DNA from: Clostridia bacterium
Lineage (GTDB): Bacteria > Bacillota > Clostridia > Oscillospirales > CAG-272
Assembly (NCBI GenBank): GCA_017472305.1
Contig: JAFUQP010000038.1
Location: 1-34,635, forward strand
DNA: 34,635 bases
Direction: 5' to 3'
Shown: piece by piece, positions 1 through 34,635 of the stretch
Numbering within the stretch: the stretch's first letter is position 1
Layout: the number at the start of each line of letters is the position of its first letter
The notes under the pieces: model-generated
Database searches by the model: none
What the model was told of the DNA's origin: nothing
Seen by the model: only the letters and a program-made list of their open reading frames with translations
Translations under genes and position numbers: made by a program

Positions 1-258
1 CACAGCAGTTTTGAGTGAGCGGATTTTTTCATAGACAAACCGATTTTTTTGAAGAATATGCGGATATTTAAGAAAAAATCGGTGAAGTATATGGGAAAAT
101 CCGCCATTCAAAACCTTGTGCGTTCGATTCCGCTACGGCTACTGATAAAAATCCGTCGATTCGGAAGCCTTTCATGATATAAGGCTTCTCCCAGCTTCTA
201 TTCTATTTTAGCATACAAGCGACTGTTTGTCAATAAAACGAATATCAATGGCACGCAA
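1..258. repeat. Gene-free stretch with nested inverted repeats
   Basis: I see no gene here. Positions 9-27 and 96-113 form an imperfect inverted repeat (TTTTGA..GCGGATTTT against AAAATCCGC..TCAAAA). Inside it, 39-49 and 73-83 form a perfect 11-bp inverted repeat (ACCGATTTTTT/AAAAAATCGGT). CACA at 1-4 and TGTG at 117-120 could close the outer stem. A further hairpin, GAAGCCTT/AAGGCTTC, lies at about 164-188. The whole could fold into a hairpin of about 120 nt. It may be a small non-autonomous mobile element or the end of a structured RNA, and it may continue past the window edge. Its identity is not established. Confidence 0.5.
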
Positions 259-287
259 AACAGGCACCCGAAATCCGAGTGCCTGTT
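259..287 (-). terminator. Rho-independent terminator of pckG
   Basis: The arms AACAGGCAC (259-267) and GTGCCTGTT (279-287) pair perfectly, and on the minus strand they are followed by TTTTGC. The hairpin lies 16 bp past the pckG stop codon. Confidence 0.85.
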
Positions 288-303
288 AACAATATCTGTA
301 TTA

Positions 304-2097
304 TTATTTTGCGAGTCTTGCTTCGAGAGCCTCAAGCTCGGTGTAGAGCTCAGCGGGAACTCTCTCGCCAACCTGTGCGTAGAACTCTCTGATTGCCTTG
401 CAGTCCTCGAGCCAAAGCTCCTTATCAACAGAGAGAAGTCCGCGAACGGTTTCAATGTCGATATCAAGTCCTGCAATGTCGATATCCTCTGCGTTGGGAA
501 CGTAGCCGATAGGAGTTTCAACGGCGTCAACCTTGCCCTCGCAACGTGCGAGAATCCACATAAGAACTCTCATATTGTCGCCGAAGCCGGGCCAGATGAA
601 GTGACCCTCGTCGTCGGTTCTGAACCAGTTAACGTGGAAAATCTTGGGGGGGTTCTTGATAACCTTGCCCATATTGAGCCAATGTGCCCAATAGTCACCC
701 ATATCGTAGCCTACGAAGGGACGCATTGCCATGGGGTCGCGGCGGACTACGCCGACAGCACCTGCCGCAGCTGCGGTGGTCTCAGAAGCCATGATAGAGC
801 CAACGAATGTACCGTTCTGCCAAGAGGTAGACTGATATACGAGGGGAGCAGTCTTTGCACGGCGGCCGCCGAATACGATTGCGGTAACGGGAACGCCTGC
901 GGGGTCGTTGAACTTATCCGAGATGCAGGGGCAGTTAGCTGCCATTGCGGTAAATCTGGAGTTGGGGTGAGCACCCGAGGTGTTAACCTTATCCTTCTTA
1001 TCGTACTTCTTGTAGTCCCAAACCTCGCCCTTCCAGTTAAGAGCGTTAACAGGGGGATTCTCGTCAAGTCCCTCCCACCAAACGGTGTTGTCATCAAGGT
1101 TGTGACATACGTTGGTGAAGATACAGTCACGCATAGAGGTGTGAAGCGCGTTGGGGTTGGAGTGCTCGTTGGTACCGGGAGCAACGCCGAAGAAGCCGTT
1201 CTCGGGGTTAACTGCCCAGAGTCTACCGTCAGAGCCTACACGGAGCCATGCGATATCGTCGCCTACGCACCAAACCTTATAGCCCTTGTTTCTGTAAGCC
1301 TCGGGGGGAATGAGCATTGCAAGGTTGGTCTTACCGCATGCAGAGGGGAACGCCGCGGTAACGTACTTAACCTCTCCCTCGGGAGTCTCGATACCGAGAA
1401 TAAGCATATGCTCTGCCATCCAGCCCTCCTTGCGTCCAAGGTAGGAAGCAATACGGAGTGCGAAGCACTTCTTACCGAGAAGAACGTTTCCGCCGTAGCC
1501 GGAGTTAACCGACCAGATGGTGTTGTCCTCGGGGAAATGACAGATGTATCTCTTCTCCTCGTCGAGCTCTGCGCGAGCGTGAAGTCCCTTGATGAAATCG
1601 CCGCTGTCGCCGAGTGCGTCGAGAACGTTAAGACCTACTCTGGTCATAATAAGCATATTGAGAACGACGTAGATGGAGTCGGTAAGCTCGATACCGTACT
1701 TTGCAAAGTCAGAGCCTACAACAGACATCGAGTAAGGAATTACGTACATCGTCTTGCCGGAATAAGAGCCCTTGTAAAGCTTGGAGAGCTTCTCATAGCA
1801 CTCCTTGGGGTCCATCCAGTTGTTGATGTTGCCTGCATCCTCCTTCTTAGAGGTACAGATAAAGGTTCTGTTCTCTACGCGGGCAACGTCGTTGATTGCG
1901 GTTCTGTGAAGATAGCAGCCGGGAAGCTTATCCTGATTGAGCTTAATCATCTCGCCGGTCTTGCAAGCCTCAGCGCGAAGCGCCTCTGCCTGCTCGTTTG
2001 AGCCGTCGATAAGTACGATGCTCTCAGGATTTACGAGCTCAGCCATCTCAGCAATCCACTCGTTAACGAACTTGTTGTTTGTAACGCATGTGTTCAT
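304..2097 (-). CDS. pckG: Phosphoenolpyruvate carboxykinase (GTP)
   Basis: Cytosolic enzyme that interconverts oxaloacetate plus GTP with phosphoenolpyruvate plus CO2 and GDP. It works in gluconeogenesis or, in many anaerobes, in CO2-fixing anaplerosis. The 597 residues match the usual length of the GTP family (about 600). The GTP-type P-loop with its catalytic cysteine is present (FPSACGKTNLAML, residues 250-262; C254, K256), with the metal-binding GDD at 279-281. Near the C-terminus are the conserved blocks RRDPMAMRPFVGYDMGDYW and HVNWFRTDDEGHFIWPGFG. The ATG at 2097 has an AGGAG site just upstream. The gene is monocistronic, with its own promoter and terminator. Its strong codon bias, which leaves very long open frames on the opposite strand, suggests high expression. 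Confidence 0.97.
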   Translation of the reverse strand: MNTCVTNNKFVNEWIAEMAELVNPESIVLIDGSNEQAEALRAEACKTGEMIKLNQDKLPGCYLHRTAINDVARVENRTFICTSKKEDAGNINNWMDPKECYEKLSKLYKGSYSGKTMYVIPYSMSVVGSDFAKYGIELTDSIYVVLNMLIMTRVGLNVLDALGDSGDFIKGLHARAELDEEKRYICHFPEDNTIWSVNSGYGGNVLLGKKCFALRIASYLGRKEGWMAEHMLILGIETPEGEVKYVTAAFPSACGKTNLAMLIPPEAYRNKGYKVWCVGDDIAWLRVGSDGRLWAVNPENGFFGVAPGTNEHSNPNALHTSMRDCIFTNVCHNLDDNTVWWEGLDENPPVNALNWKGEVWDYKKYDKKDKVNTSGAHPNSRFTAMAANCPCISDKFNDPAGVPVTAIVFGGRRAKTAPLVYQSTSWQNGTFVGSIMASETTAAAAGAVGVVRRDPMAMRPFVGYDMGDYWAHWLNMGKVIKNPPKIFHVNWFRTDDEGHFIWPGFGDNMRVLMWILARCEGKVDAVETPIGYVPNAEDIDIAGLDIDIETVRGLLSVDKELWLEDCKAIREFYAQVGERVPAELYTELEALEARLAK

Positions 2098-2160
2098 TTT
2101 ATGTTCTCCTTGTTAATAATAATCAGATAATAGCAGAAAAAACCAATTTTCCACGAATAC

Positions 2161-2189
2161 ATTATAACACAGTTGTTTTTGTTTTTCAA
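2161..2189 (-). promoter_or_regulatory. Sigma-A promoter of pckG
   Basis: On the minus strand, TTGAAA (2189-2184), a 17-bp spacer and TATAAT (2166-2161). The expected start near 2154 gives a leader of about 57 nt. Confidence 0.85.
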
Positions 2190-2568
2190 TCCATATTTTG
2201 ATTTTTTAATAAAATATTTAAAAACAGTCGGCAAGCACGAAGGGGGGAGAGAAAAAAGCAGCGTTTTCCTCAAATCCTACCTATATAAATATAACTTGGG
2301 CTGCTATTATTATATCGCTGCCTAAAAAGCTTGCTTTTCTTCCGGTTTTAACATCAAGAGTCGAGAATTCTTTCTATTCCCCGCTTTCGGTCGAAGGCTA
2401 TCGTTTTATTTGCTGAATTGGTAAATTTTACCATTTTGTTGATTTGTTTTTTGTTAATCTTTTCGCTATATTACCTCTTGATTTTACACCGTATTTTGTG
2501 GTAAAATGGTGTTGCGTTGAAAATTTACCAATTTTTACCAATTTTACATCAAATTAAGGAGAAGAAAA
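2190..2568 (+). promoter_or_regulatory. spo0A control region with repeated TTTACCA motifs
   Basis: This AT-rich gene-free stretch holds a perfect palindrome, TGGTAAA-T-TTTACCA (2419-2433). The same 7-mer recurs as TGGTAAA at 2499-2505 and as TTTACCA at 2524-2530 and 2534-2540, the last two 10 bp apart. A candidate sigma-A promoter is TTGATT (2478-2483), 18 bp, TAAAAT (2502-2507). A weaker sigma-H-like candidate is GAAGGCTAT (2393-2401), 10 bp, GCTGAAT (2412-2418). GGTCGAA at 2389-2395 matches six of seven bases of the Spo0A box TGTCGAA. The motif placement suggests a repressor or autoregulatory operator; its binding protein is unknown. Confidence 0.55.
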
Positions 2569-3336
2569 ATGGAAAACAGTTTGAAAATTCTGGTATGCGA
2601 CGAAAGCGCCGAGGAAAGAGCGAGGATAAGGGGTGCTTTGATTTCGGCAGGATTTACAAGAATTGACGAGGCTAATTCCGGAAGTCTGGCGCTTGAAAAG
2701 CTCGCAAACGATACCTACGCCGCGGTTATAGTTGACCTTTGGCTCTCGGGCATTGACGGAATCGGTCTTATCAGAAACGCAAGAGCTACAAGCGTGGGTG
2801 AGACCTGCTTTATTCTCACCTCACCGATAAACAAGCAGAGTATTCTTTACGAGGCGTCCGAGGCAGGTGCTGACATTTGCATGCTGAAGCCATACAATCC
2901 GGAAACGCTCGTAGGTCACGTGCGCTCGCTTACAAAAAGAAGAAAGGGTCTTATGCCCGAGAGCTCCTCGGCGTACGCCGATATGGAAGCACAGGTAACG
3001 AAGATAATACATCAGATAGGCGTTCCCGCGCATATCAAGGGGTATCAGTACTTAAGATGCGCTATACTTATGACAATTGAGGACAGCGAGGTTATCAATT
3101 CGGTAACGAAGGTGCTCTATCCTACGGTTGCAAAGAAATACCAGACAACGACCTCGCGCGTTGAGCGCGCAATAAGGCACGCAATAGAGGTTGCGTGGGA
3201 CAGGGGCGACGTTGACACGCTTAACTCCTACTTCGGCTACACAATTCAGAACTCGCGAGGAAAGCCCACAAACAGTGAGTTTATCGCAATGATAGCAGAC
3301 AATCTTCGCTTGAAGTATAGGTACGCAACAGTTTAA
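2569..3336 (+). CDS. spo0A: Sporulation master regulator Spo0A
   Basis: Response regulator that, once phosphorylated by the sporulation phosphorelay or orphan kinases, binds 0A boxes and starts sporulation. The receiver (residues 5-120) has the acidic pair D11/E12, phosphoacceptor D56, T84 and K107. After a linker comes the Spo0A DNA-binding domain (about 140-250), with the diagnostic blocks [37 protein letters not shown] and [10 protein letters not shown]. The length of 255 aa is typical. AAGGAGAAG precedes the ATG. An oddity is [10 protein letters not shown] around the phosphosite, where most receivers have a Met-Pro pair. It stands alone, without the spoIVB neighbour often found in Clostridia. 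Confidence 0.95.
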
Positions 3337-3359
3337 CAGAGTTCCTGCTACTGATTTTT

Positions 3360-3428
3360 AGGCAAGAAAGACAGCAGCAGAAGCCTTCTGCCACAACGGG
3401 TGCGGATAACGCGCAGAAGAACGCGTAA
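3360..3428 (+). other. Coding-like scrap ending in TAA, possible gene remnant
   Basis: One frame reads RQERQQQKPSATTGADNAQK and ends at TAA (3426-3428). This polar, Gln/Lys/Ala-rich run resembles the tail of a real protein. It is open back into the end of spo0A but in a different frame, and it has no start codon or ribosome binding site. It may be a leftover 3' end of a lost gene or chance. Confidence 0.25.
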
Positions 3429-3434
3429 GAAAAC

Positions 3435-3465
3435 AAAAAAAGCAGGACTGTTTATGCAGTCCTGC
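3435..3465 (-). terminator. Terminator of the dnaX-ebfC-recR operon
   Basis: A perfect 9-bp stem GCAGGACTG/CAGTCCTGC (3442-3450 and 3457-3465) with a 6-nt loop is followed on the minus strand by seven T. It lies just past the recR stop codon. Confidence 0.9.
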
Positions 3466-3482
3466 AATTGAATTATCAAGAG

Positions 3483-4091
3483 TTAATTATTAAAGAAGCG
3501 CCTGCCCTCCATCGCTCTGTAAAGGGTAACCTCGTCGGCGTATTCGATATCGCCGCCTACAGGTATACCGTATGCAAGCCTTGACACTGTAACGTCGTAT
3601 TTTTCAAGAATTCTTGCAAGATACGCCGCGGTGGTATCGCCCGAGGGGGTGGGGTTGGTCGCAATGATAATTTCCTCGATTCCCCCTGCCTCAACGCGCG
3701 AGATAAGCGAGTCGAAGGTAAGGTCGTCGGGAGTGATATTATCGAGTGGCGAAAGCGCTCCGCCGAGAACGTGATAAAGTCCTCTGTAGCCTCTTACGCG
3801 CTCCATAACCATAACGTCCTTGGCATTTTCAACCACGCATACGACCGAGCTGTCCCTTGCGGGAGAGGTGCATATATCGCAGCCGTCAGCCGATGCCGAA
3901 AGTCCGTGGCAGACGGGGCACTTATGAACGTCGCGCTTGACGCCGCTTATCGCATCGGCAAAATCACAGCACTCCTCCTCGGAGAGGTTGAGCGTTGCGA
4001 ATGCGTATCGCGCGGCAGTTTTAGCTCCGACACCCGGCAGGCGGCGGAACTGCTCTATCAGCCTTTGTATAGGCGCAATATAATCTGCCAT
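3483..4091 (-). CDS. recR: Recombination protein RecR
   Basis: Cytosolic DNA-repair protein that acts with RecO and RecF to load RecA on gapped DNA. The 202 residues match the family. The N-terminus has the helix-hairpin-helix (RRLPGVGAKTAARYA, 16-30). A four-cysteine zinc finger follows (C58, C61, C71, C74). The Toprim domain shows VVENAKDVMVME (E88) and NPTPSGDTTA (146-155), and the C-terminus has the usual RLAYGIPVGGDIEYADE. The ATG at 4091 lies 1 nt past the ebfC stop, which suggests translational coupling. It is the last gene of the SRP RNA-dnaX-ebfC-recR cluster. Confidence 0.96.
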   Translation of the reverse strand: MADYIAPIQRLIEQFRRLPGVGAKTAARYAFATLNLSEEECCDFADAISGVKRDVHKCPVCHGLSASADGCDICTSPARDSSVVCVVENAKDVMVMERVRGYRGLYHVLGGALSPLDNITPDDLTFDSLISRVEAGGIEEIIIATNPTPSGDTTAAYLARILEKYDVTVSRLAYGIPVGGDIEYADEVTLYRAMEGRRFFNN

Positions 4092-4092
4092 A

Positions 4093-4440
4093 TCAGAACA
4101 TTCCGGGAATGCTCATAGAGCCTGTAATCTTCTGCATTTCCTCGCCCGAAACCGCCTCAACCTTCTTGATTGCCTCGTTTACTGCGGCAACAATAAGGTC
4201 CTCGAGTGTTTCAACGTCGTCGGGGTCTACTACCTCGGGGTCAATCTTAACCGAGAGGATTTCCTTCTTGCCGTTGATTTTCACACCGACAACTCCGCCG
4301 CCCGCAGAAACCTCATACTCGCGCTCCTCGAGCTCTGCCTGCATTGCAGCCATATCCTCCTGCATCTTCTGCGCCTGCTTAAGCATCGCCTGCATATTAG
4401 AGGGGCCGCCGCCCATTCCCTGGGGTAATCTAACCTTCAT
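4093..4440 (-). CDS. ebfC: Nucleoid-associated protein, YbaB/EbfC family
   Basis: Small DNA-binding protein of the YbaB/EbfC family, 115 aa. The family forms tweezer-like dimers and is almost always encoded between dnaX and recR. The N-terminus is glycine- and methionine-rich (QGMGGGPSNMQAMLKQAQKM) and leads into a helix. The core reads GGGVVGVKINGKKEILSVKI with VDPDDVETLEDLIVAAVNEA after it. I chose the ATG at 4440 because GGAGG lies 8 nt upstream. A TTG start at 4455 would overlap that ribosome binding site. Confidence 0.93.
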   Translation of the reverse strand: MKVRLPQGMGGGPSNMQAMLKQAQKMQEDMAAMQAELEEREYEVSAGGGVVGVKINGKKEILSVKIDPEVVDPDDVETLEDLIVAAVNEAIKKVEAVSGEEMQKITGSMSIPGMF

Positions 4441-4462
4441 TTTATATTCCTCCAAAAATTAA

Positions 4463-6058
4463 TCAGAATTTATTAATTGCCGAGTCGAGCTCGGAAAATG
4501 CGTCCTGCGTCCTTTGCGCCTCTGCAAGCTCGACCTTTAAGGTAATGGCGTCGGGCGAGGTGCCCTCAAGGCTTGCAATAACGCCCTTGATAAGCGCGAG
4601 GTGGTCGGACTCGCCTCTCGTTACGACTCCGCTGAACACCGGCTGGAGCTTAAGCGAGAAGCTGCCGTCGGGAAGAGCCACGAGGCTTGCGCCCTTTGCG
4701 AGTGCAGAATATAGAGAGGGCTTAAGCGAAGCAATTTTCGAGAGGAGCGCACCCCACCGGGGATACGGACCTGCCGAAGTGCTTTTTGCCACGGGAGCTT
4801 CCTGAGGGCTTGCCTCTGCCGCGGGAGCTTCCCTTTCAACCTGTACCGCAGGGGCTTTTTGCGCCTCGGTTTTTTTCGCTACGGGCTTTACTACACCGAG
4901 CTTTAAAAGCTCAAGCTCGCGCTCCAGCTCCTCAATTCTTGCACCGAGTGCCTCAACCGAGCCCGAGAGCTTCGGGTCGCACATTCTCGTGAGCGCTATT
5001 TCCGCAATACTGCGCTTTGAATTAAAGGCGCGCTGCATATCAGCCATTGCCGCCTCGAGAAGCGACACGTGGTACGAAAGCCTTGCGGTGCCTATCGACT
5101 GCGAGAGTGACTTGAGTGTGGAATACTCCGCCTCTGTAAGGTCGAGGTACTGACGCGCCATATCGCTGTTCTTGACCACCATAAGGTCACGGTAGGAGTC
5201 GATAATCTCCTGCCAGAACACCGATATATCACCGCTCTTCATTACTATATCGTTGACAATTCCGTAGACTGTCGAATAGTCCTCCTTGAGAATTGCCTCT
5301 ATTATGCCGTAGGCTGCCGAGCGGTTACCGCTGCCGACGGTGTCAAAGACGAGCTGCTCGTCGATTTTAACCCTTGCTCCCGCGCATAGCTCGAGAAGGC
5401 TTATCGCGTCACGCATACCGCCTCGGGAAATTCTGGCGATTACCCTTGCAGCGTCCTCGGTTATGTCTATTCCCTCGCTTTTTGCTACCGAGAGAAGCCT
5501 ATCCTTGATAACCTCACCCGAAATACGGCGGAAATCAAAGCGCTGACAACGCGATACAATGGTCGTCGGGAGCTTATTGTACTCGGTGGTTGCGAGAATA
5601 AAAATAACGTAGCTCGGCGGCTCCTCCAGAGTTTTCAGAAGAGCGTTGAACGCCTGAGTTGACATCATATGAACCTCGTCTATAATATAGACGCGGTATT
5701 TGAGGAGCGCGGGGGTGAAGGCTATCTCGTCCTGCATATCCCTGACGTCACCGATACCGTTGTTGCTCGCCGCGTCCATTTCTATGACGTCGGTTGCAAT
5801 TCCCGAATCTATGCTCTTGCAGGCTCTGCACTCGTTGCAGGGGTTTCCGCCGCGCGGATTCTCGCAGTTTACAGCCTTCGATAGAATCTTCGCGCAGCTG
5901 GTCTTACCCGTTCCTCGCGAGCCGCAGAAGAGATAGGCGTGAGAGAGCTTCGAGTTCTCTACCTCATATTTTAAAATATCGGTTATTCCGTCCTGACCGC
6001 ATACGTCGTCAAAGTCGCGCGGACGCCATTTTCTGTATAGAGCCTTATAATCCGACAT
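4463..6058 (-). CDS. dnaX: DNA polymerase III subunits gamma/tau
   Basis: AAA+ clamp-loader ATPase of the replisome, 531 aa. Walker A is GSRGTGKT (46-53). The zinc module cysteines are C65, C74, C77 and C80. Walker B/DEAD-like IIDEVH is at 125-130, and the SRC arginine finger is at R170. A charged, Ala/Pro-rich linker (about 390-430) leads to a C-terminal tau-like domain. The start is ATG at 6058, with AAGGAG 5 nt upstream; the in-frame GTG at 6064 overlaps that site. Seven consecutive A residues (plus-strand T4870-4876) in the linker could allow slippage to a shorter gamma-like form. Its place after the SRP RNA is conserved in Firmicutes. Confidence 0.96.
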   Translation of the reverse strand: MSDYKALYRKWRPRDFDDVCGQDGITDILKYEVENSKLSHAYLFCGSRGTGKTSCAKILSKAVNCENPRGGNPCNECRACKSIDSGIATDVIEMDAASNNGIGDVRDMQDEIAFTPALLKYRVYIIDEVHMMSTQAFNALLKTLEEPPSYVIFILATTEYNKLPTTIVSRCQRFDFRRISGEVIKDRLLSVAKSEGIDITEDAARVIARISRGGMRDAISLLELCAGARVKIDEQLVFDTVGSGNRSAAYGIIEAILKEDYSTVYGIVNDIVMKSGDISVFWQEIIDSYRDLMVVKNSDMARQYLDLTEAEYSTLKSLSQSIGTARLSYHVSLLEAAMADMQRAFNSKRSIAEIALTRMCDPKLSGSVEALGARIEELERELELLKLGVVKPVAKKTEAQKAPAVQVEREAPAAEASPQEAPVAKSTSAGPYPRWGALLSKIASLKPSLYSALAKGASLVALPDGSFSLKLQPVFSGVVTRGESDHLALIKGVIASLEGTSPDAITLKVELAEAQRTQDAFSELDSAINKF

Positions 6059-6130
6059 ATACACTCCTTGTTTTTGTAGGGCAACACTGCACCTCCCTGC
6101 GTGATAGACACTGCGTGAGTATTACCCGAT

Positions 6131-6178
6131 AAAAAGAAAAGCACGTGGTGGGCAGGTCGCGTCCCACCGCACACGCGC
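6131..6178 (-). terminator. Terminator of the SRP RNA
   Basis: On the minus strand, the arms GGTGGG and CCCACC, extended by partly paired GTGTGC and ACGTGC, close over about 10 nt. TTTTCTTTTT follows. It lies just downstream of the SRP RNA closing stem and before dnaX. Confidence 0.8.
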
Positions 6179-6180
6179 TA

Positions 6181-6505
6181 TAATCCGTAGGTCGGAAAGA
6201 GCCATACACCCACCGTCGAAAATACTCTTACATACGGTAACCGCCACCTCTGCTCCGAACAGGCACCCTCGCGGCACACGCGATAAACCGCTTAATGCTG
6301 CTTGGTTCCCCACCTGACATGGTTCACAGCCTCGCGTTGCGCAAGACCCATTCTTCAACACAGATAATGACGGTGCAGACTACACAAAAGCAATCCTCGG
6401 GTTGGGAATGAACCCCTGCTATAGCGGATTTCAGGTACAAGGCGCCGCTACTGCCCCGACTGGTATGGCTCCGTCCGACACACGGATTGCCGCTAAATTA
6501 CGGCA
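6181..6505 (-). ncRNA. ffs: Signal recognition particle RNA, large bacterial type
   Basis: RNA core of the particle that targets membrane proteins with Ffh. On the minus strand I see the Alu-domain block GGGGCAGTAGCGGCGCC, then AATCCGCTATAGCAGG, closely like Bacillus scRNA. Further on is the helix-8 hallmark: CATGTCAGGT, a GGAA loop, then ACCAAGCAGCATTAAG, and GTGTGCCGCGAGGG. The ends close as a long stem: GGAGCCATAC near the 5' end pairs with GTATGGCTC near the 3' end, and AATCCG with CGGATT outside it. The exact ends are estimates; the 5' end is placed from the promoter. Confidence 0.93.
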
Positions 6506-6511
6506 CAAATT

Positions 6512-6540
6512 ATTATAACAAATTTTTTCTGAAAATGCAA
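6512..6540 (-). promoter_or_regulatory. Sigma-A promoter of the SRP RNA
   Basis: On the minus strand, TTGCAT (6540-6535), a 17-bp spacer and a perfect TATAAT (6517-6512). Confidence 0.85.
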
Positions 6541-6637
6541 TACCTTTATTAAAAAATATTATTCGCCAAGTTCGACACTCGCTCCCGCGGCTTTCGCATC
6601 ATTACATGACCGCCTTAAGGCTTCAACCGTCCGGTAG

Positions 6638-7357
6638 CTAAATCACAAAGCCGCCGCTTACGTTAAGCACCTCGCCCGTTATGAAGGACGCTCCGTCTGA
6701 GGCAAGATAATAAACCGCTCTCGCGACCTCCTCTGCCTCGCCTATGCGGCAAAGCGGCGTTTCCTCCGAGAGGGCTGTAAGCGTTTCCTTATCGAGGCTT
6801 TCGCACATATCGGTATTTATTACTCCGGGTGCTACCGCGTTTACGGTGATTCCCGACGGGCCAAGCTCCTTGGCAAGCGCCTTTGTAAGCCCGATAAGAC
6901 CTGCCTTGCTTGCCGAATAATGCGACTCGCAGGACGAGCCGACAAGTCCCCACATAGAGCTTACGTTTATTATTTTACCCTGCTTTCTTGAAATCATAAT
7001 CCTCGCAGCCTCTCTTGAATAGAGGAAGGGGGCGGTGAGGTTAACGCTTATCATCTCACTCCAATCCTCGAGGGTAATATCCGTAAGAAGGGCAAAGCGT
7101 GATATGCCTGCGTTATTTATCAGGCAATCTATGCCCGAGAGCTGCTCGCTTGCCGTCTTTACCGCGCGGATTACGTCTGCCTCGCTTCGCGAATCTGCCT
7201 TGATAGCGTATGCGCCTGTTTTTTCGGAAAGGGCGATAGCCTCGCGCTCCGACGAATTATAGGTAAAGGCAACCTTATGCCCCTCTCTTGAAAAAAGCTC
7301 AACTATAGCCTTCCCTATTCCTCTTGAGCCTCCGTTAACAAGCACCTTCAAAGCCAT
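6638..7357 (-). CDS. SDR-family oxidoreductase, FabG-like
   Basis: NAD(P)-dependent short-chain dehydrogenase/reductase, 239 aa, cytosolic. The N-terminus has a variant cofactor motif, NGGSRGIGKAI, where TGGxxGIG is usual. NNAG follows, then the catalytic Ser of NVSSMWG, YSASK (Tyr and Lys of the active site), and PGVINTDM. The C-terminus ends in GEVLNVSGGFVI, close to FabG-type 3-oxoacyl-ACP reductases, but the substrate cannot be told from sequence. I chose the ATG at 7357, with GGAG 6 nt upstream. An upstream in-frame start at 7396 would precede the predicted transcription start near 7381. Confidence 0.9.
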   Translation of the reverse strand: MALKVLVNGGSRGIGKAIVELFSREGHKVAFTYNSSEREAIALSEKTGAYAIKADSRSEADVIRAVKTASEQLSGIDCLINNAGISRFALLTDITLEDWSEMISVNLTAPFLYSREAARIMISRKQGKIINVSSMWGLVGSSCESHYSASKAGLIGLTKALAKELGPSGITVNAVAPGVINTDMCESLDKETLTALSEETPLCRIGEAEEVARAVYYLASDGASFITGEVLNVSGGFVI

Positions 7358-7387
7358 AACAATCTCCAAATAACGTTTTATATATTT

Positions 7388-7416
7388 ATTATACATATAA
7401 TGCTGCTAAAAGTCAA
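7388..7416 (-). promoter_or_regulatory. Sigma-A promoter of the SDR gene
   Basis: On the minus strand, TTGACT (7416-7411), a 17-bp spacer and TATAAT (7393-7388). Its -35 lies 9 bp from the -35 of the divergent promoter. Confidence 0.88.
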
Positions 7417-7425
7417 GTTCAATGC

Positions 7426-7454
7426 TTGACACAGACAAGATTTTTATTTATAAT
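7426..7454 (+). promoter_or_regulatory. Consensus promoter of the response-regulator-like gene
   Basis: A perfect TTGACA (7426-7431), a 17-bp spacer and a perfect TATAAT (7449-7454). It is back to back with the SDR promoter, so one bound regulator could affect both genes. Confidence 0.9.
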
Positions 7455-7506
7455 AAATCAGTCGAATAAATAATACAATAATGAATTTTAAAGAGCGTGC
7501 AAGGAA

Positions 7507-8190
7507 ATGATACTGATAATTAATCCGTCAAAAAGAAGGGCAAGAGAGCTTGCGGAGCTTCTGCGAATTATGGGTTATCTTGCCTACCCTATACTTCCGG
7601 GTGAGCTTGGAAGTGAATATTCTCCCGCCTACCGCGCGGCGGTTATTTTTGCCGACTCGGGCTTATATGATATTGAGGAATTCGTCGAAAGGATACGCTC
7701 TTACTCGCGCGCCTTGCCGCTCTTTATGATTGGCGACGGAGCTGAGGGCAAGGGGCTCTTTATGAGGCGGTTTCCGTCCGACGTATCGCCTGCCGTACTG
7801 ATAAAGGGAATGCGCTCGGAGCTTGAAGGTCGCTCGCTTCCCGATATCGGTGCCTACCGCGGCGCGGGCTTCTTTGCCTCGGTTGACTCACCTACGGTAA
7901 GCTTTCTCGGAAGAAGCATAAAATTTACGCACACCGAAACGATGATATTAAGATACCTGATATCGAGCTACCCCACGCCGAAATCGGCAAAGGATATTTT
8001 GATTCACGCATTCCGTCTATCAAGGCTGCCCGAGCCTACGAGTGTCAGAACGCAGATATCCTGTATGAACAAGAAGATACGCGAGTCTGAGGGGCGGCCG
8101 CTTATCGAGTTCGTTGCCGACAGCGGCTACAGACTGAGCGCCCCATCGGACAAGCCTTTCTCTTACCTTTCAAAGAGCTGCTCAGGATAA
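7507..8190 (+). CDS. Winged-helix regulator with degenerate receiver-like N-terminus
   Basis: A DNA-binding regulator of 227 aa. The C-terminal third (about 125-215) resembles the OmpR/PhoB winged helix: a start like VSFLGRSIKFTHTETMILRYL, a recognition-helix region SVRTQISCMNKKI, and a wing FVADSGYRL. The N-terminal 110 residues have receiver size and alternating strands and helices, but lack the acidic pair (N6-P7 instead). D50 could sit at the phosphosite, yet the surrounding pattern is not canonical, so phosphorylation is doubtful. No kinase gene is adjacent. It lies 93 bp before sigK on the same strand and has a consensus promoter. Its targets are unknown. AAGGAA precedes the ATG. Confidence 0.75.
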   Translation: MILIINPSKRRARELAELLRIMGYLAYPILPGELGSEYSPAYRAAVIFADSGLYDIEEFVERIRSYSRALPLFMIGDGAEGKGLFMRRFPSDVSPAVLIKGMRSELEGRSLPDIGAYRGAGFFASVDSPTVSFLGRSIKFTHTETMILRYLISSYPTPKSAKDILIHAFRLSRLPEPTSVRTQISCMNKKIRESEGRPLIEFVADSGYRLSAPSDKPFSYLSKSCSG

Positions 8191-8283
8191 TTTTTCGTTT
8201 CGGTCAAAAGTACAAGTCCTCCCTTCATAGAATTGATAAGGCGAGCCCTGATAACCCCGGGCTATTGCAGAAGGGAGTTTCGT

Positions 8284-8988
8284 ATGTTTGATTTGGGTAG
8301 GCTGCTTCTACGCTTTATTTCGCTTATTCTCGGTATAGAGGAAACCGCAAGCTTTCCGCCGCCGCTATCAAAGGACGAGGAAGAGGAGCTGTTTGAAAAG
8401 AAGCTTGCAGGCGACTCTCGGGCACGCGATAAGCTGATTGAGCACAACCTTAGGCTCGTGTCGCATATTATCAGAAAGTATTACTCGTCATACGAGTACC
8501 CCGACGAGCTTTTATCTATTGGAAGTCTTGGGCTTATAAAGGCTGTTGACTCCTTCCGTCCAAGCTACGGCACGCGGTTTGCAACCTACGGAGCAAAGTG
8601 CGTACAGAACGAGATACTTATGTTCTTCAGAAGCAAGAAGAAGCGGCTTGGAGAGGTGTCGATAAACGATACGATAGACGTTGACAAGGACGGAAATCCG
8701 CTCACCTACCTTGATATTATCAGCGTTGAGGAAAGCATTGAGGGCGAGCTTGACCTGAAGGCGTATATCGAGCGAACGCGCAGTCTTGTCGAGAGCGTGC
8801 TGGGGGAGCGCGAGCGTGAAATAATCGTTCTGCGATACGGGCTGTGCGGATATCAGCCGAGAACGCAAAGAGAGGTTGCAAAGCACCTTAATATTTCGCG
8901 CTCGTACGTTTCGAGGATAGAAAAGAAGGCTCTCTCAAGGCTGAAGGAAGCCTTCGGGCGCGACGTGCCCTCCTTTGACGACCTATAA
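8284..8988 (+). CDS. sigK: Sporulation sigma factor, SigK type
   Basis: Sigma-70 family factor of 234 aa for late mother-cell sporulation genes. The hydrophobic N-terminus (about 1-17) is like the membrane-bound pro-sequence of pro-sigma-K. Then come FPPPLSKDEEEEL, region 2 (LIEHNLRLVSHI, SIGSLGLIKAV, FATYGAKCVQNEILMFFR) and region 4 (REREIIVLRYGL, and ISRSYVSRIEKKAL, which is SigK-like more than SigE-like). The frame is intact, without a skin-type insertion. The ATG at 8284 has GGGAG 6 nt upstream; a TTG-started extension to 8233 is less likely. CATAGAAT at 8226-8233 is a weak candidate for a sigma-E -10. SigE remains a less likely alternative. Confidence 0.8.
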   Translation: MFDLGRLLLRFISLILGIEETASFPPPLSKDEEEELFEKKLAGDSRARDKLIEHNLRLVSHIIRKYYSSYEYPDELLSIGSLGLIKAVDSFRPSYGTRFATYGAKCVQNEILMFFRSKKKRLGEVSINDTIDVDKDGNPLTYLDIISVEESIEGELDLKAYIERTRSLVESVLGEREREIIVLRYGLCGYQPRTQREVAKHLNISRSYVSRIEKKALSRLKEAFGRDVPSFDDL

Positions 8989-8995
8989 ATTTATT

Positions 8996-9016
8996 AAAAT
9001 CAGGCTGATTTTTTTT
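8996..9016 (+). terminator. Probable terminator after sigK
   Basis: AAAATCA/TGATTTT (8996-9002 and 9006-9012) with a 3-nt loop runs into T up to 9016. The stem is AT-rich, so it may be weak. Confidence 0.5.
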
Positions 9017-9174
9017 AGGACGGTTTTTAAAAAAACGCAAATAATCCTTTAACAGAAATAAGGTGTCAGCTTTTTTAATTATCACAGAGCTTTCAGGTAT
9101 AAATTCCGTGCCGTGCGGAATAATAACGACGGACACTGTCCGCAAAATAAGAAAAGGCACGGTCATAAACGTCT

Positions 9175-9399
9175 ATGATGATTATAAACAAAATAGCGCT
9201 TATTCTCACTATAGTAGGCGCGCTCAACTGGGGACTGGTCGGACTCTTTACCTTCGACCTTGTTGCCTGGATTACAGGCGGTGCGGGCACCGTGCTTGCA
9301 AGAATTATATACGTTCTTATAGCTCTTGCAGGTGTTTGGTGCATTTCTCTTCTCTTTATGGATAACGAAGAGGTCAGAGATTCGCGCTCGCACGCATAA
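9175..9399 (+). CDS. DUF378 family small membrane protein
   Basis: A 74-aa membrane protein with two hydrophobic segments (about 4-31 and 40-62). The first carries the DUF378 pattern IALILTIVGALNWGLVGLF, followed by FDLVAWITGG, and the second reads RIIYVLIALAGVW. The family is widespread in Firmicutes (YuzA-like) and has no known function. The tail is charged (MDNEEVRDSRSHA). No good ribosome binding site is visible; AAAAGG lies well upstream. Adjacent ATG codons at 9175 and 9178 are both possible starts. TATAAAT at 9098-9104 could be a -10, but no good -35 is seen. Confidence 0.82.
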   Translation: MMIINKIALILTIVGALNWGLVGLFTFDLVAWITGGAGTVLARIIYVLIALAGVWCISLLFMDNEEVRDSRSHA

Positions 9400-9414
9400 C
9401 TCAAAAAAGAAAAG

Positions 9415-9451
9415 TCGGAGAGCCTCGCTTGAGCCTCTCCGATATTTTTTT
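9415..9451. terminator. Bidirectional terminator
   Basis: The stem TCGGAGAG (9415-9422) with CTCTCCGA (9435-9442) is followed by seven T on the plus strand (9445-9451) and by CTTTTCTTTTTT on the minus strand. It serves the DUF378 gene and the facing permease gene. Confidence 0.92.
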
Positions 9452-9453
9452 GT

Positions 9454-10878
9454 TTAGAAGGGTATGAAGAATTTGCAGACAAAGAGTACCGAAAGTATGA
9501 TTGTAAGCCATGATACGTCCTTCCACTCTCCGCGGCAAATCTTGATAAGGCTATAGCTAAGAAGTCCAAGTCCGATACCGCTGCCGATAGAGCCCGTAAC
9601 AGGCATTGCAATAAGCATAATCACAACCGGAACCGATGCCGACGCGTCACTGTAATCCACCTCGCGAAGCGAGTTAATCATAAGCGCGCCTACGTATACG
9701 AGAGCTGCCGAGGTTGCGGGTGCGGGGATTATCGCCGCTATCGGGGAGATAAACATACAGGCAAGGAACAGAAGTCCCGTAACTACAGACGTAAGTCCCG
9801 TTCTGCCGCCCGCCTTGACGCCTGCCGCAGACTCAACGAAGGTGGTAACCGTGGGAGTACCGGTTATAGCGCCGACACATGTGCCGACAGCGTCCGAGAG
9901 AAGGCACTTTCCCGCATCGGGAACGTTATCGTTCTCGTCGAGCATATCAGCCGCCTTGCAGGTGCCGTAAAGAGTACCTATGGTATCGAACATATCTACC
10001 ATACAGAATGTCAGAACCGTCATAACAACCGAGAAATATCCAAGCTCAAAGAGAGTGCCGAAGTTGAACTTGAAGAGGGTAAGCTCTGCCATTTCCGAGA
10101 AGGGCGGCAGCCAGCTTGCGCTTGCAAGAGATGCGAAGGGATTGACACCCGTAGCAATCCAGGACACAACCCAATAGAAAACAGACGCTCCCGCTACGCC
10201 GTAGAGGATAGAGCCGTTAATATTCTTATGCGAGAGAACCGCAATAAGAACTATACCTATAAGAAGGGTGAGAACGTGGATAACCATAGTTAAGTATATT
10301 CCCTTGTCCATCATAACCGATGCGCCCTGACCGAAGAAGTCGGCGAGCATATAGTTAGAGCCGAAGCCCGAGTCAAGGACGGTATCGTTAGAGCCAAGAC
10401 CGATGTTAACGAGCATAAGTCCTATGCCCGCCGAGATGCCGAGTCTGACGTTGCCGGGAATTGCCTCGACTATCTTCTCACGAACCTTGAAGAGCGAGAG
10501 GATAATAAATATAATACCCTCTATAAGAATTATGCACAGTCCTGCCTGTATACCTTCTACGATGGTAACGCCTGCTGCTGCGGCAATAGATGCACAAACG
10601 GTTGCAAAATAGGAGTTAAGTCCCATTCCCGGCGCAAGAGCAAAGGGCTTGTTTGCAAAGAGTCCCATCATAATGGTTGCCGCAGCCGAGGAAATAACCG
10701 TTGCAAGGAAGATAGCCTTCCAGATGCCCTGGCTTGCATCAAAGCCTGCGATAAGATTGGGGTTCAGGGCGATTATGTACGCCATTGTAAGGAAGGTGGT
10801 AACGCCTGCCATAATCTCGGTTTTTATGGACGTTCCGTTTTCCTTGATTTTGAAATACTTTTCAAGAAAAGCCTTCAT
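9454..10878 (-). CDS. NCS2-type purine permease, AzgA/PbuG-like
   Basis: Cytoplasmic-membrane transporter of 474 aa with about 12-13 hydrophobic segments, in the AzgA/PbuG (guanine/hypoxanthine/adenine) branch. The N-terminus reads MKAFLEKYFKIKENGTSIKT, followed by EIMAGVTTFLTMAYIIALNP. Conserved blocks include FALAPGMGLNSYF, GNVRLGISAGIGL, VDMFDTIGTLYGT (the Asp/Thr substrate region) and GAITGTPTVTTFVESAAGV. The ATG at 10878 has AGGAGG 6 nt upstream; a longer frame to 10923 would extend past the promoter. No purine riboswitch fits in the short leader. xpt elsewhere in the window would process salvaged purines. Confidence 0.93.
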   Translation of the reverse strand: MKAFLEKYFKIKENGTSIKTEIMAGVTTFLTMAYIIALNPNLIAGFDASQGIWKAIFLATVISSAAATIMMGLFANKPFALAPGMGLNSYFATVCASIAAAAGVTIVEGIQAGLCIILIEGIIFIILSLFKVREKIVEAIPGNVRLGISAGIGLMLVNIGLGSNDTVLDSGFGSNYMLADFFGQGASVMMDKGIYLTMVIHVLTLLIGIVLIAVLSHKNINGSILYGVAGASVFYWVVSWIATGVNPFASLASASWLPPFSEMAELTLFKFNFGTLFELGYFSVVMTVLTFCMVDMFDTIGTLYGTCKAADMLDENDNVPDAGKCLLSDAVGTCVGAITGTPTVTTFVESAAGVKAGGRTGLTSVVTGLLFLACMFISPIAAIIPAPATSAALVYVGALMINSLREVDYSDASASVPVVIMLIAMPVTGSIGSGIGLGLLSYSLIKICRGEWKDVSWLTIILSVLFVCKFFIPF

Positions 10879-10911
10879 TTTCTGCCTCCTGTTATTTTTT
10901 AAGACAAGGAT

Positions 10912-10940
10912 ATTATAAAGCAATTCTGTAACAAAGTCAA
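10912..10940 (-). promoter_or_regulatory. Sigma-A promoter of the purine permease gene
   Basis: On the minus strand, TTGACT (10940-10935), a 17-bp spacer and TATAAT (10917-10912). The leader is about 27 nt. Confidence 0.87.
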
Positions 10941-11089
10941 CAGTTTATTAACAATTACCGACCTCTTTTCCATTTTTTCCCTAGTAATTGCCCCTGTGGA
11001 ATATTTTTTTCAGAGGCATAAAATAATATAGAAGCAGGATTTAATTCTCCTATGTTTAAGATGCCGAAAAAAATGGCAAAATAATCACG

Positions 11090-11102
11090 GAGAATATTTC
11101 TC
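11090..11102. promoter_or_regulatory. Small inverted repeat upstream of mazF
   Basis: GAGAA-TAT-TTCTC is a possible operator about 60 bp before the mazF start. The binding protein is unknown. Confidence 0.3.
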
Positions 11103-11122
11103 GGTAAAACCAAAAGGAGAAG

Positions 11123-11148
11123 AAAAAAAGCCTGCCGAGCCTCGGCAG
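11123..11148 (-). terminator. Terminator-like hairpin facing away from mazF
   Basis: The near-perfect palindrome CTGCCGAG-C-CTCGGCAG (11132-11148) is followed on the minus strand by GC and then seven T (11129-11123). No minus-strand gene ends here. It could end an antisense RNA or act as a leader hairpin that controls mazF translation, since it lies just before the weak ribosome binding site. Confidence 0.6.
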
Positions 11149-11164
11149 ACTTAAGAGAATTAAA

Positions 11165-11536
11165 ATGAACATACGACGCGGAGATATTTATTATGCCGAC
11201 CTCAGCCCTGTGGTTGGCAGTGAGCAAGGGGGGCTGCGCCCCGTTCTCATAGTTCAGAACGACGTTGGAAATAAGTACAGCCCGACGGTTATCGCGGCGG
11301 CAATAACCTCTAAAATGAGCAAAACAAAGCTCCCGACGCACATCGACGTGCCGGGAGAGGACGCAGGACTTGCAAAGGACAGCATTATTCTTTTAGAGCA
11401 GATAAGAACGATAGACAAAAAGCGTTTGAAGGAGAAGATGGGACACCTCGACGAGCGCACTATGACCAGCGTTAACAGCGCAATTCAGGTAAGCTTCGGA
11501 CTTGGGGGTATTTCAAGAGAAAACGAATCCACCTGA
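11165..11536 (+). CDS. mazF: MazF/PemK-family endoribonuclease toxin
   Basis: Sequence-specific mRNA-cleaving toxin of the MazF/NdoA family, 123 aa, cytosolic. The start [20 protein letters not shown] is typical, and [13 protein letters not shown] carries the catalytic Arg (R25) next to P26. VIAAAITSK contains the conserved Thr (T48), and the C-terminus has [11 protein letters not shown], like B. subtilis NdoA. I found no antitoxin frame in the 200 bp upstream, so it appears to be an orphan or to have a remote antitoxin. The ribosome binding site is weak (AAGAGA). The S1-protein gene follows 112 bp later on the same strand. Confidence 0.92.
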
Positions 11537-11537
11537 A

Positions 11538-11616
11538 GAAGGGCGCTCCTTCGGGCATATTTTAAGAGCGGGCGGCATAAGATTAGCTACAGGGACGGTA
11601 AAATCACAGCCGTCCC
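11538..11616 (+). promoter_or_regulatory. Hairpin-forming leader before the S1-domain gene
   Basis: Two hairpins lie between mazF and the next gene: GAAGG/CCTTC (11538-11552) and the stronger GGGACGG/CCGTCCC (11592-11598 and 11610-11616). Neither has a U-tract, so they are unlikely to be terminators. They may be a translational control leader or a processing site. Confidence 0.35.
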
Positions 11617-11648
11617 GTCTAGTAAAAAGGACACGGAAAGGTATGGTC

Positions 11649-12581
11649 ATGAACTCTTATAGTCCCGAGGGGATGCTGATTTCCACCGAAAAAAACTACC
11701 GCTATATTTCGTCAGAGAAAGGACTCGAGGAGGCGCTGAGAGATGGCGCAATACTCGAGGCTCCCGTACTGCTTTGCGACTCGGAGTTTAATCTTCACGT
11801 TGAGCTGCCGTCGGGGCTTGCGGGAATAATTCCGAAGGACGAGGTGATTTATTCACGGGAGGGCGAGCCTGCAAAGGACATTGCCATTCTCACCCGTGTC
11901 GGAAAGATTGCCGCCTTCAAGGTTCTGGGCTTTGTCAAAAGAGGCGGCAGACAGATTGCTCTGCTCTCGCGAAGAGCCGCTCAAAGAGAATGCTACGAGA
12001 ATTTCATTTCAGATATCGTTCCCGGGGATATTATCCCCGCGAGGGTTACTCACCTTGAAAGCTTCGGTGCGTTCGTTGACATCGGCTGCGGTATAGTTTC
12101 CCTGCTCTCCATAGACTGCATTTCGGTATCGAGGATTTCACACCCATCGGCAAGACTTGCCGTAGGCGACGTAATCCGCACGGTTGTAAAATCGGTTGAC
12201 GAGCGGGGAAGGCTATCGGTTTCTATGCGCGAGCTGCTTGGAAGCTGGGAGGAAAATGCCGCGGGATTTCGCGAGGGAGAAACAGTCAGGGGGATTGTCA
12301 GAAGCATTGAGAGCTACGGAATTTTCGTAGAGCTGACTCCAAACCTTGCAGGGCTTGCCGAATACCGTGAGGACGTTCTTGTCGGGCAGACGGCGGCGAT
12401 ATACATAAAAAGCATTATTCCCGAAAAGATGAAAATAAAGCTTATAATTATCGACGTTTTTGACGAGCCGAAAAAGAAGCTTCTGCCAAAATACTTTATC
12501 GACACCGAAAATGTCAGTCACATTGACTCCTGGTCATACTCACCGAGGGCGGCGAAAAAGATTATTGAAAGCGTATTCTGA
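11649..12581 (+). CDS. S1 RNA-binding domain protein
   Basis: A 310-aa protein with two clear S1 domains: about 125-195 (GDIIPARVTHLESFGAFVDI) and about 209-262 (GETVRGIVRSIESYGIFVEL). A more divergent region lies before them. Proteins starting MNSYSPEGMLISTEKN and ending near ESVF are typical of Oscillospirales-type Clostridia and are often annotated as S1-like ribosomal proteins, but the short form is not a canonical six-domain S1. The likely role is RNA binding on or near the ribosome. I chose the ATG at 11649, because GGAAAGG lies 7 nt upstream; the ATG at 11643 is too close to it. Confidence 0.85.
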   Translation: MNSYSPEGMLISTEKNYRYISSEKGLEEALRDGAILEAPVLLCDSEFNLHVELPSGLAGIIPKDEVIYSREGEPAKDIAILTRVGKIAAFKVLGFVKRGGRQIALLSRRAAQRECYENFISDIVPGDIIPARVTHLESFGAFVDIGCGIVSLLSIDCISVSRISHPSARLAVGDVIRTVVKSVDERGRLSVSMRELLGSWEENAAGFREGETVRGIVRSIESYGIFVELTPNLAGLAEYREDVLVGQTAAIYIKSIIPEKMKIKLIIIDVFDEPKKKLLPKYFIDTENVSHIDSWSYSPRAAKKIIESVF

Positions 12582-12611
12582 CAAGGCAGCCTTGTGATTA
12601 AAATTTATAAT

Positions 12612-12657
12612 AAAAAAACGAGATGGAATTTGCAGGTCTTGGAGCTTCCATCTCGTT
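12612..12657. terminator. Bidirectional terminator
   Basis: The 12-bp perfect stem AACGAGATGGAA (12617-12628) with TTCCATCTCGTT (12646-12657) is followed by ATTTTATT on the plus strand. On the minus strand it runs into seven T. It ends both the S1-protein gene and the facing membrane-protein operon. Confidence 0.93.
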
Positions 12658-12664
12658 ATTTTAT

Positions 12665-13396
12665 TCAGCTGACAGTCCCTTGATTTTCACCTTTCGATTT
12701 CAGCTTAAGCTCAAACGAGCTCAAGGCTATAAGCGTTTGAGATGGGACGTAGAAGAGCCATATAAGGTTTATATCCGAGTGTATTATGCGGTATATGAGC
12801 GAGCTCTCGGCAAAATCAAAGTACATACCGTCCATAACCGACAGCCCGACGACCGTGTCGCAGAGAATAAAAAAGACAAGCCCTACAGCGAAAATCAAGG
12901 AGTCCTTGCAGTAGATAAATGCATAGACGATATTCACTGTCAGATTTGCGTAATAAAACATAGACACAATGCTCAGTGCGTCGGTCTTATCACGAAGTAC
13001 GGCGAGCGTGAGTATAATTGCAAGGAGAGAGGCGGATATTCTTATCAGAGTATGTTTTATGCGTCTGTCCTTGTCCGAGTCGGAATAAAGCAGCCTTATA
13101 AAATAGGAGAGCTGGGCAAATGAGAAGAAAATCATAGCCACAAGCTTATACTGCGGCTTGATAATTACCAAAAAGAGGTCGGATACGACGGTAAAGAGGA
13201 GTCCTGACGAGGTTGATATGCTTTTTCCGTCCTTTGAGAGGTAGAAAAGCGAAAAAACGAATGCGAGAGTGACCGACGAGAATGATATTATCTCGTTTAC
13301 CCTGCCCCCGGTCGTCTGTATCAATACGAAAAATACAGACTCCAGAAGAAGAAAGCAAAGCGGCAAAATCAAGCCGCTTTTGTCTTTAGTGAGCAT
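12665..13396 (-). CDS. Multi-pass membrane protein, function unknown
   Basis: A 243-aa integral membrane protein with about seven to eight hydrophobic segments spread over the whole length and a charged C-terminal tail (KLKSKGENQ). The segments containing SDLFLVI and ILCDTVVGLSV loosely recall the YhhN/TMEM86 (lysoplasmalogenase) pattern, but I am not sure of this. The start at 13396 overlaps the end of the YwaF-like gene by 28 bp and has no clear ribosome binding site, so it is probably translated by coupling. No catalytic motif was recognised. Confidence 0.7.
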   Translation of the reverse strand: MLTKDKSGLILPLCFLLLESVFFVLIQTTGGRVNEIISFSSVTLAFVFSLFYLSKDGKSISTSSGLLFTVVSDLFLVIIKPQYKLVAMIFFSFAQLSYFIRLLYSDSDKDRRIKHTLIRISASLLAIILTLAVLRDKTDALSIVSMFYYANLTVNIVYAFIYCKDSLIFAVGLVFFILCDTVVGLSVMDGMYFDFAESSLIYRIIHSDINLIWLFYVPSQTLIALSSFELKLKSKGENQGTVS

Positions 13397-14205
13397 TTTG
13401 CAGAACCAGCCTTATTGATAATGAAGCGCGAGGTATAGAAGATAATCGCCGAAACAAGCATAAATCCAAGCACGTAAATCGCGAGGAACACGGGATACGG
13501 AACGGCTGTGTAAACCGTATCGAGAATCGGAAGCGTGCACTCAAAATAGGGGCTTATAAAGAACATATTGAAGGTATCGTCCATTCCGTTGGATACAAGC
13601 ACGTGATAGCCGACAACGTCAAGAACAAGCGCAACCGAAAGCAGAGCTGCGAACACTGCGACAGCATAGAAATAATGCTTATGCAGGTATCTGTTACGGT
13701 TATAGACTATAGTCAGAGCGCCTATAATAACCTGCAGACCGTGGTGCAAGAGCGACTGATAGTTTATACCTATATAATCGCAAAATACGTCGCCGGGGTA
13801 AATACAAACGACAAGACCTCCAAAGAAGGCGAAGGTTGCTACGTAGAACATAACGGCGTCGTGCAGCTTACCCTCGGGAAGAAGGGCAACAAGAGGAAAC
13901 ACGTACAGAGGCGTTGCACAAAGCTGGAACGGGAACTGATACCAAGCATAATCCCAGACGGCTACCCCGTCCTCTACTTCCATAGAAAACACAAGCTCTC
14001 GGTATATTTCACAGATTACCATAACAATCCAGGCAACCAGAACTATGCGCCTGTAGGTTTTAGCATCACAATCACGGAATTTCAGACAAAGAAGAACCGC
14101 CGCTACCATTATAACCGCAAAGGCAATTATATGAAAGACTCCGAAGGTTTCGGGCGCTTCAGCCTCTGCTTGCAGAAAATGTATCATTTTTTCAAATGCA
14201 TTCAT
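13369..14205 (-). CDS. YwaF/TMEM164-like membrane protein
   Basis: A 278-aa membrane protein with about seven hydrophobic segments. The pattern matches the YwaF family (Pfam TMEM164-like): an early His-containing helix (FGVFHIIAFAVIM), then YQFPFQLCATPLYVFPL, PGDVFCDYIGINYQSLLHHG and LVLDVVGYHVL. Bacterial members have no established function. GAGGTG lies 5 nt before the ATG. The downstream membrane-protein gene overlaps it by 28 bp, so the two are probably co-expressed and may act together. Confidence 0.75.
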   Translation of the reverse strand: MNAFEKMIHFLQAEAEAPETFGVFHIIAFAVIMVAAVLLCLKFRDCDAKTYRRIVLVAWIVMVICEIYRELVFSMEVEDGVAVWDYAWYQFPFQLCATPLYVFPLVALLPEGKLHDAVMFYVATFAFFGGLVVCIYPGDVFCDYIGINYQSLLHHGLQVIIGALTIVYNRNRYLHKHYFYAVAVFAALLSVALVLDVVGYHVLVSNGMDDTFNMFFISPYFECTLPILDTVYTAVPYPVFLAIYVLGFMLVSAIIFYTSRFIINKAGSAKCSLKTKAA

Positions 14206-14246
14206 TACCGCACCTCAAATCAACTAAAATATTTTTAACAATGAAC

Positions 14247-14275
14247 ATTCTATCATTATTTACAGTGTGTTTCAA
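14247..14275 (-). promoter_or_regulatory. Sigma-A promoter of the membrane-protein pair
   Basis: On the minus strand, TTGAAA (14275-14270), a 17-bp spacer and TAGAAT (14252-14247). Confidence 0.78.
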
Positions 14276-14331
14276 TGAGAAAAATTATCATTTAATAATA
14301 TTTAATATTTGCGTGTTTTTTCACAAATTAA

Positions 14332-14382
14332 GCTCCCCTCCGACAAGGTACGCTTAAGCGAATATCTGTACTGAAGGGGAGC
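14332..14382 (-). terminator. Terminator of the Gfo/Idh/MocA gene
   Basis: The outer stem GCTCCCCT/AGGGGAGC (14332-14339 and 14375-14382) encloses a GTAC/GTAC inner pairing and a GCTTAAGC palindrome. On the minus strand it is followed by TTAATTTG. The U-tract is modest. Confidence 0.7.
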
Positions 14383-14399
14383 GAAGTTAATTATGTTTT

Positions 14400-15677
14400 T
14401 CAGAAGCGGGAGGAGTATTCCTCAAGGTCAACAATCTTGCCTGTGACACGCGACTCCTCAGCAGCAAAGGCGATGAGGTGGTTGTCGCAGGACTCGGCAA
14501 TATCACACACCGAGAAGTTCGGGATACCCTCAAGGACGTCGCGAAGCGCATCGACAATTCCGTCGTCGCCGCCGCCGTGGCCGCCGTTGATATTGTCAGC
14601 GCCCTGTGCGTCGAGGTCGATTTCCCTGTCGGACTTATCAAGGAAATGATGCACTCTGATTATCGGATTGGTAAGCATGCCCTCGATAACTCCCTTAGTG
14701 CCGCCTATCTTTATTCTTCTGCCTCCCTCATCGAATGCCGACATAGAGAAGGTAGCAAGAATTCCGTCCTCGAACTCGAGGTTAACAACCTGATGGTCTA
14801 CGACGTTGTTTTTGCACTTATATACGCACCTTCCGTAATCAGTGGTGGTAATCGAACGGATTATATCCTCGTCGGTGGGTGCGGCAAGCTTCGTACAGGT
14901 GGAGCGGAACCAATAATTGTCCTTATCGTCAAGGTAGAGCTTCTTTGAGTAGAAGGGGCACTCCTCGCTGTGAGGACAGCCGTCTGTGCAACGCTCGGGC
15001 GCATCCTTCGGCGCGTTCTCCTCAGTGAAGTACGTAAGAGTGCCGAAGCTCGATACGCGCTTGCACTTCTTATCGACAAGCCAGGCGAGTATATCCATAT
15101 CGTGGCAGGTCTTCTGCACTATCATGGGGGTGGTTTCGTTACTGTCGCGCCAATTTCCGCGGACGAAGGAGTGGCTCTGGTGTACTACGCCGACAGGCTC
15201 GCTGTGCTGAATTGAAAGCACTCTGCCAATCTCGCCGCTCTTTATGATATCCTTGAGAGCTCTGAAGAACTTCGTATAGCGGAGAACGTGACAAACGAGA
15301 ACGAACACTCCGCGCTCCTCTGCGGCGCGCTGAATACGTCTGCACTCCTCGGGAGTGGCTCCCGCGGGCTTCTCAAGAAGAAGGTTATAGCCCTTCTCTA
15401 TCGCCGCAAGTGCGGGTGCTACGTGGTCGCGGTCCATCGTTGCTATGATTGCAACGTCTGCCATTTTCGGCATAGCGAGCAGAGGCTCCCAGGTATCAAA
15501 GCAGAGCGAGTCGTCTATTCCGTGGAGTTTTTTAATATACTCACGTCTTTCCTCTATCGGCTCGGCTACCGCAACAAGCTCGAAGTAGTCAGAGCGCGCA
15601 AGCGTTCTGTCAGTGTAGCATTTTCCGCGGCTTCCCGCGCCGATAAGTATAAGTCTTTTCTTTGAATTCTGTGACAT
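14400..15677 (-). CDS. Gfo/Idh/MocA family oxidoreductase
   Basis: NAD(P)-dependent sugar or polyol dehydrogenase family, 425 aa, cytosolic. The Rossmann motif is GAGSRG (13-18), EKP is at 102-104, and the catalytic block KTCHDMDIL is at 189-197. Unusual for the superfamily is a cysteine-rich insertion (C230, C234, C240, C261, C284, C288) that could bind a metal; it appears to mark a subfamily. The substrate cannot be named. AGGAG precedes the ATG. It is transcribed divergently from an AraC-type regulator, and matching inverted 10-mers at both -35 regions suggest that regulator controls it. Confidence 0.9.
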   Translation of the reverse strand: MSQNSKKRLILIGAGSRGKCYTDRTLARSDYFELVAVAEPIEERREYIKKLHGIDDSLCFDTWEPLLAMPKMADVAIIATMDRDHVAPALAAIEKGYNLLLEKPAGATPEECRRIQRAAEERGVFVLVCHVLRYTKFFRALKDIIKSGEIGRVLSIQHSEPVGVVHQSHSFVRGNWRDSNETTPMIVQKTCHDMDILAWLVDKKCKRVSSFGTLTYFTEENAPKDAPERCTDGCPHSEECPFYSKKLYLDDKDNYWFRSTCTKLAAPTDEDIIRSITTTDYGRCVYKCKNNVVDHQVVNLEFEDGILATFSMSAFDEGGRRIKIGGTKGVIEGMLTNPIIRVHHFLDKSDREIDLDAQGADNINGGHGGGDDGIVDALRDVLEGIPNFSVCDIAESCDNHLIAFAAEESRVTGKIVDLEEYSSRF

Positions 15678-15704
15678 TTTTTCTCCTTTTTATAAACAAA
15701 AGCA

Positions 15705-15733
15705 TTGACTTGAAACAACGCGTATGCTATAAT
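15705..15733 (+). promoter_or_regulatory. Sigma-A promoter of the araC-type gene
   Basis: TTGACT (15705-15710), a 17-bp spacer and TATAAT (15728-15733). It gives a leader of about 120 nt and may also serve ung and xpt. Confidence 0.8.
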
Positions 15734-15777
15734 TAACTTAAATAAAATAAATTCGGACGGAAAAATTTCCTATAATA

Positions 15778-15806
15778 AGGATACAACAAAATTTCTTTAA
15801 AGTCAA
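15778..15806 (-). promoter_or_regulatory. Promoter of the Gfo/Idh/MocA gene
   Basis: On the minus strand, TTGACT (15806-15801), a 17-bp spacer and TATCCT (15783-15778). The poor -10 is consistent with dependence on an activator. Confidence 0.6.
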
Positions 15807-15862
15807 TGCATTTATTAACTGATTTGTGGATTTTTTAACTGTCTTTTTATTTTGGAGATATT

Positions 15863-16729
15863 ATGCATTCATTAAACTATTATGCATTTCACGATGACAT
15901 CGGGCCTCTTCACAGCAGAAAGAACAGCCTCAACAGATGCAGCAGAGAGTCGGTTGAGCGCCCTCTTATAGTAAACTGCGCGGGCGAGATTGACTCGATG
16001 TGGGCGTTTAAGACCGACAACGTTGAGGGAAGGCTTGACTATTACCTACTCTACGTTGTCAAGGGCGAGCTGATATTGGACGTTGGCGGCAAGGACGTCG
16101 TATGCACGACAGGCTCGTTCGTTCTCTATCCGCCAAAGACGAGATACATATACAGGCACTCGGCTACGGGGGAGATTGACTACCTCTGGGTACACTTTAC
16201 CGGCTCTGCCGTTGCACAGACGCTTGAAAAATACGGACTTATGCTCTATCCGCACGTCAATACAATTAAGCACGACGACGGAATTACATCAAGATTTACA
16301 AATCTCTTTACCGCCTTTATCAAGCAGGACAAGTTCCGCGACGACGAGCTTTCCCTGCTTCTTGACCGCCTTCTTATCTCGCTTGCAAGAAGGCTTTCGA
16401 GCGACGGGGAAAATTATCTTCAGCTCAAAACCTCGGTTTCTTACATCAACGCACACTACAACCACGAGATAAGAATTCCCGAGCTTGCGAAGATGGAAAA
16501 CATCAGCGTATCGAGATACAATTCCGTATTTAAAAGGCTCTACGGTATGTCGCCTGTCGAATATATTACAAAGATGAGAATTTCCTCTGCCTGCGAGCTG
16601 CTCGGTGGCACGGATTTGTCGGTTAAGGAGATTTCGCTTATGACGGGATACTCCGACTCGCATTTCTTCAGCAGAGTATTCAAGGCGCAGACCGGAATTT
16701 CTCCGTCGGACTACAGAAAGAGGCAGTGA
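15863..16729 (+). CDS. AraC-family transcriptional regulator
   Basis: A 288-aa regulator. The N-terminal cupin-like sensor domain (about 30-160) includes YYLLYVVKGELIL, GSFVLYPPKTRYIY and YLWVHFTGS. The C-terminal double HTH (about 190-286) includes IRIPELAKMENISVSRYNSV, FKRLYGMSPVEYI, EISLMTGYSDSHFFSRVFK and TGISPSDYRKR. Such proteins usually sense a small sugar-like ligand and activate a neighbouring catabolic gene, here probably the divergent oxidoreductase. TTGGAG precedes the ATG. The stop codon is 1 nt before the ung start, so the downstream genes may be co-transcribed. Confidence 0.92.
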   Translation: MHSLNYYAFHDDIGPLHSRKNSLNRCSRESVERPLIVNCAGEIDSMWAFKTDNVEGRLDYYLLYVVKGELILDVGGKDVVCTTGSFVLYPPKTRYIYRHSATGEIDYLWVHFTGSAVAQTLEKYGLMLYPHVNTIKHDDGITSRFTNLFTAFIKQDKFRDDELSLLLDRLLISLARRLSSDGENYLQLKTSVSYINAHYNHEIRIPELAKMENISVSRYNSVFKRLYGMSPVEYITKMRISSACELLGGTDLSVKEISLMTGYSDSHFFSRVFKAQTGISPSDYRKRQ

Positions 16730-16730
16730 T

Positions 16731-17411
16731 ATGGTAACGCTCGGAAACGATTGGGACGGGCTGCTTTCAGAGGAGTTCGAAAAGGATTACTATTTAAAGC
16801 TCCGCGAGTTTTTGAAGGACGAATACAAGACGAGAAGAATTTATCCGTCGATGTACGATATCTTCAACGCGCTGAAAACTACCTCTTATAAGGACACGCG
16901 CGTAGTTATCCTCGGTCAGGACCCTTACCACGGCGCGGGACAGGCTCACGGGCTTTGCTTCTCGGTAAAGCGCGGTGTCACTCCCCCGCCCTCGCTGAAG
17001 AACATTTTCAAGGAGCTAGAAACCGAGTTCGGAATTTCCGAGCCCGAGTGCGGCGAGCTTGTCGGCTGGGCAAAGCAGGGAGTCTTGCTTCTCAATACCA
17101 CGCTGACCGTCAGAGAGGGCGCTCCGCAGAGCCACAAGGGGCGCGGCTGGGAAATATTCACCGACAGAGTTATCTCTCTTATAAACGAAAAGCCCGAGCC
17201 TGTAGTATTCCTTCTCTGGGGCGGTAACGCAAGGCAGAAGAAGGCTCTTATTACTAGCCCGAAGCACTTGATTTTAGAGTGCGCGCACCCGAGTCCCCTG
17301 TCGGCTTACGCAGGATTTTTCGGCTGCAATCACTTTATTCGCGCAAATGAATTCCTCGCCGAGTGCGGTCTGCCGACTGTCAGGTGGGAACGTATCAACG
17401 ACTATAACTAA
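16731..17411 (+). CDS. ung: Uracil-DNA glycosylase, family 1
   Basis: Base-excision repair enzyme that removes uracil from DNA, 226 aa, matching the family. The catalytic water-activating loop is GQDPYH (62-67, Asp64). The conserved PPPSLKNIFKELE and LLLNTTLTV follow, with FLLWG, and the DNA-intercalating Leu loop with catalytic His is HPSPLSAYAGFFG. The ATG lies 1 nt past the AraC gene stop, with AGAGG just upstream. xpt follows after 22 nt, so ung and xpt are likely one transcript, perhaps as a nucleobase-related unit. Confidence 0.97.
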   Translation: MVTLGNDWDGLLSEEFEKDYYLKLREFLKDEYKTRRIYPSMYDIFNALKTTSYKDTRVVILGQDPYHGAGQAHGLCFSVKRGVTPPPSLKNIFKELETEFGISEPECGELVGWAKQGVLLLNTTLTVREGAPQSHKGRGWEIFTDRVISLINEKPEPVVFLLWGGNARQKKALITSPKHLILECAHPSPLSAYAGFFGCNHFIRANEFLAECGLPTVRWERINDYN

Positions 17412-17433
17412 AGCAAAACAGGAGATTCAGAAA

Positions 17434-18009
17434 ATGAAGGCACTTAAGGAAAAGATTATTAAGGAAGGCACTATTCTTCCCGGCGGAATACTCCGCGTTG
17501 ACAGCTTCTTAAATCACCAGATTGACGTAGGACTTGTCAGCGAATGCGGCAAGGCTTGGTACGAGATGTTTAAGGATGCAGGCATTACCAAAATTCTTAC
17601 TATTGAGTCGGCGGGTATCGGAATTGCGGCGCTGACCGCGCAGTACTTCGGTGTTCCTGTGCTTTACGCAAAGAAAACGCGCAGCGCGGCTATCGGCTCG
17701 GAATATCTTTCGTCGAAGGTTGTTTCCTACACCCACGGTCAGGTGTACGACGTTATAGTCGGCAAGAATTATCTTACTCCAGAGGACAGAGTTCTCATCG
17801 TTGACGATTTCCTCTCGGGCGGCAGCGCGCTCAAGGTGCTTATCACCCTTACCGAGATGGCGGGCGCGAAGGTTGTCGGCGCAGGCATAGCTATCGAGAA
17901 GGCATACCAGAGTGGCGGCAAGAATCTCCGTGAGCTCGGCTACAGAATCGAATCGCTTGCAAAGATTGAGTCAATGAGCCTCGAGGAAGGCATTAAGTTT
18001 GTTGATTAA
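17434..18009 (+). CDS. xpt: Xanthine phosphoribosyltransferase
   Basis: Purine-salvage enzyme that makes XMP from xanthine and PRPP, 191 aa, cytosolic. The N-terminus MKALKEKIIKEGTILPGGIL and the block FLNHQIDVGL are characteristic of Xpt. The PRPP-binding loop is VLIVDDFLSGGSALKVL (120-136), preceded by YAKKTRSA. The start is ATG at 17434, with AGGAG upstream. A longer frame from 17347 overlaps ung and is not used. In Bacillus xpt sits behind a purine riboswitch; none is present here, because the gene follows ung directly. Confidence 0.95.
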   Translation: MKALKEKIIKEGTILPGGILRVDSFLNHQIDVGLVSECGKAWYEMFKDAGITKILTIESAGIGIAALTAQYFGVPVLYAKKTRSAAIGSEYLSSKVVSYTHGQVYDVIVGKNYLTPEDRVLIVDDFLSGGSALKVLITLTEMAGAKVVGAGIAIEKAYQSGGKNLRELGYRIESLAKIESMSLEEGIKFVD

Positions 18010-18109
18010 TAGCTTGCAGAGGACTTTCGTAAGCGATGTAAGCCACCTTTTGAAAAGCTAGGTAAGGCTTATCGTTAAGACTTTCAACCGCTAATATCTA
18101 AAAAAAGTA

Positions 18110-18148
18110 GAGCTCGGACGTACCGTTTACGAACGTCCGAGCTCTTTA
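18110..18148. terminator. Bidirectional terminator between xpt and uppP
   Basis: The 12-bp stem GAGCTCGGACGT (18110-18121) with ACGTCCGAGCTC (18133-18144) is followed by TTTATATAT on the plus strand and by TACTTTTTTT on the minus strand. The 100 bp before it hold a weaker imperfect hairpin (AAGCGATGTAAGCC against GGCTTATCGTT) of unknown meaning. Confidence 0.9.
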
Positions 18149-18161
18149 TATATGTGAAAAC

Positions 18162-19001
18162 TTACACTAATGCGGTTATAAGGAAATAACCGAGGACGAG
18201 GGCGCCGAGGATTATGCGGTAGATGCCGAAGGGGGCGAAGCTGTGGCGCTTGACGAAGTCCATAAGGAATTTAATCGCGAAGAGCGATACGAGGAAGGAT
18301 ACGACGAGTCCGACTGCAAGCAGGAGAAGCTCGCCGCCCGAGGCGGTGTTGCCCTCGAGGAAGAACTTGACTGCCTTGAGGCCCGAGGCTCCGAGCATTA
18401 CGGGGATTGCCATAAAGAATGAGAACTCTGCCGATGCCTCGCGCGAGACACCCGTGAGCATTCCGCCGAGGATTGTCGAGCCCGAGCGCGAGGTGCCCGG
18501 GACGAGCGAGAGCACCTGGAAGGCGCCTATTGTGAGCGCGTCCTTATAGGTAAGCTCGTCGACGGTTTTTATGCGCGCTTCCTTGCCCTTCTTATGCTTT
18601 TCGATAAGTATAAAGGCGACGCCGTATATAATAAGCGCTGCCGCAACTACTGCGTAGTGCATAAGATATGAGTCGATAAGGTCGTCAAAGAGCAGTCCGA
18701 GAACTGCCGCGGGAAGAACGCCGACCACTACCTTAAACCAAAGCGTCCAGGTCGCTCTTCTCTGCTCTGCGCTCTTTTTTCCCGAGAAGGGATTGAGCTT
18801 ATCGAAGAATAGGACGGGCACGGCGGCTATTGCGCCGAGCTGAATTACAACGAGGAATAGCTCCTCGAACTCGGGAGATACGTTAAGGCGCATAAGCTCG
18901 TTGACGAGTATCATATGTCCTGTCGAGCTTACGGGAAGCCATTCGGTAATTCCCTCAATTATTCCTATTATTATCGCTTTGAGAAATTCAATAAGTTCCA
19001 T
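18162..19001 (-). CDS. uppP: Undecaprenyl-diphosphatase UppP/BacA
   Basis: Integral membrane phosphatase that recycles undecaprenyl pyrophosphate to the monophosphate carrier for cell-wall synthesis; it confers bacitracin tolerance. The 279 residues have about eight hydrophobic segments. The family signatures are EGITEWLPVSSTGHMIL (16-32) and PGTSRSGSTILGGMLTG with SREASAEFSFFMAIPVM. AGGAG precedes the ATG, which lies 10 nt after the U32 gene stop. It is last in the FkbM-U32-uppP operon. Confidence 0.96.
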   Translation of the reverse strand: MELIEFLKAIIIGIIEGITEWLPVSSTGHMILVNELMRLNVSPEFEELFLVVIQLGAIAAVPVLFFDKLNPFSGKKSAEQRRATWTLWFKVVVGVLPAAVLGLLFDDLIDSYLMHYAVVAAALIIYGVAFILIEKHKKGKEARIKTVDELTYKDALTIGAFQVLSLVPGTSRSGSTILGGMLTGVSREASAEFSFFMAIPVMLGASGLKAVKFFLEGNTASGGELLLLAVGLVVSFLVSLFAIKFLMDFVKRHSFAPFGIYRIILGALVLGYFLITALV

Positions 19002-19011
19002 AGCTGCTCCT

Positions 19012-20241
19012 TTACTTTGCTCTGATTATATCGCCGACCTTGATTTCGCCGTCGGCTCTCATATAGAAGGTCATATAGGGGTGCGGTGTTGACTCTATTG
19101 GGTTCATATCTGCGTCGTAAAGCTCGGTTACGGTGAGCTCTCTGCCGATTTTGCCGGGGGTGAGAAGCTCGATTTTATCACCGAGGGTCATTTTGTTGCG
19201 CTGGGTGAACTGGGCAAGCGAGCTCTCGGCATTATATGCCGTGCAGGTGGCAAGATATGCCTTATCCTTGATGTAGCCGTTATTTGAGGCGAGGTTTGCG
19301 TCGGTGTGTGAGTCGGTGAAATAGTAGCCTGTGTTATACTCTCTGTGGCTGACCGACAGAAGCTCGTCATACCAGCGCGGGTCGTACTCGTAGCTACCCG
19401 AAAGGTAGGAGTCGAGCGCCATTCTGTAGGCGTTAGTCGCGACGGCGGCATAGTATGCCGATTTCATTCGTCCCTCGATTTTGAAGGAATTTATTCCCGC
19501 CTCGCAAAGCTCCGGAATATGCTCTATCGTACAGGTATCGCGGCTTGCCATAATGAAGGTTTCGCCGTTTATCTCCTCGACGGGCATTTTACAGTCGGGG
19601 CGCTTCTCTTCCTCGATTTCGTAGCCTGAAATTCTGTAATTCCAACGGCAGGGCTGGGCGCACATTCCGCGGTTGGCATCTCTGCCTATAATATGGTTGG
19701 AGAGCAGGCATCTGCCGCTGTAGGACACGCACATTGAGCCGTGTATAAAGCATTCAAGCTCAAGTTCCTCGGGAATATTCTGCCGTATAGCACGGATTTC
19801 GTCGAGGGTAAGCTCACGCGCAAGCACAACACGCTTTGCGCCAAGCCCGTACCACGCGCGGCAGGCGGCGGCACTCGAGGCATTCGCATGGGTTGAAATA
19901 TGAATTTCCATATCGGGAAGCATCTTCTTGACGAGCATAAGCACGCCGACGTCGGCAATTATCATAGCGTCAAGCCCTACGTCCGAAAGCTCCTCAAGGT
20001 ATTTTTCAAGCTCGGGGTACTCATACTCGCGAGGCATAGTGTTGAGAGTGAGATAAACTCTGACTCCTCTTTCGTGCGCGTAGGCTACCGCCTCGCGCAT
20101 CTCGTCAAGCGTGAAATTGTCGGCGGCGGCACGCATACCGAACACCTGTCCCGACAGATATACCGCATCGGCTCCGTAAAGGATTGCCGCGCGCATTTTT
20201 TCAAAATTTCCCGCGGGGGAAAGTATTTCGGGCTTATTCAT
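19012..20241 (-). CDS. U32 family protein, TrhP/YrrO-like
   Basis: A 409-aa protein of the peptidase U32 family. Members of the TrhP branch (YegQ in E. coli, YrrN/YrrO in Bacillus) carry an Fe-S cluster and act in prephenate-dependent hydroxylation of tRNA wobble uridine; the peptidase name is historical. The N-terminal barrel starts PEILSPAGNFEKMRAAILYG. The signature region has ELECFIHGSMCVSYSGRC and RGMCAQPCRW (C171, C178, C194, C198), as in Fe-S-binding U32 proteins. The length and C-terminal beta domain fit TrhP2/YrrO. The start is 3 nt past the FkbM gene stop. The exact substrate is inferred. Confidence 0.87.
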   Translation of the reverse strand: MNKPEILSPAGNFEKMRAAILYGADAVYLSGQVFGMRAAADNFTLDEMREAVAYAHERGVRVYLTLNTMPREYEYPELEKYLEELSDVGLDAMIIADVGVLMLVKKMLPDMEIHISTHANASSAAACRAWYGLGAKRVVLARELTLDEIRAIRQNIPEELELECFIHGSMCVSYSGRCLLSNHIIGRDANRGMCAQPCRWNYRISGYEIEEEKRPDCKMPVEEINGETFIMASRDTCTIEHIPELCEAGINSFKIEGRMKSAYYAAVATNAYRMALDSYLSGSYEYDPRWYDELLSVSHREYNTGYYFTDSHTDANLASNNGYIKDKAYLATCTAYNAESSLAQFTQRNKMTLGDKIELLTPGKIGRELTVTELYDADMNPIESTPHPYMTFYMRADGEIKVGDIIRAK

Positions 20242-20244
20242 TTT

Positions 20245-21348
20245 TTATCCTTTCGGTATCATAATAAGGTCTATTTCCCAAGCGGGCAGACATCTCTCGC
20301 GCCGAAGGTACAGACAGTATTCGGGATAGCTTTCGTGAAGGTAGTTTACAAGGAAAAATATATCTCTGCTCCTGTGATAGAGCGATACCAGAAGCACCGG
20401 GGAATGCTCACGGATTATCCCTCGAGAGCCGACAAGCGCCTCGTATTCCGCGCCCTCAACGTCGTACTTGATATAGTCTATCTGAGCGTCAGAAAGAGAG
20501 TCGAGCGTAACCAGTCTGACCGACTGCTCCTTGTGCTCAAAGGAAGCGGTCGCCGATATTGTGGAATTCCTGTTTCCGCTGGAATTAAAGTCACCAAAGG
20601 AGTCATCACACCATGCGGCGGCATTAATCGGGATTATCTCCACACCGCTTTCTGCCTCGGAATAAGCCTTGAGTTTGCGAAAATTACGCAAATCAGGCTC
20701 TACAGCATAGATTCTTTTGAGCGACGGAATATATGCCTTCATCTCCTCTGCGGTATCGCCGCGATATGCTCCGGCATCAATTGCAAGAGAGATTTTCTTC
20801 CTGTTAATAAGCTCGTAGAGCTCGCACTTTTCGGAGTATGCAGAGGTAAGATATTTCATTTTTCCCGTCAGCTTGAAGCGGATTACAGAGGCAAAGCACC
20901 GCCTTGAATCCTCGTCGGAAAGAGCGGAGTAGGCTTTGAGAATTTCTTCATAATGAGTATTGTAAAAATCTCTGTCAAAATACTCCGAGGCACCGGCCAC
21001 AGGCATATCCGGGACGTACATTGTATAGCTTTCGTCGATGTCCTCGAGCATTCCGAGCACCTCTTCCCTACGCGTGGCGAAGGAGAGTACTATAACAAAA
21101 TCGGAATAGCTTTCCTTGATTTCCGAGAAGGACTTGACCCTGTAGCCACGGTATGAGTGACCGCGCACAAAGCCGTCAGAGGCGAATACGTCTGTGACAC
21201 TTATAGAATATTTTTCAAATCTTTCAAAAAGCTTGTCCGCACCGTTACCCATTCCGTATACAACTATCGGTCGGCTCTCACGCGAGAGCTCGTCCCACAT
21301 ATCGGACTCGCATGGGTAGGCGGGCAAGAAGCAGCTTTCATAAGGCAT
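20245..21348 (-). CDS. FkbM-family methyltransferase with N-terminal Rossmann-like region
   Basis: A 367-aa protein. The C-terminal half (about 185-365) is an FkbM-type SAM-dependent methyltransferase: motif I LAIDAGAYRGDT (188-199), the acidic end of strand 2 in YAVEPDLRN, and LDSLSDAQIDYIKYDVEGAE. The N-terminal part (about 28-115) has a glycine-rich VVYGMGNGADKLF and VIVLSFATRREEV, like a nucleotide-binding domain found in some glycan-modifying proteins. The substrate is unknown; methylation of a glycan is typical for the family. It heads an operon with the U32 gene and uppP. The ribosome binding site is weak. Confidence 0.85.
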   Translation of the reverse strand: MPYESCFLPAYPCESDMWDELSRESRPIVVYGMGNGADKLFERFEKYSISVTDVFASDGFVRGHSYRGYRVKSFSEIKESYSDFVIVLSFATRREEVLGMLEDIDESYTMYVPDMPVAGASEYFDRDFYNTHYEEILKAYSALSDEDSRRCFASVIRFKLTGKMKYLTSAYSEKCELYELINRKKISLAIDAGAYRGDTAEEMKAYIPSLKRIYAVEPDLRNFRKLKAYSEAESGVEIIPINAAAWCDDSFGDFNSSGNRNSTISATASFEHKEQSVRLVTLDSLSDAQIDYIKYDVEGAEYEALVGSRGIIREHSPVLLVSLYHRSRDIFFLVNYLHESYPEYCLYLRRERCLPAWEIDLIMIPKG

Positions 21349-21382
21349 ATTGTTCTCTTTTGCTCCAAATTCGGTTTTATTT

Positions 21383-21411
21383 ATTTTATATTAAATTGAA
21401 GGAAATGTCAA
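21383..21411 (-). promoter_or_regulatory. Sigma-A promoter of the FkbM-U32-uppP operon
   Basis: On the minus strand, a perfect TTGACA (21411-21406), a 17-bp spacer and TAAAAT (21388-21383). Confidence 0.87.
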
Positions 21412-21452
21412 TAGCAAACTGCATTTTCGAAGGATTATGCCGCGCGTCGGGG

Positions 21453-21476
21453 GCCGCAACCGACGGTTGCGGCTTT
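21453..21476. other. Isolated GC-rich hairpin
   Basis: The perfect 9-bp stem GCCGCAACC/GGTTGCGGC with a 3-nt loop is followed by TTT only. No gene ends here on either strand. It lies between the FkbM promoter and the regulator promoter, so it may insulate the two or bind a protein. Confidence 0.4.
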
Positions 21477-21491
21477 GCAACAAAGACTCTC

Positions 21492-21520
21492 TTGCATTTT
21501 TTCAAAAAAGGTGCTACAAT
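21492..21520 (+). promoter_or_regulatory. Sigma-A promoter of the HTH-membrane regulator
   Basis: TTGCAT (21492-21497), a 17-bp spacer and TACAAT (21515-21520). Confidence 0.8.
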
Positions 21521-21559
21521 ATAATCAGCCGAGGAAGCTTGGCGGAAAGGAGAATTTTT

Positions 21560-22543
21560 ATGACTTTAGCAGAAAAAATCATTGCCCTGCGCCGTGCAAG
21601 GTCAATGTCACAGGAGGAGCTTGCCGACAAGCTCTTCATTTCAAGACAAGCGGTATCGAAATGGGAATCGGGACAGTGCGTGCCTGATATTGATAATATT
21701 GTAAGGCTCTCTGAAATTTTCGGAGTCAGCTGCGACTACCTACTTAAGAGCGATGATGCGACATCTGATGCTCCCGAGGGGGAAGCGGCTCACGTGCGTA
21801 AGGTCAACCGACATGAGGCCGAAAGCTATATGGCTCTGTCGAGAAAGGGCGCGTACCTTATCGGGCTCGGGGTGTTTCTCTGTATCATAGCTGCAATTCC
21901 CCTTTTACTTATCAGTGCGGCAATCGACGGCGGCATATTACAGATTAAGGAATCGCTAGGCTTTGCAATCTCGATTGCTGTGCTTCTTTTACTCGCGGCG
22001 GCAGCAGTAGCTCTGTTTATCTACGCAGGCTGCAAGTTCTCTGAATTTTCTTATCTCGAAGAGGACTTCGAGCTTGACAGAGAATATCGCGACAGTCTGT
22101 GCCGTGAGAGCGGAAAAATCAACAAGAGATTTTCACTTGGAATAATCGTCGGCGTATCTGCAATCATAGTTTCGGTAATTCCCTTTATCACTCTTGGAAT
22201 TATGCAGATATCCGATTTCGTCACAATCGCCGCTCTATGTGCTACTATGCTTGTCGTAGGAATTGCCGTTGCTGTTATAATCACAGTCGGGCTGCCGAAG
22301 GGAGCGCATGACAGACTGCTCGGCATCGGCGAGTATTCAAGAGATAAAAAGCGCAGAGGCAAGGCACTCGAGGCAGTTTCCTCGGTTTATTGGCCGGTTG
22401 TGCTTATAGCTTATCTCGGATATAGCTTCCTCTCGTCTGACTGGGGTATTTCCTGGATTATCTGGCCTATAGCGGGTATCGTTTTCGGAGTTATCGAGGC
22501 TATCTTCTCGTTAAAGGACGGCACGAAAGCTGGCAAAGATTAA
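21560..22543 (+). CDS. XRE-family HTH regulator with membrane domain
   Basis: A 327-aa protein. Residues 5-62 form a Cro/CI-type HTH (SMSQEELADKLFISRQAVSKWESG). After a linker, about six hydrophobic segments follow (near 98-118, 133-155, 195-212, 220-245, 282-300 and 304-322) with charged loops between. This membrane-anchored design suggests DNA binding controlled from the membrane, but the ligand and targets are unknown. AAAGGAGAA lies just before the ATG at 21560. A longer frame from 21437 begins upstream of the promoter and is rejected. Confidence 0.87.
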   Translation: MTLAEKIIALRRARSMSQEELADKLFISRQAVSKWESGQCVPDIDNIVRLSEIFGVSCDYLLKSDDATSDAPEGEAAHVRKVNRHEAESYMALSRKGAYLIGLGVFLCIIAAIPLLLISAAIDGGILQIKESLGFAISIAVLLLLAAAAVALFIYAGCKFSEFSYLEEDFELDREYRDSLCRESGKINKRFSLGIIVGVSAIIVSVIPFITLGIMQISDFVTIAALCATMLVVGIAVAVIITVGLPKGAHDRLLGIGEYSRDKKRRGKALEAVSSVYWPVVLIAYLGYSFLSSDWGISWIIWPIAGIVFGVIEAIFSLKDGTKAGKD

Positions 22544-22550
22544 AAATCTA

Positions 22551-22579
22551 TTGAAAAAAGCTTTCCTTTGTGCTAAAAT
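22551..22579 (+). promoter_or_regulatory. Sigma-A promoter of the HIT gene
   Basis: TTGAAA (22551-22556), a 17-bp spacer and TAAAAT (22574-22579). Confidence 0.83.
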
Positions 22580-22613
22580 ATAGGCGTAAATTATTTTGAA
22601 AGGCTAAAAACAT

Positions 22614-22952
22614 ATGGACTGCTTATTCTGTGCTATTATCAAGGGAGAAATCCCCTCGAAGAAGGTGTACGAGGACGACTCTTGCTACGCATTCCTCGAC
22701 ATAAATCCCCAAGCGCCCGTACACTGCCTCGTCGTGCCGAAGGAGCATATTGCATCGGTTGATGCGATAAATTCGGAGTCTGCCGACAAGGTAGCGGCAA
22801 TCTTCACCGCTATACCTAAAATTGCGGCATCGCTCGGGCTTACAAACGGATATCGCGTTGTCAGCAATATCGGCGAGGACGGCTGTCAGTCGGTAAAGCA
22901 CCTTCACTTCCACATTCTCGGCGGCAAAAAGCTCTCGGAGAATATGGCGTAA
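22614..22952 (+). CDS. HIT family protein, HinT-like nucleotide hydrolase
   Basis: A 112-aa histidine-triad protein, cytosolic, likely acting on nucleoside phosphoramidates or adenylates. The N-terminus CLFCAIIKGEIPSKKVYED is typical of HinT, followed by FLDINPQAPVHCLVVPKEH. The catalytic triad is HLHFHILGG near residues 96-104. AAAGG precedes the ATG. It is monocistronic, with its own promoter and a terminator. Confidence 0.94.
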   Translation: MDCLFCAIIKGEIPSKKVYEDDSCYAFLDINPQAPVHCLVVPKEHIASVDAINSESADKVAAIFTAIPKIAASLGLTNGYRVVSNIGEDGCQSVKHLHFHILGGKKLSENMA

Positions 22953-22958
22953 AAACAA

Positions 22959-23017
22959 AAGCGAGTCACACCGCAATCGCTACTTCACAGGGCGCGGCAA
23001 GACTCGCTTAATTTTTT
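22959..23017. terminator. Terminator between the HIT gene and the facing membrane-protein gene
   Basis: The stem AAGCGAGTC (22959-22967) with GACTCGCTT (23001-23009) has a loop of about 33 nt and is followed by AATTTTTT on the plus strand. On the minus strand TTGTTTTTAC follows, so it could work both ways. Confidence 0.75.
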
Positions 23018-23052
23018 AGCCATAGCAGAATAAAAGTAAAAGGGTTCTTTGA

Positions 23053-23379
23053 TTACAGCAGCACGAAGAACGCAACGGCGCTTACCGCTACTTCTAATAT
23101 AAGAACCAATAGCAGAATTTTCGCCGTCAAGGATATCGCGGCACTGTCAGAGGAAACGGATATGCCTGCAAAAAGCAGAGCAAACGCCGTTGAAACCGCC
23201 TGCACGACAAGTCCCACTCCCATAAAAATAGTGAACACGAGCGCCCCCGCAATTGCGGTTGCCGCCTCCTCGGAATCAGGGATAGCCGAAATGTTAAACA
23301 TAAACGATACAGCCATAACGCAGCCAAGCGTTGCTATGACACTAAAGACAATCGAGGTTATAAGTGTTCCCTTTTTCAT
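23053..23379 (-). CDS. Small multi-pass membrane protein, unknown
   Basis: A 108-aa protein, mostly hydrophobic, with about three to four segments (near 5-30, 40-60, 60-75 and 85-108). It has small-residue-rich helices (GVGLVVQAVSTAFALLFAG) and no charged motif. I do not recognise the family. The ATG at 23379 has AGGAG upstream; a frame from 23427 would begin inside the promoter. It has its own strong promoter. Confidence 0.75.
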   Translation of the reverse strand: MKKGTLITSIVFSVIATLGCVMAVSFMFNISAIPDSEEAATAIAGALVFTIFMGVGLVVQAVSTAFALLFAGISVSSDSAAISLTAKILLLVLILEVAVSAVAFFVLL

Positions 23380-23398
23380 AAAAACTCCTTTTTTCTTT

Positions 23399-23427
23399 AT
23401 TTTACCATAACGTATTAAGTTTGTCAA
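23399..23427 (-). promoter_or_regulatory. Sigma-A promoter of the small membrane protein
   Basis: On the minus strand, a perfect TTGACA (23427-23422), a 17-bp spacer and TAAAAT (23404-23399). Confidence 0.86.
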
Positions 23428-23433
23428 GAAAAC

Positions 23434-23472
23434 ACGAAAAAAGCAAAAAGCAGGGCGATTGCCCTGCTTTTT
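23434..23472 (-). terminator. Terminator of rplS
   Basis: The stem AAAAAGCAGGGC (23445-23456) with GCCCTGCTTTTT (23461-23472) has a 4-nt loop and is followed on the minus strand by GCTTTTTTCG. It overlaps the region just upstream of the next minus-strand promoter. Confidence 0.9.
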
Positions 23473-23483
23473 GCTCGGAAGGA

Positions 23484-23825
23484 TTAAACCTTTTCCTTAA
23501 CCTTAGCTGCCTTACCAACTCTGGAACGAAGATAGTAGAGCTTAGCGCGGCGAACCTTCGCCTCACGGAATACTACAATCTTGTCAACGTTGGGAGAATG
23601 AAGGGGGAAGGTCTTCTCAACGCCTACGCCGTAAGAAACGCGTCTTACAGTGAAGGTCTCGGAGATTCCGCCGCCGTGCTTAGCGATAACGGTACCCTCG
23701 AACATCTGAATTCTTTCCTTCTCACCCTCGACGATCTTAACGTAAACCTTTACGCTGTCGCCGATGCCGAACTTGGGAACTTCGGTCTTAAGCTGCTCAC
23801 TTACAAAAGCCTGGATCTTTTCCAT
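23484..23825 (-). CDS. rplS: 50S ribosomal protein L19
   Basis: Ribosomal protein at the 30S-50S interface, 113 aa, normal length. Signatures are [55 protein letters not shown] and [28 protein letters not shown] lies 6 nt before the ATG. It is transcribed alone behind a structured leader, which suggests feedback control. Confidence 0.98.
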
Positions 23826-23919
23826 TTTGGGCCTCCTTTATACTTCGGACGTTCGTACAGAGCATCGCAGAGGACCGTCCTGATAATACACCGGTATGCA
23901 AAATTGCATACGCACAGTT
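23826..23919 (-). promoter_or_regulatory. Structured rplS leader, likely L19 autoregulatory leader
   Basis: The leader RNA can form a hairpin GTATGCA/TGCATAC (23894-23911) and a second stem GGACG/CGTCC (23847-23851 and 23876-23880) enclosing CCTCTGC and CTGTACG. The second stem ends shortly before the ribosome binding site. Firmicutes carry an L19 leader at this place. The match is from memory and should be tested against the Rfam model. Confidence 0.55.
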
Positions 23920-23925
23920 GTAGAT

Positions 23926-23954
23926 ATTTTATCATAAGAATTCAAAAAAATCAA
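23926..23954 (-). promoter_or_regulatory. Sigma-A promoter of rplS
   Basis: On the minus strand, TTGATT (23954-23949), a 17-bp spacer and TAAAAT (23931-23926). Confidence 0.83.
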
Positions 23955-24034
23955 TAGGTTTTTAAAAAGTTTTCGGAAAAATGTTTGCTTTTTTAAAAAA
24001 ATATCCGAAAAGCGCGTATTTTTTATCTCGGGAC

Positions 24035-24063
24035 TTGAAATAGCCGTTAGAAAATGCTAAAAT
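24035..24063 (+). promoter_or_regulatory. Sigma-A promoter of the YfcE-type gene
   Basis: TTGAAA (24035-24040), a 17-bp spacer and TAAAAT (24058-24063). Confidence 0.83.
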
Positions 24064-24112
24064 AATATAAAAAACTCGGGCACTTGGCGCTCGGGAGAAA
24101 ACGGAGATAACT

Positions 24113-24658
24113 ATGAAGCTACTTATTGCATCTGATATACACGGCGACCTTGACAGTGCCGAGGCGGTGCTCTCGGCATACGAGAGAGAGGGGGCAGACA
24201 AGCTCTTACTTCTCGGTGACCTTCTCTATCACGGCCCGAGAAACGACCTTCCGACAACCTACAACCCGAAGGCTGTAATCGAGCTTTTGAATAATAATAA
24301 GGATAAAATTCTTGCGGTAAGGGGCAACTGCGACACCGAGGTCGACCAGATGGTGCTTACCTTCCCTATCCTCGCGGATTACGCCTATCTCTCTCTTGAC
24401 GGACTGTCGGTATTCGCAACTCACGGTCATCACCACAACACCGCAACGCCCCCTCCGCTCAGAAGGGGTGAGATACTTCTTCACGGACACACTCACGTGC
24501 TTTGCGCCACTCCGTTCGGTGACGGAAACTGGTATATCAACCCCGGCTCGGCGGCTCTCCCGAAGGAAGGCAACCCGAGAACCTACGCGGTATATGAGAA
24601 CAGAGCCTTTACCGTAAAGACACTTGACGGCGCGCTGGTTCTGAAAAAGGAGTTCTGA
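24113..24658 (+). CDS. yfcE: YfcE-family metallophosphodiesterase
   Basis: A 181-aa calcineurin-like phosphoesterase of the YfcE/MJ0936 group, cytosolic. The dimetal site is complete: D8 and H10 (SDIHGD), D36 (LLGDLLYHGP), N72 (RGNCD), H104 (THGHHH), and H126 and H128 (LHGHTH). PGSAALPKEGNPRTYA near the C-terminus is typical of YfcE. E. coli YfcE hydrolyses artificial phosphodiesters; the natural substrate is unclear. GGAG precedes the ATG. Confidence 0.92.
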   Translation: MKLLIASDIHGDLDSAEAVLSAYEREGADKLLLLGDLLYHGPRNDLPTTYNPKAVIELLNNNKDKILAVRGNCDTEVDQMVLTFPILADYAYLSLDGLSVFATHGHHHNTATPPPLRRGEILLHGHTHVLCATPFGDGNWYINPGSAALPKEGNPRTYAVYENRAFTVKTLDGALVLKKEF

Positions 24659-24681
24659 GTAGCATAGTCGAACACATACGC

Positions 24682-24809
24682 CCTACGGCGGAAATTTTCC
24701 GTGTCTTTCACCGCGGCTTCCCCTGCGAAGCCCACACCCGTAGGAGAATAACAGAGCAAAACAATAAGGCGCACCGACAAAGCAAGCCAAATAAATCTAT
24801 CAATCCCGA
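24682..24809. other. Structured untranslated element, possible small RNA or dispersed repeat
   Basis: Outer arms CCTACGG (24682-24688) and CCGTAGG (24738-24744) enclose two hairpins: CGGAAA/TTTCCG (24689-24701) and GGCTTC/GAAGCC (24715-24732). This gives a compact three-way layout. An A-rich unstructured stretch follows, and then a strong terminator. No protein frame fits. It could be a small RNA, a long 3' UTR of the YfcE gene or a palindromic repeat family. I cannot identify it. Confidence 0.45.
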
Positions 24810-24846
24810 GAAGCTGCTGCGGAAAACCCCGCAGAGCTTCTTTTTT
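24810..24846 (+). terminator. Rho-independent terminator
   Basis: The stem GAAGCTgCTGCGG with CCGCAGaGCTTC (24810-24822 and 24829-24840) ends in seven T counting its last base (24839-24846 region). It lies 150 bp past the YfcE-type gene and upstream of the transaminase gene. Confidence 0.88.
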
Positions 24847-24941
24847 ATATCAATAGAGAAATCCGGGCTTTGTTCATATAATGAAAATACCATTTTCCGG
24901 TTTTTCCAAAAAGTGGACTTTTTAACTGTGAGGAGCATTTT

Positions 24942-25781
24942 ATGAACGGACTTGCATATTATGACGGAGTATTTGGCAAAAGAGATGAAATCAGAATACC
25001 GCTATCAGACAGGGCAATCTTTTTCGGTGATGCGGTTTACGAGGCGGCGGTAGGCACGGAGCGTCGAATTTTTCTCTTAGAGGAGCATATTGAGAGATTT
25101 TATAATAATATAAAAAAGCTTCACATTCCCTTCACGCTTGAGGCTAATGAGCTTGAAGAGCTGCTCTACCGATGCGTTCGCAAGGCGGGCTTTTCAGAGT
25201 ATTTTCTGTATTTCCAGTGCTCGAGAAGATCCGACACAAGGCGGCACTCATACCTTTCGGCAGACGGCTGCCATTTTCTCGTTACAGTGGATTATTTTAC
25301 CGTTTCCCCTCCAACCCGTGACCTTAGGCTGATAAGTGCCGAGGACCTGCGGTACAGATATTGCGACATCAAAACGGTAAATCTTCTGCCGGCGGTTCTT
25401 GCATCGGGTAAGGCAGAGGAGTCAGGGTGTGACGAAGCTGTGCTCTACCGAGGCGAGTGGGTAACCGAATGCGCTCACTCAAATATTTCAATTCTGAAGG
25501 ACGGAAGAATATACAGCCATCCGACCGACAGCTTTATTCTGCCCGGAATTTCAAGGCGGCAGCTCTCTGTTGCGGCGCGGGAGCTTGGAATTCCGTTTGC
25601 CGAGGAGCGCTTCACCCTCTCCGACTGCTTCTCCGCCGACGAGATTTTCGTGACCAGCACCTCAAGGCTTTGCTCTGCCGCCTCGGAGCTTGACGGCATA
25701 AGAGTAGGCGGCAGAGGCGGCGATATCCGTGAGCAAATTCTTGATACAATCTATTCAAAATATATTCTTGAATGTCGGTGA
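24942..25781 (+). CDS. dat: Aminotransferase class IV, D-amino-acid transaminase-like
   Basis: PLP-dependent fold-type IV enzyme, 279 aa. The likely PLP lysine is K144 (DIKTVNLLPAVLASGKA), the glutamate lies in EAVLYRGEWVTECAHSNI, and the phosphate-binding block is FILPGISRRQL (198-208). R100 and H102 sit where D-amino-acid transaminase has its carboxylate-trap Arg/His, which favours Dat (making D-Glu or D-Ala for peptidoglycan) over branched-chain transaminases. GAGGAG precedes the ATG. TATAAT at 24877-24882 could be its -10, but no good -35 is seen. Confidence 0.82.
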   Translation: MNGLAYYDGVFGKRDEIRIPLSDRAIFFGDAVYEAAVGTERRIFLLEEHIERFYNNIKKLHIPFTLEANELEELLYRCVRKAGFSEYFLYFQCSRRSDTRRHSYLSADGCHFLVTVDYFTVSPPTRDLRLISAEDLRYRYCDIKTVNLLPAVLASGKAEESGCDEAVLYRGEWVTECAHSNISILKDGRIYSHPTDSFILPGISRRQLSVAARELGIPFAEERFTLSDCFSADEIFVTSTSRLCSAASELDGIRVGGRGGDIREQILDTIYSKYILECR

Positions 25782-25801
25782 AAACAAAGAGAACAATTAA
25801 T

Positions 25802-25819
25802 TTGACATTTTTTTCACAA
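25802..25819. promoter_or_regulatory. Rex-like operator upstream of the hydrogenase operon
   Basis: TTGACATTTTTTTCACAA compares with the Rex consensus TTGTGAA-N4-TTCACAA at 11 of 14 fixed positions, with a perfect right half. It lies 6 bp upstream of the -35. Rex senses the NADH/NAD ratio and controls fermentation genes in Clostridia. The assignment is an inference. Confidence 0.4.
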
Positions 25820-25825
25820 AATATA

Positions 25826-25854
25826 TTGCAATTCCTCCATAGCTGTGCTATAAT
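25826..25854 (+). promoter_or_regulatory. Sigma-A promoter of the hydrogenase operon
   Basis: TTGCAA (25826-25831), a 17-bp spacer and TATAAT (25849-25854). It is the only strong promoter found before ten tightly spaced genes. Confidence 0.83.
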
Positions 25855-25908
25855 TAATATTAATGTAATGTGCAGACACGCGCATTATCAAAACAGGAGG
25901 ATAAAATC

Positions 25909-26406
25909 ATGCTTAAAAAGCTTTCCACTATCCCTTTTACGGATACAGCGGAACAAAAGGCTGAGCTCGATGCGGTTGTCGCTAAATACGCAGGCGACCC
26001 CAGCCGTCTTATGGCTGCAATGCAGGACGCTCAGGGTATTTACGGCTACCTTCCCATCGAGGTGCAGAAGGTAATTGCTGACGGCGTTGGAGTACCGCTC
26101 GAGAAGGTATACGGCGTTGCCACCTTCTACGCTCAGTTCTCTCTTTCGCCCAAGGGCGAAAACCATGTTGCCGTATGTCTCGGCACTGCCTGCTACGTTA
26201 AGGGCTCAGGCGTAATTTATGACAAATTCCAGGAGCTTCTCGGTATCGGCGGCGACGAATGCACCGCTGACAGAAAGTTCTCTCTTACCGCTTCCCGCTG
26301 CATCGGTGCTTGCGGTCTTGCTCCCGTTCTCACCGTTAACGACGACGTTTACGGCAGACTTACCGCAAACGACGTTGAGGGCATTATTGCTAAGTACAAC
26401 AAGTAA
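25909..26406 (+). CDS. hydC: NuoE-like subunit of NAD-linked [FeFe]-hydrogenase
   Basis: A 165-aa thioredoxin-fold protein carrying one [2Fe-2S] cluster, ligated by C90, C95, C131 and C135 (VCLGTACYVKGS and SRCIGACGLAP). The N-terminal helical part (AMQDAQGIYGYLPIEVQKVI, VYGVATFYAQF) is typical of NuoE/HydC. It forms the small subunit of trimeric HydABC, which couples NADH and ferredoxin to H2. AGGAGG lies 8 nt before the ATG at 25909. It heads the operon, separated from hydB and hydA by six regulatory-type genes and a 2Fe-2S protein gene. Confidence 0.93.
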   Translation: MLKKLSTIPFTDTAEQKAELDAVVAKYAGDPSRLMAAMQDAQGIYGYLPIEVQKVIADGVGVPLEKVYGVATFYAQFSLSPKGENHVAVCLGTACYVKGSGVIYDKFQELLGIGGDECTADRKFSLTASRCIGACGLAPVLTVNDDVYGRLTANDVEGIIAKYNK

Positions 26407-26442
26407 TTGTTCCATCGCAAATCTTACCTTTGAGGGATTGCT

Positions 26443-26799
26443 ATGAAAATTTCCGAAATCGTGAAAATGCTCGACGCAAGAGTTCTGTGCTGCGAGGACA
26501 AAACCGACAGGGAGGTCGACTCCGCCTTTGGCTGTGACCTTATGAGCGACGTGCTTGCCTACGTAAACGACCAGGCAATGCTGCTCACGGGACTTGTCAA
26601 TCCGCAGGTTATCCGTACCGCGCTTATGCTTGATATGGTTTGTATCGTTTTCGTTCGCTCCAAGGAGCCGAGCAAGGAGATGATTGAGCTGGCGCGCGAG
26701 AACGGCATCGTTATGATGAGCACAAACAAAACTCTTTACACATCCTGCGGACTTCTCTACTCGGGAGGTCTTATAGGAACCGGCGAGGTGTGCAAATGA
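26443..26799 (+). CDS. Stand-alone DRTGG domain protein
   Basis: A 118-aa cytosolic protein made only of a DRTGG-like domain: FGCDLMSDVLAYV, then LLTGLVNPQVIRTALMLDM, IVFVRSKEPSKEMIELARE and GIVMMSTNKTLYTSCGLL. DRTGG domains occur with CBS domains, phosphotransacetylase and HPr-kinase-related proteins, and are thought to bind a ligand or help regulation. No catalytic residues are evident. The stop overlaps the next start (ATGA), so it is translationally coupled to the ATPase. A second DRTGG gene lies further down the operon. Confidence 0.8.
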   Translation: MKISEIVKMLDARVLCCEDKTDREVDSAFGCDLMSDVLAYVNDQAMLLTGLVNPQVIRTALMLDMVCIVFVRSKEPSKEMIELARENGIVMMSTNKTLYTSCGLLYSGGLIGTGEVCK

Positions 26800-27242
26800 G
26801 TGACAGATTAATTTTTCGTTTCGATGTTGAGGGAGATGATTTCACTTCTGCAGGTCAGGCATCGGTGCAGGTAAAAAAGAACCTTCGCCAGCTTGGAATT
26901 GACTCCGAGACCATAAGAAGAGTGTCTATCGCAATGTACGAGGGAGAAATTAACATGGTCATTCACGCCGGCGGCGGCGTTGCGGAGGTCGCAGTTTGCG
27001 AGGATTACATAGAGATTGTTCTCGAAGACACGGGTCCCGGCATAAAGGATATCGAGCAGGCTATGCAGGCAGGATATTCTACCGCCTCTGACACCGTTCG
27101 CTCTCTCGGCTTCGGTGCCGGTATGGGACTGCCTAATATGAAAAAGAACAGCGACTCTATGACTATAGACTCTACGCCCGGGGTCGGCACCCGTATCGTT
27201 ATGAAAATAATGTACGGAGGTAAGGCAAATGAAGGCGTATGA
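26796..27242 (+). CDS. GHKL ATPase, RsbW/anti-sigma-like
   Basis: A 148-aa protein consisting of one histidine-kinase-like ATPase domain. The N box is SIAMYEGEINMVIHA (E50, N53), the G1 box EDTGPGI and the G2 box GFGAGMGLPNM. No dimerisation or phosphoacceptor His domain is present, so it resembles SpoIIAB/RsbW-type serine kinases and anti-sigma factors more than a histidine kinase. The ATG at 26796 overlaps the DRTGG stop, and its own end overlaps the HydS-like gene by 14 bp. The partner protein is unknown. Confidence 0.85.
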   Translation: MSDRLIFRFDVEGDDFTSAGQASVQVKKNLRQLGIDSETIRRVSIAMYEGEINMVIHAGGGVAEVAVCEDYIEIVLEDTGPGIKDIEQAMQAGYSTASDTVRSLGFGAGMGLPNMKKNSDSMTIDSTPGVGTRIVMKIMYGGKANEGV

Positions 27243-28494
27243 GCACTCGGTTCTTCTTGACACGCAGAAATGCACCGGTTGTACAACCTGCCTCAGGCAC
27301 TGTCCGACAGAGGCGATAAGAATTAAGAACGGGCATGCCGTTATTGATTCAGAGCGTTGCATCGACTGCGGAGCCTGCATCAGATACTGCCCGAGCAAGG
27401 CAAAGAAGGCTGTATGCAGCAAGCTCTCCGATATGGACCGCTTCAAGTACAAAATTGCACTCCCTGCACCTACGCTGTACGGACAGTTTGACAATCTCGA
27501 CGACGTGGACCACGTTCTCTCGGGACTTAAGAAGATAGGCTTCGACGACGTTTACGAGGTATCCAAGGCTGCCGAGCTGGTTTCGGCATACACGAGGCTG
27601 TATTTACAGACCGAGGGTGTCAGAAAGCCCGCGATAAGCTCCGCCTGCCCCGTAATTCTGCGTCTTGTCGCACTGCGCTTCCCTTCCCTCTCGGAGCATA
27701 TAATTCACATGCTACCGCCTATGGAGATTGCCGCAAAGCACGCAAGAGAAAGAGCGCTGAAGGCTCACCCCGAGCTTTCGCCCGAGGATATCGGCGTATG
27801 CTTCATTTCTCCCTGCCCTGCAAAGGCAAGCTACGTCAAGGGCGGATTTGCGGGATATAAGAGCGCTATCGACGAGGTAGTATCTATCAGCGACATTTAT
27901 TTCCTGCTTATAAGCAAGATGAAAAAGGACGAGGAGCCTGAAATGCTCTCGGAGTCCGGACGCATCGGCATAGGCTGGGCGCGCTCAGGCGGCGAGGCTA
28001 CCGCAATATTCAACGAGGACTATCTCGCGGCTGACGGAATCGAAAACGTTATCCACGTGCTTGACCAAGTTGAAAACGGTAACATTCCCCCTCTTGAGTT
28101 TATCGAGCTTAACGCCTGCACGGGCGGCTGCGTTGGCGGTGTTCTCACTATGCAGAACCCATTCATCGCAAAGGCAATGCTTCAGTCGCTCAGAAGATAC
28201 CTGCCCGTATCGCAGAACTCGCTCCCAAAAGATACAGCGTACATTCCCGCAGAGTACCTCTTTGAGGACCTGCCGGAGTACAACCCCATATCCCGTCTTG
28301 GCAATACGATTGCCGAGTCTATGAGGATTATGGCGGATATTCATAATTTGAAGGAAACGCTCCCCGGCATTGACTGCGGCTCCTGCGGCGCACCTACCTG
28401 CAGAGCCTTCGCTGAGGACGTTGTAAAAAATCTTGCTTCAATCGACGACTGTCATCTTCTGAAGGTGTGGCCGAAGAAGGAAGCAAAGGATTAA
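27229..28494 (+). CDS. hydS: HydS-like putative sensory [FeFe]-hydrogenase
   Basis: A 421-aa iron-sulfur protein. Two 4Fe-4S sites occupy the N-terminus (C15/18/21/25 and C44/47/50/54). The hydrogenase domain keeps all four H-cluster cysteines: C140 (SSACP), C196 (SPCPAK), C297 and C301 (NACTGGCVGG). A139 replaces the proton-transfer cysteine of TSCCP, a change known in HydS-type sensory enzymes. The C-terminus carries a CGSCGAPTC Fe-S domain (C383, C386, C391, C408) and no PAS domain, like the group often called D. It probably senses H2 or redox state with little turnover. GGAGG precedes the ATG. Confidence 0.85.
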   Translation: MKAYEHSVLLDTQKCTGCTTCLRHCPTEAIRIKNGHAVIDSERCIDCGACIRYCPSKAKKAVCSKLSDMDRFKYKIALPAPTLYGQFDNLDDVDHVLSGLKKIGFDDVYEVSKAAELVSAYTRLYLQTEGVRKPAISSACPVILRLVALRFPSLSEHIIHMLPPMEIAAKHARERALKAHPELSPEDIGVCFISPCPAKASYVKGGFAGYKSAIDEVVSISDIYFLLISKMKKDEEPEMLSESGRIGIGWARSGGEATAIFNEDYLAADGIENVIHVLDQVENGNIPPLEFIELNACTGGCVGGVLTMQNPFIAKAMLQSLRRYLPVSQNSLPKDTAYIPAEYLFEDLPEYNPISRLGNTIAESMRIMADIHNLKETLPGIDCGSCGAPTCRAFAEDVVKNLASIDDCHLLKVWPKKEAKD

Positions 28495-28541
28495 GCTTCC
28501 GGCAAGGGGCAGCTGCTCCGTTTGCCGAGAAAGGCATAAAT

Positions 28542-28871
28542 ATGACGGTAGAACGCTTCGCAAACGAGTTTGGCTTTGATATTCTCTGTATGCCCGCTCC
28601 GGAAAAGGAGATTTCGGGTGCATATATCGGAGACCTGCTCAGCTGGGTAATGGGAAAGGCAGAGCAGTCAAACGTTTGGCTAACCATTATGTCTAATATT
28701 AATACGGTAGCAGTCGCAACTCTCGCGGATACGTCCTGTATTCTTCTGTGCGAGGGTGTGAGGGCAGACGGAGAGCTTCTCCGTACCGCGAGCGAAAAGG
28801 GAGTTAACATACTCTCTACCGACTTAACCTCGTTTGAGGCTGCCGTTAAGATAAAGGATGCGGTAAGGTGA
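28542..28871 (+). CDS. Second stand-alone DRTGG-like protein
   Basis: A 109-aa protein: FGFDILCMPAPEKEISGAYI, GDLLSWVMGKAEQSNVWL, then LADTSCILLCEGVRADGELL and GVNILSTDLTSFEAAVKI. The fold pattern matches the first DRTGG protein of the operon, with low identity. No enzymatic motif is seen. The start is ATG at 28542, with AGAAAGG upstream; the 47-bp gap after hydS is the widest in this part. The stop overlaps the GTG start of the PHP gene, so the two are coupled. Confidence 0.75.
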   Translation: MTVERFANEFGFDILCMPAPEKEISGAYIGDLLSWVMGKAEQSNVWLTIMSNINTVAVATLADTSCILLCEGVRADGELLRTASEKGVNILSTDLTSFEAAVKIKDAVR

Positions 28872-29599
28872 ACCGCTACTATTACGACCTGCATATTCAT
28901 TCCTGCCTTTCTCCCTGCGGTGACGAGGATAACACTCCAAACAACATAGCCGGTATGGCTTCGCTGTGCGGACTGAATATCGTTGCGCTCACCGACCACA
29001 ACACAACAAAAAATTGCCCCGCATTCTTTACCGCGGCAAGGCGGCACGGCATCATTCCCATTGCGGGAATGGAGCTAACCACCAGCGAGGATATCCACGT
29101 TGTCTGCCTTTTTGAGGAGCTTGACGATGCTATGGCATTCGGCGAGTTCGTTCAGACAAAGAGGGTTCTTATTAAGAACAGGGTTGAAATTTTCGGAGAG
29201 CAGACGGTGCTCGACGGAGAGGATAACCCGATAGGCACAGAGGAATATTTTCTGCCCAACGCAACCGAAATTTCCATAGAGGACGTCTCGGAGCACGTCA
29301 GAAAATATCGCGGTATCTGCTACCCTGCCCACATAGACCGTGATTCAAACGGCATCATTGCAATACTCGGTACTATCCCCGAGAACAGCGATTTCAGACT
29401 CTTTGAGCTTCGTGACAGCGAGCACAGGGCCGAGTATGCCGAAAAATACGGACTGTCGGAGAGTCAGTTTATAATATCTTCCGACGCGCACTATCTTACA
29501 AATATGCGGGACAAGGAGAATTACTTTGACATCGAGGACGAGCCTTACAGCTCAGCACACGTCAGAAAAGAGCTCTTTAAAATATTAAGGAGTATATAG
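28868..29599 (+). CDS. PHP-domain phosphoesterase
   Basis: A 243-aa metal-dependent PHP-family protein, cytosolic. Metal ligands are visible: H9 and H11 (DLHIHSCLSPCG), D43-H44 (ALTDHNT), E in AGMELTTSEDIHVV with its His, H in CYPAHIDRDSNG, and D/H in SSDAHYL. The set looks complete, so it is probably an active phosphatase or phosphodiesterase. In this operon it could remove phosphate placed by one of the GHKL proteins, which is inference. It starts with GTG at 28868, overlapping the previous stop (GTGA). Confidence 0.85.
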   Translation: MNRYYYDLHIHSCLSPCGDEDNTPNNIAGMASLCGLNIVALTDHNTTKNCPAFFTAARRHGIIPIAGMELTTSEDIHVVCLFEELDDAMAFGEFVQTKRVLIKNRVEIFGEQTVLDGEDNPIGTEEYFLPNATEISIEDVSEHVRKYRGICYPAHIDRDSNGIIAILGTIPENSDFRLFELRDSEHRAEYAEKYGLSESQFIISSDAHYLTNMRDKENYFDIEDEPYSSAHVRKELFKILRSI

Positions 29600-29602
29600 C
29601 TT

Positions 29603-30160
29603 ATGAAGGAATTATCCCTTAACATACTCGACATTACCGAAAACTCCCTGAAGGCGGGGGCAACGCTCGTTACCGTGCTTATCGAGGAGTCGGAGAGCCT
29701 TATGAAAATCAGCATCGAGGACGACGGCGTCGGTATGACGGGGGAGGTGCTTTCTTCGGTGGAAAACCCCTTCTACACCACGAGAAAAACGAGGAAGGTT
29801 GGAATGGGTATTCCTCTGTTCCGCTTTGCGGCGGAGCAGACGGGCGGAGATTTGAAAATCAGCTCGCGCCATATTGACGAGTTCCCCGACGCTCACGGCA
29901 CGCTCGTGTGTGCCACCTTTAATAAAGCACATATCGATTTTACGCCGCTCGGCGACGTAATTTCAACCGTAGTAACCCTGATACAGGGACACCCCGACAG
30001 AGATTTTCTGTTCATACACAAATCCGAGAGGGGCACGGTTACACTGGACACGCGAGAGCTGCGTTCAGTGCTCGAGGAGATTCCGCTCGACGCCTTCGAG
30101 GTTCTCTCGTGGATAAGAGAAAATCTTACCGAGCAATATGAGAGTATTAAGCAAATATAA
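29603..30160 (+). CDS. GHKL ATPase domain protein, atypical kinase
   Basis: A 185-aa protein. The N-terminal part is a compact ATPase domain: N box LDITENSLKAGA, G1 box EDDGVGM, F-box-like NPFYTTRKTRKVG and G2 box GMGIPLF. The C-terminal 75 residues (DVISTVVTLIQGHPDRDFLF onward) have no recognised family. There is no DHp/HisKA domain and no membrane segment. It may be a protein kinase or a conformational switch that works with HydS. AAGGAG lies before the ATG, only 3 nt past the PHP gene. Confidence 0.83.
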   Translation: MKELSLNILDITENSLKAGATLVTVLIEESESLMKISIEDDGVGMTGEVLSSVENPFYTTRKTRKVGMGIPLFRFAAEQTGGDLKISSRHIDEFPDAHGTLVCATFNKAHIDFTPLGDVISTVVTLIQGHPDRDFLFIHKSERGTVTLDTRELRSVLEEIPLDAFEVLSWIRENLTEQYESIKQI

Positions 30161-30190
30161 AAAATATAAATTCCAGAAAGGAAGCAAAAA

Positions 30191-30559
30191 ATGAAATCTT
30201 TGGCTGAACTTAAAGCAATCAAAGACAGAATGAGAGACAAAATCGTTATTCGCGAGGGCGCAAACGACACCCGCGTAGTTGTCGGTATGGCAACCTGCGG
30301 TATCGCAGCAGGCGCGCGTCCCGTTCTCAACGCTTTCGTTGAGGCGGTTAATAACGAGGGTCTCTATGAGAAGGTTACCGTTTCGCAGACCGGCTGCATC
30401 GGCTTCTGCCAGCTTGAGCCCATCGTTGAGGTGTTCGAGCCCGGTAAGGAAAAGGTTACCTACATCAAAATGACTCCCGAGAAGGTTTCGGAGGTCGTAG
30501 AAAAACATTTAAAGGGTGGCAAGGTTGTTACGGAGTACACCGTAGCAAGCGCCAACTAA
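30191..30559 (+). CDS. Thioredoxin-like [2Fe-2S] ferredoxin, hydrogenase-associated
   Basis: A 122-aa protein with a thioredoxin-like 2Fe-2S fold. Cysteines occur in VGMATCGIAAGARP and QTGCIGFCQLEP, and the C-terminus IKMTPEKVSEVVEKHLKGG matches the first domain of HydB. Proteins of this kind (HndB- or HydE-like) accompany NAD- or NADP-linked hydrogenases and probably carry electrons or stabilise the complex. AAAGGAAG precedes the ATG. hydB follows after 13 bp. Confidence 0.88.
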   Translation: MKSLAELKAIKDRMRDKIVIREGANDTRVVVGMATCGIAAGARPVLNAFVEAVNNEGLYEKVTVSQTGCIGFCQLEPIVEVFEPGKEKVTYIKMTPEKVSEVVEKHLKGGKVVTEYTVASAN

Positions 30560-30572
30560 CGGAGGTTAAGTT

Positions 30573-32399
30573 ATGATTCGTGCTCACGTGCTTATTTGTG
30601 GCGGTACAGGCTGTACCTCCTCGGGCTCTAAAACCCTTCAGGAGGCATTCAACAAGAATATCGCCGACTTCGGACTCGAGGAGGAGGTAAAGCTCGTTCA
30701 GACCGGTTGCTTCGGTCTTTGCGCCCTCGGTCCCATCGTTATCGTTTATCCCGACGGCACCTTCTACAGCCGCGTAACTGCTGACGACGTTAAGGAAATC
30801 GTTGAGGAGCATCTTCTCAAGGGTAGAATTGTTGAGCGTCTTGTTTACAGAGATACCGGCACAGACGAGATTGTTGAGAAGGCAAGAGAGAACGTTTCTC
30901 TTAACGACACCGCCTTCTACAAGTCCCAGAAGCGTATCGTTCTCCGTAACTGCGGTGTTATCGACCCCGATAACATTGAAGAGTACATTGCTATGGACGG
31001 TTACGCAGCGCTCGGTAAGGCTCTTACCGAGATGACTCCCGAGGACGTTATCAAGGTTGTTTCGGATTCCGGTCTTCGCGGAAGAGGAGGCGGAGGCTTC
31101 CCCACCGGCCGTAAGTGGGCTCTTTGCGCTCCCAACAAGGCAGACCAGAAGTACGTAGTTTGTAACGCGGACGAGGGCGACCCCGGAGCGTTCATGGACC
31201 GTTCCATACTCGAGGGTGACCCCCACGCAGTTATTGAGGCTATGGCTATCTGCGGTTACGCAGTTGGCGCAACCAAGGGTTACGTTTACGTAAGAGCTGA
31301 GTATCCTATCGCCGTTAACCGTCTCCAGAAGGCTATTGACGACGCTAAGGAATACGGATTGCTCGGCAAGAACATCTTCGACTCCGGTTTCGACTTCGAC
31401 CTTGAAATCAGACTTGGTGCAGGCGCGTTCGTTTGCGGCGAGGAGACTGCGCTTATGACCTCTATCGAGGGTAACCGCGGCGAGCCCAGACCCCGTCCTC
31501 CCTATCCTGCAGTTAAGGGTCTTTACAACTCTCCCACAGTTGAGAACAACGTTGAGACCTTCGCAAATATTCCTCAGATTATACTTAAGGGCGTTGAGTG
31601 GTTCACTTCTATGGGTACCGAGAGATCCAAGGGTACTAAGGTATTCGCACTCGGCGGTAAGATTGAGCATACCGGTCTGGTTGAGATTCCTATGGGTACT
31701 ACTCTCCGTGAGATTATCTACGATATCGGCGGCGGTATTCCCAACGGCAAAACCTTCAAGGCAGCTCAGACGGGCGGTCCTTCCGGCGGTTGTATCCCTG
31801 CAAGCCTTATCGACACCGAGGTTGACTACGATAACCTCGTTTCCATCGGCTGTATGATGGGTTCGGGCGGTCTTATCGTTATGGACGAGGACTCCTGTAT
31901 GGTTGATATGGCGAAGTTCTTCCTTGAGTTCACGGTTGATGAGTCCTGCGGTAAGTGTACTCCCTGCCGTGTCGGTACAAGACGTCTTCTCGAGCTTCTC
32001 GACAAGATTACCGACGGTAAGGGTACTCTCGAGGATATTGACAGACTTGAGAACCTTTGCAACTACATCAAGCAGAATTCTCTTTGCGGTCTCGGTCAGA
32101 CTGCTCCCAACCCCGTGCTTGCAACTCTTAAGTTCTTCCGCGACGAGTATATCGCTCACGTTGTAGATAAGAAGTGCCCTGCAGGCGTATGTAAGAACCT
32201 TCTTTCCTTCACTATCGACCCCGATAAGTGTATCGGCTGCGGCAAGTGCGCTAAGAACTGCCCTGTTGACACTATCGTTAAGACAGATTACGTTGCTCCC
32301 GGACACAAGCTCGCTTCCTATAAGATTGAGCAGGCTAAGTGCATTAAGTGCGGCGCTTGTATGAGTGGCTGTAAGTTCGGCGCAATCACCAAGAAGTAA
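30573..32399 (+). CDS. hydB: NuoF-like flavin subunit of NAD-linked [FeFe]-hydrogenase
   Basis: A 608-aa electron-bifurcation subunit. Domains in order: a thioredoxin-like 2Fe-2S domain (C9, C14, C46, C50), the FMN/NADH-binding NuoF core with GLRGRGGGGFPTGRKW (167-182) and NADEGDPGAF, an SLBB segment, a 4Fe-4S site (SCGKCTPCR, C459/462/465, with C505), and a C-terminal two-cluster ferredoxin domain (C553/556/559/563 and C590/593/596/600). It passes electrons between NADH, ferredoxin and HydA. GGAGG precedes the ATG. The highly biased codons suggest strong expression. Confidence 0.96.
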   Translation: MIRAHVLICGGTGCTSSGSKTLQEAFNKNIADFGLEEEVKLVQTGCFGLCALGPIVIVYPDGTFYSRVTADDVKEIVEEHLLKGRIVERLVYRDTGTDEIVEKARENVSLNDTAFYKSQKRIVLRNCGVIDPDNIEEYIAMDGYAALGKALTEMTPEDVIKVVSDSGLRGRGGGGFPTGRKWALCAPNKADQKYVVCNADEGDPGAFMDRSILEGDPHAVIEAMAICGYAVGATKGYVYVRAEYPIAVNRLQKAIDDAKEYGLLGKNIFDSGFDFDLEIRLGAGAFVCGEETALMTSIEGNRGEPRPRPPYPAVKGLYNSPTVENNVETFANIPQIILKGVEWFTSMGTERSKGTKVFALGGKIEHTGLVEIPMGTTLREIIYDIGGGIPNGKTFKAAQTGGPSGGCIPASLIDTEVDYDNLVSIGCMMGSGGLIVMDEDSCMVDMAKFFLEFTVDESCGKCTPCRVGTRRLLELLDKITDGKGTLEDIDRLENLCNYIKQNSLCGLGQTAPNPVLATLKFFRDEYIAHVVDKKCPAGVCKNLLSFTIDPDKCIGCGKCAKNCPVDTIVKTDYVAPGHKLASYKIEQAKCIKCGACMSGCKFGAITKK

Positions 32400-32419
32400 T
32401 GAAAGGAGCATAAACTGAT

Positions 32420-34171
32420 ATGGAAATGTTAAACGTTACAGTTAACGGCATTGCAGTAAGCGTGCCGAAGGGCTCCACCATCCTTGAGGCTGCCCGCGCA
32501 GCAGGCGTGGAGATTCCCACCCTCTGCTATATGAAAGAAAAAAACGAGATCGGCGCGTGCCGTATCTGCGTTGTTGAGGCTACCGGTGCAAGAGGTCTTG
32601 TAACCGCTTGTGTTTACCCCGTAACCGAGGGTATGGCTATCAGCACTAACACCGCTAAGGTTAGAGAGGCAAGAAAGACTACTCTTGAGCTTATCCTCTC
32701 CACTCACGACAAAAACTGCCTCTCCTGCTCCCGTTCCACCAACTGCGAGCTTCAGAAGCTTTGCCTTGAGTACGGTGTTGACTCCGGTGCTTTCGACGGC
32801 TTCAAGCCCACCTATGAGCTTGATTACTCTACTCCTCACCTCGTAAGAGACAACAACAAGTGTATCCTCTGCCGTAGATGCGTTGCGGTTTGCGAGGAGC
32901 AGCACGTTGCTGTTATCGGCGCTAACAACAGAGGTATCGACACCTGCATCGGACAGGCATTCGAACTTCCCCTCGGCGAGACTCCCTGTATCTCCTGCGG
33001 TCAGTGTACTGCAGTATGTCCTACCGGTGCGCTCGTTGAAAAGGACGATACCGACAAGGTATGGGCAGCTCTCGCTGATCCCACAAAGCACGTTGTAGTT
33101 CAGACTGCTCCTTCTATCAGAGCAACTCTCGGCGAATGCTTCGATATGCCTATCGGAACTAACGTTGAGGGCAAGATGGTTGCAGCTCTTCGCAGACTGG
33201 GATTTGAGAAGGTATTCGACACAAATACCGCGGCAGACTTCACTATTGTTGAGGAAGCTACCGAGCTTCTTGAGCGTGTAAAGAACGGCGGTACTCTTCC
33301 TATGATTACCTCCTGCTCTCCCGGTTGGGTTAAGTTCTGCGAGCTTTACTACCCCGATATGATTAATCACCTCTCCTCCTGCAAGTCTCCTCAGCAGATG
33401 GGCGGCGCGCTTATTAAGTCCTATTGGGCTGATAAGATGGGCTATGACCCCAAGGACGTATTCGTAGTTTCTATTATGCCTTGTACTGCTAAGAAGTTTG
33501 AGGTAGGCAGAGAGGATATGTGCGGCGCAGGCGAGGGTATCGTTGACGTTGACGTAGCTCTCACTACCCGTGAGCTTGCAAGAATGATTGGCAGAGCCGG
33601 CATTAAGTTCACTGCTCTTCCCGACGAGGAGTTCGACTCCGCACTCGGTATTGACACAGGTGCTGCCGTTATCTTCGGTGCAACCGGCGGCGTTATGGAG
33701 GCTGCTCTCCGTACCGCTAACGACGTTCTTACCGGCAAGGATAACAAGGAGCTTGAGTTCCACGAGGTACGCGGTACTGAGGGTCTCAAGGAGGCTACCT
33801 ACAATATCGCAGGTATGGAAATCAAGGTTTGCGTTGCTTCCGGCGCGAAGAATGCAAAGGCTGTTATGGATAAGATTGCGAAGGGCGAGGCAGACTGGAC
33901 CTTCGTTGAGATTATGGGATGTCCCGGCGGCTGTGTAAACGGCGGCGGTCAGCCTATCCAGCCTCAGCACGTAAGAGATACCGTAGACCTTAAGGCTGTA
34001 AGAGCTAAGGCTCTCTATGACCAGGACAAGGCTATGGCGATGAGAAAGTCGCACCAGAACCCCATTATCAAGGAAGTTTACGAAAACTACTTCAAGGGCG
34101 GTTACGGTTGCCACGCTGCTCATCACGCTCTCCACACCTCCTACGTTGGACGTAAGAAGTATAATATCTAA
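32420..34171 (+). CDS. hydA: [FeFe]-hydrogenase catalytic subunit
   Basis: A 583-aa cytosolic enzyme that makes or uses H2. The N-terminal 2Fe-2S domain has C36, C47, C50 and C64; the His-Cys3 cluster H96, C100, C103 and C109; two 4Fe-4S clusters follow (C148-C158 and C190-C200). The H-cluster domain has TSCSPGW (297-303), MPCTAKKFE (C355) and EIMGCPGGCVNGGGQ (C501, C505). Position 300, a Cys ligand in the C. pasteurianum enzyme CpI, is Ser here, while position 321 is Cys (LSSCKSPQQM). The pair recurs, to my knowledge, in trimeric NAD-linked enzymes. AGGAG precedes the ATG. It is the last gene of the operon. Confidence 0.96.
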   Translation: MEMLNVTVNGIAVSVPKGSTILEAARAAGVEIPTLCYMKEKNEIGACRICVVEATGARGLVTACVYPVTEGMAISTNTAKVREARKTTLELILSTHDKNCLSCSRSTNCELQKLCLEYGVDSGAFDGFKPTYELDYSTPHLVRDNNKCILCRRCVAVCEEQHVAVIGANNRGIDTCIGQAFELPLGETPCISCGQCTAVCPTGALVEKDDTDKVWAALADPTKHVVVQTAPSIRATLGECFDMPIGTNVEGKMVAALRRLGFEKVFDTNTAADFTIVEEATELLERVKNGGTLPMITSCSPGWVKFCELYYPDMINHLSSCKSPQQMGGALIKSYWADKMGYDPKDVFVVSIMPCTAKKFEVGREDMCGAGEGIVDVDVALTTRELARMIGRAGIKFTALPDEEFDSALGIDTGAAVIFGATGGVMEAALRTANDVLTGKDNKELEFHEVRGTEGLKEATYNIAGMEIKVCVASGAKNAKAVMDKIAKGEADWTFVEIMGCPGGCVNGGGQPIQPQHVRDTVDLKAVRAKALYDQDKAMAMRKSHQNPIIKEVYENYFKGGYGCHAAHHALHTSYVGRKKYNI

Positions 34172-34177
34172 TTTTTC

Positions 34178-34209
34178 AGGACGGGTGCAGAAATGCATCC
34201 GTCCTTTTT
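34178..34209 (+). terminator. Terminator of the hydrogenase operon
   Basis: GGACGGGTGC pairs with GCATCCGTCC (34179-34188 and 34195-34204), with one wobble, and five T follow. Confidence 0.9.
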
Positions 34210-34213
34210 GTCT

Positions 34214-34290
34214 AAGAGGCGGAAAGCTCGGGGATATAATTATATGTTTTTGCAAAGAGGTGGAAAGCCTCGGAGATATGCTCATATAAT
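34214..34290. repeat. Imperfect tandem repeat of about 41 bp period
   Basis: AGAGGcGGAAAGcTCGGgGATAT (from 34215) and AGAGGtGGAAAGCcTCGGaGATAT (from 34256) are two near copies. Each is followed by a small palindrome (ATATAATTATAT; ATATGctCATAT). It lies between the hydA terminator and the argG control region. Function unknown. Confidence 0.6.
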
Positions 34291-34336
34291 AAGGTAGAGT
34301 ATTTTCACGGGTAATGTAATTATTGCGGGATTATTT

Positions 34337-34350
34337 TGCATAATTATGCA
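34337..34350. promoter_or_regulatory. Distal ARG-box-like palindrome
   Basis: TGCATAATTATGCA is a perfect 14-bp palindrome close to the ARG box TGAATwwwwATTCA. TTGCATAAT recurs at 34367-34375, and TATGCAG occurs at 34345 and 34354. It is a candidate ArgR site about 90 bp before the argG promoter. Confidence 0.5.
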
Positions 34351-34420
34351 GTATATGCAGGAATAGTTGCATAATATCTTTAATTTTAATTATAATATTT
34401 TATTTTAAATGCATTTTTTC

Positions 34421-34434
34421 TGAAAAAATATTCA
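34421..34434. promoter_or_regulatory. Proximal ARG box of argG
   Basis: TGAAAAAATATTCA matches TGAATwwwwATTCA at 13 of 14 positions and ends 8 bp before the argG -35 element, a natural place for ArgR/AhrC control. Confidence 0.65.
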
Positions 34435-34442
34435 AAAACCCC

Positions 34443-34471
34443 TTGACAAAACGGGAACTAAGTATTACAAT
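34443..34471 (+). promoter_or_regulatory. Sigma-A promoter of argG
   Basis: A perfect TTGACA (34443-34448), a 17-bp spacer and TACAAT (34466-34471). The leader is about 36 nt. Confidence 0.87.
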
Positions 34472-34513
34472 ATATCCGTTGATAAAATTAACTGTCTATT
34501 GGAGGACTGTAAA

Positions 34514-34635
34514 ATGGATAAGAAATCAATTAAAAAAGTAGTGCTTGCGTACTCGGGAGGACTTGATACCTCTATCATTATTCCGTGGCTCAAGGAAAAC
34601 TATAACAACTGCGAGGTTATCGCAGTTTCGGGTAA
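34514..34635 (+). CDS. argG: Argininosuccinate synthase, N-terminal part
   Basis: The first 40 codons of the enzyme that joins citrulline and aspartate with ATP to make argininosuccinate in arginine biosynthesis. The PP-loop ATP-binding motif is clear: [19 protein letters not shown] (8-26), followed by [14 protein letters not shown] lies 9 nt before the ATG. The gene is cut off by the window end, so nothing can be said about the rest or its operon partners. The preceding ARG-box-like sites fit arginine repression. Confidence 0.95.

Follow-up and report, generated by a model that had tools for sequence, protein, structure and literature searches.

A co-inherited gene cassette around a group D-like [FeFe]-hydrogenase in Clostridia, with a possible role in redox signalling to HydABC and Rnf

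Introduction

A sensory role has been hypothesized for group D [FeFe]-hydrogenases, and a histidine-kinase-like ATPase flanking such an enzyme has been described for TamHydS of Thermoanaerobacter mathranii (PMC8163306, PMC3608648). The main texts of both papers name neither DRTGG nor PHP proteins, and a second ATPase, gene fusions, a CBS-bearing form of the ATPase and a link to rnf are not described in the available parts of the two papers. In A. woodii, the hydABCDE operon encodes a histidine-kinase-type ATPase (HydE) and a small protein lacking a predicted cofactor (HydD); HydS, DRTGG and PHP proteins are not mentioned in the available text (PMC3315566). PAS-bearing group C HydS modules (R. 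albus, T. maritima, hfsABCD) likewise contain a hydrogenase as putative sensor, and the name HydS is carried by these enzymes as well. Sensor genes have also been reported on the rnf side. In Clostridium aceticum, the gene immediately before rnfC encodes a sensor-kinase-like ATP-binding protein (PMC7911925), a group C1 hydrogenase and a sensory histidine kinase beside rnf were proposed as Rnf regulators in Vallitalea guaymasensis (PMC6163223), and the hyd and rnf clusters adjoin in Tepidanaerobacter (PMC4374699); the available text of these three sources does not connect the genes with group D hydrogenases or with DRTGG or PHP proteins.

Here we analyzed a 34,635-bp stretch of DNA from a Clostridia bacterium (contig JAFUQP010000038.1; hereafter the window), which carries a hydrogenase operon with a HydS-like gene and several putative signalling genes. 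Two of its proteins, H and f, match the published descriptions of HydE and HydD of A. woodii; unlike hydABCDE as described, the operon also encodes HydS, DRTGG and PHP proteins. A third, h, resembles the SpoIIAB/RsbW anti-sigma kinases in sequence and N-box, whereas the STAS partner and sigma factor of SpoIIAB/RsbW partner switching are absent from the window's block, and its DRTGG proteins occupy the place where the antagonist might stand. We found no description of the DRTGG/PHP cassette, its fusions or its CBS form in the literature.

Results

Organization of the operon

The operon comprises ten same-strand genes in the order hydC, d, h, S, D, P, H, f, hydB, hydA (Table 1; C, B and A below denote hydC, hydB and hydA). 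Every gene named in the original prediction was present at its predicted position on the plus strand; its list of six genes between hydC and the hydB-hydA end was correct but incomplete, as f had been missed. Family matches place a group A6 HydA, a NuoF-like HydB and a NuoE-like HydC within one operon, and the HydABC of the window is thus a predicted electron-bifurcating group A hydrogenase. The predicted overlaps of start and stop codons were found for d/h (4 bp), h/S (14 bp) and D/P (4 bp), and P and H are spaced by 3 bp. Counted from the ATG of D, S and D are separated by a 47-bp gap; they overlap if the GTG at 28467 is the start of D. No HisKA domain was matched in either HATPase and no receiver domain among the ten genes (Pfam), which rules out a two-component system encoded within the operon.

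Table 1. Features of the hydrogenase operon and its upstream region
Feature	Coordinates	Strand	Predicted product	Evidence
Rex-like site	25802..25819	+	candidate site upstream of hydC	weak, 11/14 positions; overlaps possible -35 box
hydC (C)	25909..26406	+	NuoE-like thioredoxin-type [2Fe-2S] subunit, bifurcating hydrogenase	Pfam PF01257 E 1.9e-47 (query began at upstream GTG 25870)
DRTGG-1 (d)	26443..26799	+	DRTGG protein	PF07085 E 1.6e-9
HATPase-1 (h)	26796..27242	+	SpoIIAB/RsbW-like ATPase	NCBIfam spIIAB E 2.6e-16, below curated cut-off
HydS-like (S)	27229..28494	+	group D [FeFe]-hydrogenase	PF02906 E 5.4e-27, PF04060 E 1.5e-13
DRTGG-2 (D)	28542..28871	+	DRTGG protein	PF07085 E 1.5e-6 over part
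PHP (P)	28868..29599	+	PHP-family phosphoesterase, GTG start	PF02811 E 2.2e-10, over cut-off
HATPase-2 (H)	29603..30160	+	GHKL domain and C-terminal part	PF02518 E 6e-10
f	30191..30559	+	thioredoxin-like [2Fe-2S]-type subunit	PF01257 E 1.9e-5
hydB (B)	30573..32399	+	NuoF-like FMN/NADH subunit	PF01512, PF10589
hydA (A)	32420..34171	+	NADH-dependent [FeFe]-hydrogenase group A6	NF040763 865 bits, cut-off 765

The candidate Rex-like site before hydC is no more than suggestive. When the regions upstream of 73 hydC genes, including that of the window, were scanned with consensus strings, 34 had matches of at least 11/14 positions, compared with 6.3 expected from mononucleotide shuffles of these AT-rich promoters. 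The same genome encodes a protein matching PF06971, the family of the Rex N-terminal domain.

Protein families and conserved residues

Residue conservation was counted in alignments from which phylum members scoring below 90 bits (below 300 bits for HydS) were excluded. The two DRTGG proteins are homologous over the length of d (hhalign 98.5%). In d, S35 was found in 154/154 and T49 in 152/154 aligned members; in D, S34 and T48 were present in all 112, comprising 34 phylum rows and 78 others after exclusion. Matches of the DRTGG proteins to PDB sequences were weak (E 0.016 or worse). Among solved structures, the profile of h is closest by sequence to SpoIIAB, the anti-sigma F factor (1til/1l0o, E ~2e-9), and the N-box (E-xxx-N) residues E49 and N53 were invariant (167/167). 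With 59.8 bits against TIGR01925, h misses the curated cut-off of 135, and by sequence it is SpoIIAB-like rather than a filed SpoIIAB.

The S protein contains two 4Fe-4S domains, the H domain and a C-terminal Cx2Cx4Cx16C cluster. The H-cluster cysteines 140 and 196 were conserved in 159/159 members and 297 and 301 in 158, with one gap; C383, C386, C391 and C408 of the C-terminal cluster were present in 157/159 rows, the remaining two being gaps. By our own mapping of CpI numbers to the aligned columns, position 139 corresponds to the proton-path cysteine (C299 in CpI numbering) and was Cys in 0/159, and position 194 corresponds to M353 and was S in 109, T in 48 and A in 2 of 159. No PAS match was found in the 421-residue window protein (Pfam). 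Placed by description and motifs, S fits the published account of group D (M2e); the hydrogenase assignment of the original prediction was upheld, although its label HydS-like was loose, being shared with the PAS-bearing group C enzymes.

In P, the His/Asp/Glu set expected to bind metal (H9, H11, D43, H44, E69, H77, H155, D206 and H208) and C17 were invariant wherever a residue was present (145-147/147), and the invariant Cys17, within an SPC motif, may stand in place of one usual metal-site Asp. Weak matches of P, all below cut-offs, were to nucleoside-bisphosphate phosphatase, RNase RNM, TrlF and CehA/McbA, and one of the four solved structures matched is a 5'-3' exoribonuclease. The H residues D10, N14 and D40 were conserved in 148/148. 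Its C-terminal part (~65-75 residues) had no Pfam match; the AlphaFold2 model (mean pLDDT 90.1) contains a C-terminal alpha/beta segment at residues ~119-183. In f, C36, C69 and C73 were present in 134/134 aligned members, representing three of the usual four cysteines, and position 31 was occupied by V, I or M, with no Cys in any member.

The genes are inherited together

Almost all of the named records analyzed here are bins from metagenomes. The gene order of the window was complete in 50 of 80 relatives; 26 were cut by contig ends and four differed slightly. By comparison, four genes tested upstream of the window's operon recurred in only 1-3 of the 52 loci in which the sequence before HydS spans 6 kb or more. 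The gene order is therefore not due to chance, and the predicted co-conservation with hydABC was borne out. Across 299 phylum genomes, S and h occurred together in 122, S without h in only one (where S lies at a contig end) and h without S in seven; HATPase-1 matches of E ~5e-16 in three genomes (G052, G070, G320) were excluded from this count. Similarly, S and H occurred together in 118 genomes, with S only in five and H only in 13. We also examined 80 phylum regions around S from 77 genera (three with two copies), counting same-strand matches within 8 kb where the contig was long enough. This analysis revealed h in 75/78, d in 67/78, D in 71/77, P in 63/75 and H in 62/73. The gap between h and S had a median of 4 bp and a maximum of 419 bp.

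Stop/start overlaps of four bases or one base were found for d-h (33/79), h-S (4/81), S-D (19/78), D-P (55/75) and P-H (41/76). They were absent from every C-d (74), H-f (72), f-B (57) and B-A (50) pair measured. Among the pairs measured, such overlaps are thus confined to d-h-S-D-P-H. Taken together, these data support a co-inherited unit, as had been proposed from the overlapping codons of the window.

The arrangement of the window is one of several. The commonest layout in the rest of the phylum is d-h-S-D-P followed by C-H-f-B-A, with hydC most commonly between the PHP gene and HATPase-2, and the hydC-first order of the window is therefore probably derived. In the HydS tree (FastTree; S matches of 350 bits or less excluded), L021-L100 except L084 were all labelled hydC-first, including contigs that start after hydC (L044, L061). 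A single six-gene block between hydC and hydB, as originally predicted, accordingly holds for the window's lineage; outside it, HATPase-2 usually belongs to the second block. Three genomes carry C-H-f-B-A without the remaining genes alongside (G199, G303, G258), although the stretches in G303 and G258 end just before hydC. Conversely, four loci carry d-h-D-P-H without C, f, B or A in the fetched stretch, which rules out that HATPase-2 is exclusive to the hydrogenase block. Since these clusters and the P-H fusions described below tie it to the first block, HATPase-2 looks like a bridge between the two. None of S, h and H was found in 91 of 217 genomes with a group A6 HydA, and the enzyme therefore works without the cassette.

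Gene fusions and variant cassettes

Fusions in one open frame were identified for d and h (6 loci), h and S (1), S and D (2), P and H (3) and H and f (1, L164). On the HydS tree these need two changes for d-h and one for each other type; the counts are rough because of long branches, about which FastTree warns (including L213 with L207). Every type except d-h is thus one inferred event and may reflect an assembly error. The fusions connect the input to an enzyme subunit, the D-P step excepted. They tie neighbouring genes, in line with the proposal that the parts belong together, and suggest likely interaction partners of the putative sensor S. The H-f fusion, and the position of f beside HydB or RnfC, point to the enzyme as target.

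CBS domains on h were found in eight loci, as two stretches in seven and one in L221. Six of the eight have no S alongside, and HydS-less modules mostly bear CBS on HATPase-1. Two loci (L162, L221) carry both CBS-bearing h and S, which rules out a strict replacement of HydS by CBS; one genome (G315) contains both kinds of locus. Smaller sets also occur: d-h-D-H without S or P (G048, G182, G317) and d-h only (G072), none with CBS shown, and d, h, D and H with P missing (L229, L234, L235). Second copies in one family (L155, L188, L198) have the order S-D-f-C-B-A without d, h, P and H; S therefore does not always need h alongside. In all four genera examined of one family, [h S] and [d D P H] lie on separate contigs, with hydC, hydB and hydA beside neither.

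Genes rnfC and rnfD were found in 12 of 80 S regions and in 6 of 12 regions of another region set. The predicted placement of the module in a hydrogenase operon therefore holds in relatives, but a tie to hydABC alone is ruled out by the rnf-linked copies and those without adjacent hyd genes; the module also occurs without HydS. The neighbours of [h S] in one family are a sensor kinase and an OmpR-type response regulator, confirmed with Pfam for L218 and L203; at L186 they are a CheW gene and an MCP-type hydrogenase. These neighbours suggest transcription or chemotaxis outputs. Related clusters exist in other Clostridia, as anticipated. At eight group C-like loci, so called by length and ~30% identity, no relatives of d, h, D, P or H were found in the fetched stretch (0/8), and we therefore rejected a module common to group C HydS.

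Discussion

We tentatively interpret the six-gene set as a redox-signalling cassette in the cytoplasm whose output is mainly post-translational gating of HydABC and Rnf, a reading we regard as quite possible while holding back from calling it probable. Its input would be H2 or reducing pressure, which it would relay to the enzymes that convert ferredoxin, NADH and H2 into one another. HydS would be the input and act on the SpoIIAB-like ATPase h, which together with d would form a switch; D and the PHP enzyme would form the return arm, with d and D presumably being phosphorylated. HATPase-2 would hand the state on through the thioredoxin-fold protein f to an NADH-binding subunit, namely HydB, or RnfC where the cassette adjoins rnf, and the output would mainly be post-translational gating of the electron-bifurcating enzyme. 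We infer signalling as such, the direction of this chain and the enzyme rather than the promoter as target. From the published descriptions, A. woodii HydD may be equated with f and HydE with H. HydD is listed among the hydrogenase subunits (PMC6288185), and HydE is stated to lie outside the active enzyme (PMC3315566), which, if HydE is the equivalent of H, counts against this reading.

The cassette could instead control transcription, with h serving a partner switch as its anti-sigma factor or kinase, the sigma factor or regulator encoded elsewhere and HydS setting the state of h. We consider this rather unlikely. SpoIIAB is the nearest solved structure to h, whose E-xxx-N box is intact, and [h S] adjoins a kinase and OmpR-type regulator in one family; according to PMC11837493, the group C HydS of R. 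albus appears to act as a regulator of HydA2, and an AraC-type regulator flanks T. mathranii hydS (PMC8163306). However, Pfam searches of the ten genes in the window's operon detected neither a STAS antagonist nor a sigma factor nor a gene for a DNA-binding protein, a Rex-like site already precedes many hydC genes of the group in addition to the Rex-type gene of the genome, and the fusion of the second GHKL ATPase to f points to the enzyme.

The presence of H-cluster cysteines bears on another unlikely explanation, in which the cassette assembles or repairs HydABC and Rnf, the GHKL ATPases being chaperone-like and the HydS-like protein a scaffold: a scaffold would not need them, and T. mathranii has a group D enzyme with hydrogenase activity (PMC8163306). 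Close coupling of translation is in keeping with the assembly of a complex, HATPase-2 is weakly similar to MutL-type as well as histidine-kinase ATPases, and the A. woodii authors considered that HydE may serve assembly or signalling (PMC3315566); yet many group A6 HydA genomes have none of S, h and H, and CBS domains on h suggest ligand sensing. Still less probable is a nucleotide route, in which P would synthesize or degrade a small nucleotide that is bound by DRTGG and CBS domains and read by the two ATPases. The weak nuclease and nucleotidase matches of P are consistent with such chemistry, and control of CBS-DRTGG pyrophosphatases by adenine nucleotides and diadenosine polyphosphates has been described (PMC11172384). 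The window's block, however, contains no nucleotide synthetase, the likeness of its DRTGG proteins to solved structures is weak, and P is absent from three loci that keep d, h, D and H.

More widely, these loci may represent an undescribed class of cytoplasmic signalling cassette, a proposal that we hold as possible but doubtful. In such a class, DRTGG proteins would take the role of STAS antagonists beside a SpoIIAB-like ATPase, joined by a PHP enzyme and a second ATPase. Its inputs, an H2-binding hydrogenase or CBS domains, could be exchanged or stacked, and its outputs would be HydABC and Rnf, the two main ferredoxin/NADH machines, with the cassette acting as a direct post-translational brake or clutch on electron bifurcation.

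For the one group D hydrogenase characterised so far, a 2026 paper regards the identification of interaction partners as critical to clarify the signalling mechanism (PMC13104023). Our analysis ranks the candidate partners of HydS. HATPase-1 comes first, because it is fused to HydS in one genome and lies close beside it in nearly all regions, DRTGG-2 is next because of its fusion to HydS in two loci, and DRTGG-1, PHP and HATPase-2 follow. Many Clostridia and their relatives carry the module next to hydrogen-, ferredoxin- and NADH-balancing enzymes, and gut and rumen are the source of many records in this analysis. In our view, such control is today mostly seen as transcriptional. Gating of HydABC and Rnf by the cassette, if it occurs, would regulate both H2 production and energy conservation in fermenters.

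Operon content and conservation among the nearest relatives

The operon comprises ten genes in the order C-d-h-S-D-P-H-f-B-A, where C, B and A are hydC, hydB and hydA, d and D are DRTGG-1 and DRTGG-2, h and H are HATPase-1 and HATPase-2, S is the HydS-like protein, P is PHP and f is a small thioredoxin-like [2Fe-2S]-type protein ('=' below marks a fusion). The original prediction placed a six-gene signalling module inside a hydrogenase operon; the genes that it listed were correct, but f was omitted. At its N-terminal end the S protein of the window has two 4Fe-4S motifs; it further contains an H domain and, C-terminally, a Cx2Cx4Cx16C motif, and it matched no PAS domain. Compared by description only, it fits the group D hydrogenases as presented in PMC8163306.

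Coordinates of features in the window
Feature	Position	Strand	Remark
Hydrogenase operon	25909-34171	+	Ten genes
PHP	28868-29599	+	Invariant Cys17 in an HxHxxxSPC motif near the metal site (145/147 rows, 2 gaps)
f	30191-30559	+	
Large bacterial signal recognition particle RNA	6202-6468	-	RF01854, 177 bits

Conservation was examined in the best 80 of at least 591 stretches encoding S relatives in the named-genome collection, the records of which are, going by their titles, metagenome bins nearly throughout. The complete ten-gene string was present in 50 of these 80 loci and a contig end cut 26; the 4 deviating loci had hydC placed between P and H (L084), an extra weak S-like match upstream plus a cut on the right (L043), or one gene split into two pieces (L076, L077). 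Of four genes lying upstream of the window operon, each was found again in just 1 to 3 of 52 loci. Stop and start codons overlapped by four bases or one base at d-h, h-S, S-D, D-P and P-H, and in none of the measured C-d, H-f, f-B and B-A pairs. Five loci labelled Coriobacteriales, Atopobiaceae or actinobacterium (L036, L039, L040, L044, L049) also carried the operon, with a HydS identity of 69-70%, and all five fell to the same side of a branch in the HydS tree; a single whole-operon transfer out of Clostridia is possible, as is mis-binning.

Co-occurrence across the phylum

Because the 80 loci were the nearest matches, a wider sample of 299 genomes was drawn evenly from the phylum, its genera not being wholly independent events. 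Using cut-offs of E <=1e-50 for S, <=1e-15 for h and <=1e-150 for group A6 HydA, we detected S in 123 genomes (78 of 210 genera), h in 132 (3 of them weak), H in 131 and HydA in 217. S and h occurred together in 122 genomes, S alone in 1 (where the contig stops), h alone in 7 and neither in 169. The corresponding counts were 118, 5, 13 and 163 for S and H, and 114, 9, 103 and 73 for S and HydA; 91 HydA-bearing genomes had none of S, h and H. Fisher p values for co-occurrence take no account of relatedness. The predicted co-conservation of the genes with hydABC elsewhere was borne out both by the complete string among the nearest loci and by the joint presence of S and HydA.

The neighbourhoods of S (80 regions from 77 genera, three with two copies) were scanned with profiles of the window families built from the window's relatives, counting regions with enough contig and matches of at least 50 bits on the same strand within 8 kb. 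HATPase-1 was found in 75/78 regions at a median gap to S of 4 bp; the other counts were d (67/78), D (71/77), P (63/75), H (62/73), C (54/71), f (53/73), B (53/70) and A (49/69). The three h-less regions (L155, L188, L198) are second copies from one family with the order S-D-f-C-B-A; here d, h, P and H are absent, and S and D are retained with the enzyme genes.

Gene order, fusions and HydS-less forms

The most frequent string in the phylum regions was d-h-S-D-P-C-H-f-B-A (exact in 27/80). On the HydS tree (156 rows, FastTree, local supports, unrooted), accounting for the three gene orders (hydC leading, hydC separating P from H, or H-f-C) took three changes, and the hydC-first label, borne by 80 rows, took two. 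Genome G199 carries C-H-f-B-A on its own and d-h-S-D-P elsewhere, beside rnf, the genes of the ferredoxin/NADH machine Rnf. In four S-less loci (L232, L233, L236, L238) the fetched stretch shows d-h-D-P-H and lacks C, f, B and A, and P and H form a single open frame in three loci (L152, L204, L208). We read HATPase-2 as the link joining both blocks. One family, represented by four genera, has [h S] on one contig and [d D P H] on another; these genes are kept in the same genome though not adjacent, which may reflect a single event. Only D is retained ahead of C-H-f-B-A in G044 (L241) and G159 (L243). In G073, h, S and P are being lost: at L242, d, D, C, H, f, B and A are present, h is absent, S and PHP are fragmented, and rnf lies next. 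HydB open frames reach 1011-1053 aa in L161, L170, L213 and L243 vs the usual 600, perhaps through an extra domain on this NADH-binding subunit.

Other pairs sharing a single open frame were d=h (six loci: L172, L185, L200, L205, L207, L215), S=D (two loci: L161 and L170), H=f (one locus, L164) and h=S (one locus, L213; the protein has 635 aa, with Pfam HATPase_c, Fe_hyd_lg_C and a C-terminal FeS domain). The minimum number of changes on the HydS tree was 2 for d=h and 1 each for h=S, S=D, P=H and H=f; every pairing save d=h depends on one inferred event, and assembly error is possible.

Strong h without S occurred in seven genomes (G048, G072, G147, G175, G182, G317, G330), among which G048, G182 and G317 retain d-h-D-H without S and P, and G072 retains d-h alone. 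Two CBS stretches lie N-terminal to h, with no adjacent S, in six loci (L231, L232, L233, L236, L237, L238) from G147 (two), G330 (two), G175 and G315, the last having S elsewhere in the genome. CBS stretches also occur on h together with S in L162 (two) and L221 (one), and both inputs are therefore stackable. Both rnfC and rnfD were present in 12/80 S regions and in 6 of 12 additional regions (L229, L230, L231, L233, L234, L237), with the order d, CBS-h, f, rnfC in L231 and L237.

Conserved residues and folds

Among proteins of solved structure, SpoIIAB has the sequence closest to HATPase-1. E49 and N53 of HATPase-1 were kept in 167/167 aligned rows. HATPase-2 is nearest by sequence to histidine-kinase ATPase domains, MutL-type matches being weaker; its D10 and N14 (148/148 rows) can be read as an N-box with Asp replacing Glu, and one confident AlphaFold2 model (mean pLDDT 90.1) has a C-terminal alpha/beta segment. 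In PHP, nine His/Asp/Glu positions were kept in every row with a residue there. The DRTGG proteins are homologous and each has one invariant Ser, plus a Thr in 152/154 (d) and 112/112 (D) rows, all falling in matching columns of the d-D alignment; these are candidate phosphorylation sites, and the Thr may be structural. The f protein is related to the thioredoxin-like domains in HydB and HydC. It has three cysteines in 134/134 rows and the fourth usual [2Fe-2S] cysteine in none, and may be an adaptor instead of an electron carrier.

Related systems and a possible mode of action

A literature search over open-licence PMC papers found no published description of a DRTGG/PHP cassette among the matches listed. 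Individual papers describe a histidine kinase upstream, with a group D hydrogenase, in Thermoanaerobacter (PMC3608648); in C. aceticum, an ATP-binding protein encoded upstream of rnf (PMC7911925); in Vallitalea, a group C1 hydrogenase that lies near rnf together with a histidine kinase (PMC6163223); hyd adjoining rnf in Tepidanaerobacter (PMC4374699); and a group D hydrogenase whose C-terminal cluster is not reduced by H2 and whose partners are still sought (PMC13104023). Among relatives, eight group C-like HydS loci (L101-L108) had small thioredoxin-like ferredoxin genes upstream in 7/8 and a second hydrogenase-like gene downstream in 6/8, and no d, h, D, P or H relatives were found in the stretches fetched.

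Several observations count against post-translational gating by the cassette. A. woodii HydE, the putative counterpart of H, is stated in PMC3315566 to lie outside the active enzyme. In one family, the [h S] pair stands next to genes for a sensor histidine kinase and an OmpR-type regulator, as confirmed by Pfam in L218 and L203; at L186 of this family its neighbours are a CheW gene and an [FeFe]-hydrogenase that bears an MCP signalling domain. At the same place, L195 has a putative hydrogenase frame of similar size. As to transcription, a Rex-like site was found in 34/73 upstream regions vs 6.3 expected and a Rex-type gene is in the genome of the window, so that Rex control may already be in place in this lineage; one published Rex-site table enters a PHP gene apart from the hydrogenases. 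We favour post-translational gating because of this possible Rex control, the H=f fusion and the kinship of f to the HydB and HydC domains, while holding it tentatively, at somewhat less than even chances. In such a cassette, S, and also CBS, would act on h with d as its partner, D and P would form the return arm, and H and f would connect the cassette to HydB or RnfC.
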